Assembly: GCF_027594425.1 (NCBI RefSeq)
Contig: NZ_CP115159.1
Location: forward strand, 1,105,001 to 1,169,000
Source: Zunongwangia sp. HGR-M22
GTDB lineage: Bacteria; Bacteroidota; Bacteroidia; Flavobacteriales; Flavobacteriaceae
Length of the DNA stretch: 64,000 bases
Reading direction: 5' to 3'
Positions within the stretch are counted from its first letter, which is position 1, and the number at the start of each line of letters is the position of its first letter. This document shows positions 1-64,000 of the stretch, in pieces. Made by a program: the position numbers and the translations under genes. The notes beneath the pieces are model-generated. The model made no database searches and was not told the origin of the DNA. It saw nothing but the letters and a program-made list of their open reading frames with translations.

Positions 1-27
1 CCTTTTTTGAATAATTTTTAAGTAATA

Positions 28-411
28 TTATTTGTGCTCCTGGTGTAACCAATCTGAAACTAAATGCTCAAAATGATGAATTTCTTTTCGAAGTAAATCT
101 AAAAATTCGGTTTCTTTAATACCGGTAATCTCAATACTGCGGCAATTAGATTTAATTCTTTTTGCCGCATTTTTTATTCGTTCTATACGTTTTTTCTTTA
201 CCTCAATAGTTCGCGCCGTTATTACTCCGGCTATACCTGGTGCTAGCTGTAGCGATTCTGTAACTAATCTTCCTGCATAGTTATGAGCCGGAATTGAAGA
301 AATTTCCATTTCCAGAACGTGACTATTGTTAGAAAAATAGGAAGAAACTGCACTTGATAATTTAAAAATTTCAAGCGCTTTTTGATAAACGGGCAGCTGG
401 TAAGCATTCAT
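28..411 (-). CDS. Four-helix-bundle-like small protein
   Basis: A 127-residue, soluble, mostly helical protein. The start (YQLPVYQKALEIFKLS) resembles the opening helix of the four-helix-bundle proteins related to those encoded in 23S rRNA intervening sequences, where VYQKA-like openings are common. A basic stretch (KKKRIERIKNAAKRIKS) lies near residue 72. There is no signal peptide and no catalytic motif. It stands alone, divergent from the downstream Lrp gene. The family match is by resemblance only and the function is unknown. Confidence 0.55.
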   Translation of the reverse strand: MNAYQLPVYQKALEIFKLSSAVSSYFSNNSHVLEMEISSIPAHNYAGRLVTESLQLAPGIAGVITARTIEVKKKRIERIKNAAKRIKSNCRSIEITGIKETEFLDLLRKEIHHFEHLVSDWLHQEHK

Positions 412-504
412 AATTCGGGAATTTCTACTATAAAATTACCGAGAATTCGACTAATCTATATTTGAATATTAAAGCCAAATTTATAATTTACCTTATATTT
501 TAAA

Positions 505-512
505 TATATTTG
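505..512 (+). promoter_or_regulatory. -7 promoter box for the Lrp gene
   Basis: TATATTTG fits the Bacteroidota -7 consensus TAnnTTTG and ends 17 bases before the Lrp start codon. No clear TTG -33 element is seen at the usual distance, so this is a partial match. Confidence 0.45.
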
Positions 513-529
513 CTTAAAATGCTTTAAAT

Positions 530-979
530 ATGAATGTAGATAAATTGAATTGGGCTATTCTCGATTTACTTCAGCAGAACGCTAGATATTCGTTTTCTGA
601 AATTGGTAGAAAAGTAGGTTTAAGCTCGCCCGCAGTAGCCGAGCGTGTTAAGAAAATGGAAGATGCCGGCGTGATCAAAGGTTATAAAACCGAAGTTTCT
701 TACCAAAAAACAGGACATCATTTAAAAGCGATTATTACGTTGCGTGCTTTTATGGGTAGACTAAAACCTTTTTTAGAAAAAGTAACCGAGTTTAAAGAAG
801 TAATTAATTGCTACCGAATTACAGGTAATGAGAATATTATAATGGAAGTAATATTCCTGGATCAGGGGCATTTAGAAGTTTTTATCGATAAGCTAATCAC
901 TTACGGAGAGACCAAAACCCATATTATTTTATCTAATGTGATTGAACACGCACCAGTAAGAAACCGGAATATTACTTAA
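530..979 (+). CDS. Lrp/AsnC family transcriptional regulator
   Basis: A 149-residue DNA-binding regulator of the feast/famine family. Residues 1-60 form the AsnC-type winged helix-turn-helix (LNWAILDLLQQNARYSFSEI, then GLSSPAVAERVKKMEDAGVI), followed by the RAM ligand-binding and oligomerisation domain at about residues 65-145. Members sense amino acids and control their metabolism or export. The ligand cannot be read from the sequence. Its 3' end overlaps the convergent methyltransferase gene by 8 bases. Confidence 0.9.
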   Translation: MNVDKLNWAILDLLQQNARYSFSEIGRKVGLSSPAVAERVKKMEDAGVIKGYKTEVSYQKTGHHLKAIITLRAFMGRLKPFLEKVTEFKEVINCYRITGNENIIMEVIFLDQGHLEVFIDKLITYGETKTHIILSNVIEHAPVRNRNIT

Positions 980-1865
980 TTCCGCTTACAAGATACATTA
1001 AAGAACCTCCGGCAGCATGATATTGCTCTCTTTGCACGGCTCCCATAATGTGATCTGATCTAGTGTCGTATTTTTCCTGATATTCAAAATAAAAAGGCAT
1101 ATATTCTTCTCCGGCAGCATTAAAATAATCGATGTCTTTTCGAGTGTTAGATTTCCAGGCGCTGCCCTGCATCCATTGTTTTAGCGTAGCAATTTGCTCT
1201 TTATTATCATAAGGTGGATACATCGCTATTGCTTTGTCTGATAAACGTACCTGAATATCCTTCATGGTTTCCATAGCAAACCAACCGGGCAACAAATCTC
1301 CCAAAGAGTTATCTCCTTCTCCCAGTTTCTTCTTTCCTTTTTCGATAATCAGTCGGTATTTTATATGATCTAAAGTTTCATCGATACTGTCGTTTTGCGA
1401 AATGGAGTTTTTAGTAAGCGTTTGTACGATATTATTTGGCTCTACGCAAAGTAGTAATCCATTTGGCTTTAGTACACGACTCATTTCGCTTAAAGCCTTT
1501 TTTGGATTTTTAAGATGAATCAAAACGGTTTGGCAGGTTACCAGATCAAAAGTTTCATCGTCAAAAGGAATGTCCTCGGCATCTCCTTTCTTCAAACTAA
1601 AATCAATTTGAGATATACTGAAGTAATGTTCTAATTCCATATTACTTTTAAACCAGTTCTCATCATTATCTATGGCAGTAATTTTTGCTTCTGCGGCTAA
1701 ATAAGGAGCTAATGTTTTAGTCCAATGACCCTGTCCGCATCCAACATCCAACATATTAGAATAGTTATTTAATTCTAATCGTTTTGCCGTAAGATCAAGA
1801 AAGCTTTTGTTCCACCAAAAATCGCGATATGATCCAAAATAATTATGAGAGTGTCCTTGTTGCAA
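972..1865 (-). CDS. Class I SAM-dependent methyltransferase
   Basis: A 297-residue cytosolic methyltransferase. Motif I is seen as MLDVGCGQGHWTKTL near residue 38, followed by an acidic residue at the end of beta 2 (AIDNDENW) and a PFDDETFDLVTCQTVLIHL motif IV/post-I region, the usual order for the Methyltransf_11/25 fold. The C-terminal ~120 residues are an extension that may set the substrate. The substrate is not recognisable. It is convergent with the Lrp regulator, whose last 8 bases it shares. Confidence 0.8.
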   Translation of the reverse strand: MQQGHSHNYFGSYRDFWWNKSFLDLTAKRLELNNYSNMLDVGCGQGHWTKTLAPYLAAEAKITAIDNDENWFKSNMELEHYFSISQIDFSLKKGDAEDIPFDDETFDLVTCQTVLIHLKNPKKALSEMSRVLKPNGLLLCVEPNNIVQTLTKNSISQNDSIDETLDHIKYRLIIEKGKKKLGEGDNSLGDLLPGWFAMETMKDIQVRLSDKAIAMYPPYDNKEQIATLKQWMQGSAWKSNTRKDIDYFNAAGEEYMPFYFEYQEKYDTRSDHIMGAVQREQYHAAGGSLMYLVSGIK

Positions 1866-2029
1866 TATGATAATTTTAGTCTTGCAAATATACTTTAGAG
1901 TTCAGTTTCTCACAAAGCCGAATTTAGCATTTTAATGTCTTTAATTTTGCAATGTTAAATTATTGTGTAGCATTAGTTAAATTTAGGCGAATTGAATTTT
2001 TTTTAATAAAATGTTTATCATTCTGGTTG

Positions 2030-2037
2030 TATCTTTG
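2030..2037 (+). promoter_or_regulatory. -7 promoter box
   Basis: TATCTTTG matches TAnnTTTG and ends 18 bases before the start of the small membrane-protein gene. I find no TTG at the -33 position. Confidence 0.45.
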
Positions 2038-2055
2038 AACAAATAAAAAATTGTT

Positions 2056-2253
2056 ATGAAAAAGTATACAGTGTTGTTTTTAGTTCTTGCCATTACTACT
2101 GGATTAGTAGGTTTTACAGGACTACGATTTACGGGGATTGAAGTTATACGTGTTGTTTGCTTAATTACTGCCGACCTTTTCGTAATTTCTTTGCTTTCAG
2201 AAATGTTTTTCCCCAATAAGAAATTAAAACTTCAACGAGTTAAAAAGAGATAA
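2056..2253 (+). CDS. Small membrane protein, DUF1328/YtjA-like
   Basis: A 65-residue protein with two hydrophobic segments (about residues 3-22 and 27-50) and a basic tail (KKLKLQRVKKR). The first segment, FLVLAITTGLVGFTGL, follows the pattern of the DUF1328/YtjA small inner-membrane family, in which a small hydrophobic segment ending in GxxGF precedes a second one. It is preceded by a promoter box and followed at once by a strong terminator, so it is a single-gene unit. No molecular function is known for the family. Confidence 0.6.
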   Translation: MKKYTVLFLVLAITTGLVGFTGLRFTGIEVIRVVCLITADLFVISLLSEMFFPNKKLKLQRVKKR

Positions 2254-2278
2254 AATACAATAGTTTTAAAGAGAATTT

Positions 2279-2308
2279 AGGCTTTCACTTTAGTGAAAGC
2301 TTTTTTTA
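2279..2308 (+). terminator. Rho-independent terminator
   Basis: GCTTTCAC pairs with GTGAAAGC around a TTTA loop and is followed by seven T. It ends the small membrane-protein transcript. Confidence 0.9.
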
Positions 2309-2357
2309 TGCATTAAATTTAAAACATACTATATTTACTAGAATTAAATATGCACCT

Positions 2358-3821
2358 ATGTATTTTAGAAAAACCATATTAGTTTTTTTTAGCTTCTTTT
2401 TTTCTGCGGTGATGAGTGCGCAGGAGATTAGACTGAAAAAAGGAGATGTTACCGATAATATAAAATTAAATGATTCTATAGAAGAAACCTATGCTGTTTA
2501 CCTTCCACAGAATTATGATGCTAAAAATCCACCTGCGGTAATTTTTATTTTAGATCCAGATGGAGATGGTAAGCAATCTATTCAATTATTTCGAAAAACA
2601 GCTGAAGAGCAATCTTACGTGATCGCTTCAAGTAATAGAAAGATCGATGCTGCTTCCGTAGAAAATAATATAAAGCAGGTGCTTGAATTTATGAATGGAT
2701 TTTTTAGGACTGTACCGGTAGATCCTAATTCTTTATATGTAGCAGGTTTTAATGAAGCCGGCCAGATTGCTTCGGCTTTGCCTTTGGTAAATGAAAGAGT
2801 TACTGGAGTTTTAGCGATTAACAATGCCTGGATCAATCCAGAATTTGCTGAAAATAGAAAAATACCATATACTTTTTCAGCAATTGTTGGAACTAAAGAT
2901 TACACCCGCTATGCTATAGAAGATATTATTGATTTTTTGGATGATGAAAATTTCCCTTCAGAAATTAATTATTTTGAAGACGGTCCTGAAAGCTGGCCAG
3001 ATACCAATACGATTTATAATGCTGTTGCAAGTTTTACACTGAATGCCATTAAAGAAGGAAAACGCCAAAAAGACACTACTTTGGTAAATAGCATTTTTGA
3101 AAATGAAGTTGCTGCGATTGAAGCTTTGCGCAGAGAACGTTCTTATTATACCGCATGGCTACAGCTTAAAAAAGCAGAAGATAAATTTGATGACTACGAT
3201 CGTTTTGATGATCAATTAAAAGAATTAAAGAAAAGTATTAGGAAAAATAAAGCATTTAAGCAGCAGCGCCGAAATTGGTATACTTTAAAAGAAGAAGAGA
3301 TGCTGCAACGTGACGATTACACCTATTTTTTAGAGACTGACGTATTTACCGCAAATTTTGAAAATATAGGTTGGTGGGCATCTCAGTTGGATAATCTTAA
3401 AGAAGGAAAGTCTAATAATGATTTATTAGAACGGAATAAAGCTTTTCGACTAGAAGGTTACTTAAAAGCGATCGTCAGTAATGCCTATAAAGATTTAATT
3501 TCTTCTAAAGCTAGTTTAGATCTAAAAATTTACATTTCGATATTAGCGACAATTGTTGAAAAGGAAAATCCTGAAGGTTATTTAAGTATTATAAAGTTAG
3601 CAGGGCACGATGGCGATTATCAAACTGCCATTTTATATCTGGAAGATTTATTAAAAACAGGCTACGATGATTATCAAAAGCTTTATGAACTTGAAGGAAT
3701 TCTTGATCTTCAGATGAGTAATGAGTTTAATCAGCTTATTGAAAAATATGGTGGAACTGCGAAGTATCTTGTTTTTGATACAGAAGATCAGTCGGAAGAA
3801 AATTCAACGGAGCAAAATTAA
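2358..3821 (+). CDS. Secreted alpha/beta-hydrolase-like protein
   Basis: A 487-residue exported protein. Residues 1-21 are a signal peptide ending in MSAQ. Residues about 40-215 look like an esterase/feruloyl-esterase type alpha/beta-hydrolase: YAVYLPQNYD, then VIFILDPDGDGKQS, then SLYVAGFNEAGQIAS at the place of the nucleophile elbow. The normal GxSxG serine is Asn here, so hydrolysis is doubtful. The remaining ~270 residues are helical and may be repeat-like. It is followed 6 bases later by the DUF1684 gene, so the two are probably co-transcribed. The substrate is unknown. Confidence 0.65.
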   Translation: MYFRKTILVFFSFFFSAVMSAQEIRLKKGDVTDNIKLNDSIEETYAVYLPQNYDAKNPPAVIFILDPDGDGKQSIQLFRKTAEEQSYVIASSNRKIDAASVENNIKQVLEFMNGFFRTVPVDPNSLYVAGFNEAGQIASALPLVNERVTGVLAINNAWINPEFAENRKIPYTFSAIVGTKDYTRYAIEDIIDFLDDENFPSEINYFEDGPESWPDTNTIYNAVASFTLNAIKEGKRQKDTTLVNSIFENEVAAIEALRRERSYYTAWLQLKKAEDKFDDYDRFDDQLKELKKSIRKNKAFKQQRRNWYTLKEEEMLQRDDYTYFLETDVFTANFENIGWWASQLDNLKEGKSNNDLLERNKAFRLEGYLKAIVSNAYKDLISSKASLDLKIYISILATIVEKENPEGYLSIIKLAGHDGDYQTAILYLEDLLKTGYDDYQKLYELEGILDLQMSNEFNQLIEKYGGTAKYLVFDTEDQSEENSTEQN

Positions 3822-3827
3822 TATTCG

Positions 3828-4439
3828 ATGAAAAAGCTGGTATTAATTTTTATTTTATTCGGCACTATTTTTTCTAGTTTCAGCCAAGAAAAAAATGAAG
3901 ATCCTGTTGATAAGATAAAAGAATTTCAGGAACAATTAAATGAAGAATACCTTAACCCTAAAGAGTCGCCTTTATCTGAAGAAGAGCGTTTAACGTTCAA
4001 AGGACATAGGTTTTATGAAGTCGATACCTCATTTATAGTTGAAGCAGCGTTTGTAAGAACAGCTCTTGAGTCTCCTTTCAGAATGCAAACATCATCTGAT
4101 CGTCGACCAATGTATGTAAAGTATGCCGATTTATATTTTACACTGAAGGGTAAAGAATTAAAACTAGCTGTTTACCAAAGTCAAACTTTAAAGGAAGACC
4201 CTAAATATTTTGATTATCTATTTTTGCCTTTTACTGATGATACCAACGGAAAGGGTTCTTATGCTGGAGGAAGGTATATAGACTTAAAAATCCCTAAAGA
4301 AGGAACTAAAAAAATAATATTAGATTTTAATAAAGCTTATAATCCATACTGCGCTTACAGCGGAGGATATTCCTGTCCTGTTCCTCCTGCTGAGAATCAT
4401 CTTGATTTGAAGATCTCAGCAGGAGTAAAGGCTTATTAA
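3828..4439 (+). CDS. Secreted DUF1684 family protein
   Basis: A 203-residue protein with a signal peptide (residues 1-19, ending SSFSQ) and a DUF1684 domain over about residues 55-198. Family landmarks seen are the early SFKGH/LTFKGH-type segment, YVKYADLYFTLKGKELKLAVY, FLPFTDDTNGKGSYAGGRYIDL and the C-terminal NPYCAYSGGYSCPVPPAENH segment rich in Cys, Tyr and Pro. The function of DUF1684 is not established. It is the second gene after the hydrolase-like protein. Confidence 0.8.
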   Translation: MKKLVLIFILFGTIFSSFSQEKNEDPVDKIKEFQEQLNEEYLNPKESPLSEEERLTFKGHRFYEVDTSFIVEAAFVRTALESPFRMQTSSDRRPMYVKYADLYFTLKGKELKLAVYQSQTLKEDPKYFDYLFLPFTDDTNGKGSYAGGRYIDLKIPKEGTKKIILDFNKAYNPYCAYSGGYSCPVPPAENHLDLKISAGVKAY

Positions 4440-4504
4440 GCAATGACAGGGTGCACATTAATATGCATTAGTAAATTGGTTAGTTAATTGTTAATTTTTG
4501 ATCG

Positions 4505-5617
4505 TTAGAATGAATAAATCGCTGCAATTAAAAAAGATGATAAATTATCCTGTGGCATAAGATCAGAATCTACAAATGGTTCAGCACCATCTACGCTATC
4601 TAATCTTAATTCAGGTTTTACAATTAAATTTCCGTAAGTATAGCTTCCAGTTAAAGTGAATGCAGTCGTAGTTGCATCTTCTGCGTAAACCACTCCGCCA
4701 TCTTCTAATTCATTAAAATATTCAGCTCTAAGCCCCAGTCCAAAATTCTCTGTAAGGGAAATCTGTGGATAAATTGCGGCGCCTGCAAAACCTGCACCGT
4801 CTGTTGTTTGGTAAGAACCATTAAAACCTAAATAGAATGTATCACTCAAGTCCCAACCTGTAGTAAGATCTATTTGAAACAATGCATCATCAGCCATTGT
4901 TTGTTCTCCGTAAATTAAATTAAGGTAGGCGCTACCGGCATCGTTCGAATAACCTAACTGACCTCCAAAAGAATATTTTCCTATTGGATTATATTCTGTA
5001 TAATCTGTTGGATTCATCACTGCTAACATAGCACTCCAATTTTCATCTATGGTGAAATCTGCTTTTAAACCAGTATGAGAAAACGGCCCATAAGAGAATA
5101 AATAAGAGGTTGAATAGTTGAAGTTAGCTGCGGGAGAAATTACTTCGTAACCAAGAAAGGTATTAAAGTTACCCAAAGTTAATCTAACATTATCACTTAC
5201 ATTGTAGTACATATATAATTGGTTGATAATGTTCGAAGATCTATAAAAATCTCCTGCTTGTGGAGAATTAAATACCGCATCGGCTCCTCTTGGGCCATAA
5301 ACAAGATCGGCTACAAAACCCACTTTTTCTCCCTCATAACCAATAATAACGTTGGCCATACCTAAAGCAAATCCTGGTAAATTTGCGAAAGAAGAACCCG
5401 GTGCGGTACCAAGAAATTCTTCACCAGCATCATTTACATCTTCTTTATTAAGGCCATTAAAGTTAGCTCGGTAATAAGCATCTACAGTACCTGAAATACT
5501 GATTTTTGATAAAAAACTTTCCTCTTCTTCTTCCTGAGCCTGTACATCTACATTTAGTACGGCTACCATTGATAATACTAGAAAAAGTCGGATATTTGCA
5601 AAATTGAATTTTGACAT
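4505..5617 (-). CDS. Outer-membrane beta-barrel porin, BBP2/OmpL-like
   Basis: A 370-residue outer-membrane porin-like protein. I place the start at 5617 because the protein from there has a clean signal peptide (MSKFNFANIRLFLVLSMVAV, ending DVQAQ). The open frame extends upstream but without sense. Alternating hydrophobic strands and aromatic girdle residues run to a terminal AAIYSF, the usual C-terminal strand of an outer-membrane barrel. The opening SGTVDAYYRANF and LGMANVIIGYEG are typical of the BBP2 family. As third gene after P-II and Amt it may admit ammonium or small nitrogen compounds across the outer membrane. That role is inferred from position. Confidence 0.8.
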   Translation of the reverse strand: MSKFNFANIRLFLVLSMVAVLNVDVQAQEEEEESFLSKISISGTVDAYYRANFNGLNKEDVNDAGEEFLGTAPGSSFANLPGFALGMANVIIGYEGEKVGFVADLVYGPRGADAVFNSPQAGDFYRSSNIINQLYMYYNVSDNVRLTLGNFNTFLGYEVISPAANFNYSTSYLFSYGPFSHTGLKADFTIDENWSAMLAVMNPTDYTEYNPIGKYSFGGQLGYSNDAGSAYLNLIYGEQTMADDALFQIDLTTGWDLSDTFYLGFNGSYQTTDGAGFAGAAIYPQISLTENFGLGLRAEYFNELEDGGVVYAEDATTTAFTLTGSYTYGNLIVKPELRLDSVDGAEPFVDSDLMPQDNLSSFLIAAIYSF

Positions 5618-5685
5618 GTTTACATGAATTAGTTTGTTCGACAAAAAATGAATTAATAGTAAGCAGAAAGAAAAATTCTTAAAAC

Positions 5686-5716
5686 GGGAGCACTCCGCCA
5701 AGTGCTCCTTTTTTAT
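5686..5716. terminator. Hairpin between amt and the porin gene
   Basis: GGAGCACT pairs with AGTGCTCC around CCGCCA, followed on the plus strand by seven T. The genes here are read on the minus strand, where the hairpin is followed only by CGTTTT, so it may act as a weak attenuator or a processing site rather than a full terminator. Confidence 0.5.
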
Positions 5717-5779
5717 TTTTCAGTCTGTAAAAGTAAACGTGTGTTTGTTATGTTATAAAAGTGGAATTAAATAGATACT

Positions 5780-6994
5780 TTATTTATCTCTTCCAAATTC
5801 TGGGTAAGAATCTATACCGTGTTCGTGGATGTCTAATCCATCAAGCTCTTCTTTTTCAGTAACTCTTAGTCCCATAACAGCTTTAAGAATAGAAAGTAAG
5901 ATAAAGGTTGTTATCATTGCCCAGGCACCGATAGATACTACACCAATGGCCTGTACACCAAGTTGTGCAAATCCTCCACCGTAAAGCAGTCCGCCATCAG
6001 TAGCAAAAACCCCTACCAATAATGTACCAACAGCACCAACAACCCCATGTACAGAGATTGCTCCCACAGGATCATCTATTTTAAGTACTTTATCAATAAA
6101 TTCGATAGAGAATACTACAACAATACCAGAGATAATTCCTATAATAAATGCACCCATAGGGTCTACAGCTGCACATCCTGCGGTGATGCCTACAAGACCG
6201 GCTAAAGCACCGTTTAGAGTCATAGAAATGTCGGCTTTGCCATATCTAATCCAAGTTAAAAATAAAGCAACTACAGCTCCGGCTGCAGCTGCAAGATTTG
6301 TGGTGATTACGATACCAGCCACATTATATGCACTATCTCCAGAAATCGCAAGTTCAGAACCTGGATTGAATCCAAACCAACCTAACCATAAGATAAATAC
6401 CCCAAGTGCACCATATAGCATATTGTGACCTGGTAGCGCATTTGATTTTCCATCGGTATATTTACCAATACGTGGCCCTACTAAAGCAGCAGCTACCAAA
6501 GCAGCCCAGCCACCTACAGAATGTACAACGGTAGAACCTGCAAAGTCTATAAATCCAAGACCAGTTAGCCAACCATCCCCTTGCCATACCCAATGTCCTG
6601 AAATAGGATAGATAATAGTTGTTAGTAATAAGGAGAAAATTAAGTACGTAGAGAATTTTGTTCTTTCTGCAATAGCACCAGAAACGATTGTTGCGGCTGT
6701 TGCGCAAAAAACAGTCTGGAAGAATAAATTGTGCATATCGTCACGCACGTTATAGAACAAACTAGGTGTTCCTATAAAGCTGCCAATTGAATCTCCATAC
6801 ATAATGGTGTATCCAATAGCCCAAAAGGCTAAAGATCCTACAGAAAGATCCATAAGGTTTTTCATGATGATGTTAGAGGTGTTCTTTGCTCGCGTGAATC
6901 CAGCTTCTACTAGGGTAAAACCTGCCTGCATAAAGAAAACAAGTATTCCACAAATTACAATCCACATTAAATCTAATACAGCATCTGTTTCCAT
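5780..6994 (-). CDS. amt: Ammonium transporter Amt
   Basis: A 404-residue polytopic inner-membrane protein of the Amt/Rh family with about 11 membrane segments. It conducts ammonium/ammonia. Visible landmarks are the first helix FFMQAGFTLVEAGFTR, the conserved FAGSTVVHSVGGWAALVAA segment carrying the first pore histidine, LGWFGFNPGS, and SVHGVVGAVGTLLVG carrying the second pore histidine. The C-terminal tail ends in GLDIHEHGIDSYPEF, the P-II-contacting tail typical of the family. It lies 33 bases downstream of the P-II gene, so P-II probably gates it. Confidence 0.97.
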   Translation of the reverse strand: METDAVLDLMWIVICGILVFFMQAGFTLVEAGFTRAKNTSNIIMKNLMDLSVGSLAFWAIGYTIMYGDSIGSFIGTPSLFYNVRDDMHNLFFQTVFCATAATIVSGAIAERTKFSTYLIFSLLLTTIIYPISGHWVWQGDGWLTGLGFIDFAGSTVVHSVGGWAALVAAALVGPRIGKYTDGKSNALPGHNMLYGALGVFILWLGWFGFNPGSELAISGDSAYNVAGIVITTNLAAAAGAVVALFLTWIRYGKADISMTLNGALAGLVGITAGCAAVDPMGAFIIGIISGIVVVFSIEFIDKVLKIDDPVGAISVHGVVGAVGTLLVGVFATDGGLLYGGGFAQLGVQAIGVVSIGAWAMITTFILLSILKAVMGLRVTEKEELDGLDIHEHGIDSYPEFGRDK

Positions 6995-7027
6995 AATAAT
7001 TTCGTTATTTCTTTGTTAGTTTGTTAA

Positions 7028-7366
7028 TTATTTAAGGGAGTCGGTTCCTTTTTCTTTCGTACGTATACGGTAAGCTTCGTCGATTGTAGATACGAAAATT
7101 TTACCATCGCCAACAGAACCGGTATAAGCAGATTCTAAAATGGCATTTACAGTTTTGTCCAGGAATTCATCCGAAACGATAATGGACAATTTTCTTCTTT
7201 GTATATCAGCGGTGCTGTAAGAAACCCCTCGATATACATGTCCTTGTTTTTCGTTTCCGACCCCTGTTACATCCCAGTACGTAAAAAAGACAACCTCAGA
7301 GCTGTGCAAGGCTTTTTTTACTTCGTCAAATTTTGACTTTCTGATAATAGCTTCAATTTTCTTCAT
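7028..7366 (-). CDS. glnB: Nitrogen regulatory protein P-II
   Basis: A 112-residue trimeric signal protein that binds 2-oxoglutarate and ATP/ADP and controls Amt. MKKIEAIIRKSKFDEVKKAL, the T-loop GHVYRGVSY at about residues 42-50, and the C-terminal TGSVGDGKIFV and YRIRT motifs match GlnB/GlnK. Tyr50 aligns with the uridylylated Tyr51 of Escherichia coli; the stretch before it is one residue shorter. Whether it is modified is unknown, and many Bacteroidota lack GlnD. It is first in the run glnB-amt-porin. GlnB and GlnK types cannot be told apart here; the link to amt favours a GlnK-like role. Confidence 0.95.
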   Translation of the reverse strand: MKKIEAIIRKSKFDEVKKALHSSEVVFFTYWDVTGVGNEKQGHVYRGVSYSTADIQRRKLSIIVSDEFLDKTVNAILESAYTGSVGDGKIFVSTIDEAYRIRTKEKGTDSLK

Positions 7367-7428
7367 AAGAATTTCAGGTTTAGTGATTTAAAAGTATTAA
7401 AAATTCTTAAATAAAGTTAAATAAATAG

Positions 7429-7488
7429 GGGGTAAGCTTAAATTAATGTGAATATGAGAATATAACCCCATTCATTTTATGGGGTAAG
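7429..7488. promoter_or_regulatory. Possible operator upstream of glnB
   Basis: Two direct GGGGTAAG copies start 52 bases apart (7429 and 7481). The second forms a hairpin/palindrome with ACCCCAT at 7464-7470 (ACCCCAT N7 ATGGGGT). It lies between crcB and glnB, so it may be an operator for the ammonium operon or a weak crcB terminator (no good T-run). Confidence 0.35.
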
Positions 7489-7538
7489 TAATTAAAAAGT
7501 CAAATTTGAAGTTTTCAGTAGAAAGTTAATAATGGCTA

Positions 7539-7913
7539 TTAGCTAATTTTTGAAAGAAATAGGCCAAAAAATGTTGAAGAAATTCCAATAATTAGTGTTG
7601 CAAGCACATAAATCGCAAAATTATAATAGTCGCCGGATCTTAAAAGTGCTTGATTTTCAAAAGAAAAGGTAGAGAAAGTGGTAAATCCACCACAAAAGCC
7701 AGTGGCCAGAATTAAGTTTGTAGTGCTGTTAAGTGTATTGTTTTTTATAGCAATGCCCAGAAATAATCCAATTAAAAAACTACCTAGAATATTTACGGCA
7801 AATGTTCCCCAGGGCAAGACAGTTCCGTTACTGTTCAGTGCTTTGCTAATTAGGTAACGGCAAACACTACCTAAGCCACCTCCTAAAAATACCAGCAACG
7901 CACTTTTAATCAT
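7539..7913 (-). CDS. crcB: Fluoride channel CrcB/FluC
   Basis: A 124-residue inner-membrane protein with four membrane segments, which as a dual-topology dimer exports fluoride. Family motifs are GGGLGSVCRYLIS near residue 11, WGTFAVNILGSFLIG near residue 40 and GFCGGFTTFSTFSFE near residue 73, which carries the Phe-box and polar track. Length is normal. Its start overlaps the end of the upstream SRPBCC/GyrI gene by 8 bases, so the two are translated from one message. I see no fluoride riboswitch next to it. Confidence 0.95.
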   Translation of the reverse strand: MIKSALLVFLGGGLGSVCRYLISKALNSNGTVLPWGTFAVNILGSFLIGLFLGIAIKNNTLNSTTNLILATGFCGGFTTFSTFSFENQALLRSGDYYNFAIYVLATLIIGISSTFFGLFLSKIS

Positions 7914-8952
7914 TTTTTATTTCCTTTATAGGGATGTAGATATTAGTAATCCAGTCGGCGGGATTAACAGTTTCTATGGGATTGGTGATATATACTTCAA
8001 AGGCTTTAGCATCTTGAGCGATTTCTAATCCGTTTTCGTCAATATATTCATATGCTTTTTTCCAGGCTTCTTCGATATTATCATATTTACCTTTAAGCAC
8101 CGTTTTCAATACTTTTTGATTAGGCATACCTCCATTTAGAACATCAGCATCTATTGGTGTACGAACTTCATTCGGAGTAAAATATCCTGCCGAAAATATA
8201 GCAGAATTGTTAGATTGGTTCCATTCATTATAAATTACAACCGGGTTCCCTAATTTCTCGAAACCCTGAGTTTCCATAAAATTTGAAACTTCAGTAATCA
8301 TTGGTCGCATTTTACTGTTTACCTGGCTTATTTTGCTTGCAGTAGTCATATACATGTAATAACCACCACCATGATTAACGACACCATCCACGGTAATGCT
8401 ATATTCGTTCATTTTGTTATCGATGACTTTTTGCATTGCCGCTAATCCTTTGCCTATTTCTGGTTGAATTCTTTCAGCTAAAGTTTGGTCTTCAAACAAC
8501 GACCAAAATTTCTCTTTAAAACTTTGCGAACCTTTAATAGTCCATGTCACCTGGGTTTTGTTATTTTCCAAAGGATCAAAGTTCCATGAAACCTTATTGT
8601 TAGCTTCTCCTAATAAATTAGAAATCTTAATTTTCTGAGTAATTTCTGAAAATGGTTTTGATTCAATGGTTTTTAAGCGCCCTTCACCAATAGGTCCCTT
8701 CTCCCAGGCGTAAGATGCCCCAACGCCTTTAATCGTATCCCCAAAACTAATATTTGCTTTTGAAGTTGTAGACCAGGGTGCCCAATATTGCCAATTCTCA
8801 AAATTGTTAACCTCGTTAAATATTAACTCTTGAGGAGCGTCAAATATTTGTGTTTCTTCAACTTGAAAATTTCCATCTTTAGTTGCTATATATATAGATG
8901 CTCCTATAAGAACAATTAGAAGTAGAAATAGTAGATATTTAAAAATCTTCAT
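7906..8952 (-). CDS. SRPBCC-GyrI fusion, membrane anchored
   Basis: A 348-residue protein: a single N-terminal membrane segment (residues 5-24), a polyketide-cyclase/SRPBCC domain at about 33-165 (IFDAPQELIFNEVNNFENWQ, then WAPWS) and a GyrI/effector-binding domain at about 185-345. Both domains are small-ligand-binding folds. There is no DNA-binding region, so it is not a classic regulator. It overlaps crcB by 8 bases. The 62-residue membrane protein lies just upstream in the same direction. The ligand is unknown. Confidence 0.8.
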   Translation of the reverse strand: MKIFKYLLFLLLIVLIGASIYIATKDGNFQVEETQIFDAPQELIFNEVNNFENWQYWAPWSTTSKANISFGDTIKGVGASYAWEKGPIGEGRLKTIESKPFSEITQKIKISNLLGEANNKVSWNFDPLENNKTQVTWTIKGSQSFKEKFWSLFEDQTLAERIQPEIGKGLAAMQKVIDNKMNEYSITVDGVVNHGGGYYMYMTTASKISQVNSKMRPMITEVSNFMETQGFEKLGNPVVIYNEWNQSNNSAIFSAGYFTPNEVRTPIDADVLNGGMPNQKVLKTVLKGKYDNIEEAWKKAYEYIDENGLEIAQDAKAFEVYITNPIETVNPADWITNIYIPIKEIKND

Positions 8953-8999
8953 AGTTACGATATCACAATTACTGCTAATATAAGAAAATAGCCGATAGC

Positions 9000-9188
9000 C
9001 TACTCATTCAGATATACCTTAATTATAAAGAGTAAAGCTATAAATGCAATAAATCCTAATAAAATAAAAATACTGTTTTTATAGTATTTCCGGTGTAGTT
9101 TTAAATCCTTCCGATACATAAAGACCATTACTACTATAAAAGTAACCAGAAAAAGCCCTGCAAATATCCACTGTCCTGTACTAAACAT
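9000..9188 (-). CDS. Small two-helix membrane protein
   Basis: A 62-residue protein with two hydrophobic segments (about residues 6-24 and 39-59) separated by a basic loop, KDLKLHRKYYKN. It is not a member of a family I recognise. It lies 47 bases upstream of the SRPBCC-GyrI gene in the same direction and may start that operon. A TAAATTTG box lies 17 bases before its start. Confidence 0.6.
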   Translation of the reverse strand: MFSTGQWIFAGLFLVTFIVVMVFMYRKDLKLHRKYYKNSIFILLGFIAFIALLFIIKVYLNE

Positions 9189-9204
9189 TTTGTCTATTTT
9201 TATG

Positions 9205-9212
9205 CAAATTTA
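9205..9212 (-). promoter_or_regulatory. -7 promoter box, minus strand
   Basis: TAAATTTG read on the minus strand fits TAnnTTTG and ends 16 bases before the small membrane-protein start at 9188. No firm -33 element is seen. Confidence 0.4.
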
Positions 9213-9233
9213 AATGAATAAGCTAAAAAAGAC

Positions 9234-9620
9234 ATGAAAAAAAGAATCGAAGATGTTACGCAATTTCATAATGCATTTGGTTTAGGTGTTAGTGAACATC
9301 CAAAAGCCAGTTTGGGCGAAGCAAAAAACAAACTTCGTTTTGAATTAATGAAGGAAGAAAATGAAGAATATCTAGAAGCTGCTGAAAATAATGATCTCGT
9401 TGAGGTAGCAGATGCGCTTGGTGATATGCTTTATATCTTATGCGGAACTATTTTAGAGCACGGAATGCAGCATAAAATTGAAGAAGTATTTGAAGAAATC
9501 CAGAAAAGCAACATGAGCAAATTGGGTAGCGATGGAAAACCAATATATCGTGAAGATGGGAAAGTTTTAAAAGGACCAAATTACTTTAAACCCAATATTA
9601 AGGCCATCTTGGATAAATAA
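9234..9620 (+). CDS. MazG-like NTP pyrophosphohydrolase (PRA-PH type)
   Basis: A 128-residue cytosolic all-alpha pyrophosphohydrolase. The metal-binding pattern is seen as FELMKEENEEYLEA (EENEE near residue 41) followed by VADALGDMLYILCG (Asp/Asp near residues 61-65), as in the PRA-PH/MazG fold. A C-terminal GSDGKPIYREDGKVLKGPNY segment is shared with relatives annotated as phosphoribosyl-ATP pyrophosphohydrolase-like. It probably cleaves a nucleoside triphosphate, but the nucleotide is not known. It is convergent with the outer-membrane barrel gene, ending one base before it. Confidence 0.8.
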   Translation: MKKRIEDVTQFHNAFGLGVSEHPKASLGEAKNKLRFELMKEENEEYLEAAENNDLVEVADALGDMLYILCGTILEHGMQHKIEEVFEEIQKSNMSKLGSDGKPIYREDGKVLKGPNYFKPNIKAILDK

Positions 9621-9621
9621 G

Positions 9622-11490
9622 TTATCGAAATTCCAAAATATGCGGAGGCTCGTAGCGATAATTCTCTAATCTAAATTGATTATCGGTGTTTACATCAAAA
9701 TCTAATACGTTACGACCTCTTCCTGGAATCTCTGGGAATATGGCGAAGGATAGGCGAATATTATCAAAAACAAAATAATCGTTACTTATTAAAACTCCTA
9801 ATCCAAATTTGGTATAGAGATCATTTTTAAAAAAAGGAGCAGGTTCTTCACCGATAAAGCCAAGATCGAAATTAACAAACGGACTCATCCTAAAACCTAA
9901 CCAATTAAATGGTACGTAAGATTGTGTTTGAAAGTTGAAAACAAATTTACGTGTTCCGTAGACTTCATGAGTATCAAAACCATAAATTCCGTCCCTGTCA
10001 TTTATTGATATTCTATCATTAATAAAATCTTTCCGTTTGATGCCTACCACCATATTTGTTCTAATAAACTGCCTAAAAAACCAACTTCCGATCCTAAAAA
10101 TAGGGGTGAAGTAGGTGTTCTCTAGTCTGAATAAGGATTGTCTCGCGGCCCCATCTCTAAAATAACTTCCGTAGCCAATATTGGTCGCCAGATATCCGAA
10201 GTTTTTTATATAATCTGAAAAAGTTAAATCTATTCCCAGATAGAGAAAATTTTGAGTATTCGAATTTCGTTGTACTCCTGCATTCAGAATGTAACTGTAG
10301 CCAAGGGAAATATCTTCAATATCTCCATTTCTAAATATATAGCGATCACGCGCAAAATTTATATTTCTAACTCCTATAGATCCTAATAGAACGTTACTGT
10401 TTGTAAAATAAGAAACAGAATCGATTTGCTCCCCAGGCCTGTCCATATAGAATCTTTTCGTAAATCGCCCTGAAACAACTAAGTTAGTAGGTAATTTTTT
10501 TTCAGAATCTTTATTAGCGATAGGGATAGCGTAAGCACCCCATATATTAAAGTCTCTAAATTTTAAAGGTTCTCTTAAAAGTGTGTCCAGCTCTTCATGA
10601 TAAATATCTTCCTTGTAAAGATTTTCGCCAATACTAATTTGCCCGGCCCATCGTGCGTAGGGAGAGTAGAACTCTCGATCTATACTAGCATAGTTTTTAT
10701 ATGATTTATCGACTTCCAGATCTCTTAGGGCTTCAGCATTAATATAGGTATCGAATAGATTTTGCGCTCGATAACCAATGGTATATCCAATGCCTATTTC
10801 ATCATCATAGCCTTGTTTGTAGGCTAATGTAGTGCGATGTCCCAGACCAAAGCTGTTATATTCCCGAAGTCGTAATTCTCCTTTATGGCTTGAAATATCT
10901 CCGTCTACAGATAAACTCCAGCTATCTAAAACATACACGTATAGATCTACACTATTAGGATCTTCGTCCAAAAGAACAGGTCTAATTAACGCTCTTCTTA
11001 TGTATTTTTGAGCTCTTAGTACACGCTCCGATTCCAATATTTGTAAAGAATCCAGTTTAGTATTTTTTTCAACAAGCAAAAGCCCTCTTACAGTAAAACT
11101 TTTGGTGCGTGCGTGCAATACGTTTCCTATTTTTTGAATCCCCTTTGTAGGATGTACGGTAGTATCTTTTTCGCTATAGCCAAAAGGGTCTAAAGAGTTA
11201 ATTTTTATATCTCTTATTATTTTACCCTGATACTGCGTGAAATCCCGCTGTAATTGATTTTCTATTTTTTTTGCGGCTTTTTTAGAATTTGCGGGATCTA
11301 CAGGATCGAACATCAAATCGTAAAGCATACGAGTAAATTTGCTGTTCTTAGTTCTTTCTTGCAGTCGTTTATAAAAGTTGAGATCTTTTGCTAATTGGGT
11401 AGAATCGCGAACGGGAAAACGACTTAAACTGTCGTTTTGGGCAGATACCGAAAAGCAGCAGAATAATATTAATATAAAAGCGTATCTCAA
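9622..11490 (-). CDS. Outer-membrane beta-barrel protein with POTRA-like part
   Basis: A 622-residue exported protein with a signal peptide ending SVSAQ. The N-terminal third is periplasmic and contains a POTRA-like unit (IIRDIKINSLDPFGY, TFTVRGLLLVEKNTKLDS, YIRRALIRPVLL). The rest is beta-barrel-like, with many alternating aromatic strands (GELRLREYNSFGLGHRTTLAY). This order resembles the BamA/TamA (Omp85) group, but the usual C-terminal signature is weak, so it may be a divergent member. It could take part in outer-membrane assembly. It is a single gene. Confidence 0.65.
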   Translation of the reverse strand: MRYAFILILFCCFSVSAQNDSLSRFPVRDSTQLAKDLNFYKRLQERTKNSKFTRMLYDLMFDPVDPANSKKAAKKIENQLQRDFTQYQGKIIRDIKINSLDPFGYSEKDTTVHPTKGIQKIGNVLHARTKSFTVRGLLLVEKNTKLDSLQILESERVLRAQKYIRRALIRPVLLDEDPNSVDLYVYVLDSWSLSVDGDISSHKGELRLREYNSFGLGHRTTLAYKQGYDDEIGIGYTIGYRAQNLFDTYINAEALRDLEVDKSYKNYASIDREFYSPYARWAGQISIGENLYKEDIYHEELDTLLREPLKFRDFNIWGAYAIPIANKDSEKKLPTNLVVSGRFTKRFYMDRPGEQIDSVSYFTNSNVLLGSIGVRNINFARDRYIFRNGDIEDISLGYSYILNAGVQRNSNTQNFLYLGIDLTFSDYIKNFGYLATNIGYGSYFRDGAARQSLFRLENTYFTPIFRIGSWFFRQFIRTNMVVGIKRKDFINDRISINDRDGIYGFDTHEVYGTRKFVFNFQTQSYVPFNWLGFRMSPFVNFDLGFIGEEPAPFFKNDLYTKFGLGVLISNDYFVFDNIRLSFAIFPEIPGRGRNVLDFDVNTDNQFRLENYRYEPPHILEFR

Positions 11491-11580
11491 CTCATATTCC
11501 TTTTTCCATATCGCGACAAACTTATGTAATTTTTTCTAATCGAAATATTTAGTCTATGTTAAAGCCTGGAATGATATTTA

Positions 11581-11610
11581 AAATAAAAATGCGCTGAATT
11601 TCAGCGCATT
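11581..11610 (-). terminator. ilvE terminator
   Basis: ATGCGCTGA pairs with TCAGCGCAT around a 3-base loop, followed on the minus strand by TTTTATTT. It lies 24 bases after the ilvE stop codon. Confidence 0.85.
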
Positions 11611-11633
11611 TAATAGAAAACTTAAAATCAGGT

Positions 11634-12701
11634 TTACTTAACAGCATGTCTCCATCCAAATTTATCTTCAGCCTGATTGTATTGTATTTTTAATAAGCGA
11701 TCTTTAAAAGATTTCGCGTAAGAATCTTCTATGCTAGGTAACTCATATTTCTCACCTTTATAACCAAATCCTAAAATAGGAGTAACAACCGTTGCAGTTC
11801 CAGATCCAAAAATCTCTTTAAGCTCTCCAGATTTAGCAGCTTCTATAATTTCAGAAACCTTGATTCTTCTAATGTCAACTTCTATATTAGCATCTTTTGC
11901 AAGATCGATAATACTTTTACGGGTTATACCGTCTAGAATTCTATCGCTGGTAGGTGCAGTTACTAATTTATCTCCTATTCTAAAGAAAACATTCATTGTT
12001 CCTGCTTCTTCCAGGTATTCATGGGTATTTGCATCGGTCCAGATAATCTGCTGGTATCCTTCTTTATTCGCAATATCTGTAGGGAAAAATTGAGCTCCGT
12101 AATTACCTGCTGCTTTAGCGAAACCAACACCACCATCGGCAGCACGGCTGTAATCTTCAGAAATTTTAACTCGTACTTCTCCGCTATAATAAGCCTGAGC
12201 GGGAGAACATAGGATCATAAATTTGTATTCATTTGCGGGAGATGCAGAAACTCCAGCTTCGGTTGCGATTACAAAAGGACGTAAATACATCGAATTTCCA
12301 AATCCTTTTTGGATCCATTCTTTATCCAATTTTAATAATTCTTCCAGACCATTAAAAAAATGACCTTTAGGAAATTCAGGAATTGCAAGACGATTACTAG
12401 ATTTATTAATTCGTTCAAAGTTTTGCTCTGGTCTAAAAAGCCAAATTTGATCATCATTGTCTTTATAGGCTTTCATACCTTCAAAAACAGCTTGGCCATA
12501 GTGAAAAACCTTTGCAGATGGATCCATGGATAAAGGTCCATAAGGGACTATTTCAGGAGTTTGCCAGGAACCATCTTTATAATCGCAAACCATCATGTGA
12601 TCGGTAAATACTTTACCAAATGTAAGATTGCTAAAATCTGTTTCAGATAATTTAGAAGTAGATGTTTTTGTGATTTTTACTTTCGTTGCGATGTTTTCCA
12701 T
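11634..12701 (-). CDS. ilvE: Branched-chain amino acid aminotransferase
   Basis: A 355-residue PLP enzyme of fold type IV that interconverts Leu/Ile/Val with their 2-oxo acids and glutamate. The sequence FHYGQAVFEGMKAYK near residue 66, the catalytic lysine Lys196 in GGVGFAKAAGNYG, EEAGTMNVFF and FGSGTATVVTPI are the class-IV signatures. Length fits the larger BCAT type (IlvE of about 355 residues). It is a single gene with its own terminator. Confidence 0.95.
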   Translation of the reverse strand: MENIATKVKITKTSTSKLSETDFSNLTFGKVFTDHMMVCDYKDGSWQTPEIVPYGPLSMDPSAKVFHYGQAVFEGMKAYKDNDDQIWLFRPEQNFERINKSSNRLAIPEFPKGHFFNGLEELLKLDKEWIQKGFGNSMYLRPFVIATEAGVSASPANEYKFMILCSPAQAYYSGEVRVKISEDYSRAADGGVGFAKAAGNYGAQFFPTDIANKEGYQQIIWTDANTHEYLEEAGTMNVFFRIGDKLVTAPTSDRILDGITRKSIIDLAKDANIEVDIRRIKVSEIIEAAKSGELKEIFGSGTATVVTPILGFGYKGEKYELPSIEDSYAKSFKDRLLKIQYNQAEDKFGWRHAVK

Positions 12702-12806
12702 TGTGTTTTATTTAAGAACTTCAAATTTACCTAAATAAAAACAAATTTAAAATCTAAAGTTTTGGTAATTTTGATGCTATTAATTGCTTAATAATCCATT
12801 TTACCA

Positions 12807-13334
12807 ATGAAAAAAATAATCTATTCAGCACTGATTTTCTGTTCGATATTAGCTTGCAAAAATTCAGAAGAAAATAAAGTTGAAGATACAAACAGCGTCG
12901 AAGTTTCAGAAAACGAAAAAACTAAAGATGTTGCATACGCAAGTTATGGAGAAGAAATTTCTGCGGAAGATGCTTTGGATGCAGAAGCTATTGCTGCCGA
13001 TTACAAAAAGCTGAAACCCGGCGATACGATTGCTACAAGCTTTCGATCTACAGTAAACGCGGTTTGCAAAAAGAAGGGTTGTTGGATGAATTTAGAAATT
13101 CCCGGGGATGAAGTTGTGAGTGTAAAATTTAAAGATTATGGATTTTTTGTACCAAAAGATATAGAAGGCAAAGAAGCTGTAGTTGAAGGGGTAGCATTTA
13201 TTCAGGAAGTCTCTGTTGAAGATCAAAAGCATTATGCAAAAGATGCGGGGAAAACTGAAGAAGAGATTGAAGCAATTAAAGAACCTAAGCACGAATTTGC
13301 TTTTATGGCAAACGGTGTTCTTTTAAAAAACTAA
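12807..13334 (+). CDS. DUF4920 lipoprotein
   Basis: A 175-residue lipoprotein. The signal peptide ends in a lipobox (SILAC, Cys17), followed by an acidic linker to about residue 45 and then the DUF4920 domain. VNAVCKKKGCWMNL is the characteristic double-Cys segment and may bind metal or form a disulfide. The final part (FAFMANGVLLK) closes the domain. The function is unknown. The next gene, mnmD, begins 4 bases after its stop, so the two are probably co-transcribed. Confidence 0.85.
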   Translation: MKKIIYSALIFCSILACKNSEENKVEDTNSVEVSENEKTKDVAYASYGEEISAEDALDAEAIAADYKKLKPGDTIATSFRSTVNAVCKKKGCWMNLEIPGDEVVSVKFKDYGFFVPKDIEGKEAVVEGVAFIQEVSVEDQKHYAKDAGKTEEEIEAIKEPKHEFAFMANGVLLKN

Positions 13335-13338
13335 TTTT

Positions 13339-14010
13339 TTGGAGCGAAAGATCATAAAAACCGGCGATGGTTCTTCTACAATCCATATCCCAGAATGGAA
13401 TGAGCAATACCATTCTAAACACGGAGCTTTGCAGGAGGCAATGCACGTTTTTATTAAAATGGGCTTGGATTTTTGGGTTGCCGAAAATAAAAAATCTGAA
13501 ATTTCTATTTTGGAGATAGGCTTTGGCACGGGTTTAAACGCGCTACTTACTAATTTATATAGCACTAATCTTAAAGTGCAGTATACGGGAGTTGAAGCAT
13601 ATCCGGTAAAACCTGAAGAATTGGCGGTTTTAGACTATGCATCAGTTTTACCAAATTTTGAAAAAGCTGAACGTATTTTCGATAAAATGCATCAAATAAA
13701 CTGGGAAGAATTTAGTGAGATAGAATCAAATTTCAGTTTAAGAAAACAGGAAAAAACATTTCAGGAAATCAAAGATAAAGAATCTTATGATCTTATCTAT
13801 TTTGATGCTTTTGGCGCTAGAGTGCAGCCAGAGTTATGGACCGATGTTATTTTTGAGAAAATGTTTTTGGCCTTAAAAACTAATGGTGTTTTGGTTACTT
13901 ATGCTGCTAAAGGTAGTGTGCGTAGAGCTATGCAGGCCGTAGGATTTCAGGTAGAGCGTTTGCCTGGTCCTCCAGGAAAAAGGGAAATGTTAAGAGCCGT
14001 TAAAAATTGA
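13339..14010 (+). CDS. mnmD: tRNA 5-aminomethyl-2-thiouridine methyltransferase domain protein
   Basis: A 223-residue SAM-dependent methyltransferase that finishes the mnm5s2U modification at the tRNA wobble uridine 34. TGDGSSTIHIPEWNEQYHS at the N-terminus, the SAM motif ILEIGFGTGLNALL, YTGVEAYP, YDLIYFDAFGARVQPELW and the ending YAAKGSVRRAMQAVGFQVERLPGPPGKREM are diagnostic. It matches MnmD-type proteins without the FAD-oxidase half of MnmC. The start is TTG: the frame closes a few codons upstream and has no ATG or GTG before the conserved N-terminus. Confidence 0.93.
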   Translation: MERKIIKTGDGSSTIHIPEWNEQYHSKHGALQEAMHVFIKMGLDFWVAENKKSEISILEIGFGTGLNALLTNLYSTNLKVQYTGVEAYPVKPEELAVLDYASVLPNFEKAERIFDKMHQINWEEFSEIESNFSLRKQEKTFQEIKDKESYDLIYFDAFGARVQPELWTDVIFEKMFLALKTNGVLVTYAAKGSVRRAMQAVGFQVERLPGPPGKREMLRAVKN

Positions 14011-14082
14011 GATCATTAGCTGTTAAACCTCGCTAAATCAATTTTAAAATTAATTGATAAGCACTACCTTCAAAAGAAAAAA

Positions 14083-14985
14083 ATGCGAGTATTAATAACT
14101 GGGGCGACTGGTCTTATCGGGTCTAAAATTTCATCTTTATGTCATGAGAAAGGCATTGATGTAAATTATCTTACGACAAGCAAAGATAAAATTGAGCATA
14201 AAGATCATTATCGTGGATTTTTGTGGAATCCTGAAAAAGGTGAAATAGATAAGCGAGCGATTGAAAATGTAGATGCTATCATAAATTTGGTTGGCGCCAG
14301 TATAGCACAACGATGGACAGATGAAAACAAGCGTAAAATTTTAGATAGTCGGGTAGAAAGCACCAATCTTTTGTTCGACACGCTTTCTAAAAACGAGCAT
14401 CAAATCAAGCAAATAGTATCTGCCAGCGCTATTGGAGTTTATCCAAGTTCTTTACAGAAACTTTATTTTGAGGACGAAGATGGAGTAGACGACTCTTTTG
14501 TAGGTAAAGTTGTGGTTAAATGGGAAAGCGCTGTGAACAACTTTAAAGATTTGGGCTTAAAAGTTTCTAAGATAAGAATTGGGCTTGTAATGGCGAAAAA
14601 TGGCGGAATGCTAGAAAGGCTTAAAGAACCTGTGAATTTTAATATAGGCGCTCCTTTAGGTAATGGAAAACAATGGCAATCCTGGATTCATATAAGTGAT
14701 CTAACAAATATTTTTATGTATGTTCTAGAAAACGGACTTACTGGAACATTTAATGGTGTAGCACCAAATCCAGTGACTAATAAAGAAATGACTAAAGAGG
14801 TGGCTAAACAATTAAATAAACCACTTTGGTTGCCTAGTGTACCCGGTTTTGTGCTAAAAACTTATTTTGGTGAAATGGCAACGCTTTTACTTTCCAGCCA
14901 ATTAGTAAGTAGTAAGAAAATCGAAGAGCAGGGGTACCATTTTCAATACCTTCATTTACAACCCGCTTTACATGATTTACTCTAA
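14083..14985 (+). CDS. TIGR01777-type NAD(P)-dependent epimerase
   Basis: A 300-residue SDR-extended-family protein (YfcH/SulA-like). The nucleotide-binding motif TGATGLIGSKI is at residues 7-17, INLVGASIAQRWTDENKRKILDSR and SASAIGVYP follow, and the C-terminal DUF1731 part (PVTNKEMTKEVAKQL, then PLWLPSVPGFVLKTYFGEMA) is typical. The substrate is not known for the family. It ends at a bidirectional terminator shared with the YceI gene. Confidence 0.9.
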   Translation: MRVLITGATGLIGSKISSLCHEKGIDVNYLTTSKDKIEHKDHYRGFLWNPEKGEIDKRAIENVDAIINLVGASIAQRWTDENKRKILDSRVESTNLLFDTLSKNEHQIKQIVSASAIGVYPSSLQKLYFEDEDGVDDSFVGKVVVKWESAVNNFKDLGLKVSKIRIGLVMAKNGGMLERLKEPVNFNIGAPLGNGKQWQSWIHISDLTNIFMYVLENGLTGTFNGVAPNPVTNKEMTKEVAKQLNKPLWLPSVPGFVLKTYFGEMATLLLSSQLVSSKKIEEQGYHFQYLHLQPALHDLL

Positions 14986-15002
14986 ATTCAAAAAATAGTA
15001 AT

Positions 15003-15041
15003 AAAAAAAGGCTAGCAATTTAAATTACTAGCCTTTTTTTA
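15003..15041. terminator. Bidirectional terminator
   Basis: AAAAAAAGGCTAG-type stem pairing with CTAGCCTTTTTTT serves the epimerase gene on the plus strand and the YceI gene on the minus strand. Confidence 0.9.
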
Positions 15042-15060
15042 TAATCTTAACTTAGATAAA

Positions 15061-15735
15061 TTAAGCTTTCTTATTTGCTTTAATATCTAGCTTTAAAGTG
15101 ATGTCATCATAAATGAATTTATCACCTAAACCATCAAATACAGATTTAGAACCGTAATTTACATTCCAGTTTGTACGATCGATTTTAAACTCTTCGCTAG
15201 AGATCTCGTATCCGTTATCAGTTTTGTTAATAGATACTGGGAAAGAAATATTTTTAGTTTCATTTTTGATTGTAAGATTACCTTCTAACATCATTTTCCC
15301 TTCAGTTTCAGAAATTCCAGTTACTTCAAAAGAAGCATCAGGATATTCGTTCACGTTAAAGAAATCACCTTCTTTACCTTCAACAGTACCCATTAAGTGA
15401 GCTTCTAAGCTTTTCTTATCGTCACCTTCTAAATCCGTAACTTCGATAGAAGTCATATCGATAGTAAAGTTTCCGCTTTCGATAATGCTATCATTAGCCA
15501 TAAAAGTACCTTCTGATACCTGGATAGTTCCAGTGTGTTGTCCAGTTGGTTTTTCTCCAATCCAGCTAATTGTAGATGCAGTAGTATCTACTGTATATTC
15601 CATAGATTCAGCAGTTGCTTCTGCCGCTTCTTTAGCATCTTCAGCAGATGTTTCTTGGCCGTTGTTATTTTTACAACTTCCTAGACCTACGATAAGGCTT
15701 AACGCCATAAATCCTTTTACAATGTTTTTCTTCAT
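15061..15735 (-). CDS. YceI family lipoprotein
   Basis: A 224-residue lipoprotein: signal peptide with lipobox LGSC (Cys21), acidic Ala/Glu linker to about residue 44, then a YceI-like lipocalin-fold domain (TVDTTASTISWIGEKPTG, GNFTIDMTSIEV, HLMGTVEGKEGDFFNVNEYPDASF, LTIKNETKNISFPV). YceI proteins bind amphiphilic molecules such as isoprenoids; the ligand here is unknown. A TACTTTTG box lies 39 bases upstream. A single gene. Confidence 0.9.
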   Translation of the reverse strand: MKKNIVKGFMALSLIVGLGSCKNNNGQETSAEDAKEAAEATAESMEYTVDTTASTISWIGEKPTGQHTGTIQVSEGTFMANDSIIESGNFTIDMTSIEVTDLEGDDKKSLEAHLMGTVEGKEGDFFNVNEYPDASFEVTGISETEGKMMLEGNLTIKNETKNISFPVSINKTDNGYEISSEEFKIDRTNWNVNYGSKSVFDGLGDKFIYDDITLKLDIKANKKA

Positions 15736-15774
15736 CTTTTTAGAAATTTAGTTTTTTGCAATTTGGTTGAGCGG

Positions 15775-15782
15775 CAAAAGTA
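15775..15782 (-). promoter_or_regulatory. -7 promoter box for the YceI gene
   Basis: TACTTTTG on the minus strand matches TAnnTTTG, 39 bases upstream of the YceI start. No -33 element seen. Confidence 0.4.
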
Positions 15783-15829
15783 CAATGAAATAAAAATAAT
15801 AGTACTAAAATAATATTAAAAAATATCTG

Positions 15830-15868
15830 TGACATTTTGACACAATCCTAGGAATGGCAATAAATTTG
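15830..15868 (+). promoter_or_regulatory. grpE-dnaJ promoter with shared 13-base motif
   Basis: TGACATTTTGACA at 15830-15842 contains the -33 TTTG (15836-15839), followed after 21 bases by TAAATTTG (15861-15868). The 13-base motif recurs twice upstream of clpB, which suggests a heat-shock control site. Confidence 0.6.
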
Positions 15869-15903
15869 TCTATACTATTGCATCAAAAAATTGATATAAG
15901 ACA

Positions 15904-16491
15904 ATGACAAAGAAAGCTAACGATAAAGATCAAAATTCTGTAAAAGATCAGGTAGAGGAAAATATCGATAAAGCAATCGAAGAAGTAGAGAACGAGAAAG
16001 TCGAAAAGGCTGAAGATAACGATAATGCTGAAGAAGAAATTTCTGAAACCGATAAATTAAAGGAAGAAGTACAAAAAGAAAAGGACAAGTTTTTACGCCT
16101 TTTTGCTGAATTTGAAAATTTCAAAAAGCGTACTTCTAAAGAAAGATTAGAGCTTTTTAAAACCGCCAATCAAGAAGTAATGATTGCCATGTTGCCAGTT
16201 TTAGATGATTTTGATAGAGCTTTAATTGAAATTAAAAAGACAGAAGACAAAAACCTTTTGAAAGGCGTAGAGCTTATTCATACTAAATTTAGTGAAACGC
16301 TTAAAAATAAAGGTTTAGAACCTGTAGAAGTCAATAAAGGAGATGTTTTTGATGCTGATATTCACGAGGCGATAACTCAAATTCCGGCTCCTAGTGACGA
16401 TCTTAAAGGTAAAATCGTTGATGTTGTAGAGCAAGGATATAAATTAGGGGAGCGCATAATTCGTTATCCAAAAGTTGTTACCGGTAAGTAA
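15904..16491 (+). CDS. grpE: Nucleotide exchange factor GrpE
   Basis: A 195-residue cochaperone that releases ADP from DnaK. Residues 1-60 are a charged, disordered tail rich in Glu, Asp and Lys. A long coiled coil follows (EEVQKEKDKFLRLFAEFENF), then the conserved RTSKERLELFKTANQEV segment and the beta domain GVELIHTKFSETLKNKGLEPV, ending in GYKLGERIIRYPKVVTG. Length is normal. It lies 34 bases before dnaJ, with which it forms an operon. dnaK is not nearby. Confidence 0.96.
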   Translation: MTKKANDKDQNSVKDQVEENIDKAIEEVENEKVEKAEDNDNAEEEISETDKLKEEVQKEKDKFLRLFAEFENFKKRTSKERLELFKTANQEVMIAMLPVLDDFDRALIEIKKTEDKNLLKGVELIHTKFSETLKNKGLEPVEVNKGDVFDADIHEAITQIPAPSDDLKGKIVDVVEQGYKLGERIIRYPKVVTGK

Positions 16492-16525
16492 ACCGAAACA
16501 GCTTGAAAAATAACAAATTTTAGAC

Positions 16526-17653
16526 ATGAAAGAAGATTATTACGACATATTAGGTTTAAGTAAAGGGGCATCTGCAGCTGAAATAAAGAAAGCTTATCGA
16601 AAGATGGCGATCAAATATCACCCTGATAAAAATCCAGGTGATACAGAAGCTGAGAATAAATTTAAAAAGGCAGCTGAAGCTTACGAAGTTCTAGGAAACG
16701 AAGAAAAACGCGCAAAATACGATCGATTTGGTCATCAGGCTTTCGACGGCGGCTTCGGCGGAGGCGGCGGAGGTGGTATGAATATGGACGACATATTCAG
16801 CCAATTTGGTGATATCTTCGGTGGCGGCGGCTTTGGCGGCGGCGGATTCTCTGGTTTTGGTGGTTTTGGCGGCGGTGGTCAACGTCGTGCCAAAGGTAGC
16901 AATCTAAGAATTCGTGTTTCCCTAACCTTAGAAGAAATCGCTAATGGTGTCGAGAAAAAGATAAAAGTTAAGAGAAAAGTTCAGGCAGCTGGCACAACCT
17001 ACAAAACCTGTTCAACTTGTAATGGTACAGGGCAGGTAACACGTGTAACCAATACTATCCTCGGAAGAATGCAAACTGCTTCACCTTGTACAACTTGTGG
17101 AGGTAGTGGACAAATGATTGATCAAAAGCCTGCTGATGCCGATGCACAAGGTCTAAAAGTACAGGAAGAAATGGTTTCTATCAAAATACCTGCTGGTGTT
17201 GAAGATGGGATGCAATTAAAAGTTTCTGGAAAAGGTAATGAAGCGCCAGGTAATGGTATTGCAGGAGATCTTTTAGTAGCTATAGAAGAAAAACCACATG
17301 ATAGCCTTCAACGGGAAGGTGATAATTTGCATTACGATCTCTATGTAAGTATTTCTGAAGCTGCATTAGGTGCATCCAAAGAAATTCAAACCGTTAATGG
17401 TAAAGTACGAATTAAAGTAGAACCCGGAGTTCAGTCTGGAAAAATACTTAGGTTAAGAGGCAAAGGTGTAAGTAATTTGAATGGTTACGGAAAAGGGGAT
17501 TTACTGGTTCATGTAAATGTTTGGACGCCAAAAACGCTAACAAAAGAACAAAAAGAATTTTTCGAGAAGATGGCTAATGACGAGAACTTTCAGCCAAATC
17601 CCGAAAAAAGTGATAAATCATTTTTTGAAAAAGTTAAAGATATGTTTTCTTAG
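16526..17653 (+). CDS. dnaJ: Chaperone DnaJ, short zinc-finger form
   Basis: A 375-residue Hsp40. The J domain covers residues 1-70 with the HPD motif at 32-34. A long Gly/Phe-rich linker follows (about residues 71-120). The Cys-rich domain has only two CxxCxGxG motifs (Cys162-Cys165 and Cys188-Cys191) instead of four, so one zinc site is expected. The two C-terminal substrate-binding beta domains are present (VSIKIPAGVEDGMQLKVSGK, then VNGKVRIKVEPGVQSGKILR). From memory the reduced finger is common in flavobacterial DnaJ. It is co-transcribed with grpE. Confidence 0.95.
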   Translation: MKEDYYDILGLSKGASAAEIKKAYRKMAIKYHPDKNPGDTEAENKFKKAAEAYEVLGNEEKRAKYDRFGHQAFDGGFGGGGGGGMNMDDIFSQFGDIFGGGGFGGGGFSGFGGFGGGGQRRAKGSNLRIRVSLTLEEIANGVEKKIKVKRKVQAAGTTYKTCSTCNGTGQVTRVTNTILGRMQTASPCTTCGGSGQMIDQKPADADAQGLKVQEEMVSIKIPAGVEDGMQLKVSGKGNEAPGNGIAGDLLVAIEEKPHDSLQREGDNLHYDLYVSISEAALGASKEIQTVNGKVRIKVEPGVQSGKILRLRGKGVSNLNGYGKGDLLVHVNVWTPKTLTKEQKEFFEKMANDENFQPNPEKSDKSFFEKVKDMFS

Positions 17654-17738
17654 AACCTTGATTTTAAGAAAAAATTTATATATTTGATTCTCACTAAGAC
17701 TTTTAGTGATAATTTTTCTTTTTCATAGCAATTTTTTT

Positions 17739-17776
17739 CCCATCCTTAATTTTTTTGAGGGTGGGTTTTGTTTTTT
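17739..17776 (+). terminator. grpE-dnaJ terminator
   Basis: CCCATCCTT pairs with GAGGGTGGG (two G-T pairs) and is followed by a T-rich run. Confidence 0.85.
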
Positions 17777-17862
17777 AACAATCTCGTTAAACCTATTATA
17801 AACCTGCTTTAAAAATTCTTTTTTAATGGTTTTTGTTTTTTAATTTCCTGAAAAATAAAATC

Positions 17863-18402
17863 ATGAAAAAGAAAACTTTACTTTTAACGATGTTGTTAGG
17901 ATTTATAACAACTCTTACATTCGCTCAGGAAAAAGAATTCTTCTCTTCTGTAGATGATACTGAAAATTATTCAGCTTTAGAACTGGCACAAAATGACGAT
18001 CAATTTTCTATATTTTTAAGTTTCTTAGAAGCATCTGGTTTAGATACTTCCATGGAGTATGCTGATGGGTTTACAATATTTATGCCCACCAATGATGCTT
18101 TTGGCGAGATGAAAGTGAATAAATTGTCAGAACTTACAAGTGCCGATAATAAAGCGAAATTGATCGAATTTGTAAAGCATTATATTGTGCCAGAAAAGGT
18201 GTATAAGAATCAATTTAACGATTCCCAGGTAATTAGTGTGTCAGACGATCAAGCCATTAAAATTAATACAGAGATGAATGGAAATAGTGTATCAATCGGG
18301 GGTGCTAACATTATAGGCAGTGACATCGAAACCAACAATGGAATAATACATGTGATCGATCAGTTGCTAACTGCAACAGATTATTTCTCAAGTTCTTACT
18401 AA
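17863..18402 (+). CDS. Secreted fasciclin-domain protein
   Basis: A 179-residue exported protein. I choose the ATG at 17863 because it gives a clean signal peptide (MKKKTLLLTMLLGFITTLTF, cut after AQ); the frame opens upstream only from a TTG. One FAS1/fasciclin domain covers about residues 30-178: LEASGLDTSMEYADGFTIFMPTNDAF (H1 region) and NGIIHVIDQLL (H2 region) are typical. FAS1 proteins mediate adhesion or stability at the cell surface. A single gene with its own terminator. Confidence 0.9.
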   Translation: MKKKTLLLTMLLGFITTLTFAQEKEFFSSVDDTENYSALELAQNDDQFSIFLSFLEASGLDTSMEYADGFTIFMPTNDAFGEMKVNKLSELTSADNKAKLIEFVKHYIVPEKVYKNQFNDSQVISVSDDQAIKINTEMNGNSVSIGGANIIGSDIETNNGIIHVIDQLLTATDYFSSSY

Positions 18403-18426
18403 AATTCTAAAAATTTAGATAAAAAA

Positions 18427-18457
18427 ACCTGCTCCTTCACAGAGCAGGTTTTTTTAT
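18427..18457 (+). terminator. Terminator after the fasciclin gene
   Basis: CCTGCTC pairs with GAGCAGG, flanked by A-run and T-run. Confidence 0.9.
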
Positions 18458-18538
18458 TTAATGCTGAAATTAAATATTCCATGCATTTTTTAAGTGTCTA
18501 TGAGGATTTGAATATCTTTACACCTTCAAAATAAATTT

Positions 18539-19468
18539 ATGGAAAATCTCTTGGTTGCAGAGAATGTCTACAAACAGTTTGGAGGTTATACTGCACTTAA
18601 TAATGTTTCGATTACTATACCAAAAGGCAGCATTTTTGGTTTGCTAGGGCCAAATGGAGCGGGTAAGACAACTTTTATTAGAATCATTAACCAAATAACG
18701 ATGCCAGATAAAGGTAGCGTATATTTAGATGGAAAACCTTTGCATCAAGATGATATTCGGCATATCGGTTATTTGCCGGAAGAGCGGGGCCTTTATAAAT
18801 CTATGAAGGTTGGAGAGCAAGCCATGTATTTAGCGAGACTAAAAGGACTTTCTAAAGCTGAAGCAAAAGAGCGTTTAAAATACTGGTTCGAAAAATTGGA
18901 GATTACCGAATGGTGGGACAAAAAAATTCAGGAATTATCTAAAGGAATGGCACAAAAAGTTCAGTTTGTGATAACCGTTTTACATGATCCCAAATTATTG
19001 ATTTTTGATGAACCTTTTAGTGGATTTGATCCTGTAAACGCTAATATTATAAAGCGTGAAATCTTGGAGCTGAAAGAAAAGGGAGCAACAATTTTATTTT
19101 CTACCCATCGTATGGAAAGTGTAGAAGAGCTTTGCGATTATATGGCTTTGATTAATAAATCCAATAAATTGCTAGACGGTAAAGTTTCAGAAATTAAAAA
19201 AGAATATAAAAATAATACTTTCGAGGTTGGGTTGGAAACCAATAATGAAGAAGCACTATTGCAAGAATTACAGGATAAGTTTAAAATTGGGAAAGCGAAT
19301 TTTAAAAGTATAAACGACGATTTAAAAATTAGTATTCAACTTAATCCCATGGATAATCCTAATGATTTAATTCAATATTTGTTAACTAAAGCTAGAATAA
19401 ATCATTTTGTAGAAGTTATACCTTCTGTAAACGATATCTTTATCAAAACAGTGACCCATAATGCGTAG
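18539..19468 (+). CDS. ABC transporter ATP-binding protein, NatA-like
   Basis: A 309-residue ATPase. Walker A GPNGAGKTT lies near residue 37, the signature as LSKGMAQKVQF, and Walker B as LLIFDEPFSGFDP, followed by the switch histidine in FSTHRMESVEELCD. A C-terminal DUF4162 region follows (about residues 215-300). This architecture is that of NatA-type exporters for Na+ or drugs. It overlaps the permease gene by 8 bases and starts a five-gene operon. The substrate is unknown. Confidence 0.92.
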   Translation: MENLLVAENVYKQFGGYTALNNVSITIPKGSIFGLLGPNGAGKTTFIRIINQITMPDKGSVYLDGKPLHQDDIRHIGYLPEERGLYKSMKVGEQAMYLARLKGLSKAEAKERLKYWFEKLEITEWWDKKIQELSKGMAQKVQFVITVLHDPKLLIFDEPFSGFDPVNANIIKREILELKEKGATILFSTHRMESVEELCDYMALINKSNKLLDGKVSEIKKEYKNNTFEVGLETNNEEALLQELQDKFKIGKANFKSINDDLKISIQLNPMDNPNDLIQYLLTKARINHFVEVIPSVNDIFIKTVTHNA

Positions 19469-20756
19469 TTTAAAACTTATCATACAAAGAGAGTATTTAG
19501 CAAGAGTTCGCAATAGAACTTTTATTGTAATGACATTCTTGAGTCCTGTAATTTTAGTGGGAATGTTTGCATTGATTGCCTATTTGAGTATGTTGAATAG
19601 CAGCGAACAGCGTATCATAGGATTGCATGATGAAACAGGTTTGTTTCTGAAGGAATTTCAGGATGATGAAAACTTGCAATACCTGAATTTTTCAGATAAA
19701 GAATTAACAGAGGCTAAAAAAATTGTTCGTGAAAATGAATATTATGGTCTTATCCATATTCCTAACGCCGATAATCATAATGAGCTTACCGGTAAGGTTG
19801 AATTTTTTGGTGAAGAATCGCCAGGTTTAGGAACCGTACAGCATATCGAGAAAATAATTGCAGATAAATTGCAACGAAATGAACTTATTTCTAGAGGTAT
19901 AGATGTAAGTCAGATCGATTCAGCAAAAACAAAAGTGAACGTAGAAATACAAAATTTCTCGGGAGAGCGTACTTCGAAAATGGTGAATTACCTCAGGATG
20001 TTTTTTGGTGGTGCAGCTGGTTATTTACTAATGATGTTTATTATTATTTATGGGAATATGGTAATGCGTTCGGTGATTGAAGAGAAAACCAACCGTATTA
20101 TAGAAATTATAGTTTCTTCTGTAAAACCAATTCAGCTAATGCTAGGAAAGGTATTGGGAACATCTCTAGCAGGAATTACACAGTTTACAATTTGGGTGAT
20201 TTTAGGAGGAATCTTGTATACTATTGCTGGTTTATACTTCGGGATTGATCTAATGAATGCGCAACCTTCGCAAGCAAACCTTAATGAAATAAATATTCCG
20301 GAAATAAACCAAATTGTAGCAGATGTACTCAATCTGCCAATCTTGAGTTTAATCATTTATTTTCTTATCTACTTTTTGGGAGGATACTTCTTGTATAGTG
20401 CTATTTATGCATCGATAGGAGCTGCGGTAGATAGTGAAACCGATACGCAGCAGTTTATGTTTCCGGTAATTATTCCGCTAATGCTGGGGATCTATGTTGG
20501 TTTTTTCGCGGTTATTGAAAATCCGCATGGAACGGTAAGTACCATTTTTTCTATGATTCCGCTTACTTCTCCTATTGTTATGTTAATGCGTATCCCATTT
20601 GGCGTGCCATGGTGGGAAATTTCACTTTCTATTCTTATATTGCTTATAACCAATGCCGGAGTGGTATGGCTTGCAGCTAAAATTTATCGCGTTGGTATAT
20701 TAATGTATGGTAAAAAAGCCAGTTATAAAGAAATTTACAAGTGGTTGAAATATTAA
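19461..20756 (+). CDS. ABC transporter permease, NatB-like (ABC-2 type)
   Basis: A 431-residue membrane protein: one N-terminal membrane helix (about 18-45), a large extracytoplasmic part (about 50-175), then five to six membrane segments to the C-terminus. This is the ABC-2/NatB arrangement. VIEEKTNRIIEIIVSSVKPIQLMLGKVLG is the conserved cytoplasmic coupling segment. Translation is coupled to the ATPase gene (8-base overlap), and MscS starts 1 base after its stop. It probably exports Na+ or a small toxic compound. Confidence 0.92.
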   Translation: MRSLKLIIQREYLARVRNRTFIVMTFLSPVILVGMFALIAYLSMLNSSEQRIIGLHDETGLFLKEFQDDENLQYLNFSDKELTEAKKIVRENEYYGLIHIPNADNHNELTGKVEFFGEESPGLGTVQHIEKIIADKLQRNELISRGIDVSQIDSAKTKVNVEIQNFSGERTSKMVNYLRMFFGGAAGYLLMMFIIIYGNMVMRSVIEEKTNRIIEIIVSSVKPIQLMLGKVLGTSLAGITQFTIWVILGGILYTIAGLYFGIDLMNAQPSQANLNEINIPEINQIVADVLNLPILSLIIYFLIYFLGGYFLYSAIYASIGAAVDSETDTQQFMFPVIIPLMLGIYVGFFAVIENPHGTVSTIFSMIPLTSPIVMLMRIPFGVPWWEISLSILILLITNAGVVWLAAKIYRVGILMYGKKASYKEIYKWLKY

Positions 20757-20757
20757 A

Positions 20758-21651
20758 ATGCAAAACAACGATACAGCAAATCAAATTTCTGAAGTATTAG
20801 AGCAGGACATTTGGGGTAATATCAAAAACTTCTTAAATTTTCCTATACTTCAAAAACCATTTGAATTAACCGTAGGTACGGTGATTCTAGTAATTTTTGT
20901 TTTCGTATTAACCTCAGTGTTATTGCGTGTTATTCGTAATTTCATTGCTGGGAAACTTTTAGATGAGGATAAATTAAAGTTTATAAGTGTCTTTAAGTTT
21001 GTAAAATATGTGGTTTATCTCATCGTAATTTTAATCACCTTGAGCTCTACCGGTATTGATATTTCGATATTACTTACTGCTTCAGCTGCATTATTTGTTG
21101 GTGTTGGTCTTGCATTGCAAGAATTATTTCAGGATATAATTGGTGGTATTTTTATCATTTTAGATAAATCTTTATTGGTTGGTGATATTATCGAAGTCGA
21201 TAATAAAGTGGCCAGAGTTTTCGAAATTAAATTAAGAACCACTCGTGCACTTACAAGGGACGATAAGGTAATGATTATCCCCAATCATAAATTTATTAGC
21301 GATACAGTCTATAATTATACCCAAAATCATAGAACAACAAGAGAGAATGTAAAGGTTGGTGTTGCCTATGGTAGCGATACTAAGAAAGTGCAACAACTTT
21401 TGTTAGACTGTGTTGCAAAACAAAAAGGTATCCTAAAAACTCCAAAACCGTTTGTTCTATTCGAAGATTTTGGAGATTCAGCTTTACTCTTCGGGCTTTA
21501 CTTTTATTTAAGTGATAGTTTCACAGATCCTAAAGTTAAAAGTGAATTACGGTTTAAAATAGACGACAGTTTTAGGCAAAACGGCATTACAATCCCGTTC
21601 CCGCAAAGAGATGTCCACATGTTCTATCCAAATAATACCGAAAAAGAATGA
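20758..21651 (+). CDS. Mechanosensitive channel, MscS family
   Basis: A 297-residue MscS-like channel. Three membrane segments lie at about residues 38-58, 80-102 and 105-135; the third carries ASAALFVGVGLALQELFQDIIGGIFI, the Gly/Ala-packed pore helix. The beta domain follows (DIIEVDNKVARVFEIKLRTT, MIIPNHKFISDTVYNYT) and the alpha/beta C-terminal domain ends in IPFPQRDVHM. It opens under osmotic downshock. It stands between an exporter and an outer-membrane barrel in one operon. Confidence 0.95.
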   Translation: MQNNDTANQISEVLEQDIWGNIKNFLNFPILQKPFELTVGTVILVIFVFVLTSVLLRVIRNFIAGKLLDEDKLKFISVFKFVKYVVYLIVILITLSSTGIDISILLTASAALFVGVGLALQELFQDIIGGIFIILDKSLLVGDIIEVDNKVARVFEIKLRTTRALTRDDKVMIIPNHKFISDTVYNYTQNHRTTRENVKVGVAYGSDTKKVQQLLLDCVAKQKGILKTPKPFVLFEDFGDSALLFGLYFYLSDSFTDPKVKSELRFKIDDSFRQNGITIPFPQRDVHMFYPNNTEKE

Positions 21652-21652
21652 T

Positions 21653-22558
21653 ATGAAAAAACCTTTAAAGAAGCTTTTATTTTTAGCATTGATTGTGTTT
21701 GGTTCAATTTCAGCAAAGGCTCAGTTATCTGATTTGGCTAGAGTAGAATATACTTATTTTCCACAATCAAGCTCAGATAATTCTTTTAGAAGGTTTAGAA
21801 CATTCGCCAATTTCCCCATAGAATTAGGTAAAGAAGGAACATATTTAGTACCCGGCTTAGAATATAGAAATGTAAATTTTAAGTTTGAAGATAATACCGA
21901 TTTTGGAACCTATCATCTAAATAGATTTCAATCTTTTACCGCAACGCTCGGCTATGTTTTTAATTGGAATGAAAACTGGAAAGTAGCCATACAAACCGGA
22001 GCGAAGGCAGCTTCAAATTTTTCTACAAACAAACTGCTCAATGATGATTTAATTTATAAAGGAGCCATTTATCTGATTAAAATTAAAAAAGGGGAAAATA
22101 TCGAAAAGCCTACTCGATTAATTTTAGGCTTAAATTATTCTACAACAGCAGGATTTCCATTTCCGTTACCAGTAGTCAATTATTACAAAGAATTTCGACC
22201 CCAATGGTCGTACATGCTTGGAATTCCTAAAACTAATATAAAATATAACCTAAATGACCAAAATGTCTTGCAGGCTTTTGTAACTTTAGATGGCTTTTAT
22301 GCAAACGTTCAGGATAATTTTGATGCTACTCCTTTTGATCAAGGGGATAATCATGCCAATAGTATGTCGATGACAATTGTTTTGGCAGGTTTAGGATACG
22401 AATATAGTATCACAGAGCATCTAGCCTTTTATATTTATGCAGGCCATACACTTATGAATGATATTCGCTTACGTGATGATGATAGAGAAGATGTTTATAC
22501 AATTAATGATGTAAATACTTTTTATGCACGAAGCGGACTTAAATTTAGCTTATTTTAA
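21653..22558 (+). CDS. Outer-membrane beta-barrel protein, DUF6268-like
   Basis: A 301-residue exported protein. The start at 21653 is chosen because it gives a signal peptide (MKKPLKKLLFLALIVFGSIS, ending AKAQ) and begins 1 base after the mscS stop. The remainder is made of alternating strands with aromatic girdles and ends RSGLKFSLF, an outer-membrane C-terminal strand. The pattern resembles DUF6268 proteins. Its stop overlaps the next start as TAATG. Function unknown. Confidence 0.75.
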   Translation: MKKPLKKLLFLALIVFGSISAKAQLSDLARVEYTYFPQSSSDNSFRRFRTFANFPIELGKEGTYLVPGLEYRNVNFKFEDNTDFGTYHLNRFQSFTATLGYVFNWNENWKVAIQTGAKAASNFSTNKLLNDDLIYKGAIYLIKIKKGENIEKPTRLILGLNYSTTAGFPFPLPVVNYYKEFRPQWSYMLGIPKTNIKYNLNDQNVLQAFVTLDGFYANVQDNFDATPFDQGDNHANSMSMTIVLAGLGYEYSITEHLAFYIYAGHTLMNDIRLRDDDREDVYTINDVNTFYARSGLKFSLF

Positions 22559-23724
22559 TGTCAAAAATTTTATTAATAGAAGATGAAGCAGCCATTAGAC
22601 GGGTGCTAGTTAAAATTCTACACGAAGAAAATAAAGACTATAACGTTACTGAAGCCGAAGATGGTTTGATAGGAATGGAATTGATCAAAAAAGAAGACTT
22701 TGATCTTGTACTTTGTGATATTAAAATGCCTAAAATGGATGGCGTAGAGGTTTTAGAAGCAACAAATAAAATAAAGCCTGAAATTCCTTTTCTAATGATT
22801 TCTGGACATGGGGATTTAGATACTGCGGTACAAACCATGAGAATGGGCGCATTTGATTATATTTCTAAACCGCCAGATTTAAACAGACTCCTTAATGCTG
22901 TTCGTAATGCATTAGATAGAAAAGAATTGGTACAGGAAAATGCCCGACTTAAAAAGAAAGTGGGCAAGAACTTCCAAATGATTGGTGAATCTGAAGAGAT
23001 TAACCGAATTAAAGATATTATTGAAAAAGTTGCGCCTACTGAAGCCCGAGTATTAATTACAGGATCAAACGGAACCGGAAAAGAACTTGTTGCACATTGG
23101 TTGCACCAAAAGAGTGATCGTTCTAAAGGTCCTATGATTGAAGTGAACTGTGCGGCGATACCTTCAGAATTAATAGAAAGTGAACTTTTTGGTCATGTGA
23201 AAGGAGCTTTTACTTCAGCAAATAAAGATCGCGCGGGAAAATTTGAAGCTGCTAACGGCGGTACCATTTTTTTGGATGAAATTGGAGATATGAGCCTTTC
23301 TGCACAGGCCAAAGTACTTCGTGCGTTGCAGGAAAATAAAATTTCCAGAGTTGGTAGTGATAAGGATATAAAAGTAAATGTACGTGTGGTGGCGGCTACC
23401 AATAAAGATCTTAAGAAAGAGATTGAAGAAAAAAAATTCAGGGAAGATTTATATCACAGGTTAGCGGTAATACTTATCGAAGTTCCATCTCTTAATGATC
23501 GAAGAGAAGACATTCCGCTGCTAATAGATTACTTTTCTGAAAAGATTGCTACGGAACAAGGAACCAATAAAAAGACTTTTACTACAGAGGCACTTAATCA
23601 ATTGAAACAATACGATTGGACGGGTAACATTAGGGAGCTAAGAAACGTTGTAGAACGTTTATTAATTCTTGGTGGTAAAGAGATTACAGAAGAAGATGTA
23701 AGTCTCTTCGCGAGTAAAGTATGA
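22558..23724 (+). CDS. Sigma-54-type response regulator without DNA-binding domain
   Basis: A 388-residue NtrC-family protein. Receiver domain at 1-120 with the phospho-accepting Asp in LVLCDIKMPKMDG (about residue 54) and conserved Ser/Thr and Lys (MISGHGD, YISKPPD). AAA+ domain at about 140-370 with Walker A TGSNGTGKE, the sigma-54-contacting loop GAFTSA, Walker B GGTIFLDEIGDM and an arginine-finger region. The protein ends after NIRELRNVVERLLILG and a short tail, so the usual Fis-type helix-turn-helix is missing. Last gene of the operon; no histidine kinase is adjacent. Confidence 0.93.
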   Translation: MSKILLIEDEAAIRRVLVKILHEENKDYNVTEAEDGLIGMELIKKEDFDLVLCDIKMPKMDGVEVLEATNKIKPEIPFLMISGHGDLDTAVQTMRMGAFDYISKPPDLNRLLNAVRNALDRKELVQENARLKKKVGKNFQMIGESEEINRIKDIIEKVAPTEARVLITGSNGTGKELVAHWLHQKSDRSKGPMIEVNCAAIPSELIESELFGHVKGAFTSANKDRAGKFEAANGGTIFLDEIGDMSLSAQAKVLRALQENKISRVGSDKDIKVNVRVVAATNKDLKKEIEEKKFREDLYHRLAVILIEVPSLNDRREDIPLLIDYFSEKIATEQGTNKKTFTTEALNQLKQYDWTGNIRELRNVVERLLILGGKEITEEDVSLFASKV

Positions 23725-23737
23725 TCTATAAAAAATA

Positions 23738-23770
23738 AAAAAGCTGAATCTTAAGATTCGGCTTTTTTAT
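23738..23770 (+). terminator. Terminator of the natAB-mscS operon
   Basis: GCTGAATCTT pairs with AAGATTCGGC, flanked by A-run and T-run. Confidence 0.9.
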
Positions 23771-23789
23771 TCTAGGAGGATAAATACCC

Positions 23790-23866
23790 CGAGACTTGTC
23801 TCGTTAGTAAATTTTTAAAGTTTGAAAACGCGTTCAGCTAAAATGCTCCGTGGGCTTGCCCCGGAG
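23790..23866. repeat. Two small hairpins with TT loops
   Basis: CGAGAC-TT-GTCTCG (23790-23803) and CTCCGTGGGC-TT-GCCCCGGAG (23846-23866; one bulged T). Both have a CTTG-type turn. The second could end the minus-strand gene that stops at 23871. Confidence 0.5.
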
Positions 23867-23870
23867 AAAT

Positions 23871-25100
23871 TTACTGAGCGTATTTATTAATTACTATCCA
23901 CCTATTGCCTGCACTCAAAATGGTTAGCACAGTTCCACCTTCTATGTTTGAAACTGTACTATTAGTGGTAACGTCAAATAAGTCATCTCCGTTAACAAAA
24001 TCCAATGGCTTATCGGAAGTAGTAGACCAGCAGGCCAAAATAATTGTTCTGCCTTTATTTTCTGAAGCATCGGGAATTCTGATGCTACTTAAACTATTAT
24101 TGATCCTTAAAGCACCTAGATCTTCTTGTATAATAAAAGTTCCGGTAGTGCTGGTTGAAGAGACGTACGGGTAGAAAGTTGGTGGTCGCCATCTTAATTT
24201 TCCATCTTCAGCAAGTGCTAAGATCATATTTTCTAATCCTCTTTCCGCAGGAAAAATATATTCTACAGAAGGTGTTGCACCAATCCCTAATCGCCCCGCA
24301 AAATAGCCTGCAAACACATTAGCGTTCCGATCGCCTTCAGCCATTGCATAAACTCCGTAAATATTACCCTGTGCGGTTGAACTTCCAATTATTGAATACA
24401 TGCCATAGTTATTGCTTTTCGCTCCATATGTACGCCCAACGCGATTAAAGAATCCATAGATGTCGTTTGTTCCTGTATTCTGAAAAGTTTCATTGAAAAT
24501 ACCGTAATGAACTCCAGATCCTGTTCCGTTTACGTTATTTTTAATTCCGTATTTTGTTCCGTTAGTAGCACTTCGGTTGGTATTTTCTATCCCATAAGTG
24601 GTCTTTACATTTTCTTCAGAATTTTGATTGTCTATTTCTATTCCTTTTTTTATAGAATCATCTTCGTTTTCGCGCACTTCAATCTGTATTTTAGACTCAA
24701 CTTCATCGGTGCCAATACCAACATTTCCGGTTCTATAGAGAGGATCTTCAATATTATTTGGGGGTTCCGAGGTGTCAATTCCGTAAAAATTTGCTTCAGA
24801 AAATTTACCTTTTATAGGTGCCCATGTGATCTCTTCAGCATTCCAAAAGTAAAAGCCTTTAGCGTAATTTTGAATATCGGTATTAAGATAAATGAGCATT
24901 CCATCTTGTGCATCGGCGGGATTATTAGAGGGAAATTTAGATATACGCGGAATCAATATTCCGTCTGTAACAGAAGGATTTTTCGCATCTGAACTTTTAA
25001 TATCTAAAGAAGCTTTAGGATCATCTGTATTTATACCTACCTGAGCATTAGTGGAAATAATAAGAGCGAACAACGAAAAAATAAAGAATTGACTTTTCAT
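23871..25100 (-). CDS. Secreted protein with Bacteroidota surface-protein opening
   Basis: A 409-residue exported protein. The signal peptide ends ISTNAQ, followed by VGINTDDPKASLDIKSSD, an opening common in large secreted Bacteroidota proteins of unknown role. The middle part repeats short N-G/T-Y-G-I-like elements (TTYGIENTNRS, TKYGIKNNVNGTGS, VHYGIFNETFQNTG, DIYGFFNRVG, NYGMYSIIG, NIYGVYAMAEG), which suggests a beta-structured fibre such as a tail-fibre-like stalk. The C-terminal ~100 residues look like a small globular head. Function unknown. Confidence 0.6.
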   Translation of the reverse strand: MKSQFFIFSLFALIISTNAQVGINTDDPKASLDIKSSDAKNPSVTDGILIPRISKFPSNNPADAQDGMLIYLNTDIQNYAKGFYFWNAEEITWAPIKGKFSEANFYGIDTSEPPNNIEDPLYRTGNVGIGTDEVESKIQIEVRENEDDSIKKGIEIDNQNSEENVKTTYGIENTNRSATNGTKYGIKNNVNGTGSGVHYGIFNETFQNTGTNDIYGFFNRVGRTYGAKSNNYGMYSIIGSSTAQGNIYGVYAMAEGDRNANVFAGYFAGRLGIGATPSVEYIFPAERGLENMILALAEDGKLRWRPPTFYPYVSSTSTTGTFIIQEDLGALRINNSLSSIRIPDASENKGRTIILACWSTTSDKPLDFVNGDDLFDVTTNSTVSNIEGGTVLTILSAGNRWIVINKYAQ

Positions 25101-25231
25101 AAGTAGTTAATTTTAAATTACTTATAAAGCCTCGGTTTTTTGGGTAATGCAGAGAATTTCTTCTAATTTATATTATAAAAACCTTCTAATCAATGTGTTG
25201 TGCGTTAATTCTATTTTAATTTTTTATAAAA

Positions 25232-27238
25232 CTATGCTAATTCCTTCAATTTATCCTGAAGAATTTTTATTTCATCTCGCAATCTGGCGGCTTCCATAAA
25301 ATCAAGTTCTTTAGCAGCAGTTTCCATGGCTTTTCTCTTTTCTTTTATTTTTTTGTCGATTTGCGGTTTTGTTAAATAAGCACCTTCTTCTTCTGCAGCT
25401 TGCATTGGCGGCTTATTATCACCTTCAAAAATCTCTAGTTTCTTCTTTACAAGAGTGGACGTCTCTAATTTTTTCGTTAGCGGTTTAGGAGTGATGTTAT
25501 GAGCCTTGTTATAATTTATTTGCTTTGTACGACGATATTCGGTTTCGTCCATAGTTTTTTGCATACTATCTGTAATTTTGTCAGCATACAAAATAGCTTT
25601 TCCTTCAACATTACGGGCGGCACGTCCTATAGTTTGCGTTAACGAGCGATTACTTCTTAAAAATCCTTCTTTATCAGCATCAATTATGGCAACAAGGGAA
25701 ACTTCAGGTAAGTCCAATCCTTCTCTTAAAAGGTTTACTCCAATTAAAACATCAAATAAGCCACGGCGTAAATCTTGCATAATTTCAACACGCTCTAAGG
25801 TATCTACATCACTATGAATATAGCGGCATCGAACATCGATTCTGGTTAAATATTTAGCTAATTCTTCCGCCATTCTTTTAGTTAAGGTCGTAACTAAAGT
25901 TCTTTCATCCTTTTCAACCCTTATTTGAATTTCTTCAATTAAATCATCAATTTGGTTTTGGCTGGGACGCACTTCAATAACTGGATCTAATAATCCAGTA
26001 GGTCGTATCACCTGTTCCACGTAAACACCTTCACTTTTCTGAAGTTCATAGTCGGCAGGAGTAGCACTTACATAAATCACTTGATTTTGAAGCATCTCAA
26101 ATTCTTCGAATTTCAATGGACGATTGTCCATCGCTGCGGGAAGTCTAAATCCATAATCTACTAATGTTTCTTTTCGAGAACGGTCACCACCGTACATCGC
26201 GTGTACTTGCGGTATGGTTACGTGAGACTCGTCTACCACCATTAAAAAATCATCTGGGAAATAATCTAAAAGGCAGAAAGGTCTGGTTCCCGGTTGGCGA
26301 CCGTCAAGATAACGAGAGTAGTTTTCTATACCCGAGCAATAGCCAAGTTCTCTAATCATTTCAAGATCGAAATTGGTTCTTTCATCCAGTCTTTTCGCTT
26401 CAAGATGTTTACCAATATCTCTAAAATAATCAACCTGTTTTACTAAATCATCCTGAATGCTACGTATTGCATTTTGTAAAACATCAGGTGAAGTTACGAA
26501 CATATTTGCAGGGTAAATATTTAATCGTTCGTATTTTTCAAGAATATCATTAGTAGCCGGATTAAAAGCTTCTATTTCTTCAATTTCATCTCCAAAAAAA
26601 TGAATTCTGAAAGCATTATCCGCATAACTAGGAAATACATCTACGGTATCGCCTTTTATTCTGAAATTTCCGTGAACAAATTCTGCTTCGGTTCGAGAGT
26701 ATAGACTCTGTACCAGGCTGTGCAGAAATTTGGTTCGGGAAATTTCCATATCTCTTTCAATGGAAACTACATTCTTTTTAAATTCAACCGGGTTACCAAT
26801 ACCATAAAGACAGGAAACCGAAGCGACAACGATCACATCACGCCTTCCGCTAAGTAGAGAAGAAGTGGTACTTAATCGTAGTTTTTCAATTTCTTCGTTT
26901 ATCGAAAGATCTTTTTCAATATAGGTACCAGATGAGGGAATAAACGCTTCCGGTTGGTAATAATCGTAGTAACTAACAAAATATTCTACCGCATTATTTG
27001 GGAAAAATTGTTTGAATTCTGAATACAACTGGGCTGCAAGTGTTTTGTTATGGGCTAGCACCAGGGTAGGCTTTTGCACTTCTTCAATAACGTTTGCAAC
27101 GGTGAAAGTTTTACCCGATCCGGTAACACCAAGTAAAGTTTGAAACTGGTCGTTTCTTTCTATTCCGTTTACCAATTGCTTAATCGCGTTGGGTTGATCT
27201 CCGGTAGGTTTATATTCAGATTCAATATTAAATTTCAT
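25232..27238 (-). CDS. uvrB: Excinuclease ABC subunit B
   Basis: A 668-residue nucleotide-excision-repair helicase that loads at the lesion with UvrA and then recruits UvrC. It starts FNIESEYKPTGDQPNAIKQL; Walker A is LGVTGSGKTFTVANVI, the beta-hairpin region is YYDYYQPEAF, the DEAD-like motif is DESHVTIPQ, and the helicase motifs ATTLTKRMAEELA, DVLIGVNLLREGLDLPEVSL and QTIGRAARN follow. A C-terminal UVR domain (LDFMEAARLRDEIKIL) is present. A single gene, length normal. Confidence 0.98.
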   Translation of the reverse strand: MKFNIESEYKPTGDQPNAIKQLVNGIERNDQFQTLLGVTGSGKTFTVANVIEEVQKPTLVLAHNKTLAAQLYSEFKQFFPNNAVEYFVSYYDYYQPEAFIPSSGTYIEKDLSINEEIEKLRLSTTSSLLSGRRDVIVVASVSCLYGIGNPVEFKKNVVSIERDMEISRTKFLHSLVQSLYSRTEAEFVHGNFRIKGDTVDVFPSYADNAFRIHFFGDEIEEIEAFNPATNDILEKYERLNIYPANMFVTSPDVLQNAIRSIQDDLVKQVDYFRDIGKHLEAKRLDERTNFDLEMIRELGYCSGIENYSRYLDGRQPGTRPFCLLDYFPDDFLMVVDESHVTIPQVHAMYGGDRSRKETLVDYGFRLPAAMDNRPLKFEEFEMLQNQVIYVSATPADYELQKSEGVYVEQVIRPTGLLDPVIEVRPSQNQIDDLIEEIQIRVEKDERTLVTTLTKRMAEELAKYLTRIDVRCRYIHSDVDTLERVEIMQDLRRGLFDVLIGVNLLREGLDLPEVSLVAIIDADKEGFLRSNRSLTQTIGRAARNVEGKAILYADKITDSMQKTMDETEYRRTKQINYNKAHNITPKPLTKKLETSTLVKKKLEIFEGDNKPPMQAAEEEGAYLTKPQIDKKIKEKRKAMETAAKELDFMEAARLRDEIKILQDKLKELA

Positions 27239-27304
27239 GCGTTCTTTTTCTTAGCCTTACGAAGTTAAGCAATAAATGTGCCTATTCAAATACGGCTTAG
27301 AAAT

Positions 27305-29722
27305 TTATCGTATTAGGCTAAAATGACCTTTAAAAATCTTCCCATTTTCTAATTCTACCTTAAACCAATAATCATCTTCCGGAAGTGTTTTACCTTTAAA
27401 AGTTCCATCCCATCCTTCATCTCCAGGTTGTAATCTTGCGACCAGAACACCATACCTGTCATAAATCTGAATGTCGCTTTTGGCTTCTATTTTAGAATTT
27501 ATTCCTTTTATCCTCCAATAATCATTACTGCCATCGTTATTAGGTGTGAAAAATTTATCATAGCCTATTATAGCCACTTCAGTTTCTATAATTCCGCAAC
27601 CATTTTTATCCTGAATAAAAAAAGTAACAAATCCCGAAGGAACATTTTCAAAAACATTATGATCCTGAAAATTTTCTGGGCTCTCGATAGCATACTCATA
27701 GTTACCTTCACCTTCTGCAAATATTGTAACGATGTTATTATCTGAGATATCTTTTACTTCTGGATCTCTGGCTATTTTGGCAATATTCGATACCTCTACC
27801 TTAAATTCTTTTTCTGAAGAACACGAAAGTCCGTTAGCTGTATTTGTAACAATCAATCGATAAGTGCCAGTTTCTGTAATATTTATAGAACTTCCAGAAC
27901 CTAAACTGATAAATGATCCTGAAGATTCTTTTTGCCATTCGTAGCTAATAAAGTCTGCCGCCTTTATCTGTAAATTACCTTTATTTAGACACAAATTATA
28001 AAGATCTTTTAATTGAATTTTAGGATTTTCGCGTACAATTAATTCTACACTTTCGATACCCTGGCATTGATTGTCTATTTCTAATCTTGCATAAATACTT
28101 GTGGTGCTTGTTATAAATTCATTACCTAAAGCATCAATTTCTAGCGAAGCATTTTCAAGAGTTTCATAAAAATTGACTTCTAAGTTTTGGTAGCTTTCAG
28201 CAATTTTGTCCAGATTAAAAATGCCTAAAATTTGTTCATCACTTTCACTAATATTACAGCTATAATACGGGCCGATTTCTGGTAAGCTCGCAGTAGTAGG
28301 TTCTACCTGAAGTAATAAGTTTGATGTAGAAAAGCAACCAGTTTTCTCATTTAAAATTTGCACTAACAGATTTTGTTGAAAAGGAATATTATTTGAAAAA
28401 CGCTCAGGATTTTCTATTGGATTGTTGTTATTAAAATCAGACTGGTTTTTGAAAAATGAAAAAACATACGAAGAATCTGAAGAAGCTATAAAGCTATTAG
28501 CTTCAGTTAAATTAACACGAGTAAGGCCATCTGTCGAATTTCCCAAATCTACATCGCACTGAATTAACGTATAATCGTTAACAATCGGAGTAGGGGTGAG
28601 TTCCAAAGAAATATTTGATATACTGAAACAACCCAAATCATCAAGTTCAGTAACACGAGCATAAATTTCCGTTGGATTTGCGGTATAATTTTCTGCTAAC
28701 AAGTTTGTATTATTTATTGCTGAAATACTATCCTTATGAAAGCTTACGTGATAATCATTTTTGTTTAAATTATTTAAAATTTCAGATGAAATAGAATTCA
28801 GGTCAAAAATTTCTTCGCCATTATTACCAATATCGCATGTAGTGAGCGTCACATTCTCCTGCACAACGGGACCGTGATTTACTTCAAGATCTAACTCCAC
28901 AATTTCGTAACATTCTACTTGTGGATTAGAAACTCTAGCAAAAATTGTGGTAGAATTGGCAGTTTTGTAATATTGATCGAGAGCATTGATTTTATCATTT
29001 GCATCGGCTAGAGAAGAATAGAAGATAACATTATCAGTCTTGTTTGTTCTAATCTCATCTATTTTACTAAAAAGATCAAATTCAGCTTGATTTTCGATAG
29101 CACAAGCTATCATGGGATCTGGGGTATTTGCTGTCACACCTTCTGGGAATGCATTTCCGTCTTGCATAGCAGTACCATTCCATTCCAGATCAAAAGTGCT
29201 GTTTCCTATAGGCCTGTCTATCACTAGAAAATAAGTTTCCCCTTCTTTTACTTCCAAATTTTTAACAAAATTATCGCCGTCGGGTCCCGGACCTTCAAAA
29301 TATTCAGGACTGGTTTCGTTCATTCCTGTAATATTACTCGAACTTCCTGCTGCATTGGGATTGGTAGTAGAACATCTAATACTTGTTCCTAAATTATCAC
29401 AGGTGGCATTAGGGCCAAAAATAAAAAAGTCGTAATCTACTTGAATATTTCTACTGGTAGGTGTTAATGTAAAACCTAAAGTACCGCTTTGGACAATTTC
29501 AATTTTTAACCAGATACTGTTATGCTCGTAACTGTTGCAGCTATTTAAACTATTGATCTCTTCTATGCCGGCTCCAATAGCATTAGAAGATATCGCCCCA
29601 TTGCCACAAACTAAAATAGCGTTACTACAATCGTTGGGCAGTTTATTTTGAGCGTTACAAACTAGCGGTAATGCTCCTAATAATATAACGATTAGGAGCG
29701 TGTAAACTTTGGGCATCGACAA
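27305..29722 (-). CDS. T9SS type-B sorted secreted protein
   Basis: An 805-residue exported protein with a signal peptide ending VCNAQ. The N-terminal part (NDCSNAILVCGNGAISSNAI, then GPGPDGDNFV and FLVIDRP) resembles the lectin-like region of large gliding-associated proteins. The middle repeats a module of about 95 residues (ECYEIVELDLEVNHGPVV, GCFSISNISLELTPTPIV, GCFSTSNLLLQVEPTTAS), each ending in a strand with Cys. The C-terminus (FFTPNNDGSNDYWRIKGI, IYDRYGVLVARL, GWDGTFKGKTLPEDDYWF) is a type-B sorting domain, so it is exported by the type IX system and attached to or released from the surface. Confidence 0.93.
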   Translation of the reverse strand: MSMPKVYTLLIVILLGALPLVCNAQNKLPNDCSNAILVCGNGAISSNAIGAGIEEINSLNSCNSYEHNSIWLKIEIVQSGTLGFTLTPTSRNIQVDYDFFIFGPNATCDNLGTSIRCSTTNPNAAGSSSNITGMNETSPEYFEGPGPDGDNFVKNLEVKEGETYFLVIDRPIGNSTFDLEWNGTAMQDGNAFPEGVTANTPDPMIACAIENQAEFDLFSKIDEIRTNKTDNVIFYSSLADANDKINALDQYYKTANSTTIFARVSNPQVECYEIVELDLEVNHGPVVQENVTLTTCDIGNNGEEIFDLNSISSEILNNLNKNDYHVSFHKDSISAINNTNLLAENYTANPTEIYARVTELDDLGCFSISNISLELTPTPIVNDYTLIQCDVDLGNSTDGLTRVNLTEANSFIASSDSSYVFSFFKNQSDFNNNNPIENPERFSNNIPFQQNLLVQILNEKTGCFSTSNLLLQVEPTTASLPEIGPYYSCNISESDEQILGIFNLDKIAESYQNLEVNFYETLENASLEIDALGNEFITSTTSIYARLEIDNQCQGIESVELIVRENPKIQLKDLYNLCLNKGNLQIKAADFISYEWQKESSGSFISLGSGSSINITETGTYRLIVTNTANGLSCSSEKEFKVEVSNIAKIARDPEVKDISDNNIVTIFAEGEGNYEYAIESPENFQDHNVFENVPSGFVTFFIQDKNGCGIIETEVAIIGYDKFFTPNNDGSNDYWRIKGINSKIEAKSDIQIYDRYGVLVARLQPGDEGWDGTFKGKTLPEDDYWFKVELENGKIFKGHFSLIR

Positions 29723-29786
29723 ATAATTAGATAACTCCTCAAGTTATAAAAGGAAAATTAAAAATTTGAAAAATTAACGTTTTAGT

Positions 29787-30620
29787 CTATAAATCCCTTT
29801 TCTTTAATAAAGCATAAGAGAAATAGACAAAGAGAGCAGTCCATACCAAAACGATAAAAATCTGATACCAGTGTATAGAATAATCTTTTTCAAAAGCAGA
29901 TCCTAATTGATTAGCGGCAGATTGTACTGCATTCAGTCGGGAAAATGGTTCTTTCACCAAATTACTCATTGATTCTAGCGGAAAAAACTGAACGATTTTA
30001 TCTGCTATTTCAGTTCCAAAAATTTTCCATCTTAAAACAGCGTATAAAATACTTTCTATAATCCACCAGATAAATAAGAATCCAAGCGCGAATGCCGAGC
30101 GTTTTACCAAAATTCCCAAAAACAAACAGAATGCAAAGAATCCGGTTAATTTTACAAAGTATGCCAAGATGTATTCAAGATCAGAAAAGATAATAGAAAA
30201 CTCATTGTAATCTGAAAAAGAAAGTCCTAGAATCAACGAAACTACAAAAAGGAAAATGGTCGAAACTATAGAAAATACCATTACCGTGATGAATTTCGAT
30301 AAAATAAATTCTTTTTTTGACAGGCCGTCGATAAGATTCTGTTTCAGCGTTCTATTGCTGTATTCATTAGACATCATCGAGACAATCACAATTGCCAAAA
30401 ATAATTTCAAAGTCGCAGCAATATAACTATTGAAATGCCATATAAATGGAAAATTAAAAATTCCTTGATCGGCAATTCTAAAATTAACTTGCCCAATAGG
30501 AAATTCGATTGAGGCTATGAGGGCAATAAAAGTGATTAAAATAAAATAGGTACAAATCAAGATCTTCGAAGATCTACTATATCTAAGTTTAAGATATTCT
30601 ATATTTAAGAGTCGTAACAT
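29787..30620 (-). CDS. ABC transporter permease
   Basis: A 277-residue membrane protein with about six segments (for example residues 20-40, 60-85, 108-135, 148-172, 178-200, 250-270). The linker NEYSNRTLKQNLIDGLSKKEFILSK resembles the coupling segment of ABC-2 permeases. Its ATG shares a base with the stop of the upstream ATPase gene (TAATG), so translation is coupled. It probably exports a peptide, lipid or drug in the manner of BcrAB-type pumps; the substrate is unknown. Confidence 0.85.
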   Translation of the reverse strand: MLRLLNIEYLKLRYSRSSKILICTYFILITFIALIASIEFPIGQVNFRIADQGIFNFPFIWHFNSYIAATLKLFLAIVIVSMMSNEYSNRTLKQNLIDGLSKKEFILSKFITVMVFSIVSTIFLFVVSLILGLSFSDYNEFSIIFSDLEYILAYFVKLTGFFAFCLFLGILVKRSAFALGFLFIWWIIESILYAVLRWKIFGTEIADKIVQFFPLESMSNLVKEPFSRLNAVQSAANQLGSAFEKDYSIHWYQIFIVLVWTALFVYFSYALLKKRDL

Positions 30621-31522
30621 TACGCGGTAGTTTGATTGGTTAGTTGAAGGAATTGTTCTTCCAGGCTTTCTTTACGCTTAATCAGGTAGCTTAAAGAAAG
30701 TCCTTTTTCGAAAAGATAACTATTGATTTCTGAAGCTCCCATAGGATTTTCGATGATGGCAGTCACAAGGGTGCCATTTAGCGTTACTTTTCCTATGGAT
30801 GGATGTTCACGTAGCAATTGCTGAAGTAATTCGGTATTTTCAGCTTCCAATTCAAAAAAGCCATGGCTGGCGTTAATTCCATCTACCGGGCCACTATATA
30901 ATTTTACACCTTTTCTAATAATTACCACGTGGCTACACACTTTTTCAACTTCATCTAAAAGATGCGAAGCCAATAAAATAGTAGTACCGCCAGCAGCAAT
31001 GTTTCGAATTATTTCTCTAATTTGATGGATTCCCTGTGGATCCAATCCATTAGTAGGTTCATCTAAAATTAAAATTTCAGGATCGTTTAACAGCGCAGAG
31101 GCAATGGCTAAACGTTGTTTCATCCCTAAAGAGAAAGCTTTAAATTTGCTGTCTTTTCGATCTAAAAGTCCTACAACTTCTAATTTTTCTTCAACTTTAT
31201 GCTCGGGAACACCTTTAATTTTACAAACCAGTTTAAGGTTTTGAGATGCCGTCATGTAAGGATAGAAGTTAGGATGCTCGATGATAGCTCCAACTTTTTT
31301 CAAGGCTTCGTGTGTAGATTCGCTACCTTCAAACCACTTAAAATCTCCAGAGGTTTTATTCACCACATTAAGTACCATTCCCAAAGTGGTCGATTTTCCA
31401 CTTCCGTTAGGACCTAAAATTCCGTACACGTTTCCTTTCTCTATTGTAAAGGAAAGATTGTCTACGGCCTTCAACGGCCCATAGACTTTTGTTAATTGAT
31501 TAATGCTAAGGATTGTTTCCAA
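30620..31522 (-). CDS. ABC transporter ATP-binding protein, BcrA/CcmA-like
   Basis: A 300-residue ATPase. Walker A GPNGSGKSTT near residue 38, signature FSLGMKQRLAIAS, Walker B LILDEPTNGLDPQGI, switch histidine LLASHLLDEVEK. A C-terminal ~90-residue regulatory part ends in LEEQFLQLT, as in BcrA/NodI-type pumps. Its stop overlaps the permease start. A possible ECF-type promoter lies 25-50 bases upstream. Confidence 0.92.
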   Translation of the reverse strand: METILSINQLTKVYGPLKAVDNLSFTIEKGNVYGILGPNGSGKSTTLGMVLNVVNKTSGDFKWFEGSESTHEALKKVGAIIEHPNFYPYMTASQNLKLVCKIKGVPEHKVEEKLEVVGLLDRKDSKFKAFSLGMKQRLAIASALLNDPEILILDEPTNGLDPQGIHQIREIIRNIAAGGTTILLASHLLDEVEKVCSHVVIIRKGVKLYSGPVDGINASHGFFELEAENTELLQQLLREHPSIGKVTLNGTLVTAIIENPMGASEINSYLFEKGLSLSYLIKRKESLEEQFLQLTNQTTA

Positions 31523-31546
31523 AATAGATGGTTTCTTTTCTTGTAC

Positions 31547-31573
31547 GACGACTAATATACATTTTTGTTACAT
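31547..31573 (-). promoter_or_regulatory. Possible ECF-type promoter of the ABC exporter
   Basis: On the minus strand TGTAACA is followed after 15 bases by CGTC, close to the TGTAACC-N16-CGTC pair seen at the sigma gene but one base shorter and with one mismatch. It sits 25 bases before the ATPase start. Confidence 0.3.
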
Positions 31574-31757
31574 TATCCGCAGTAGTATCGTTATTTTTAC
31601 TCGATAATAGAAAGTTAAACGGGATTAAGAAAAAGTCTTGAACAATATTTTTCTAAAAACGTTTTTTCTAGTAATGGCTCTAATCCAATTTAAGAATTGT
31701 ATTATACTTAAAATTTTATAAACTTTCTACGGAAGAGTTTAATCAAAGCGCAAGAAT

Positions 31758-32822
31758 ATGGAACCTAAACTGATGTCTAAAAAGAAACCTTCTTTTGCCG
31801 TAAACGAACGTTTCAATAAATATCTGGCACGCTATAATCGAAACACGAAAATCCCTGTTTTTTACGAGGATTTATTGCGATTTTCAGGCTCGATAGTCGT
31901 TTACGATCAAGATGATGAAGATACGTTTTGGGTGCGCTGTTATTATCCTGAATTTGAGCGGCAGGAGATTGATGAAAGTCTGAAAAAGATTTATAACATT
32001 TTGCATTCTGATGGTAGTGACGACATGTTAGAGTTTTTAGCGGTGGATGCGATAGATTATTGCACCTTTGGAAATTCTAAACCTTTTCGTATAAAAGTAC
32101 GGAATATTTTGAATGACGTCTTCACTTATTTTTACGTGAAAAAAGCTGATGCTTCCCGAATTTATGGTCTCGAATTAGAGCATTTGCTTTCACCGCATCG
32201 AATCACATTCTTGGTCTATAAAGACACATTAATTGAAGCTCATATTGCAGGAATTCCCGGTGATGTTTTTATAGAAGATCATTTACCAAAATTAAGCGAA
32301 TGGGAAAAAGCACAGATCGCCAAACAATTTGTAAAGTTTAACGAACGCTGTACGGTAAGGCTTTTGGGCGATATGCGGTCTTATAATTATGTCGTGATTC
32401 CAACGCATGATTTTGATCACGTGCAATACCAGATAAGAGCAATAGATTTTGATCAACAATGTTTTGAAGGAAAATTTAAGGTTTACCGTCCACAGTTCTT
32501 TAAAGAGAATTATAAGATGGTAAAATTAGTTTCAGAACGTTTGCAATTATCGTCTATAGAGCAGTATCGAAAAGAAGAGCGCTCACTTTTGGCCAAAAGA
32601 ATGATAAACACGCAGGCAAGGTTTAAGCGATTGATAAAGTGTATGAGCAACGATCACGTTTCTACAAAAGAAAATGTGCACCAGCTGCGAACAGAGTTGT
32701 ATCATTTTACCAAAGATGTGAAATTTAAGCGCGCCAGTACGATGGGACAGATTTTAAGAACCGCTCTCGATTTTGTCCAACGAAATTATGAGGATGTAAA
32801 TATGAAACGCCTATTGCAATAA
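31758..32822 (+). CDS. Uncharacterised protein with kinase-like catalytic pattern
   Basis: A 354-residue soluble protein of no family I recognise. A second ATG at codon 6 (31773) is an alternative start. Residues 203-232 read LLGDMRSYNYVVIP then IRAIDFDQQ: the spacing and order match the aminoglycoside-phosphotransferase/protein-kinase catalytic loop (D205, N210) and the metal-binding D of the IDFD strand (D230), with the usual His replaced. The N-terminal part (about 20-190) would be the ATP lobe and the basic C-terminal helices (about 250-354) an accessory domain. Divergent from the ABC gene; ends at a bidirectional terminator. The kinase idea is an inference. Confidence 0.5.
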   Translation: MEPKLMSKKKPSFAVNERFNKYLARYNRNTKIPVFYEDLLRFSGSIVVYDQDDEDTFWVRCYYPEFERQEIDESLKKIYNILHSDGSDDMLEFLAVDAIDYCTFGNSKPFRIKVRNILNDVFTYFYVKKADASRIYGLELEHLLSPHRITFLVYKDTLIEAHIAGIPGDVFIEDHLPKLSEWEKAQIAKQFVKFNERCTVRLLGDMRSYNYVVIPTHDFDHVQYQIRAIDFDQQCFEGKFKVYRPQFFKENYKMVKLVSERLQLSSIEQYRKEERSLLAKRMINTQARFKRLIKCMSNDHVSTKENVHQLRTELYHFTKDVKFKRASTMGQILRTALDFVQRNYEDVNMKRLLQ

Positions 32823-32847
32823 ATCACATTTTATAAATTCTAAAAAA

Positions 32848-32886
32848 ACAAAGGCCGAAATTCGATAATTTCGGCCTTTGTTTTTT
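32848..32886. terminator. Bidirectional terminator
   Basis: AAAGGCCGAAATT pairs with AATTTCGGCCTTT around CGAT; it serves the kinase-like gene and the minus-strand operon ending in the NA37 gene. Confidence 0.92.
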
Positions 32887-32900
32887 CGCTATTTAATTAT

Positions 32901-33959
32901 CTAGCTTTTTTCTTCTTTGTTGAAATAAACCAGGTAATAATACATTTGTTTTTCTTCGTCCCAACCTTTTTCAACGAATTTGTCGGCAGAATCTGCATTT
33001 ACAAAATCCATTTTAATTTGAATATTCGTATCTAGATTAATTACGTTTTTCAGCTTTTTACGTGCATCGGTTACCGCTTTGTTCGCAATTGGGAATGTGG
33101 TTAGATCTTCGATCTTATATTTTGGTGCTTTTTCTGTTTTATAATTCTGAAATTCAGGAACCAAATCTGGATTATCGATCACCGAATTAAGGAAATTTGA
33201 TTCTTCAAAATCGTCGTTTTTTGCGAAGTAATCCATACTTCGGTTCATAAACATCACTTCCTCTTTTTTATCTTCCGCAGGCAACACCACGTCTTTAGCA
33301 AAATTCTGGCAGAATTTTAAATACTTTTTAGTGTAGTAATTTTCATCTGCCATAACATCAACTCCCAAAAAGTTTTCTAACCAATATTTAGTGTCATATT
33401 TGTTAGAATCGATCGATAAAATCTTGTATCCTTCTTCTCTTTGTTTGTTGAAGATTAAGGCGCCTTTATCTAATTTTTGAAGATTAATCCCTTGCTGAAC
33501 AATCATTTCGAGAATGCTTCCTTTTTCCTGAAATTGCAAGAAATCATGCTTCAATTCAGATTTAAAAATTCCAATCGCAGGAAGTTTTTCGTTATCCAGC
33601 TGTGCATTTTCAAAATAAACCACATATACTTCACCACTTTTAATGTGAGGATGTGCAGATTGCTCAAAAAGTAATGTTGTTATTTTTTTTGAAGCTTCGT
33701 GGATATTTTCAGGATTATCAAAAATCGCATTCGCAAGATTATAAAGTTCATTGAACTCTATATCTGTTTCATGCTGAAATTTGTAATAATTCTCTTCTTT
33801 TTCTCTGAAGGGTTTTAAGAAATATTCCTTGATTAAAGGGGTGATCTCGTCGTTTAACTGAAAGGGTGCAGCCGAAAGAAAGATATTTTCATTACGACTT
33901 TTGTTACCCACACGATGAATCGATAGAGATTCTATCTGGGCGTTATATAAATTGATCAT
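32901..33959 (-). CDS. Nucleoid-associated protein, NA37/YejK family
   Basis: A 352-residue protein of the NA37 family of nucleoid-associated proteins. Matching features are IESLSIHRVGNKSRNENIFLS at the start, FLKPFREKEENYYKF, SGEVYVVYFENAQLDNEKLPAIGIFKSE and the ending KMDFVNADSADKFVEKGW. Its role in Bacteroidota is not established. It is the last gene of a five-gene minus-strand run. Confidence 0.88.
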   Translation of the reverse strand: MINLYNAQIESLSIHRVGNKSRNENIFLSAAPFQLNDEITPLIKEYFLKPFREKEENYYKFQHETDIEFNELYNLANAIFDNPENIHEASKKITTLLFEQSAHPHIKSGEVYVVYFENAQLDNEKLPAIGIFKSELKHDFLQFQEKGSILEMIVQQGINLQKLDKGALIFNKQREEGYKILSIDSNKYDTKYWLENFLGVDVMADENYYTKKYLKFCQNFAKDVVLPAEDKKEEVMFMNRSMDYFAKNDDFEESNFLNSVIDNPDLVPEFQNYKTEKAPKYKIEDLTTFPIANKAVTDARKKLKNVINLDTNIQIKMDFVNADSADKFVEKGWDEEKQMYYYLVYFNKEEKS

Positions 33960-34008
33960 TTCGTGTAAAAGTTAAAATCGATAAAATTAGCTAGAAAAAT
34001 ATAGCGTA

Positions 34009-34521
34009 TTAATTCCAGTTCTCGTCAAAAGAAAAGCTGTCGTAATCGTCTACATCAAAATCATCATTAAAGTTTTCATCAGCTTCAGGATCACCTTCCG
34101 CTTTAAATTCTTTATCTGGTGCGTTTGATGGAATTTGCCCGTGTACAAACATCAAATTAGGATAATCTCTACCTTCTTCAACTTCAGCAATTTGAGCAAG
34201 TTCTACCATAAAGGTCCACATATTGAAGAAATCGTAAACGTAAAGCAGTTTGGTCTGGTCTTCAGAAAGTACACTGTCTAAAGCTGTCTCGTTCATTAAC
34301 CGGATATCATTATCGGCACCACTCATGTCAAATTGGTGAATTTCTTCTCCTTGATTCCATTCATCATCACTTATATAAAAAGAAGCCATTTCAGATCCAT
34401 CAAAGCCAAAAGCCTGTACAATAGAGTTATGTAAGTCTTCTAACGTATCGGTTTTTAAAATTTCAATATCTCTAAAAACATCTTCTGCCGTGTCGAGAAT
34501 TACTCTAAATCTGTAAACCAT
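34009..34521 (-). CDS. Plasmid pRiA4b ORF-3-like protein
   Basis: A 170-residue acidic cytosolic protein of the pRiA4b ORF-3 family. The start MVYRFRVILDTAEDVFRDIEI, the segment TLEDLHNSIVQAFGFDGSEMASFYI and the LLYVYDFFNMWTF strand are family features. The last ~45 residues are a disordered acidic tail (ADENFNDDFDVDDYDSFSFD). Function unknown; family members occur on plasmids and chromosomes. It lies 24 bases downstream of the ctaA-like gene in the same operon. Confidence 0.85.
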   Translation of the reverse strand: MVYRFRVILDTAEDVFRDIEILKTDTLEDLHNSIVQAFGFDGSEMASFYISDDEWNQGEEIHQFDMSGADNDIRLMNETALDSVLSEDQTKLLYVYDFFNMWTFMVELAQIAEVEEGRDYPNLMFVHGQIPSNAPDKEFKAEGDPEADENFNDDFDVDDYDSFSFDENWN

Positions 34522-34545
34522 AATTGAAAAATTTGAGCGTCAAAG

Positions 34546-35571
34546 TTAAGAAGTTTTAAGCGTTTTGCCACTTTTAAAACATTCTAATAATAAATAAAAC
34601 TGTACCCCAAATAATACCGAAGCAATTACCAGGTGTAGTGGCTGACTTAAAAACGGGAAATCCAGATAATACATGGCCATTCCCGTAAAAATTTCGATCA
34701 CAATTAGAAAAAGGATCCAGTTGGTTAAGTTAAGATTGTAAAATTTTTGCTTGTTTTTCCACCAGATAAAAAGATTCACTAAAAAGACCAAAATCGAAAA
34801 TGAGCGGTGAATATAAAATGAAACATCAGGATTGTTAAGCCATAGATCGCGAGTTCCGTATCCTAAAATTTTTACCTGCTCGTCCACAAATTGTCGTACC
34901 TGTGTTCCTAAAACTACCTGGATCAAACTCAAAATAATCGAAATAAGTACAACTTTTTTAAAAGTTTTAGAAACTTTGAAGTCGTATATTTTTGTTGAAG
35001 AATCTGCCAGAATATAGAATAAGATCGCTACAATTACCAGCGCCATTACCATGTGTAAGGTAATTCTAACTGGCGCTAAAACTGAATACACTACAGTAGC
35101 ACCAAGCCAGGCCTGAAATACCATTAAAAAAACTGAAAGCCAAGATAGGATCGTAAGCCGTTTTCTGGTTTTCCATTTTCTAAAAGATAAGATGGCCATG
35201 ATTAAGACAGCAAAACCGGCTAAAGCGCCCACTAATCGGTTAATATATTCAGTCCAGGTATGCAGCGGATTAAATATTGCGTAATCGTGTTTGGTGTAGT
35301 TTTCCCAATTATTAGGATTATAATTTTCTGCGGAAGTAAAATCGCTTTTGGCAACTTTTAAACTTTCGTCTACAATAATTACCTGCCCTTTTTCATAATC
35401 TCGATCTGTCTGAAAAAGAAGTTCAGATTCTTGGGTAGGAGGGATGTAATAACCAAAACATTTAGGCCAGTCTGGACATCCCATTCCGCTTCCCGTCATT
35501 CTTACCACTGCACCTGCGATGATCACAAGGTACACTAAAACCAGTGCAATTTTTACCGAATTTCGATACAC
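34546..35571 (-). CDS. ctaA: Heme A synthase COX15/CtaA
   Basis: A 341-residue inner-membrane protein with about eight segments that oxidises heme O to heme A for cytochrome oxidase. The opening GSGMGCPDWPKCFGYYIPP, the EYINRLVGALAGF motif with the preceding HTWTEY, and later histidines in HMVMALVIVAILFYIL, HRSFSILVFLVN and HLVIASVLFGVQFYLL are the expected heme ligands. From memory this one-piece form is typical of Bacteroidota. It lies 45 bases after the CCA-adding enzyme gene. No ctaB or oxidase genes are near. Confidence 0.93.
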   Translation of the reverse strand: MYRNSVKIALVLVYLVIIAGAVVRMTGSGMGCPDWPKCFGYYIPPTQESELLFQTDRDYEKGQVIIVDESLKVAKSDFTSAENYNPNNWENYTKHDYAIFNPLHTWTEYINRLVGALAGFAVLIMAILSFRKWKTRKRLTILSWLSVFLMVFQAWLGATVVYSVLAPVRITLHMVMALVIVAILFYILADSSTKIYDFKVSKTFKKVVLISIILSLIQVVLGTQVRQFVDEQVKILGYGTRDLWLNNPDVSFYIHRSFSILVFLVNLFIWWKNKQKFYNLNLTNWILFLIVIEIFTGMAMYYLDFPFLSQPLHLVIASVLFGVQFYLLLECFKSGKTLKTS

Positions 35572-35616
35572 AATTTCAATTTTTTAAAAGTGAATTATTG
35601 GGAATTTCCTGATATT

Positions 35617-37056
35617 TTAATCTTGTTTTGATATTTCTTTTAATCCAAGTTTTTTACCTCTTTTAAGCATAAGTTCTTTTGCAGCGGCATGCTCATTTGG
35701 GATATCACCTTCTAAAATAGCTTCTTTAATGGCATCTTTTATAATACCTACTTCTCGGCAAGGTTTTATATTGAAGGTTTCCATAATTTCTTCACCACTT
35801 ACCGGTGGTTGAAAATTGCGAACATGGTCTCGTTCTTCAACCTCTTTCATCTTCTGTCTAACAATTTTAAAATTGTTATGGTATTTTTTATAACGACGAG
35901 GGTTTTTAGTGGTGATATCGGCTTCGCACAAGGTCATCAAATCGTCTATATTTTCACCGGCATCAAAGATTAAACGGCGCACTGCAGAGTCGGTTACATT
36001 ATCATCTACTACCGCAATTGGTCGCGAACTCATTAACACCATTTTCTGTACAAATTTCATTTTATCATTCAATGGCATTCTTAGGCGCTTAAATAATTTA
36101 AACACCATTTTAGAACCAATAAATTCATGCCCATGGAATGTCCATCCAATCTTTTTATGAAATTTCTTGGTGGGCGCTTTACCAATATCATGTAGCAAAG
36201 CAGCCCATCGCAACCAAAGATTATCGGTGTTCTCGCTTATGTTATCAACTACTTCAAGAGTGTGCCAAAAGTTGTCTTTATGGCGCTGGCCTTCAATTTC
36301 ATCGATTCCTTCTAAAGCAGTAAGTTCAGGAAGGATAATTTTTAAAAGCTTAGTTTTATGTAAAAGTGCAAAACCTTTAGAAGGTCTGTCGGATAATAAT
36401 ATTTTGTGTAACTCTTCAGTAATCCTTTCGTTAGAAATGATTTTGATGCGCTTATAATTTTCTTTAATAGCATCTAATGATTTCTTCTGAATAATAAAAT
36501 TAAGTTGTGAAGCGAATCTAATGGCTCTTAGCATTCGCAAAGGATCGTCTGAATAAGTGATTCCTGGTTCTAGCGGAGTTCTAAGTAATTGTGTTTTTAA
36601 ATCTTCGAGTCCGTTAAAAGGATCAAGCAAATCGCCAAAACTGCTTTTGTTCAAACTTAATGCTAATGCATTTATGGTAAAATCACGGCGATTTTGGTCG
36701 TCTTCCAGCGTTCCGTTTTCCACTACGGGATTTCTGCTATCTTCAGAATAACTTTCTTTTCTTGCGCCAACAAATTCGATTTCCATATCGAAAGCACGCA
36801 GCATTGCCGTACCGTAATTTTTAAAAACCTGTACTTTGGGTTTATGCGGTAGAAGTTCTGATACTTTTAATGCAAGATCGATACCGCTGCCTACGGCAAC
36901 AATATCAATATCTTTGGCATTGCCGCGTTGCAAGATAAAATCTCTTACAAAACCACCAATAACGTAACTTTCTAATTGTAGTTCTTCGGCAGCCTGAGAA
37001 ATTACCTTAAAAATCTGATGATCTAAAGCTTTTTTGTAATTCTGTAAATTGGGCAT
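35617..37056 (-). CDS. CCA tRNA nucleotidyltransferase with HD domain
   Basis: A 479-residue class II nucleotidyltransferase that adds or repairs the tRNA 3' CCA (or acts as poly(A) polymerase). Motifs seen: YVIGGFVRDFIL, DIDIVAVG with the metal aspartates, RRDFTINALALSL and DPLRMLRAIRFASQL. An HD phosphohydrolase-type domain follows (WHTLEVVDNI, WAALLHDIGKAPTKKF). The gene starts 3 bases after the stop of the tsaC-like gene, so the two tRNA-processing enzymes are co-translated. Confidence 0.93.
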   Translation of the reverse strand: MPNLQNYKKALDHQIFKVISQAAEELQLESYVIGGFVRDFILQRGNAKDIDIVAVGSGIDLALKVSELLPHKPKVQVFKNYGTAMLRAFDMEIEFVGARKESYSEDSRNPVVENGTLEDDQNRRDFTINALALSLNKSSFGDLLDPFNGLEDLKTQLLRTPLEPGITYSDDPLRMLRAIRFASQLNFIIQKKSLDAIKENYKRIKIISNERITEELHKILLSDRPSKGFALLHKTKLLKIILPELTALEGIDEIEGQRHKDNFWHTLEVVDNISENTDNLWLRWAALLHDIGKAPTKKFHKKIGWTFHGHEFIGSKMVFKLFKRLRMPLNDKMKFVQKMVLMSSRPIAVVDDNVTDSAVRRLIFDAGENIDDLMTLCEADITTKNPRRYKKYHNNFKIVRQKMKEVEERDHVRNFQPPVSGEEIMETFNIKPCREVGIIKDAIKEAILEGDIPNEHAAAKELMLKRGKKLGLKEISKQD

Positions 37057-37059
37057 GTT

Positions 37060-37629
37060 TTATTTCCGTATCACTTTAACCTTTCCATCATTATTCAGTT
37101 TTATTATAGCTGAAGGTTTTGATGATTTTTTAGACTGGTGCAAATTTACTACATAGTCCACACCTTTTAAAATTTCAGGGCTAATTTGCGAAAATGAATT
37201 TGGTGTGTTTTCTCCACTAATATTAGCAGATGTAGAAACTATTGGACGTCGAAATCTTCTGGTAAGTTCTTTACAAAATGGATCTTTTGTAACTCGTATT
37301 GCAAGTGAATTATCTTCAGCAATTAAATTTTCAGCTACTCTAATGGGATCATCGTAGATAATAGAAGTTGGTTTTGCGGCATATTTCAGTATATCATAAG
37401 CTACTTCAGGAACTTCTTCAACATACTCATTCAGCATTTTAAAATCTGAAACTAAACAAATCATAGATTTGCTTTCTGCCCTTTTTTTAAGTGCAAAAAT
37501 TTTATCAATAGCATCTGCATTGGTGGCATCACAGCCAATCCCCCAAACTGTATCTGTAGGGTAAAGAATAAGTCCGCCTTTTTTTAAAATGGCTAAACAA
37601 TTTTGAATTTCAGTCTTTTTATCTTCCAT
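37060..37629 (-). CDS. tsaC: L-threonylcarbamoyladenylate synthase (Sua5/YrdC family)
   Basis: A 189-residue enzyme that makes threonylcarbamoyl-AMP for tRNA t6A37. I choose the ATG at 37629 because homology begins there; the frame runs 93 bases further upstream without conserved sequence. Features: GGLILYPTDTVWGIGCDATN, IFALKKRAESKSMICLVSD (KRxxxK core), IRVTKDPFCKELTRRFRRPIVSTSANISGE. It lacks the Sua5 C-terminal domain, so TsaC/YrdC type. Adjacent to the CCA-adding enzyme. Confidence 0.93.
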   Translation of the reverse strand: MEDKKTEIQNCLAILKKGGLILYPTDTVWGIGCDATNADAIDKIFALKKRAESKSMICLVSDFKMLNEYVEEVPEVAYDILKYAAKPTSIIYDDPIRVAENLIAEDNSLAIRVTKDPFCKELTRRFRRPIVSTSANISGENTPNSFSQISPEILKGVDYVVNLHQSKKSSKPSAIIKLNNDGKVKVIRK

Positions 37630-37786
37630 AATTTCCTTGCTAACGACCTGCAAAGGTACTTCAGAAAAAATAAAAGGCAGGGATTTTGTAAGAAAAGCTT
37701 TAGTTTGAAGGTTTAGAAGCAATCGATATTAAGTCCTTACAAATTAAATTGGAGAAATGTATTTCTAAATTTTTAAACAAAGATTA

Positions 37787-37794
37787 TAAATTTG
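37787..37794 (+). promoter_or_regulatory. -7 promoter box for the GT2 gene
   Basis: TAAATTTG fits TAnnTTTG, 46 bases before the GT2 start. No TTG at -33. Confidence 0.4.
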
Positions 37795-37840
37795 TACCTT
37801 TTATTACTTAATCGATAAAAAGATTAGAATCTAAAATTTA

Positions 37841-38656
37841 ATGAAAATAGCTCTTCTTATTTCTACTTATAATTGGCCTAAAGCATTGAAGTTGGTACTT
37901 AAAAGTGCTGCTAAACAAAGCCTTATGCCCGATGAGATTTTGATTGCCGATGATGGTTCTAAAAATAAAACCAAGTCTATTATTACCAAATATCAAAAGA
38001 AATACAATTTACCACTAAAGCATATTTGGCATGAGGACAAAGGTTTTAGGAGAACAGTGATTTTAAATAAAGCTCTGGCCGCTACAAATGCAGATTACAT
38101 CGTTCAATTAGATGGTGATTGTATAATGCACCACAATTTTGTGCGAGATCATGTTCAACATGCAAAGAAAAATAGATTTCTATTTGGGAGTAGAGTTAAT
38201 CTTAAAGAGAGTTGCTTGGAAGAAATTTTTAAAAATAAAGAAACTGAATTTGATTTCTTTGATCAACGAATTACAAAACGTACCAGAAATTTACATATTG
38301 ATTTCTTAGCGAAATTGTATAAAGAATCCCCAGAGTTGAGTTCTAAAGTTCGTGGTTGCAACATTTCTTATTGGCGCGAGGATTTTTTAAAAGTGAACGG
38401 TTATAACGAAGATATGACCGGCTGGGGAAAAGAAGATTCTGAATTTGTGATAAGGCTACTTAACAATAATATTTATGGTAAGCGAATGCGTTATAATGCC
38501 ATTGTGTACCATATTTGGCATAAAAATGCATGCAGAGCGAAAGAAGTGGTGAACACAAAAATTCAAGCCGAATCTATAGAAAATCGATCGAAAAGATGCG
38601 AAAATGGAGTTTCTAAATATCTAGAAAATGCTACTCCTTCAAGTATTCCGAAATAA
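37841..38656 (+). CDS. GT2 family glycosyltransferase
   Basis: A 271-residue cytosolic glycosyltransferase with the GT-A fold. STYNWPKALKLVLKSA, the UDP-binding DDGSKNKT and the DxD-like LDGDC near residue 92 are visible, and RGCNISYWREDFLKVNGYNEDMTGWGKEDSEFVIRL is the C-terminal galactosyltransferase-like (Glyco_transf_7C) ED motif. It adds a sugar to an envelope glycan, probably LPS core. Its last 26 bases overlap the convergent GT-B gene. Confidence 0.9.
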   Translation: MKIALLISTYNWPKALKLVLKSAAKQSLMPDEILIADDGSKNKTKSIITKYQKKYNLPLKHIWHEDKGFRRTVILNKALAATNADYIVQLDGDCIMHHNFVRDHVQHAKKNRFLFGSRVNLKESCLEEIFKNKETEFDFFDQRITKRTRNLHIDFLAKLYKESPELSSKVRGCNISYWREDFLKVNGYNEDMTGWGKEDSEFVIRLLNNNIYGKRMRYNAIVYHIWHKNACRAKEVVNTKIQAESIENRSKRCENGVSKYLENATPSSIPK

Positions 38657-39755
38657 TTTCAGCTATATTTTCTGAAGCGGTTTTATCTTTCGGTATAAAA
38701 AAGTTTTCAGAATTTAATTTGGACTGAATGGGTTCAAAATCTTTAAAAGTTTTGAAAGCCATTTTTAGAGCTGAAGTAAAATCTTCTAAATTTTCTATAA
38801 CCGGTCCACTTTGCCAAAATCGATAGTCAAATTTATTATCGTAATTGATAGCGCTAGGATTCAGGAATAAGCAAGGTCTGGGATTTATTATAAACTCGTA
38901 AACCTGGCTGCTCACGTCACCAAGGTATAAATCTGCCACACGGGTATATTGCATATCTACACTATCGCTGCTGCCAAGATCAATATAGATATTTCCAAAA
39001 TCATAAATTTCCTGAGGGATTTCATCTATATTTCTATTTCCTTTTTTTTGCTGAAATAAATGTAAATGTGGAGCAAATATGAGATTGTAAGTATTTTGTT
39101 GAGAAAAGTATTTCAGAATTTCAACTCCAAATTTATCCCAACTACTAAATTCAGCATCAAAATGAGGATTATATAGAACTATTGGTTTTTCGTTTTCAAA
39201 ATAGCGCTTTGCAGGTATTTCTTTAACCACATCTAACTTGGGGTAACCGCCAATTGCATGATTCTTAGCTAATATATTTTTCTCGCTTAAAACTTTTTGC
39301 TGAAAACTTCCTACTAACACCTGCATGTCAAACTCACTTTGGGCTGCTTTAAATGCGTAGGCTCTTCCCGGTATGCCGTGATTTAATTTGATTACTTTGG
39401 GGTGTTTTTTTTCGCCACGTGCTTTTTGTAAATATTTGTGAAAATAATCTGTAAAAATTACAGCATCAAATTGTAGTAGATAATCCAGGTTTTTCTTTAT
39501 CCAGAATCCTTTTCTGGGAATTTTTATATCCTTTAGTTTATCTGTAAATGCCCGAAATCGCTTGGTGGGTAGCTCTTCAATTTTTACATCTTCAGCCTTT
39601 ATAGTTTTTACTCTGTCGTACAAATATTGAGTTGCGTTTTTATAAGTAAGAATCTTTACTTCATGATTTTTAGATAATTCTTTAGCCACACTGATAAAGT
39701 GAGAAACATGATGAATTTCATCTAAAAAAAGAAAAGCAATTTTTAATTTTTGCAT
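38631..39755 (-). CDS. GT-B fold, CDP-glycerol transferase-like protein
   Basis: A 374-residue soluble protein with two Rossmann-like halves. The first opens with KIAFLFLDEIHHVSHFISVAKEL; in the second, PIVLYNPHFDAEFSSWDKFGVEIL, IFAPHLHLFQ and ADLYLGDVSSQVYEFIINPRPCLFLNP closely follow the CDP-glycerol:polyglycerophosphate transferase pattern (D-S/T-S-...-E-F). It may transfer glycerol-phosphate or a sugar onto an envelope glycan. The family match is approximate. It overlaps GT2 by 26 bases and is divergent from the kinase gene. Confidence 0.7.
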   Translation of the reverse strand: MQKLKIAFLFLDEIHHVSHFISVAKELSKNHEVKILTYKNATQYLYDRVKTIKAEDVKIEELPTKRFRAFTDKLKDIKIPRKGFWIKKNLDYLLQFDAVIFTDYFHKYLQKARGEKKHPKVIKLNHGIPGRAYAFKAAQSEFDMQVLVGSFQQKVLSEKNILAKNHAIGGYPKLDVVKEIPAKRYFENEKPIVLYNPHFDAEFSSWDKFGVEILKYFSQQNTYNLIFAPHLHLFQQKKGNRNIDEIPQEIYDFGNIYIDLGSSDSVDMQYTRVADLYLGDVSSQVYEFIINPRPCLFLNPSAINYDNKFDYRFWQSGPVIENLEDFTSALKMAFKTFKDFEPIQSKLNSENFFIPKDKTASENIAEIISEYLKE

Positions 39756-39827
39756 CTAAGCGATTTTAAAAGAGTAATAAATAAATGAAATATTGCCCAA
39801 TTGTGTATGGATACAAATTTATAATTA

Positions 39828-39835
39828 TAATTTTG
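39828..39835 (+). promoter_or_regulatory. -7 box, four bases before the start codon
   Basis: TAATTTTG fits TAnnTTTG and ends 4 bases before the ATG of the LPS-kinase-like gene, so a transcript from it would be nearly leaderless. Confidence 0.4.
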
Positions 39836-39839
39836 TAGT

Positions 39840-40595
39840 ATGAAAATCGAATATGCAGATGCTTTTAAGGGGGAAGCAAAAAGAATAGAACAAATTTTAG
39901 CTGATTTTTCTGAAAGCGGAAAAACTCTTAGCAGCGGCCGAAATACTATTAAAACCTTCGATCTAAATGGGAGGCAAGTAAACGTAAAGTCTTTTAGAGT
40001 CCCAAATCTAATCAATAAAATTGTTTATCGATTTTTTCGTAAATCAAAAGCAGAGCGTAGTTTTAGCTATGCACAATATCTCCTATCTCGTGAAATAGCA
40101 ACGCCCTTTCCCGTAGCTTATGCCGAAGAATGTAAATGGTTAAGCTTAGGTCATAGCTTTTATATTTGTGATCACTTAGAATACGATTTCACCTTTAGGG
40201 ATATCGAAAATTTTGAAGATAAAGAACAAAAAGAAGAGGTTTTAAGAGCCTTTACACGCTTTACCTACGATATCCATGAAAAAAATATTGAGTTTCTAGA
40301 TCACTCTCCAGGTAATACACTAATACGTATAAATGGTGATCATTTTGAATTCTTTTTGGTTGATTTAAACCGAATGAATTTTAAGCGTCTAGATTTTAAA
40401 CAGCGCATGAAAAATTTCTCACGTTTAACGCCAAGCAAGGAAATTATTGAAATCATAGCAAACGAATATGCTACACTTACCGCCTGGAACGAGCAAGAAG
40501 TATTTGAAACCATGTGGCAATTCACACAAGAATTTCAGGAGAAATTTTATCGCAAGAAACGACTAAAAAAACAGCTTAAGTTTTGGAAAAACTAA
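39840..40595 (+). CDS. LPS core kinase-like protein (WaaP/Kdo kinase family)
   Basis: A 251-residue kinase-fold protein. The catalytic region EFLDHSPGNTLI followed by FFLVDLNRM, with Asp and Asn in the catalytic loop and Asp in the metal-binding strand, matches the lipopolysaccharide-kinase (WaaP/KdkA) pattern. The ATP-lobe lysine is probably in VNVKSFRVP. The C-terminal basic tail (FYRKKRLKKQLKFWK) suits membrane association. It probably phosphorylates a Kdo or heptose residue of LPS core; the sugar is inferred. It lies alone on the plus strand between two minus-strand glycan genes. Confidence 0.85.
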   Translation: MKIEYADAFKGEAKRIEQILADFSESGKTLSSGRNTIKTFDLNGRQVNVKSFRVPNLINKIVYRFFRKSKAERSFSYAQYLLSREIATPFPVAYAEECKWLSLGHSFYICDHLEYDFTFRDIENFEDKEQKEEVLRAFTRFTYDIHEKNIEFLDHSPGNTLIRINGDHFEFFLVDLNRMNFKRLDFKQRMKNFSRLTPSKEIIEIIANEYATLTAWNEQEVFETMWQFTQEFQEKFYRKKRLKKQLKFWKN

Positions 40596-40600
40596 TCTTT

Positions 40601-41665
40601 TTAATTTAGCGTAAAAGGTTTCCTATAGCTTTTCAATGTAAAGTACCCTAGTTTTTTTCTTAGTTGATATCGTCTTACTAAATTCAGTGGTTTTTTTGCT
40701 AAATCTGGCTTTTCGGCGTGCAATACTTCAATACAAGTCGAAATCACACGTTCACTGCTTTTACCGTCAAAGTAGGGATGAGTTTCATGGATGTAAGCAT
40801 CAATATTAGTTAGTAGTTCTTCTGGATATGATATAGCTTTTCGTATTGCATCTTCGATTTCTCCAGGATTGGTAATATTAATAAGGTGAGGAGCGGGTTT
40901 ATTATTTCTGAAAGTAACTACTGGTTTTTTCTGAAGAATAAATTCTGTTATCGCTGAGGTAGTATCTGAAAACATGATATCTGCCTGGCGAAACAGCGGA
41001 ATAATATCTGTGGTATCGTAATATTTGAAGTTTTCGTGCTGCATTTTTTTAACGATCTCAATTTTCTCTTTAGCTATTTTAGGATGCAGCACAACCAGAA
41101 ATTCAAATTCGCCGGTTTTAGATAATCTTTTTATTTCAGCGATCACCTCTTCATTATACAACCAACTGTATTTTGGAGAGAAGGTAGAAGACAAAAGGAT
41201 AGTAGGCTTACGTCGTTCTTTTTCTTCAATTTTGAATAATGGATCTACTTTAGACCATCCCGTTTCGCGTACTAAAAAATGTTTCTTTTTCTGCTGAATT
41301 TCTTTAAAAGGAATAGTAGTCGACGGTCCTTGCGTGCAATAAAGATCAAATAACCCTCTAATTCTAAAATGCCCTTTTGCATCGCTATGTTTGTTGGCTA
41401 AAAATCCATGGAATATTTGAACTTTCAAACCGGGTAAAAAATCGGCAACAACATCTGTAATACAAAGGACGATGTGCGGTTCGTATTTAATAGCGTCATC
41501 TATATGTTCTATTAAATCACCATTTTCAGGAAAATAGGATTTTGGAGGATTTAGCTCTGTAAACCATTTAACCTCATAGTCTCTTTTCCTGATTTCCTCC
41601 TGAAGCGGTAAACCAATCGGCAACGCGTAAGTATGACTTATGTAAATTAAAAAGCGATAGGTCAT
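40601..41665 (-). CDS. CDP-glycerol glycerophosphotransferase-like protein
   Basis: A 354-residue GT-B-type protein. KVQIFHGFLANKHSDAKGHF, LLSSTFSPKYSWLY, EFLVVLHPKIAKEKIE, and FRQADIMFSDTTSAITEFILQKKPVVTFRN match the CDP-glycerol poly(glycerophosphate) transferase family, with the conserved DTTSxxxEF motif. C-terminal region has a basic tail. It would add glycerol-phosphate to an envelope glycan; a sugar transferase is the alternative. It overlaps the end of the GT9 gene by 4 bases (ATGA), so translation is coupled. Confidence 0.82.
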   Translation of the reverse strand: MTYRFLIYISHTYALPIGLPLQEEIRKRDYEVKWFTELNPPKSYFPENGDLIEHIDDAIKYEPHIVLCITDVVADFLPGLKVQIFHGFLANKHSDAKGHFRIRGLFDLYCTQGPSTTIPFKEIQQKKKHFLVRETGWSKVDPLFKIEEKERRKPTILLSSTFSPKYSWLYNEEVIAEIKRLSKTGEFEFLVVLHPKIAKEKIEIVKKMQHENFKYYDTTDIIPLFRQADIMFSDTTSAITEFILQKKPVVTFRNNKPAPHLINITNPGEIEDAIRKAISYPEELLTNIDAYIHETHPYFDGKSSERVISTCIEVLHAEKPDLAKKPLNLVRRYQLRKKLGYFTLKSYRKPFTLN

Positions 41666-42714
41666 TTAGTGTTCAGTTTTAGGAATTGATCCAGATGTTC
41701 TTCAATATAAGCGGGTGAAAATTTCTCGTAAAGCTCAAACACATCTTTGTGCAAATCATCCTGATTTTTTTTTTCAGCAAATAATTCCGGAGAAAAATCT
41801 TTTAAATGAACTGAAACATTCTGCTTTCCATCTTCATAAATATTCCAGTTCGCTTTGTTTAATGGAGGTGAAAATATTGCAAAAGATGGAACATTTAACG
41901 CCTTTGCCATGTTTATAGCGCCACCTTCATTCCCAATGATTGCGTCACAAAAACTGGTTAGCGCTAAAAATTCTCTCAGGCTTTTTCCGTAGATATCAAG
42001 ATAGATTTTATGTTTGGTTTGCGCATTGCAATAGCCAATTAATGTTGAAATTTGTTCTTTTTGGCTTGGGATATAATTGAATAAAATAGCCGTTTTTTCT
42101 TTGGCTGCGATCTGGTCTAAAAGCTTGGCCAAATAGGGGAGGGGATAGGTTTTCTTTTCTGAACTTCCTAAAGCTCCAATCATATAAATTGAATCTGTAA
42201 GTGTTATTCCTCCCTTAATTAACCTTTCCTTTGCTTTGTCCTTTTCAGCAGTACTCAAATATATTTTAGGCTTTATTTGGATTGGCGCATCTTTGATGAT
42301 GGGTTTTAGTAACTGCATCCTTTTTTCTATTGCTGCGCCCGCATTTGTTTTCGCCTGTATATTTCTACTAAAAATATGTGTATAGAATGGCCGGGTGTAT
42401 TTTTTATCGAATCCAATTTTGTATTTCGCACCAGATAAATTGGTGATAATTGAAGTCTTTACCGTAGAATATGCATCGATAATAGCGTAGTATTCTTCAG
42501 ATCTAATTTCCTGCAATAATCTATAAAAAGGAAGTTCATTTTTACCAAATATCAGCTTATCAATAAATGGGTTGTTTTCTACAACCGCTTTAGTGTGTGG
42601 ATAAATTAGGTAATGCAACTTCGCTTCGGGATAAGCTTCCCGGAGTGCCTCAAATAAGATTGAGGACGTAAGAACGTCCCCAATCATTTTTTGCTGTATT
42701 ACCAGTATTTTCAT
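41662..42714 (-). CDS. GT9 family (heptosyltransferase-like) glycosyltransferase
   Basis: A 350-residue GT-B enzyme of the ADP-heptose:LPS heptosyltransferase family. MKILVIQQKMIGDVLTSSILFEALREAYP is the typical opening; YMIGALGSSEKKTYPLPYLAKLLDQIA carries the nucleotide-sugar region; FCDAIIGNEGGAINMAKALNVPSFAIFSPP is the GNEGG motif of the second half. It likely adds heptose to LPS inner core. Its ATG overlaps the dapD stop (TAATG). Confidence 0.9.
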   Translation of the reverse strand: MKILVIQQKMIGDVLTSSILFEALREAYPEAKLHYLIYPHTKAVVENNPFIDKLIFGKNELPFYRLLQEIRSEEYYAIIDAYSTVKTSIITNLSGAKYKIGFDKKYTRPFYTHIFSRNIQAKTNAGAAIEKRMQLLKPIIKDAPIQIKPKIYLSTAEKDKAKERLIKGGITLTDSIYMIGALGSSEKKTYPLPYLAKLLDQIAAKEKTAILFNYIPSQKEQISTLIGYCNAQTKHKIYLDIYGKSLREFLALTSFCDAIIGNEGGAINMAKALNVPSFAIFSPPLNKANWNIYEDGKQNVSVHLKDFSPELFAEKKNQDDLHKDVFELYEKFSPAYIEEHLDQFLKLNTK

Positions 42715-43529
42715 TACACCGCGACATCATATTCTCTAAGCGCATCGTTTAGAGAAGTTTTTTTATTGGTGCTTTCTTTACGTTTCCCAATAATCAAAGC
42801 GCAAGGCACATTATACTCTCCTGCTGGGAATTTTTTAGTATAGCTACCAGGAATAACTACAGATCTTGCAGGAACAATACCTTTCATCTCTACAGGTTCG
42901 TCGCCAGTAACATCAATTATTTTTGTTGAAGCTGTTAGAACAACATTAGCTCCAAGAACAGCTTCTCTTTCTACACGAACACCCTCTACAACGATACTAC
43001 GTGAGCCTAAAAACGCATTATCCTCGATGATTACAGGAGATGCTTGTAATGGCTCTAAAACACCACCAATACCAACGCCACCACTTAGGTGAACATTTTT
43101 ACCAATTTGTGCACAGCTACCTACTGTAGCCCAAGTGTCTACCATTGTACCTTCTTCAACATGGGCTCCTATATTTACATAGCTAGGCATCATTATCACT
43201 CCGCTAGAGATATAAGCTCCATGTCTTGCCACAGCATTTGGTACTACACGGATTCCTTTCTCTTTGTAGCCTTTTTTTAATGGCATTTTATCGTGATATT
43301 CAAAAATACCAGCTTCTAAAGTTTCCATTTTTTGGATAGGGAAATAAAGTACAACGCCTTTCTTTACCCATTCGTTAACTTGCCATCCACCTTCAATTGG
43401 CTCGGCAGTTCTTAGTTTACCTTCATCAAGAAGCGTAATTACTTCTCTAATGGCATCGGTAGTTTCCTTATCTTTTAATAGCTCACGGTTTTCCCAGGCT
43501 GCTTCAATTTTCGATTTTAAGTGATCCAT
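42714..43529 (-). CDS. dapD: Tetrahydrodipicolinate N-succinyltransferase
   Basis: A 271-residue enzyme of the succinylase branch of lysine/diaminopimelate synthesis: succinyl-CoA plus tetrahydrodipicolinate. I choose the ATG at 43529 (MDHLKSKIEAAWENRELL); the frame opens 33 bases earlier without conserved sequence. The left-handed beta-helix hexad repeats, VPNAVARHGAYI, YVNIGAHVEEGTMVDTWATVGSCAQIG and GGVLEPLQASPVIIEDNAFLGSRSIVVEGV, are diagnostic. It starts the dapD-GT9-CDP-glycerol-transferase operon, an unusual link between peptidoglycan precursor and LPS genes. Confidence 0.96.
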   Translation of the reverse strand: MDHLKSKIEAAWENRELLKDKETTDAIREVITLLDEGKLRTAEPIEGGWQVNEWVKKGVVLYFPIQKMETLEAGIFEYHDKMPLKKGYKEKGIRVVPNAVARHGAYISSGVIMMPSYVNIGAHVEEGTMVDTWATVGSCAQIGKNVHLSGGVGIGGVLEPLQASPVIIEDNAFLGSRSIVVEGVRVEREAVLGANVVLTASTKIIDVTGDEPVEMKGIVPARSVVIPGSYTKKFPAGEYNVPCALIIGKRKESTNKKTSLNDALREYDVAV

Positions 43530-43569
43530 AAATCTTATTTTTAGCAAATATAACAGCTTCATTGTAATT

Positions 43570-43602
43570 TTTGGGGCGCTATGGATATAAACCTTACCTT
43601 TG
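43570..43602 (+). promoter_or_regulatory. ruvX promoter
   Basis: TTTG at 43570-43573, a 21-base spacer, then TACCTTTG at 43595-43602, fitting the Bacteroidota -33/-7 pattern. The gene starts 16 bases later. Confidence 0.6.
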
Positions 43603-43617
43603 CATAAAATTTGAAGT

Positions 43618-44022
43618 ATGGCAAGAGTAATGGCATTGGATTACGGAGTAAAGAGAACGGGAATAGCTGTTACCGACGAGCTCCAAATGATTGCCAGTGG
43701 TCTTACAACAATAGCTACTTCAGAGCTTTTGAAGTTTTTGGAAGATTATTTCAAAAAAGAAAAGGTAGAAACTGTTGTAGTAGGAGAGCCTAAACAAAAG
43801 GATAATTCGGCCAGCGAAAGTGAAGTTTTTATTACAGAATTTTTAAAGAAATTTACTGAAAAATTTCCAAGCATTAAACTTGTAAGAGTAGACGAGCGTT
43901 TTACCAGTAAAATGGCTTTTCAAACAATGATCGATAGCGGTCTCAAGAAAAAGAAGCGTCAGGATAAAGCTTTAGTAGACGAAGTAAGTGCTACCATAAT
44001 ACTTCAATCCTATCTGTATTAA
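43618..44022 (+). CDS. ruvX: Holliday junction resolvase-like RuvX/YqgF
   Basis: A 134-residue RNase-H-fold nuclease acting in pre-16S rRNA end processing (YqgF) and/or recombination. MARVMALDYGVKRTGIAVTDE carries the first metal Asp, VVVGEPKQKDN the next strand, VRVDERFTSKMA the Glu/Arg motif and KALVDEVSATIIL the last catalytic Asp. Length normal. The def gene follows after 32 bases. Confidence 0.93.
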   Translation: MARVMALDYGVKRTGIAVTDELQMIASGLTTIATSELLKFLEDYFKKEKVETVVVGEPKQKDNSASESEVFITEFLKKFTEKFPSIKLVRVDERFTSKMAFQTMIDSGLKKKKRQDKALVDEVSATIILQSYLY

Positions 44023-44054
44023 GGTACAATAAAGACATTAAAGATTATAATTAT

Positions 44055-44645
44055 ATGATTTTACCAATAGTTGCCTACGGTGATCCCGTTTTAAAAAAGA
44101 AGGCAAAAGAAATTGATAAAGATTATCCCAAATTAGAAGAACTAATTGCTAATATGTGGGATACCATGTACAATGCTTACGGCGTAGGTCTTGCTGCACC
44201 ACAGGTGGGAGTGCCAATTCGATTATTCGTTATAGATGCTGCTCCTTTTGCTGAAGATGACGATTTAAGTGATTCTGAAAAAGAGCAATTAAAGTCATTT
44301 AAGAAGGTATTTATTAATGCCCAGATCATCGAAGAGACAGGAGATGAGTGGGCTTTTTCTGAGGGATGTTTGAGTATTCCAGATGTAAGAGAGGATATTT
44401 TTAGAAAACCTGAAGTAACTATAGAATATCAGGATCAGAATTTTGAGACTAAGAGAGAAACTTTTACCGGTTTAGCGGCTCGTGTAGTTCAACACGAATA
44501 CGATCATACCGAGGGAATTCTTTTTACTGAAAAGATTTCAAGTCTTAAAAAACGACTGATTAACGGGCGTTTAAAAAAGATTTCTTCAGGAAAAATAAAA
44601 GTTGACTATAGAATGCGTTTTCCAAGCGCAAAAAAAGGTCGTTAA
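44055..44645 (+). CDS. def: Peptide deformylase
   Basis: A 196-residue metalloenzyme that removes the N-formyl group from nascent proteins. The three motifs are present: GVGLAAPQVG (residues about 47-56), EGCLSIP with the metal Cys, and QHEYDH with the two metal His and catalytic Glu. An insert of about 25 residues (AAPFAEDDDLSDSEKEQLKS) between motifs 1 and 2 is seen in this group. Length normal; part of ruvX-def. Confidence 0.97.
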   Translation: MILPIVAYGDPVLKKKAKEIDKDYPKLEELIANMWDTMYNAYGVGLAAPQVGVPIRLFVIDAAPFAEDDDLSDSEKEQLKSFKKVFINAQIIEETGDEWAFSEGCLSIPDVREDIFRKPEVTIEYQDQNFETKRETFTGLAARVVQHEYDHTEGILFTEKISSLKKRLINGRLKKISSGKIKVDYRMRFPSAKKGR

Positions 44646-44650
44646 TATTT

Positions 44651-44680
44651 TTGATATTTTAAAGCGGGGTGTGATATTTG
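44651..44680 (+). promoter_or_regulatory. DUF5606 gene promoter
   Basis: TTG at 44651-44653, 19-base spacer, then GATATTTG at 44673-44680 (one mismatch to TAnnTTTG). Confidence 0.5.
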
Positions 44681-44702
44681 CCACCCAAATTCAAAACACA
44701 AT

Positions 44703-45125
44703 ATGGGATTAGATAAAATTTTAGCAATATCAGGAAAACCAGGTTTGTATGAGCTTGCTGCACAAACTAGAGGTGGATTTATTGCAAAATCAATCTTGGA
44801 TGGAAAGAAAATTGCTGTAAATATGCGTCACAATGTGAGCATTCTTAGCGAAATTGCAATTTATACATATACTGAGGAAGTACCTCTTGGCCAGGTTCTA
44901 CAAAATATAAAAGAAAAAGAAGATGGGGGAGAGGCCATTAGCCACAAATCTTCTAAAAATGAACTAGAGAGCTACTTTGCTGAAGTATTGCCAGATTATG
45001 ACGTAGATCGCGTGTATATTAGTGATATAAAAAAGATCATCCAATGGTATAATCTTCTTACTAAAAATGGTTTTACAGATTTTTCTAAGGAAGAAAATGT
45101 AGAAACTAAAGACGAAGAGGAATAG
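44703..45125 (+). CDS. DUF5606 family protein
   Basis: A 140-residue cytosolic protein. MGLDKILAISGKPGLYELAAQTRGGFIAKSI is the conserved start, and LESYFAEVLPDYDVDRVYISDIKKIIQWYNLL the conserved second half. A short acidic tail ends the protein. The family occurs in Bacteroidota and its function is unknown. Single gene with its own promoter and terminator. Confidence 0.85.
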   Translation: MGLDKILAISGKPGLYELAAQTRGGFIAKSILDGKKIAVNMRHNVSILSEIAIYTYTEEVPLGQVLQNIKEKEDGGEAISHKSSKNELESYFAEVLPDYDVDRVYISDIKKIIQWYNLLTKNGFTDFSKEENVETKDEEE

Positions 45126-45156
45126 ACCTAAAAATCGATTTCAAGACAGCAAAAAG

Positions 45157-45188
45157 CCTGTTTTAGTGAAAACTAAAGCAGGTTTTTT
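45157..45188 (+). terminator. Terminator after the DUF5606 gene
   Basis: An 11-base-pair stem (CCTGTTTTAGT with ACTAAAGCAGG) around a GAAA loop, then six T. Confidence 0.92.
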
Positions 45189-45347
45189 ATTTAACTGAAA
45201 GTCAAACACTTATATTCTTTAATGTTGATGATTTGATAAAAATTACTTTATTTTATTAATAAATTAACGATTTCTAATGTTATTTTAATCTGAATCCAAT
45301 AATATTTTAAGCTTAGACGGTTAGTTTTGATTTAAAACAAGAAGGCA

Positions 45348-45692
45348 ATGAGAACTATAATTTTATTCAGTTTATGTTTAATTGTTTCAGGCTTAGGTTT
45401 TGCACAGCAGCCTGAAAATGTAGAAAAAGGAGATACATTTACTTTAAAATCATCAAGTAATGTGAAATTTCAATCTTTAAAACTTCCGAAGCTTAATTTT
45501 TTAGTTAAACAGGGAGAACGACCAAATTATAAGAAACTTAATGGTCTTGAAGTAGAAGTTGTTTCTTTAGAAGAGACTAGAAAAGGAACTTATGCGGTCT
45601 TAAAAAGAACTGATGATAAAGACTTTTTTATCCATCGTAAAACATTAAAAGCCAATTTAGAAAAAGCTTTTAGTTACGGAGAGTTAGAGTAG
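45348..45692 (+). CDS. Small secreted protein of unknown function
   Basis: A 114-residue exported protein with a signal peptide ending GFAQ. The mature part is beta-rich (GDTFTLKSSSNVKFQSLKLP, then GERPNYKKLNGLEVEVV and TYAVLKRTDDKDFFIHRK) and could form a small barrel-like domain. I do not recognise a named family. The preceding 155 bases are AT-rich; a TAGTTTTG box ends 18 bases before the start. Confidence 0.65.
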   Translation: MRTIILFSLCLIVSGLGFAQQPENVEKGDTFTLKSSSNVKFQSLKLPKLNFLVKQGERPNYKKLNGLEVEVVSLEETRKGTYAVLKRTDDKDFFIHRKTLKANLEKAFSYGELE

Positions 45693-45711
45693 ATTATTTT
45701 TTCCAAACTAA

Positions 45712-45745
45712 AAAGGAGTATAGTTTTAATTATACTCCTTTTTTA
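45712..45745. terminator. Bidirectional terminator overlapping the smpB end
   Basis: AAGGAGTATA pairs with TATACTCCTT, flanked by A- and T-runs. The right arm is formed by the last codons of smpB. Confidence 0.85.
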
Positions 45746-46187
45746 TGCGGTCTAATTTCCGTTTGTTGTCTCTATCCTTTAAAGTCTCACGTTTATCATA
45801 GAGCTTTTTACCCTTAGCTAAGGATATTTGTAATTTAGCAAGGCCGCGATCGTTTATAAAAAGGCGAAGCGGAATGATCGTTAAACCACCATTTTTTACT
45901 TCTTTCTCTAATTTTCTAAGTTCTCTTTTTTGTAATAAGAGTTTACGCTCACTTTTTGGATTGTGATTAAAATGCGTCGCGTGCGAGTATTCTTCTACAT
46001 GCATGTTAATTACATATAGCTCGCCATCCTGAAATTCGCAAAAACTCTCGGCAATTGAAGCTTTACCCTGTCGAATAGCTTTTATTTCAGTTCCGGCTAA
46101 TTTTATTCCTGCGACATACTTGTCCAGAAACTCATATTGAAATTTAGCCTTACGGTTTTTTATATTGATTGTGTTTGCCTGCTTCAT
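45726..46187 (-). CDS. smpB: SsrA-binding protein SmpB
   Basis: A 153-residue partner of tmRNA in trans-translation. The start is set at 46187 (MKQANTINIKNRKAKFQYEF). INIKNRKAKFQYEFLDKYVAGIKLAGTEIKAIRQGK is the N-terminal OB-fold motif; RKLLLQKRELRKLEKEV, LTIIPLRLFINDRGLAKLQISLAKGKKLYDKRETLK and a C-terminal basic helix complete it. The tmRNA gene (ssrA) is not in this window. Confidence 0.96.
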   Translation of the reverse strand: MKQANTINIKNRKAKFQYEFLDKYVAGIKLAGTEIKAIRQGKASIAESFCEFQDGELYVINMHVEEYSHATHFNHNPKSERKLLLQKRELRKLEKEVKNGGLTIIPLRLFINDRGLAKLQISLAKGKKLYDKRETLKDRDNKRKLDRIKKEYN

Positions 46188-46307
46188 AGTCAGCAAAAAT
46201 ACTAAGCTTTAAACGAATATTGGGTCTTTTTACAAAAATCGTAACAAACAAAAGTAATAAATCTGGTCGATTTCAATTCAAATATAAGTCTGCTGAAAGG
46301 ATTTACT

Positions 46308-46315
46308 ATATTTGC
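46308..46315 (+). promoter_or_regulatory. -7 promoter box
   Basis: TATATTTG fits TAnnTTTG, 15 bases before the lipoprotein gene. No -33 element recognised. Confidence 0.4.
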
Positions 46316-46330
46316 CGACAATTTTAGTCT

Positions 46331-47074
46331 ATGAGAAAAAATACCCTACTTATAATTGTTATCCTATTTATTGTTTCCTGCAATCAAAAAAAACTTACCC
46401 CGGCTCAGATTGTAAATAAAGCCATAGAAGCTTCTGGAGGAGCTAATTATAAAACTGCAGAAATAACATTTCAGTTTAGAGATAAAAAATATAGAAGTAA
46501 ACGGAAAAATGGAGAATATCAGTTAGACCGTTTTCATATAGATTCTTTAGGGAACACTATTTCAGATCGTTTAAGTAATGAAGGTTTTGTAAGAATTGTA
46601 AATGATACCACAGTTTCTTTATCTAATCGTGAAATTAAAAAGTACTCCAATTCAGTAAATTCAGTGCATTATTTTGTGCAATTACCTTTTGGACTTGAAG
46701 GCGATGCTGTAAACAAAGAATTAATAGGTAAGGATAGCATTAAAAATAAGGAGTATTACGAAATTAAAGTAAGTTTTGATCAGGAAGGTGGCGGCACCGA
46801 TTACGAAGACGAATATATGTATTGGATAAACACCGATTCTTTCACCGTAGATTATCTGGCCTATAGTTATCATGTAAATGGCGGTGGGATACGATTTCGA
46901 GAAGCGTTTAATCCAAGAGTAGTTAACGGATTGCGATTTGTAGATTATAAAAACTATGCTGAAAAAGATCTTTCTACGCCTTTAGAAAAGTTGGACGATC
47001 TGTATCAGGCTGGGGAACTCGAATTATTTTCTGAAATTATTACTGAAGATATTGAAGTTGATCTTTCAGAATAA
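46331..47074 (+). CDS. DUF6503-like lipoprotein
   Basis: A 247-residue lipoprotein with a signal peptide and lipobox (FIVSC, Cys17). The mature part begins LTPAQIVNKAIEASGGANYKTAEITFQFRD, a pattern of Bacteroidota proteins now grouped as DUF6503, and continues with beta strands such as YYEIKVSFDQEGGGTDYEDEY. It resembles LolA-like lipoprotein carriers in outline. The match is from memory. The convergent DUF4269 remnant overlaps its last 9 bases. Confidence 0.65.
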   Translation: MRKNTLLIIVILFIVSCNQKKLTPAQIVNKAIEASGGANYKTAEITFQFRDKKYRSKRKNGEYQLDRFHIDSLGNTISDRLSNEGFVRIVNDTTVSLSNREIKKYSNSVNSVHYFVQLPFGLEGDAVNKELIGKDSIKNKEYYEIKVSFDQEGGGTDYEDEYMYWINTDSFTVDYLAYSYHVNGGGIRFREAFNPRVVNGLRFVDYKNYAEKDLSTPLEKLDDLYQAGELELFSEIITEDIEVDLSE

Positions 47075-47653
47075 TTGATTTTCGATATCTAATAAAGATT
47101 GGTAGGGATTACCTTCCAGTTGAAGTAATTTTGCAAAAGCAGGTTCGGTTTTTAAGCCTTCGGTTTTAAGTTTTATAATTTCGCTTCGGAAGTTCTTATC
47201 TTTTTCCTGAAGCATCTTATGCTCAATAACCATGTGCCGATAAGCATTTTGCTGATTTACAGGTAGATTTTAGCCAAAGATCTCAATTTCAAAACAGCGA
47301 GTTTTAAAACTGCAAACGGTGGCTAATTCTGTAAATTTTGAAGTTTCCCATAATTTGAAGTCATCCTTATTACCAAAATTAGCGATTAGTTTTTCCTGAA
47401 ATTCAGAATGGTTTTCTACATAGCATGAAATATCAAGGTCACTGGAAGCGATCGCAATATCTAATGGGATGGTTCCTGTAAGTACAGGCTGAAATTCGCC
47501 TAATATGGCCATGATTTTTAGATCTAAAATTTCCTTATACGCAAGCTTTTGGATTTCACTTCCAGTCCTTAAATATTCCAGATCCTTAAAATCGATATTA
47601 GCTATTTTTGTAAGCAATAATTCGCAATCGGCGATAATCGGCATACCAGCCAT
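47066..47653 (-). pseudogene. DUF4269 gene interrupted by one in-frame stop
   Basis: A DUF4269 (nucleotidyltransferase-like) reading frame. The 5' part reaches a TAA at 47270-47272 just after FEIEIFG. The same frame continues without another stop for 67 residues (NLPVNQQNAYRHMVIE...) to TGA at 47066, which is the expected C-terminal half. In relatives FGQ precedes the conserved proline, so CAA to TAA is the likely change. The strict start is uncertain: the usual N-terminus aligns at an ATC (47596), 1 base after the methyltransferase stop; the open frame begins at an ATG (47653). Either a recent inactivation or a sequencing error. Confidence 0.8.
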
Positions 47654-48359
47654 CTTCTTTTAAAAGTTCAGACTGTAATCTGGATTGTACTTCATTTTTG
47701 ATGATGTCGCATTCATTTTCAGGAATACCTTCAAAAAAAGTTTTGCCAAACATTGAAAGCCAATCTGTAATTCCACTTTCAGGATCGGCCAGTTTTGTGG
47801 GACGATCATATAATTCTGCTAAGCGTACTTCAAAGCCAGCCTGTTCTAAAATCTGTGTATATTCAGAAACAGAGGGGAAATACCACAACTCGATATTGGC
47901 CTGTTTAGAATAGTTTTTTTCTAACAGAACTTTTTTTAATGTTTGCTCGATTTTCTGTACGTTTCCTTTACCTCCAAATTCTATTATTAGTCGGCCGTTC
48001 TTCTTTAAGTTTTCAAACATGCAATTTGCTGCAGCACGGTAATTTTTCACCCAATGTAAGGTAGCGTTAGAAAAGATGGCATCGAACTTTTTAGGGAACC
48101 TAAAGTTTGCTGCGTCGCCAACTTCGAATTTTATATTTGGAAAATGAGTTTTCGCATTTTCAATCATCGTTTCAGAAGCATCCATTCCAATAACTTTAGT
48201 ACCGGCATCTGCAATTTGCTGGGTTAGTTGTCCTGCTCCGCATCCTAAATCTAAAATTTGTTCTCCTGCTTTCGGTTTTAAAAGTTCGATTAGTGAACTT
48301 CCGTAGTGAAAAACAAAATCGTGCTTTGTGTTATATAAGGTTGCATCCCAGGTTGCCAT
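47598..48359 (-). CDS. Class I SAM-dependent methyltransferase, trans-aconitate-like
   Basis: A 253-residue methyltransferase. Motif I ILDLGCGAGQLTQQIADAG, motif II region KVIGMDASETMIENA, and FDAIFSNATLHWVKNY are visible. The whole layout resembles Tam (trans-aconitate 2-methyltransferase) and related proteins. The substrate cannot be read from the sequence. The 3' end overlaps the 5' open part of the DUF4269 frame. Confidence 0.85.
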   Translation of the reverse strand: MATWDATLYNTKHDFVFHYGSSLIELLKPKAGEQILDLGCGAGQLTQQIADAGTKVIGMDASETMIENAKTHFPNIKFEVGDAANFRFPKKFDAIFSNATLHWVKNYRAAANCMFENLKKNGRLIIEFGGKGNVQKIEQTLKKVLLEKNYSKQANIELWYFPSVSEYTQILEQAGFEVRLAELYDRPTKLADPESGITDWLSMFGKTFFEGIPENECDIIKNEVQSRLQSELLKEDGWYADYRRLRIIAYKNS

Positions 48360-48592
48360 GTTTTTAAATTTAAGTTTTAGAGTATCGTATAGAGGAACTC
48401 TTTTAGAAATTCCGTGTTTTATATAAAATCAAATTAAGCAAAAATACCGAGCTTCATTATCCAAAATAAGATTTAAGGAACGTGCGTTTTATGTTAATAA
48501 ATCTCAATTAACTTCAATTTCAAAAAGCTTTAACGGGGCTTTATAAGCAAAGCTACTCACTTCGGCGTAATTTAGAAAAAAATTGAAAAGCT

Positions 48593-49993
48593 ATGAGTAC
48601 ATTAATTGAAAACAAAACGATTACAACGGTTAATCCAACGACTGGTAAAAGTCTTAAGGATTATCCGTTAATGACGAATGAAGAAGCGAGTGAAGCGGTT
48701 AAAAAATGTCACGAAGCTTTTGTAAAATGGAAACATTATTCTTTAGCCGATAGAGCAGAAGTTCTAAAAAAGATAGGAAGCACATTAAAAGACTATAAAG
48801 ATGAGTTCTCTAAGCTAATGAGTAGCGAGATGGGAAAACTTGTTTCTCAGGCACAAGAAGAGATTGAACTTTGCGCAGGTATTTGTGATTATACTGCAGA
48901 AACCGGACAAAAAGAATTGGCGAATGAGCCAGAACGCAAACTTCCAGGAGGAGGACGCGGGATAATTACATATTCTCCTATTGGTGTGATCTACGGAATC
49001 CAACCATGGAATTTCCCTGCATATCAGGTAGTGCGCTATGCTATTGCTAATTTGATGGCAGGTAACGGAGTATTGCTTAAGCATGCTGAGGGTACAACAG
49101 GATCTGGTTTGATGCTTCAGGAAATTTTTGAAAAAGCCGGATTGCCTAAAAACTTATTTACTGTATTGATTATCGATCACGATCAGTCTGATGATATTAT
49201 TGATAATGACTTTGTAAGAGGTGTAACTTTTACAGGAAGTCCCGACGGTGGTAGGGCTGTAGCTAAGAAAGCAGCAGGAAACTTAAAGAAAACAGTACTA
49301 GAGCTTGGTTCTAATGATGCTTATTTAGTTTTAGATGATGCAGATATCGATGTTGCTGTAAATTGGAGTGCAAAGGGTAGAACCTATAATAATGGTGAGA
49401 CTTGCGTTGCAGCAAAAAGATTTGTAGTTACAGAGAAAAACTATGATGCTTTCTTAGAAGCTTTTGTAGAGAAAATGAAGAATGTAAAAATGGGCGATCC
49501 AACAGATGAAGATTCTGATATTGGACCGATGGCTCGTGAAGATCTAAGAGAGAAATTACACAACCAAGTTGAAGAAAGTGTAAAGAACGGAGCCAAAGTG
49601 TTATGTGGTGGCGGAATTCCAGATGGTGATGGATTCTTTTACCCATCAACCGTACTGGCGAACGTAAATCCAGGACAACCTGCTTACGACGATGAATTAT
49701 TTGGGCCAGTAGCATCTGTAATTAAAGCAAAAGATGATGAAGATGCTATGCGAATTGCTAACGATAGTAGATTTGGACTAGGTGGCGGAATTTTCTCTAA
49801 AGATGAGAAAAAAGCGATCGAACTAGCCGAGAAGCATTTTGATACCGGAATGGTGTTTATTAACTCATTTGGTGTAGCACAACCAAATATGCCTTTTGGA
49901 GGAGTTAAAAATTCTGGTTATGGTAGAGAACACGGAGGTTTTGGTATTAAAGAATTTGTAAATACTAAGGCAATCAATATCCTAGAAGGATAA
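48593..49993 (+). CDS. gabD: NAD(P)-dependent succinate-semialdehyde dehydrogenase-like
   Basis: A 466-residue aldehyde dehydrogenase. PWNFPAYQVVRYAIANLMAGNGVLLKHAEGT and FTGSPDGGRAVAKKAAGNLKKTVLELGSND (catalytic Glu) with GETCVAAKRF (catalytic Cys) are the family signatures, and FINSFGVAQPNMPFGGVKNSGYGREHG ends it. It belongs to the short SSADH branch that resembles Escherichia coli Sad/GabD, oxidising succinate semialdehyde to succinate. The 232-base region upstream shows nothing obvious except a degenerate -7 box. Confidence 0.85.
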   Translation: MSTLIENKTITTVNPTTGKSLKDYPLMTNEEASEAVKKCHEAFVKWKHYSLADRAEVLKKIGSTLKDYKDEFSKLMSSEMGKLVSQAQEEIELCAGICDYTAETGQKELANEPERKLPGGGRGIITYSPIGVIYGIQPWNFPAYQVVRYAIANLMAGNGVLLKHAEGTTGSGLMLQEIFEKAGLPKNLFTVLIIDHDQSDDIIDNDFVRGVTFTGSPDGGRAVAKKAAGNLKKTVLELGSNDAYLVLDDADIDVAVNWSAKGRTYNNGETCVAAKRFVVTEKNYDAFLEAFVEKMKNVKMGDPTDEDSDIGPMAREDLREKLHNQVEESVKNGAKVLCGGGIPDGDGFFYPSTVLANVNPGQPAYDDELFGPVASVIKAKDDEDAMRIANDSRFGLGGGIFSKDEKKAIELAEKHFDTGMVFINSFGVAQPNMPFGGVKNSGYGREHGGFGIKEFVNTKAINILEG

Positions 49994-50040
49994 TCTAAAT
50001 AAAAAGACGCTGGATTTAGTTGCAGCGCAATTGGTTGGAA

Positions 50041-50071
50041 AAAAGTCGTGATCTATATCACGGCTTTTTTA
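50041..50071. terminator. Bidirectional terminator
   Basis: GTCGTGAT pairs with ATCACGGC, flanked by A- and T-runs; shared by the dehydrogenase gene and the histidine phosphatase gene. Confidence 0.85.
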
Positions 50072-50611
50072 GTTAACGGTAAGATTCTGGATAGAATTTT
50101 TTCCGTTAGGATTAACCTGTACGATAAATAATTTGCCGTGTTCAGATTCGTCAATATCAGTTTCAAAATGAACGTATCCTAAAGTGCGATTGGCAAAATA
50201 TGGAGTAGTATTGGTATGACCAACTACCAATACTTTTTTACCCAATGTTGCTTTTCTGAATTCTGCTGAATTCAGATTTTTATGGTCGTAGATTTTTATT
50301 GAAAGATTTTTACTTTCAGCAGTAGGAAGTGCTGTTTCTTTTGTTCTAATGAAATCTGAACTATAGATCGAATCAAAGTCTACTTCAGCAAAAATATTCT
50401 TCCAATGTTCAGCTCTCTGTTTTCCTTCCGCAGTTAATTCAGGGTTTTTGTTATTAGCGTCTGAAGTATCTTTTTCAGCATGTCTTATAAAATAATACGT
50501 TGTTGATTTCTCTGACTTATTTTGGCTAATATCATTCTTATTTCCGGGCGTAGTTTGGCAGGAAAACAAAAATGTGAGCATAAGCACTAATAACGTGATC
50601 GATCTGGTCAT
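50069..50611 (-). CDS. Histidine phosphatase family lipoprotein
   Basis: A 180-residue exported protein with lipobox FLFSC (Cys18). The phosphatase part starts TTYYFIRHAEKDTSD with the RHAEK motif carrying the nucleophile His, has IYSSDFIRTKETALPTAES, and ends the catalytic site at KVLVVGHTNTTPYFANR with the second His. It is of the SixA/phosphoglycerate-mutase-like branch. Its start lies 3 bases after the stop of the phytase-esterase-like gene, so both are co-translated. Confidence 0.87.
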   Translation of the reverse strand: MTRSITLLVLMLTFLFSCQTTPGNKNDISQNKSEKSTTYYFIRHAEKDTSDANNKNPELTAEGKQRAEHWKNIFAEVDFDSIYSSDFIRTKETALPTAESKNLSIKIYDHKNLNSAEFRKATLGKKVLVVGHTNTTPYFANRTLGYVHFETDIDESEHGKLFIVQVNPNGKNSIQNLTVN

Positions 50612-50614
50612 GAT

Positions 50615-51715
50615 TTATTTTATATCTATTTCTAATAAAATCAGCTGTGTGAGCTGCTTAGTAAAGCTATTAAAATTATTATCTGAAATTAAAAGTAGAG
50701 ACTGTTTACCATTCGGTAATTTTGGTCCAAAGCAAATACCTTCAATATTATCAATAATCTTATCTGTTAATTGATCTCTTACCGATTTAAAATCAAAAAC
50801 TAATCTTTTTTTAGCAGAATTGAAATTGCCTTTTTTTAATGAATTTTGATTTAAAATATTAGTAGCATTTTCAGCATCAACATCAAATATCTTTACGGTA
50901 TTACTTTTAGAGCCATGTCCTGCTGAATAAGCACGTTCTAAAACTAAAAAGTTATCTTTTTTATATTCTAAAATTTCGGTAACGCCATTAATTGCAAAAT
51001 ATAGCCAAGGGATTTTAGAAATTCCGTCTAGTTTATAAGCGAATTGTTTGCTGGCTTTTTTGGAATCTTTATCAAAATATGTGATTCTGGTAAATGATTT
51101 TGTAGGGAATAATTTTGGCTTAGGCCCATCTTTTTCTAAAGGTAATTCTGTAGAAACCCAGATGCCTTTTTTATCTATTGTTTCAGATAAACCTTCAAAG
51201 ACACCGTTATGTCTTGGTTTCTGCTCGCCAGTAGCTGTAAAATGTTCTGGGATTTTAAAGGCGTCTTCAAAATTTCCATTTTCGTTTAAGATAAAAATAG
51301 AAGGATCTTGTATGTTATTGATGTTCCCTTCACTAGTGATATAAACCTGATTTTCTTCTGGTAAAAACCGAATTGATTCGGGATCTAAGGGATGATCTTT
51401 AAAAAAATCAGCCGATTTTTCAATAAAAACAGCTTTATTAAATTTTACCGTATCAATTTTATTTGAAGAAATATCAACTTCAGCTTCGTAAAACCGCGCA
51501 TCAGAGGGTGTATCAACTATAAGGTAATATTTGCCATTTTTATAATCGATTCCAGATAATCCGCCAACTTTAGTGCCATCTACCTTTAGATCTTTATCGA
51601 TTACATATTCATCTAAAAAGCGGATTTTTAATCTATCATTTTCGATTTTATTTGTTGTGGCACAGGAATAAAAAAGGAGTCCTAAAATGGCTAAAATTGG
51701 TAATTTCTTCATCAT
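50615..51715 (-). CDS. Esterase-like activity of phytase family lipoprotein
   Basis: A 366-residue lipoprotein with signal peptide and lipobox LFYSC (near residue 18). The mature part is a beta-propeller-like protein: GGLSGIDYKNGKYYLIVDTPSDARFYEAEV, LDPESIRFLPEENQVYITSEG, HNGVFEGLSETID, and IDNIEGICFGPKLPNGKQSLLLISDNNF are family landmarks. A second ATG one codon later is an equal start. Paired with the histidine phosphatase, it suggests phosphate-ester scavenging at the cell envelope (inference). Confidence 0.85.
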   Translation of the reverse strand: MMKKLPILAILGLLFYSCATTNKIENDRLKIRFLDEYVIDKDLKVDGTKVGGLSGIDYKNGKYYLIVDTPSDARFYEAEVDISSNKIDTVKFNKAVFIEKSADFFKDHPLDPESIRFLPEENQVYITSEGNINNIQDPSIFILNENGNFEDAFKIPEHFTATGEQKPRHNGVFEGLSETIDKKGIWVSTELPLEKDGPKPKLFPTKSFTRITYFDKDSKKASKQFAYKLDGISKIPWLYFAINGVTEILEYKKDNFLVLERAYSAGHGSKSNTVKIFDVDAENATNILNQNSLKKGNFNSAKKRLVFDFKSVRDQLTDKIIDNIEGICFGPKLPNGKQSLLLISDNNFNSFTKQLTQLILLEIDIK

Positions 51716-51829
51716 AATTTTTTTCAGGGTAAAAATAACAAAAGCTTAAGTAAAATATGGCGAATCCTTATGATTAATCAGTTAATTCTAGTTGTACTTT
51801 TATAGTGTTAACCAGTAAAAACAAATGTT

Positions 51830-52015
51830 ATGAATAATGATCAGTTAGAAGGAAAATGGAAGCAGATAAAAGGTGAATTTAAACAGAAGTACGGTAAAGT
51901 AACCGATGACGATGCAACCTATTCTGAAGGGAAATTTGATGAAATGCTTGGTAGATTACAGGAGAGAACCGGTAAATCTAAAGAAGAATTGAAAACTGAA
52001 ATTGACAGGTGGTAA
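51830..52015 (+). CDS. CsbD family stress protein
   Basis: A 61-residue CsbD-like protein. MNNDQLEGKWKQIKGEFKQKYGKVTDDDATY and the second helical repeat GKFDEMLGRLQERTGKSKEELK are diagnostic. CsbD proteins are induced under general stress in other bacteria; function unknown. A single gene with a terminator just after. Confidence 0.92.
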   Translation: MNNDQLEGKWKQIKGEFKQKYGKVTDDDATYSEGKFDEMLGRLQERTGKSKEELKTEIDRW

Positions 52016-52039
52016 TTAAGACGGATAGTCTTAAAAAAA

Positions 52040-52070
52040 GAAAGGGATCGCAATCGCGATCCCTTTTTTA
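52040..52070. terminator. Bidirectional terminator
   Basis: GGGATCGC pairs with GCGATCCC around AATC, flanked by A- and T-runs; shared by csbD and clpB. Confidence 0.92.
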
Positions 52071-52095
52071 TGATTAATCTTTTAATTTATAAAAA

Positions 52096-54699
52096 TTAAG
52101 ATTCAGTTAATTCTTCCTGATTTCTAAACACCAAGTTATCATCAAATTCATCTAAGAGAATAATACTATCTGTGCTTATATTTCCTGAAAGAATCTCTTT
52201 CGATAATTTATTCAATACCTCTTTTTGTACGGTTCGCTTTACTGGTCTGGCACCAAATTGCGGATCGAATCCTCGTTTGGCCAAAAACTCCAATGCCTGT
52301 TCAGTAGCATCTAAAACAATATTCTGTTTTGCCAGCATCTTCTTCACGCCTTTTAATTGAAGGTCAACAATTCGTTTAATGTCCTGTTGCGCTAATGGAG
52401 AGAACATCACAATATCGTCGATCCGGTTGATGAATTCTGGGCGAACACTTTGTTTTAATAAGCTAAGAACTTCTGTTTTTGCAGCTTCCATGGCAGTTTC
52501 TACATCAGGGATATTTTCAAATTTATCCTGAATGATTTGGCTTCCCATATTTGAAGTCATAATGATGATGGTATTTTTAAAATCTGCCAGACGACCTTTA
52601 TTATCTGTTAATCGCCCTTCATCTAACACTTGTAATAAAATATTAAAAGTATCTGGATGTGCTTTTTCAATTTCATCTAAAAGAACTACTGAATAGGGTT
52701 TGCGTCGCACTGCTTCCGTTAACTGTCCGCCTTCATCATAACCCACATATCCCGGAGGTGCACCAACCAATCGGCTTACCGAATGGCGTTCCTGATATTC
52801 ACTCATGTCGATTCTAGTCATGGCCGATTCGTCATCAAATAAATACTCGGCCAGTGCTTTGGCTAACTCCGTTTTACCTACACCGGTTGTACCTAAGAAT
52901 AAGAACGAACCAATAGGTCTATTTTGATCCTGTAAACCGGCACGGCTTCTACGTACTGCATCACTTACAGCTACTATAGCTTCTTGCTGTCCAACAACAC
53001 GGCGGTGTAATTCATCTTCTAGTCGAAGTAATTTTTCGCGTTCGCTTTGCAGCATTTTGGTTACAGGAATTCCTGTCCATTTAGCAACAACTTCAGCAAT
53101 ATCATCGTTGGTAACTTCTTCCTGAATTAAAGATTTACCACTTTCCTTTTTTTGAACTTCTTTTTGAAGACGCTCTAATTTTTCTTGCGCATCTTTTATT
53201 TTTCCGTAACGTAATTCAGCTACTTTTCCGTAATCGCCTTCGCGTTCCGCTTTATCGGCTTCAAGCTTATATTGTTCGATTTCAGTTTTTGCATTCTGAA
53301 TATTATCTACAACTTCTTTTTCATTTTTCCATTGTGCATGAATTTCGTTGCGTTCTTCTTTAAGATTGGCTAAATCGGCGTGTAATGATTTTAATTTTGT
53401 TTCATCTTTCTCACGCTTAATAGCTTCAATCTCAATTTCCAGCTGCATGATTTTTCGATCTAGCACATCTAATTCTTCCGGCTTCGAGTTAATTTCCATC
53501 CGAAGTTTAGAAGCAGCTTCATCCATCAAGTCAATAGCCTTATCTGGCAAAAATCGATTAGTGATGTAGCGTTGCGATAATTCTACCGCCGCAATAATAG
53601 CTTCATCTTTAATGCGTACTTTGTGGTGTTGCTCATACTTTTCTTTAATACCTCGCAGTATTGAAATTGCACTTTCCGTATCGGGTTCTGCTACCATTAC
53701 CTTTTGGAAACGACGCTCTAATGCTTTATCTTTTTCAAAATACTTTTGATATTCATCTAAAGTGGTCGCACCAATTGCTCTAAGCTCACCACGGGCAAGT
53801 GCTGGTTTTAAAATATTTGCTGCATCCATAGCACCTTGGCCACCACCGGCACCAACAAGGGTATGAATTTCATCAATAAAAAGAACAATGTTTCCGTCGC
53901 TGCCGGTAACTTCTTTAATTACCGCTTTTAGGCGTTCCTCAAACTCTCCTTTAAATTTAGCGCCGGCAATAAGGGCACCCATATCTAAAGAGAAAATTTG
54001 TTTGTCTTTTAAATTTTCGGGTACATCGCCAGCTACAATACGATGCGCTAAACCTTCTGCAATTGCAGTTTTACCGGTACCAGGCTCCCCAACCAACATT
54101 GGGTTGTTTTTGGTTCTACGCGATAAGATTTGTAGAATTCTACGAATTTCTTCGTCACGCCCAATTACCGGATCCAGCTTCCCCGTTTCAGCTAATTGGT
54201 TAAGGTTTTTTGCATATTTATTTAAGGAGTTGTATGTCTCTTCTGCACTTTGGGAAGTTACACGGTCTCCTTTTCTAAGTTCTTCAATAGCTGCTTTTAA
54301 TCCTTTCTCAGTAGCACCTTGATCTTTTAAAATTTGTGCAACTTTACTAGATGATTTAAAAATAGCCAGAATTAAATGTTCTACAGAAACATACTCATCG
54401 TTCATTTTTTTGGCGATGCTAGATGCTTCATTTACTGTTTTACCGGCTTCTCGGCTCAACATAATATCTCCGCCGCTAACTTTTGGAAAACTCTGTAATG
54501 TATTATCCAGAATTTGCGTAAAAAGGTTAACGTTAATGTTCAATTTTTTCAGCAAAAATGGCGTTACATTTTCATCTACAATGGTAATTGCTTTAAACAA
54601 ATGTTCATTTTCAATTTGCTGATGGTCCATCTCCTGAGTAAGCTGTTGCGCTTGCTGGATAGCCTCCTGTGATTTTATGGTAAAATTATTAAAGTTCAT
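52096..54699 (-). CDS. clpB: ATP-dependent disaggregase ClpB
   Basis: An 867-residue Hsp100. N-domain at about 1-145 ([18 protein letters not shown]), first AAA+ with Walker [18 protein letters not shown] near 205, middle coiled coil from about 400 to 530 ([20 protein letters not shown]), second AAA+ with [14 protein letters not shown] and [13 protein letters not shown], then the small C-terminal domain. It rescues aggregated proteins with DnaK/DnaJ/GrpE. The upstream region carries two copies of a motif also found at grpE. Confidence 0.98.
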
Positions 54700-54752
54700 G
54701 GTCTTTTCTTTTTCAGATTGTAAATAGCAAATGCTATACCCTAACGATAATT

Positions 54753-54797
54753 AGACAAAATGGCATTATTTTTAATGAATTTTAAGACAAAACGTCA
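54753..54797 (-). promoter_or_regulatory. Two copies of a 13-base motif upstream of clpB
   Basis: On the minus strand TGACGTTTTGTCT (54785-54797) and TGCCATTTTGTCT (54753-54765) start 32 bases apart, close to three helical turns. The grpE promoter has TGACATTTTGACA. They share TGNCRTTTTGWCW. Confidence 0.55.
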
Positions 54798-54856
54798 TAA
54801 ATGCTAATTATATATAAAACATTGGTTTTTGGGTTAAGCATTCGGGTTGAAGGTTT

Positions 54857-54864
54857 TATCTTTG
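54857..54864 (+). promoter_or_regulatory. -7 promoter box for ytxJ
   Basis: TATCTTTG fits TAnnTTTG, 14 bases before the ytxJ start codon at 54879. The -33 element is not clear. Confidence 0.4.
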
Positions 54865-54878
54865 CAAAAAAAACAAGT

Positions 54879-55274
54879 ATGGGAATTTTTGATAAAATGT
54901 TTGGTGCAGGCGATAAGGAATCGAAAAATGAATCTAAGGTGAATTGGACTGCATTAACTGATATTTCACAATTAGAAGTTGCAGAAATGGAATCTCAACA
55001 CCAATTGGTGGCGATTTTGAAACACTCTACTCGCTGCGGAATTAGCCGGATGGTGTTAAAACAATTCGAAAATTCTTACGATATTCCTGAAGATGCAGAG
55101 GTGAAATTATACTTTTTAGACCTGCTAAGTCATCGTGATATTTCTAACGAAATTGCAGAAAGATTTAAGGTAAGACACGAAAGCCCACAGCTCATCGTAC
55201 TTCAGGGCAAAAAAGTTGTTCATCACAGTTCGCATCAAGATATAGAAGTGCAGAATATTAAAGATTTTTTATAA
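54879..55274 (+). CDS. ytxJ: Bacillithiol system redox protein YtxJ
   Basis: A 131-residue thioredoxin-fold protein. The ATG at 54879 (MGIFDKMFG) is preferred; the frame is open 78 bases upstream but without conserved sequence. The active site is HSTRCGISRMVL, a monothiol-type CGIS site. RHESPQLIVLQGKKVVHHSSHQDI is the cis-Pro and C-terminal part. YtxJ is proposed to act with bacillithiol, which fits Bacteroidota. Divergent from clpB. Confidence 0.88.
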   Translation: MGIFDKMFGAGDKESKNESKVNWTALTDISQLEVAEMESQHQLVAILKHSTRCGISRMVLKQFENSYDIPEDAEVKLYFLDLLSHRDISNEIAERFKVRHESPQLIVLQGKKVVHHSSHQDIEVQNIKDFL

Positions 55275-55395
55275 AATTTGAATAATTAGTTTTTTTAATT
55301 TATTTTTAGAAACCATTGTTAAACATTATTAATCAATCTGGCAAAAATTATGATCATTCGTAATTTTGAACAGACGAAAAAGATTAATCAAAGTT

Positions 55396-55611
55396 ATGGA
55401 TAAAGAGATAGATTTTAAGGAACTTGAAAAAAGATGGGAAGCCATTAAAAAGAGTCAAGAAACCAATAGAGAAGATCGAGAATTCCAAGACCACAGCGAA
55501 GTAAATCTTCCAGAGGATAGAAAGAGTGGTGGAAGCATCGACGATAAAAAAGCTTTAGAAGCTACCATGCGCGAGTCGAGAGAATTTCGAAGCTATAGTA
55601 GAATCGGATAA
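55396..55611 (+). CDS. Small acidic/basic protein of unknown function
   Basis: A 71-residue charged protein starting MDKEIDFKELEKRWEAI; the ATG at 55396 is preferred over an upstream TTG frame opening. It is mostly helical and disordered (EDREFQDHSEVNLPEDRK). I do not recognise the family, though the even charge and spacing suggest a real protein. A terminator follows 3 bases later. Confidence 0.5.
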   Translation: MDKEIDFKELEKRWEAIKKSQETNREDREFQDHSEVNLPEDRKSGGSIDDKKALEATMRESREFRSYSRIG

Positions 55612-55613
55612 AT

Positions 55614-55647
55614 AAAAAAAGCTGCCAAATTTGGCAGCTTTTTTTAT
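55614..55647. terminator. Bidirectional terminator
   Basis: GCTGCCAA pairs with TTGGCAGC, flanked by A-run and T-run; shared with the fahA gene on the minus strand. Confidence 0.9.
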
Positions 55648-55665
55648 TTATATACTAAAGTTATA

Positions 55666-56955
55666 TTACTTCTTTTTAGGTTCAAAAACTGGTAATAATT
55701 TGGTGTTAATTTCACCAAAACCTATTCTTATACTTTCATTTTCGCAGTGTCCTCGCATAATTACGGTGTCATTATCTTTAATAAAACTGCGTGAGCTGCC
55801 ATCTGCTAAAGCTATTGGTTTTTCACCTTTCCAGGAAAGTTCCAGCATACTGCCATAGGTATCTGGTGTTGCTCCTGAAATAGTTCCTGAAGCCATCATG
55901 TCGCCAGAATTTACCGGGCATCCATTAATAGTGTGATGCGCCAATTGTTGGCTCATATTCCAATACAAGTATTTATAGTTTGTTTTAGAAAGTAAATTTT
56001 CAGCTCCGTTCTCTGGTTTTAAATATACTTCCAGTTTTATATCAAAACTTTTATTTCCAGTATATTTTAGATAAGACATCAACTCTTTTTCAGGTTTTGG
56101 TCCTTCAGTTCTAAAGGGTTCTAAAGCATCCATGGTAACGATCCATGGCGAAATAGAAGAGGCAAAGTTTTTGGCTAAAAATGGACCTAGTGGAGCATAT
56201 TCCCATTTTTGGATATCGCGTGCGCTCCAATCATTAAACATTACCATTCCAAAGATATATTCTTCAGCTTCATCCACAGGAATTGGTTCTCCCAGCAAAT
56301 TGGCATCGGTGGTAATAAAAGCCATTTCCATTTCAAAATCTACTTGCTTAGAGGGGCCAAATACTGGTTCGCTTGCACCTTCAGGCATTGTTTGTCCTTT
56401 AGGACGATGAATCGGGATGTGGCTGGTTACTATTGAGGAACTTCTACCATGGTAACCTACAGGAATGTGCAGCCAGTTTGGTAATAACGCATTTTCTTTA
56501 TCACGAAACATACTGCCTACATTTGTAGCGTGCTCTTTGCTGGAGTAAAAGTCGGTGTAATCACCAACCTGTACGGGCATTTGCATTTCTATTTCATCTA
56601 AAGTGAATAGAACCACATTGCGATGTTCCTGATTATTTTTTAAAGTTTCGTTCTTCTCATCAAAAATCTCAGCAATACGATTTCTTACCAATCGCCAAGT
56701 TTTTTTACCATCAGAAATAAAATCATTTAAAGTATCCTGAAGAAAAATATCATCGGTTAAAGGAATACCTTCAAAATAGCCTAGTTGATGTAATGCACCA
56801 AGGTCGATCGCAAAATCCCCAATTCTGGTTCCGATAGTGATAATATCATCTCTGGTTAAAAAAACACCAAAAGGGATATTCTGAATTGGAAAATCGGTAT
56901 CCTTTGAAATATCTAGCCAGGTTTTTCTGTTAGGATCGTTTGCGGTAATAGACAT
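55666..56955 (-). CDS. fahA: Fumarylacetoacetase
   Basis: A 429-residue enzyme that splits 4-fumarylacetoacetate to fumarate and acetoacetate, the last step of tyrosine/homogentisate breakdown. The N-terminal SH3-like part (FPIQNIPFGVF) and the FAH core are present: VGDYTDFYSSKEHATNVG, VGYHGRSSSIVTS, DFEMEMAFITTDANLLGEPI, FNDWSARDIQKWEYAPLGPFLAKNFASSISPWIV, NSGDMMASGTISG. A TATATTTG box lies about 35 bases upstream. Other tyrosine-degradation genes are not in the window. Confidence 0.97.
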   Translation of the reverse strand: MSITANDPNRKTWLDISKDTDFPIQNIPFGVFLTRDDIITIGTRIGDFAIDLGALHQLGYFEGIPLTDDIFLQDTLNDFISDGKKTWRLVRNRIAEIFDEKNETLKNNQEHRNVVLFTLDEIEMQMPVQVGDYTDFYSSKEHATNVGSMFRDKENALLPNWLHIPVGYHGRSSSIVTSHIPIHRPKGQTMPEGASEPVFGPSKQVDFEMEMAFITTDANLLGEPIPVDEAEEYIFGMVMFNDWSARDIQKWEYAPLGPFLAKNFASSISPWIVTMDALEPFRTEGPKPEKELMSYLKYTGNKSFDIKLEVYLKPENGAENLLSKTNYKYLYWNMSQQLAHHTINGCPVNSGDMMASGTISGATPDTYGSMLELSWKGEKPIALADGSSRSFIKDNDTVIMRGHCENESIRIGFGEINTKLLPVFEPKKK

Positions 56956-56989
56956 ATAAAAATGAGAATTTGTTAAAATCTAGTTGATT

Positions 56990-56997
56990 CAAATATA
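56990..56997 (-). promoter_or_regulatory. -7 promoter box for fahA
   Basis: TATATTTG on the minus strand, 34 bases before the fahA start. Confidence 0.4.
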
Positions 56998-57029
56998 TTA
57001 TTTTCCTGTAATTAACCGAATGTATTTAT

Positions 57030-57037
57030 TACTTTTG
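57030..57037 (+). promoter_or_regulatory. -7 promoter box for glyA
   Basis: TACTTTTG fits TAnnTTTG, 26 bases before the glyA start; CTG at 57006 is a poor -33 element. Confidence 0.4.
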
Positions 57038-57063
57038 ATTAATATTTAACGTAAATAATTAAG

Positions 57064-58338
57064 ATGCAACGAGATACACAAATTTTTGATCTAATCGAGA
57101 AGGAGAAAGAACGTCAACTGCATGGTTTAGAGCTTATTGCGAGTGAAAACTTTGTTAGTGATCAGGTAATGGAAGCTGCCGGATCTGTACTTACCAATAA
57201 ATACGCAGAGGGATATCCCGGTAAAAGATATTACGGTGGATGTGAAGTTGTAGATGAAGTAGAGCAGTTAGCCATCGATCGCCTAAAGGAACTTTTTGGA
57301 GCAGAGTATGCAAATGTGCAGCCACATTCTGGATCACAAGCCAATACTGCAGTTTTCCAGGCATGTTTAAAACCAGGTGAGAAATTCTTAGGTTTTGATC
57401 TTTCTCACGGTGGACACTTAACACACGGTTCTCCTGTAAATTTTTCTGGTAAATTATACGAACCTGTATTTTATGGAGTAGATAAAGAAACCGGACTTAT
57501 CGATTATGATAAAGTAGCTGAAATTGCAGAAAAGGAAAAGCCAAAAATGATTATTGCTGGTGCCTCGGCTTATTCTCGTGAAATTGATTATAAACGCTTT
57601 AGAGAAATTGCAGATAGCGTTGGTGCTATTTTGTTCGCCGATATTGCACATCCTGCCGGGCTTATTGCAAAAGGCGTAATTGGAGACCCAATGCCACATT
57701 GCCATATCGTAACTTCTACAACTCATAAAACACTTCGTGGGCCAAGAGGTGGAATTATTATGATGGGTAAAGACTTTGATAACCCATTTGGTTTGAAGTT
57801 GAAGAACGGAAATCTTAAAAAGATGTCTTCACTTTTAAATAGTGCCATCTTTCCAGGAAACCAGGGTGGGCCTTTAGAGCATATTATTGCCGCAAAAGCA
57901 GTAGCCTTTGGAGAAGCTCTTACAGATGAGTTTTTACATTATGCTGTGCAGGTTAAGAAAAATGCAAAGAAAATGGCGGAGGCTTTTGTTGAAAAAAATT
58001 ATCAGATCATTTCTGGCGGAACCGATAACCATTCTATGCTTATCGATTTAAGAAACAAAGAAGTAAGTGGTAAAGAAGCGGAAGAAGCGTTGACTAAAGC
58101 CGATATCACAGTAAACAAAAACATGGTGCCGTTTGATGATAAATCCCCTTTTGTAACTTCAGGAATTAGAATTGGTACTGCGGCGGTAACCACTAGAGGA
58201 TTGATTGAAGAAGATATGCCTAAGATTGTCGAATTGATTGATAAAGTAATTAAGAATATCGATAATGATGCAAAATTAGCTGAAGTAAAATCTGAAGTAA
58301 ATTCTTTAATGCACGGTCGTCCGTTATTTAAAGCTTAA
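57064..58338 (+). CDS. glyA: Serine hydroxymethyltransferase
   Basis: A 424-residue PLP enzyme that converts serine and tetrahydrofolate to glycine and methylene-tetrahydrofolate. Features: [20 protein letters not shown] at the start, [20 protein letters not shown], the PLP lysine Lys222 in [14 protein letters not shown], and the C-terminal [15 protein letters not shown]. Length normal. Single gene; divergent from fahA and closed by a terminator. Confidence 0.98.
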
Positions 58339-58360
58339 GCGATATTTGTCGATATTATAT

Positions 58361-58391
58361 AAAAAAAGCTATCAATTTGGTAGCTTTTTTT
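58361..58391. terminator. Bidirectional terminator
   Basis: AAAAAGCTA pairs with TAGCTTTTT around a short AT loop; shared by glyA and the DUF6249 gene. Confidence 0.88.
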
Positions 58392-58397
58392 GTTCGT

Positions 58398-58739
58398 TTA
58401 TAATTTCATCTTACGCGTTAGGTAAAAACCTAAAAGTAAAAATGCTCCGGGAGTAAAGAATAAACTGGCAATATATGCTAAATCATCGTTTAGTACCGTA
58501 TAAGCTTCGAATAAGTTACCTATTAGAAAACCAAAACCTACACCCATTAAAACAAGTGACAAATTAAGTAGGATAACTGCCCAAACAGGTGACGATCTAT
58601 CTTTTCTTACTTTAAATATCGAAGCATCTTTATCATTTTCGATAAGGGCAAGACGTTCTTTATTTCTCGTTTGAAAAAAGAGGAAGAAAATACCAAAGAT
58701 GCAGGCAAAAAGGGAAATACATATAATAACAGGTTCCAT
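58398..58739 (-). CDS. DUF6249-like membrane protein
   Basis: A 113-residue protein with three hydrophobic segments (about residues 2-22, 52-76 and 88-106) and a charged loop (QTRNKERLALIENDKDASIFKVRKDRSS). The NKERLALIENDKD loop is common in DUF6249 proteins. It is divergent from an ECF sigma gene and carries the same promoter motif, so it is very probably part of that sigma factor's regulon and linked to envelope stress. Molecular role unknown. Confidence 0.7.
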   Translation of the reverse strand: MEPVIICISLFACIFGIFFLFFQTRNKERLALIENDKDASIFKVRKDRSSPVWAVILLNLSLVLMGVGFGFLIGNLFEAYTVLNDDLAYIASLFFTPGAFLLLGFYLTRKMKL

Positions 58740-58789
58740 ATTTTTAATTTTATATGATTAATGAATTTTTAAGCGCTTTCTAAAATTAA

Positions 58790-58816
58790 GACGATACTTT
58801 ACAAAAATAGGTTACA
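58790..58816 (-). promoter_or_regulatory. ECF-type promoter of the DUF6249 gene
   Basis: On the minus strand TGTAACC, a 16-base spacer, CGTC. The identical pair with the same spacing stands on the other strand in front of the sigma gene. Confidence 0.7.
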
Positions 58817-58847
58817 AATAATTTCGAAAAAGAAAGAAGAAATTTAT

Positions 58848-58874
58848 TGTAACCAGATTTACCTAGTTGTCGTC
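58848..58874 (+). promoter_or_regulatory. ECF-type autoregulatory promoter of the sigma gene
   Basis: TGTAACC (58848-58854), 16-base spacer, CGTC (58871-58874). It differs from the housekeeping TTG/TAnnTTTG pattern and stands 10 bases before the sigma start codon, suggesting autoregulation and a very short leader. Confidence 0.7.
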
Positions 58875-58884
58875 CTACAATTAA

Positions 58885-59466
58885 ATGACCATCAAAAAAG
58901 ACCAATTACTCATCGATCAAATCCTGGGCGGAGATAAGCTATTATTCTCGGTGCTGGTAGATCGTTATAAAAATATGGTCTTTACTTTGTGTTTAAGATT
59001 GCTTAAAAATAGGGAAGAAGCCGAAGAGGTGGCGCAGGAAAGTTTTGTGAAAATCTATAAATCCTTGAGTAAATTTAAAGGAGAGGCAAAATTTTCGACC
59101 TGGGTGTATCGAGTAACTTACAATAATTGTCTCGATTTCCTAAAGGCTAAGAAGCGTAGGTTTAAAGAGTTAAGTGTAGATGCTTACAATGGTTTTGAAA
59201 TTGAAGATATTGATAATGCGATTAATAATTTAGAAGAAAAAGAGCGGAAAATGGCTATTCTTAGCTGTATAAATATGCTGAATGAAGACGATGCTTTTTT
59301 GCTAACTTTACATTATTACGAAGATCAGTCGGTTAAAGAAATAGCTAAAATCATGAATCTTTCTGTATCCAACGTGAAAGTGAAATTATACCGAAGCCGT
59401 AAGCAATTAGCGGTTATTTTAAAGAGAAGATTGTCGAATGATATGTTGCTGAATTATGGAAAATAA
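58885..59466 (+). CDS. ECF-family RNA polymerase sigma factor
   Basis: A 193-residue sigma-70 family factor. Region 2 is VDRYKNMVFTLCLRLLKNREEAEEVAQESFVKIYKSL and FSTWVYRVTYNNCLDFLKAKKRR; region 4 is ALLTLHYYEDQSVKEIAKIMNLSVSNVKVKLYRSRKQL-like (the helix-turn-helix). No long C-terminal domain. The next gene overlaps it by 11 bases and encodes a membrane protein that may be its anti-sigma factor. A matching promoter lies directly upstream. Confidence 0.95.
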   Translation: MTIKKDQLLIDQILGGDKLLFSVLVDRYKNMVFTLCLRLLKNREEAEEVAQESFVKIYKSLSKFKGEAKFSTWVYRVTYNNCLDFLKAKKRRFKELSVDAYNGFEIEDIDNAINNLEEKERKMAILSCINMLNEDDAFLLTLHYYEDQSVKEIAKIMNLSVSNVKVKLYRSRKQLAVILKRRLSNDMLLNYGK

Positions 59467-59899
59467 AGAAAGGAAATTAGACGAATTTACGAAGAAAATT
59501 TTCAAGGGATCCAGCCTGGAAACTCCTTCTTATAATTTTACCGATAAGGTAATGACCAATCTTCCTGAAATTAAAATAGCCGAAGCAACAACCGGCAAAA
59601 CTTCAGCAAATAAAATTAAATATGAACCACTAATTTCTAAAAAAGGTTGGGTAATGATCGCAGCCTTTGTGGCGATATTATTGCTTTCTTCGTATTTTTC
59701 TTCAACAGTAGGAGCTTCAGAAAAATTGATCAATAAATGGAGTGAATTTAAATCTGTTTTTAATTTCTCTTTTGAAATGTCTAATATCGATATCTTAAAT
59801 AGCGATCTTTTGGCAATTTCCGTAGCACTTTTTACGAGTTATTTTTTACTCGAAATTTTTCTACTGAATAACTGGATAATAAATAAACGATTTAATTAA
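59456..59899 (+). CDS. Putative anti-sigma membrane protein
   Basis: A 147-residue protein. The N-terminal ~65 residues are soluble and charged (MENKERKLDEFTKKIFKGSSLETPSYNFTDKV), and two membrane segments lie at about 66-84 and 117-137. Its start overlaps the sigma gene by 11 bases. Location and topology are those of an anti-sigma factor, although I see no zinc-binding HxxxCxxC motif, so the assignment is positional. Its last 4 bases overlap the convergent thioesterase gene. Confidence 0.6.
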   Translation: MENKERKLDEFTKKIFKGSSLETPSYNFTDKVMTNLPEIKIAEATTGKTSANKIKYEPLISKKGWVMIAAFVAILLLSSYFSSTVGASEKLINKWSEFKSVFNFSFEMSNIDILNSDLLAISVALFTSYFLLEIFLLNNWIINKRFN

Positions 59900-60309
59900 A
59901 CTGATTTTTCCTGAAATAAAAGTTTCATTTCTTCATCAATTCTTGCCGGTCTGTTAGAACCATGCTTTAGTAAACACCAAACTGTTTTCGCTTTTACCAA
60001 AACCTTATCGGTGCTTTTGTTTTTGATAAGTACGTGCCTAATGGAAGTGACATTGGTAATTTCATCTACATAAGTTTGTAGTAAAATCTCATCATCTAGA
60101 AAAGCCTGTTGCTTATAATCGATTTCGTGCCTAACGACCACCCAAAAATATTCCTTTTTTTGAGCTGCGGAAGCTCGATCTTCCCAGTGCCCTTTTGCTA
60201 CATCCTGTATCCATTGCACATACTGCACGTTATTTACGTGCTGTTGTTCATCAAGATCAGATTCAGTAACTTTTAATTCTAGTTCAAAAATTTGGGGTTT
60301 GGTAATCAT
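59896..60309 (-). CDS. Acyl-CoA thioesterase, hotdog (4HBT) fold
   Basis: A 137-residue single-hotdog thioesterase. FELELKVTESDLDEQQHVNNVQYVQWIQDVAKGHW matches the 4HBT motif, with the Asp/Gln-Gln-His segment standing where Asp-xx-GHVNN is usual. The rest (VVVRHEIDYKQQAFLDDEILLQTYV) is the core beta sheet. The acyl group is unknown. It begins 1 base after the stop of the glutaminyl cyclase gene, so both are translated together. Confidence 0.88.
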   Translation of the reverse strand: MITKPQIFELELKVTESDLDEQQHVNNVQYVQWIQDVAKGHWEDRASAAQKKEYFWVVVRHEIDYKQQAFLDDEILLQTYVDEITNVTSIRHVLIKNKSTDKVLVKAKTVWCLLKHGSNRPARIDEEMKLLFQEKSV

Positions 60310-60310
60310 T

Positions 60311-61378
60311 TTATTTTTCTATGATTTTCACTTCAAATAATTTATCCCAATGTTTTCCGGTAACAAATAATTGCTTGGTGTGAGGATTGTAAGCGATACC
60401 ATTTAGAACATGATTCGCTTCATCCAATTCGTTTTTGTTTCCTAATTTATCTCTTAAGCCTCTAAAATCGATAAGCCCATCTATAGCACCATTTTTAGGA
60501 TTGATGATTGCTACACCATCTTTTTGATAGGTGTTGGCATAAATTTCACCATCTACCCATTCCAATTCGTTCATTTTAGAAACAATATTTTTATGAGTAG
60601 CAATTTGTATGTAATCTTCTTCAGCTAAAGTTTCAGGATTTAGTAACCAGATTTTTTCGGTACCATCACTTTTATAAATGTGTTCTCCGTCATGGCATAA
60701 TCCCCAGCCTTCTTTACTTTGATTGTAACTGAAGGTTCCTGTTTTCTCAAAAGTATTCAGATTATAGATATAACCTTCTTTTGCTCTCCAGGTTAAAAGA
60801 ATAATTTGATTTTTAAAAATGGTCATCCCTTCACCAAAAACTGAATCGTCCAGATTTATAATTTCCAGAACTTTCCCGGTTTTTAGATCTACTTTTCTAA
60901 GATCAGATTCGCCATATTCGCCGGTACTTTCATATAAAGTATCGTTTAAGAATTCTAGACCTTGTGTATAAGCTTCAGGATCGTGAGGATAGGTATTTAC
61001 GATTTCGAAAGTGTAAGCTTTTGGAGCTGCGTTATTATAAATTTTGATCGATTTGGTAGTGGTATCCTTTTTACCTTCATAAAAAACTTCAGCTTCTAGG
61101 GTTTGATTACCTAATTTCTCGTCTTCCAAAGAAAAATTAAATGACCAGTTTGGTGCTTTTGCGGTAGCCTTTTCAGTATTTAAATGCACAACAACTGAAT
61201 CTATTTTGAACTCTTTTTTGTTTTCAATTTGTCCTGAAATGCGTTCGCCGAGTTTAAATTCTTTTTTATTTCCTTCAATTTTTATCTTAAATGAAGAATT
61301 TTTTGATCCCGAATTGCTTCCGCAGGAAAAATATAAAAAAGCTAATGTTAAGATTAACAGAGATTTAAATTTCATCAT
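60311..61378 (-). CDS. Glutaminyl-peptide cyclotransferase lipoprotein
   Basis: A 355-residue lipoprotein (lipobox YFSC, Cys19) with an N-terminal Ig-like domain (about 25-115) and a C-terminal five-bladed propeller of the plant/bacterial glutamine-cyclotransferase type: TYPHDPEAYTQGLEFLNDTLYESTGEYG, FGEGMTIFKNQIILLTWRAKEG, LNELEWVDGEIYANTYQKD-like and LNGIAYNPHTKQLFVTGKHWDKLFEV. It forms N-terminal pyroglutamate on exported proteins. In Bacteroidota many exported proteins begin with Gln after signal cleavage. Confidence 0.92.
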   Translation of the reverse strand: MMKFKSLLILTLAFLYFSCGSNSGSKNSSFKIKIEGNKKEFKLGERISGQIENKKEFKIDSVVVHLNTEKATAKAPNWSFNFSLEDEKLGNQTLEAEVFYEGKKDTTTKSIKIYNNAAPKAYTFEIVNTYPHDPEAYTQGLEFLNDTLYESTGEYGESDLRKVDLKTGKVLEIINLDDSVFGEGMTIFKNQIILLTWRAKEGYIYNLNTFEKTGTFSYNQSKEGWGLCHDGEHIYKSDGTEKIWLLNPETLAEEDYIQIATHKNIVSKMNELEWVDGEIYANTYQKDGVAIINPKNGAIDGLIDFRGLRDKLGNKNELDEANHVLNGIAYNPHTKQLFVTGKHWDKLFEVKIIEK

Positions 61379-61432
61379 CTTTTAAAGTCCTATTTTATAT
61401 GGCTAAATTAACTAATTCTGTTTAAAAAATGC

Positions 61433-61462
61433 TTGCCAGAAGTACTAAAGATTGTATATTTG
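61433..61462 (+). promoter_or_regulatory. SRP RNA promoter
   Basis: TTG at 61433-61435, a 19-base spacer and TATATTTG at 61455-61462: the best match to the Bacteroidota consensus in this window. It ends 5 bases before the SRP RNA stem. Confidence 0.85.
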
Positions 61463-61467
61463 CACCC

Positions 61468-61568
61468 GGCAAGTCCCACACAACCAGCTCCTGCTGAATC
61501 CCCCAGGGCGGGAACGCAGCAAGGGTAAGTGGTCGCAGCGGTGTGATGTGGGTTACTTGCCTTTTTTT
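61468..61568 (+). ncRNA. ffs: Signal recognition particle RNA, small type
   Basis: The ends pair as GGCAAGTCCCACA with TGTGGGTTACTTGCC, closing one long hairpin of about 94 bases. The tip contains CAGGGCGGGAACGCAGCAAGGG, the conserved SRP helix 8 with a GGAA tetraloop that binds Ffh. The Bacteroidota promoter stands directly upstream and a seven-T run directly downstream, so this is a single-gene transcription unit. Exact ends are estimated from pairing. Confidence 0.95.
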
Positions 61569-61607
61569 GTATCTGGGATTTAAGAAAAATAATCGCATAT
61601 TTGCGCT

Positions 61608-62426
61608 ATGAAAACAGATACTTTCTCTCAAAAAGTAGTTTTAATTACCGGCGGATCTTCAGGTATCGGTAAAGCAATAGGAGACTATCTAACTCAGCAT
61701 AATTTTAAGGTTTACGGCACTAGTAGAAATTCTACCGGAAAATCATCAAATTTTAATCTAATAGATTTAGATGTTACTCGGGAAGATAGTATCTTTAAAG
61801 CAGTAAATTTAGTTTTAGATAAAGAAGGTCGAATTGATATTTTGATTAATAACGCGGGTGTAGGAATTACAGGGCCTATAGAAGAAACCCCGACATCGGA
61901 AATTCGTAACGCTTTTGAAACTAACTTTTACGGTCCTATAAATGTTTGTAAAGCGGTTTTACCAGCTATGCGCAAAAAAAACAATGGCCTTATAATTAAT
62001 ATAACATCGATAGCAGGATATATGGGATTACCTTATCGCGGAATCTACTCGGCTTCTAAAGCGGCATTAGAAATTGCTACAGAAGCGTTTAGGATGGAAG
62101 TGAAAGGGTTTAATATAAAAATGACGTGTGTTGCTCCTGGAGATTTTGCGACTAATATCGCTTCTGGTCGATATCATGCCCCGGTTTTAGAAGATTCCCC
62201 TTATGCTAAATCTTATGGAGATTCTCTTAAATTGATGAATGAGCATGTGGATGAAGGTCAGGACCCAGAAATGATGGCCAAGGCTGTTTTAAAAATTATA
62301 GAAGAAAAAGAGCCTAAAGGACATTATAAAGTTGGTGATTTATTACAAAAAGCAAGTATTGTTCTTAAAAAGCTTTTACCAGACAAAGCATACGAGAAGA
62401 TGCTAATGAATCATTACAAATTATAA
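61608..62426 (+). CDS. Short-chain dehydrogenase/reductase
   Basis: A 272-residue classical SDR. The cofactor motif is TGGSSGIGKAIG near residue 14, NNAG lies at INNAGVGITG, the catalytic serine in NITSIAGYMG and the YxxxK pair in YSASKAALE. The C-terminal extension (HVDEGQDPEMMAKAVLKIIEE) resembles SDRs of ketone/steroid-like substrates, but the substrate is unknown. Preceded by a CATATTTG box ending 4 bases before the ATG. Confidence 0.9.
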   Translation: MKTDTFSQKVVLITGGSSGIGKAIGDYLTQHNFKVYGTSRNSTGKSSNFNLIDLDVTREDSIFKAVNLVLDKEGRIDILINNAGVGITGPIEETPTSEIRNAFETNFYGPINVCKAVLPAMRKKNNGLIINITSIAGYMGLPYRGIYSASKAALEIATEAFRMEVKGFNIKMTCVAPGDFATNIASGRYHAPVLEDSPYAKSYGDSLKLMNEHVDEGQDPEMMAKAVLKIIEEKEPKGHYKVGDLLQKASIVLKKLLPDKAYEKMLMNHYKL

Positions 62427-62494
62427 ATTGTATAGATAAAGTGTTATTTTTACACTTAAATTGAATTGATAATAAACTTAAAAAAATCTGTAAT

Positions 62495-63151
62495 ATGAAA
62501 TTTTTTATTGATACAGCTAATCTTGATCAAATAAGAGAAGCTCAAGAATTAGGTGTTTTAGATGGTGTAACAACCAACCCTTCTTTGATGGCTAAAGAAG
62601 GAATTACTGGAAGAGAAAACATTATTAATCATTATAAAAAAATCTGTGAAATCGTAACTGGTGATGTTAGTGCTGAGGTTATTTCTACAGATTTTGACGG
62701 AATTGTAAAAGAAGGTGAGGAGCTTGCTGCACTTCACGATCAGATTATCGTTAAAGTGCCAATGATTAAAGAAGGTATTAAGGCTATTAAATATTTTAGC
62801 GATAAAGGGATTAAGACTAACTGTACTTTAGTATTTTCTGTAGGACAAGCGTTATTAGCTGCAAAAGCGGGAGCAACTTATGTGTCTCCTTTCCTTGGTC
62901 GCTTAGATGATATTTCTACTAATGGTCTTAACTTGATTGAAGAAATTAGATTGGTTTATGATAACTACGGTTATGAAACAGAAATCTTAGCAGCATCAAT
63001 ACGTCACACCATGCACGTTATTGATTGTGCAAAAATTGGAGCAGATGTAATGACAGGACCACTTTCTTCTATCGAAGGATTATTAAAACACCCTTTAACA
63101 GATATAGGATTGGAGAAATTCTTAGCTGATTATAAAAAAGGAAACGAGTAG
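62495..63151 (+). CDS. Transaldolase, FSA/TalC type
   Basis: A 218-residue transaldolase of the small type. [36 protein letters not shown] and the Schiff-base lysine Lys87 in [11 protein letters not shown], then [34 protein letters not shown], are diagnostic of the FSA/TalC (MipB) group. It transfers dihydroxyacetone units between sugar phosphates, probably as the pentose-phosphate transaldolase. A terminator follows. Confidence 0.95.
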
Positions 63152-63174
63152 TATTTACTCAAATATATACATTG

Positions 63175-63202
63175 AAAAAGCTGCCTTTTGGCAGCTTTTT
63201 TT
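63175..63202. terminator. Bidirectional terminator
   Basis: AAAAAGCTGCC pairs with GGCAGCTTTTT; shared by the transaldolase gene and the TlpA-like gene. Confidence 0.92.
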
Positions 63203-63275
63203 ATATGCTACTTTTTAATTAATCAGTTTTGTTGTAAGTTAATTAAAAAGTGAAGTTTATAAGTAATTTTCTTTT

Positions 63276-64000
63276 TTAGTTATTTATAAATTCCAGAAGT
63301 TTAGATTCAAATTCAGCTGAGGTGCTTAGTGCTTCATCACCTTTTACGATAACGGCATCTTTGTCTAAGAAGTTAATTCGATATAAATATTTAGTAGCAA
63401 CATGCTCATCAAATGATCTATTTGATAGTTGATATTGGTTGGAGGTATCGTAATTATTTTCTTCCATAACCTGTAGCCATTTTTTATGCTGTCCTATATC
63501 TAGATTTATTCCTATAAAATCTAATTCAGGATATTTTTCTCGCAAATCTTGTATGGTTTTAAATTGCCATAAATAACGTCTCGCATTATTGGTGGACCAA
63601 AAGTATACAATTGTTTTTCTATCTATAATATCCTTATAAGTCATCTCTTTTCCATTATCATCTAGGATAGTGAAATCTGCTATAGATTTTCCTATAAAAT
63701 AATTGGTCTGAATTTCAGCAAGCTTATTTATTTCAGCAAGATTTGCATAATTTATCGATTTAGCAAAATTTAACACCCTTTCCAAGTCTTCTTCATTAGA
63801 AGTCATGGTAACTGCTTTACTCAGAAGTATATCAAGAAATTTATTTTTGATTGAAGGTGTATTCGAAAGTGAATCTATAAGCGTAGCTCTTCGTTTTACA
63901 TTTTGGAAATTAGAAATATTGTAACAATCTCTATCTTTATGTTTTTCTATACAATATTCCAAAGCTCTTGTACGCAGGTAATCATCAATCGTATTGGTAT
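63276..64000 (-). CDS. TlpA-like thioredoxin-fold protein without active cysteines (partial)
   Basis: C-terminal part of a minus-strand gene; the frame is open to the window edge (TIDDYLRTRALEYCIEK precedes the first methionine candidate), so the N-terminus is missing. The last ~125 residues form a thioredoxin fold of the TlpA/AhpC-Redoxin type: IGKSIADFTILDDNGKEMTYKDI, TIVYFWSTNNARRYLWQF, FIGINLDIGQHKKWLQV, RINFLDKDAVIVKGDEALS. The WCxxC position reads STNNA, so no redox dithiol is possible. Upstream residues are helical. Probably an exported protein of unknown role. Confidence 0.75.
   Translation of the reverse strand, partial: TNTIDDYLRTRALEYCIEKHKDRDCYNISNFQNVKRRATLIDSLSNTPSIKNKFLDILLSKAVTMTSNEEDLERVLNFAKSINYANLAEINKLAEIQTNYFIGKSIADFTILDDNGKEMTYKDIIDRKTIVYFWSTNNARRYLWQFKTIQDLREKYPELDFIGINLDIGQHKKWLQVMEENNYDTSNQYQLSNRSFDEHVATKYLYRINFLDKDAVIVKGDEALSTSAEFESKLLEFINN

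Follow-up and report, generated by a model that had tools for sequence, protein, structure and literature searches.

The motif TGTAACC-N16-CGTC occurs once on each strand of the intergenic gap between an ECF sigma factor gene and a gene for a DUF6249 protein in Zunongwangia sp. HGR-M22, and both copies are very probably promoters read by the neighbouring ECF sigma factor, which would activate its own sigma/anti-sigma operon together with the DUF6249 gene. Through these matching, divergent predicted promoters, a stress-type sigma factor would probably turn on both its own operon and the gene for a small membrane protein, in an arrangement found again in numerous relatives. Positions refer to the window, i.e., the whole stretch of 64,000 nucleotides that was analyzed, in which the locus is laid out as follows.

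58398 to 58739, minus strand: DUF6249 gene, 113 aa, with three predicted helices and a conserved RNKERLALIE motif.
58790 to 58816, minus strand: ECF-type promoter towards the DUF6249 gene, TGTAACC-N16-CGTC followed by TTA; predicted from sequence and conservation.
58848 to 58874, plus strand: ECF-type promoter towards the sigma gene, TGTAACC-N16-CGTC followed by CTA; predicted likewise from sequence and conservation.
58885 to 59466, plus strand: ECF sigma factor gene, 193 aa, with regions 2 and 4.
59456 to 59899, plus strand: putative anti-sigma factor gene, 147 aa, overlapping the sigma stop by 11 bases.

The gap between the DUF6249 and sigma genes comprises 145 bases (58740-58884). The sites, their strands, the N16 spacer length and the size of the gap are all as the initial annotation had described them. 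It had also called sequence and spacer the same in both sites; this holds for the seven −35 bases and the four −10 bases, which are identical, and for the length of the spacer, but not for the 16 spacer bases, which differ. Hereafter, "core" denotes TGTAACC-N16-CGTC and "extended" denotes TGTAACC-N16-CGTC-N-TA, whose flanking bases N-TA were taken from the sites of relatives.

Within the window, TGTAACC-N14-18-CGTC matched twice against 0.07 expected, both matches being the pair itself, and none of 100 shuffled window sequences reached two matches. Over the whole genome of the strain, TGTAACC-N15-17-CGTC gave 4 matches compared to 5 for the reversed control, and TGTAAC-N16-18-CGTC gave 15 compared to 12, so that the short motif by itself shows no enrichment here. 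Therefore, comparison across genomes was used. With the extended motif, the pair alone remained in the genome of the strain (one match for the reversed control), and across 149 genomes of the family there were 112 matches in 66 genomes, compared to 16 for the reversed control. Enrichment upstream of genes, as proposed in the initial annotation, was thus absent for the short motif in the strain's own genome and present family-wide. The counts for the short motif would suit the explanation that two AT-rich intergenic strings are alike by chance; however, the excess over expectation in the window and the conservation of both sites across genera make such a coincidence exceedingly improbable.

We regard conservation in relatives as the decisive evidence for the predicted pair. 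The extended pair was kept in all six genomes of the genus, so the loss from close relatives that had been considered earlier did not occur. When the six congeneric genomes were searched with one mismatch allowed, no site outside the pair recurred in more than two of them. One-mismatch sites at L107 and L109 were dismissed as coding, and those at L108 and L112 belong to a PF00144 gene described below.

Further loci were named individually, namely the best 80 of 545 relatives. The nearest of these best 80 of 545 belong to Zunongwangia, with DUF6249 identities of 81-89%, and the ECF gene adjoins DUF6249 in 79 of the 80, the exception being L170. Among the same best 80 of 545, the core site precedes DUF6249 in 71 loci, the ECF gene in 65 and both in 64; with TGTAACC-N17-GTC, these numbers become 79, 77 and 76. 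The base before GTC was altered alike on both sides to AGTC in L184, L212 and L234 and to TGTC in L226 and L240, while in other loci it was altered on one side or differently on each side. In L182 and L231, the first −35 base was altered on one side, and in L189 the ECF-side spacer was one base shorter. A set of 36 aligned sites of the first relatives, selected by having GTAACC-N16-CGTC, showed T before GTAACC in 36 of 36 and, after CGTC-N, T in 34 and A in 36.

Of the 112 extended matches in the family, 74 formed 37 divergent pairs (sites within 300 bp), and every one of these pairs lay at an ECF/DUF6249 locus. The remaining 38 included 23 single sites at ECF/DUF6249 loci, 3 in other frames and 10 elsewhere; in L317 and L330, an extended site precedes the ECF gene, and no DUF6249 was found in the fetched stretch. 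With an N15 spacer, the extended motif gave 5 matches in the family genomes compared to 22 for the control.

At the level of the phylum, a sample of 296 genomes contained DUF6249 in 89, and in 84 of these it was above the cut-off. Its 99 rows yielded 90 regions after omission of the strain's own locus, one row inside a region already fetched and seven rows below the cut-off. Among the 90 phylum stretches, 87 carry an ECF gene, 69 have the two genes divergent and 9 have DUF6249 followed by the ECF gene on the same strand; nine loci were scored without DUF6249 by a home-made profile despite the earlier match, and all nine have an ECF gene. DUF6249, which the initial annotation had named as the primary target, is a constant predicted target, with an ECF neighbour in 79 of the 80 named loci (best 80 of 545) and in these 87 of 90 stretches.

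The 69 divergent phylum loci and the 79 named ones (from the best 80 of 545) were combined into 148 divergent loci, counted without deduplication, so that the two sets may share species. Among them, G[TA]AAC-N18-GTC is directed towards the ECF gene in 134 loci and towards DUF6249 in 132. Other spacers from 12 to 24 were found in 0-10 loci each, except for a spacer of 15 (51 and 33 loci), a peak that we read as an echo of GTCGTC. With GNAAC-N18-GTC, sites were present on both sides in 127 of the 148 loci, on one side in 9 and on neither side in 12. The last two groups count against two promoters read by the adjacent sigma factor, as does the observation that only one of the nine same-strand phylum loci (L144) has a core site.

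Several arrangements separate the two genes or place them in one row. In Subsaximicrobium wynnwilliamsii (L170), DUF6249 has kept its site on a contig of 343,454 bases but has no ECF gene within 3 kb; the ECF ortholog (54% identity), with a core site of its own, is encoded on another contig, of 344,048 bases. In G021, approximately 1 kb and one intervening gene separate the two, and each has retained a site, the ECF-side spacer being one base shorter. In L117, L126 and L130, one core site is followed in one direction by DUF6249, the ECF gene and a further small ORF. These cases argue for DUF6249 as an independent target, as opposed to a gene that happens to share the gap with the sigma gene.

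The same cases bear on the explanation that the pair is a palindromic operator for a repressor or activator and not two promoters. The −35 blocks are inverted and, in 43 out of 62 named loci for which this was counted (from the best 80 of 545), 29-33 bases apart, which would suit such an operator. However, across these 62 loci the blocks are separated by anything from 19 to 103 bases, and by ~220 in G079, whereas the distance of each block to its own CGTC is fixed, and single copies precede DUF6249 or the sigma gene where the genes lie apart or in a row. The operator was rejected because the distance between the blocks varies, and we consider it very improbable.

The two sites differ in their position relative to the start codons. 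The ATG of the ECF gene lies 8-13 bases after GTC in 115 of 127 genes (mode 10), and that of DUF6249 at least 20 bases after GTC in 126 of 128 genes (mode 46); the corresponding gaps from CGTC to ATG at the locus studied here are 10 bases for sigma and 50 bases for DUF6249. If transcription begins at the usual start position of ECF promoters, the sigma mRNA would have next to no leader; neither this short leader nor the putative anti-sigma gene figured in the initial annotation. Leaderless mRNAs account for 5.5% in F. psychrophilum, according to excerpts of PMC9723704.

The third base of the −35 element links the sites to the sigma protein. It is concordant in 125 of 127 two-site loci (T/T in 116, A/A in 8 and C/C in 1), the two discordant loci having A/C and T/(G,T). 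Where deeper lineages have TGAAAC, both sides carry it, and sigma region 4.2 is changed as well. In the SigW structure, as given in excerpts of PMC6713349, this third base (A-34) is touched by T168 through the backbone and by T171 through the base, and K170 and R175 read guanines. With the equivalence to SigW positions set by eye from the motif around the helix, the K170 and R175 equivalents are K and R in every row except one gap. At the T171 position, 116 of 117 T-type sigmas have V or I (the other being a gap), and all eight A-type ones have T, N or A. The T168 equivalent is T in all eight A-type sigmas, and N in 76 and T in 32 of the 117 T-type ones; since T is common to both, this position does not separate the types, an overlap that counts against recognition by the adjacent sigma factor.

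A first impression of many independent switches between A and T was ruled out by a sigma tree on which the two states need one change (91 proteins, quick method, region 4.2 left out and 14 undetermined rows uncounted). The concordance is therefore one concerted difference and not replicated evidence, and the small number of events likewise counts against our explanation. We nevertheless infer that this sigma factor reads TGTAACC/CGTC, as first proposed in the initial annotation, because the sites are conserved, their spacing is strict, they are kept when the genes are unlinked and region 4.2 varies with the −35 base.

Alternatively, one or more other ECF factors may read the sites, the adjacent sigma being merely one of their targets. 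Shared recognition by several ECF factors has been raised for the CGT-box motif SM6 (excerpts of PMC9723704), and more distant ECF genes do occur in these genomes. However, in a set of 60 relatives, DUF6249 was found in exactly those 25 genomes whose sigma reached E<=1e-32, at a threshold chosen after the list was seen and with a more distant extra pair in G053; it was detected in 22 of them with P0003 and in 3 with Pfam at the locus. Three of the remaining 35 genomes have an extended match, each within an open frame, and the −35 base tracks the recognition helix of the adjacent sigma. Reading by another ECF factor is therefore improbable, and recognition by the neighbouring sigma factor remains our preferred explanation. 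The co-occurrence of the sigma and DUF6249 fits DUF6249 as an effector as well as a part of a sensor.

The proteins at the locus were analyzed with profile and structure searches. The sigma factor matched PF04542 (Sigma70_r2) with 6.9e-18 at residues 24-92 and PF08281 (Sigma70_r4_2) with 1.9e-17 at residues 123-175, the superfamily model TIGR02937 was above its cut-off, and the best solved relatives were ECF factors named sigma-H, sigma-E and SigW. The DUF6249 protein matched PF19762 with E=1.7e-10 and 41.2 bits, compared to a curated cut-off of 33. Its AlphaFold2 model (mean pLDDT 81.9, pTM 0.49) has helices at 3-34, 52-80 and 85-110, and helices one and two are joined by a positively charged segment that contains the conserved RNKERLALIE motif; because of this charge, the motif probably faces the cytoplasm. 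Foldseek comparison of the model with solved structures gave 27 matches, the best with E 3.4 and none at or below 0.001, and the DUF6249 profile gave 7 matches among PDB sequences, the best with E 0.34.

The 147-aa protein has a hydrophilic N-terminus and two membrane helices, as read from its sequence and model; the model (pLDDT 76.1, pTM 0.34) contains two long helices resembling membrane spans and no large outer domain. The protein had no Pfam match, and it contains no cysteine at all, so that the zinc-motif cysteines of the zf-HC2 kind are absent. Among ten downstream proteins of other genomes that were scanned, zf-HC2 was above the cut-off in L276 (7e-8) and below it in L143 and L139, and RseA_N was below the cut-off in L143. 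A search with a profile of the downstream-protein family placed chains of RsiW (E 0.020) and RseA (E 0.026) at ranks 2-3 of 33; the top match was a potassium channel chain (0.016), and many channel chains rank below RseA. Foldseek returned a single match for the model of the 147-aa protein, with E 9.1 and thus none at or below 0.001. These weak or indirect matches are consistent with the 147-aa membrane protein being an anti-sigma factor, and we refer to it as putative.

The initial annotation had described the locus as a mini-regulon. The pair stands; however, the regulon is probably not the pair alone, since a PF00144 serine hydrolase is a candidate third target. Eight of the ten extended sites elsewhere have an ATG within 50 bases, and the genes behind these eight comprise five PF00144 genes (in four genomes), one DUF4440-DUF3471 gene and two without a Pfam match. 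The strain studied here has five PF00144 genes, one of which encodes a 754-aa PF00144/DUF3471 hydrolase whose start resembles a signal peptide. A core site lies 44 bases upstream of this gene (G000:C1:1618659-1618688, minus strand; L112, L369), followed by CAA and not by N-TA. All six congeners have a TGTAACC...CGTC site upstream of the ortholog, two of them with an N16 spacer and four with N15; the site in G004 is ~170 bases away from the ATG.

In six genomes belonging to other genera, eight PF00144 proteins whose genes have a site, a relaxed one in three cases, find their best match among the five in this 754-aa protein. The relaxed site in L358 falls in the upstream extension of the hydrolase's own frame, and that in L364 is separated from the ATG by 104 bases. 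In a ninth PF00144 case, L363, the protein corresponds to a different paralog, and the site falls within a frame of 996 aa. Of the 22 relaxed unpaired sites picked among the matches listed, 20 were fetched, and 15 of these lie inside frames of at least 150 aa. One of the five N15 matches in the family belongs to the PF00144 ortholog in G001, and no PF00144 gene was found downstream of the other four.

These observations slightly favour a wider regulon, with the pair as its best-conserved element, comprising the sigma operon, DUF6249, the secreted PF00144/DUF3471 hydrolase and perhaps degenerate sites; such a regulon would extend our explanation and not oppose it. The extra extended sites near an ATG, the upstream site in all six congeners and the eight best-matching proteins of other genera argue for it, whereas the rarity of N15 (5 matches, 22 for the control), the missing N-TA in the strain, the remote site in G004, the paralog in L363 and the many relaxed sites within frames (15 of the 20 fetched among the matches listed) argue against it, as does the presence of an extended site before a PF00144 gene in only 4 of 149 family genomes. 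On balance, the secreted hydrolase is somewhat more probably a third target than not, and this assignment is provisional because the disfavoured N15 spacer is found at four of the six sites in the genus and the strain's own site has no TA.

Autoregulated ECF sigma modules are well known, and the locus is best read as a module of this type with DUF6249 as its dedicated partner. In the proposed mechanism, a membrane-bound anti-sigma factor would hold the sigma until an envelope signal releases it. The free sigma would then transcribe its own sigma/anti-sigma operon, a positive autoregulation by which the inhibitor is also resupplied, and newly made anti-sigma would close the loop. It would also transcribe the divergent gene for DUF6249, a membrane protein that may act as an effector or as a feedback or sensor component. 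That DUF6249 is an obligate third part of a Bacteroidota-wide sigma/anti-sigma system, that it senses or buffers the membrane state and acts back on the anti-sigma via RNKERLALIE, and that the output includes an envelope-acting secreted serine hydrolase, is a bolder proposal that we consider rather doubtful.

The SigW/RsiW system of Bacillus subtilis and the RpoE/RseA system of Escherichia coli are likewise autoregulated and likewise contain an ECF sigma with regions 2 and 4, and the present sigma has sequence similarity to both. A GNAAC-type −35 element, with K and R contacting its guanines, is a further common feature, and the downstream membrane protein has weak profile similarity to RsiW and RseA. 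In contrast to both systems, the third −35 base here is T and the position of SigW T171 is occupied by V or I; furthermore, DUF6249 is encoded divergently, the putative anti-sigma has no zinc motif, and strong sites are few per genome. The SigY-YxlC-YxlD-YxlE system of B. subtilis is also an autoregulated ECF operon in which small membrane proteins affect the sigma, although it is one operon, unlike the divergent pair here.

EcfO/Reo of Bacteroides and Phocaeicola is also an ECF sigma/anti-sigma pair of Bacteroidota, in which Reo spans from the cytoplasm to the outer surface and the EcfO regulon includes nigD genes (excerpts of PMC13114119). Unlike Reo, the putative anti-sigma described here has 147 aa and no large outer domain in its model, which does not fit a protein reaching from the cytoplasm to the cell surface. 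The excerpts of PMC13114119 do not mention DUF6249. SM6 of Flavobacterium psychrophilum (CGT box, ECF type) likewise has CGT in the −10 region, and its promoters include one ECF/anti-sigma pair as well as T9SS and Band-7 genes (excerpts of PMC9723704); in contrast, the extended motif in G079 (genus group g52, which may be Flavobacterium) is the pair only. A literature search, covering sources in part, found no description of an ECF module with a DUF6249 partner, and the sole match of a full-text search for DUF6249 concerned a plant kinase family.

With our analysis, an uncharacterized domain acquires a precise regulatory setting in a large part of the phylum. It offers an exact promoter sequence and a predicted specificity change in the recognition helix of the sigma, as well as a promoter pair whose two-gene output is small enough for testing in a single strain.

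Some loci depart from the usual arrangement. G023 has four DUF6249 matches (L032, L038, L039 and L040) with an ECF gene near each, and in L305 and L322 two tandem DUF6249 genes lie opposite one ECF gene. In L120 (G011), the ECF frame stops after 96 aa, through a frameshift or a sequence error, while neither promoter site nor the downstream ORF has been lost. Past the DUF6249-ECF operon of G027, a second extended site (L117:530-555, minus strand), counted among the ten elsewhere, lies 132 bases upstream of a CarboxypepD_reg_2 protein. In L256, L257, L263, L264, L270, L277, L279, L281, L285 and L289, which belong to other classes, two GGTTACA blocks face DUF6249 in place of one, and this doubling suggests tandem promoters or a second function.
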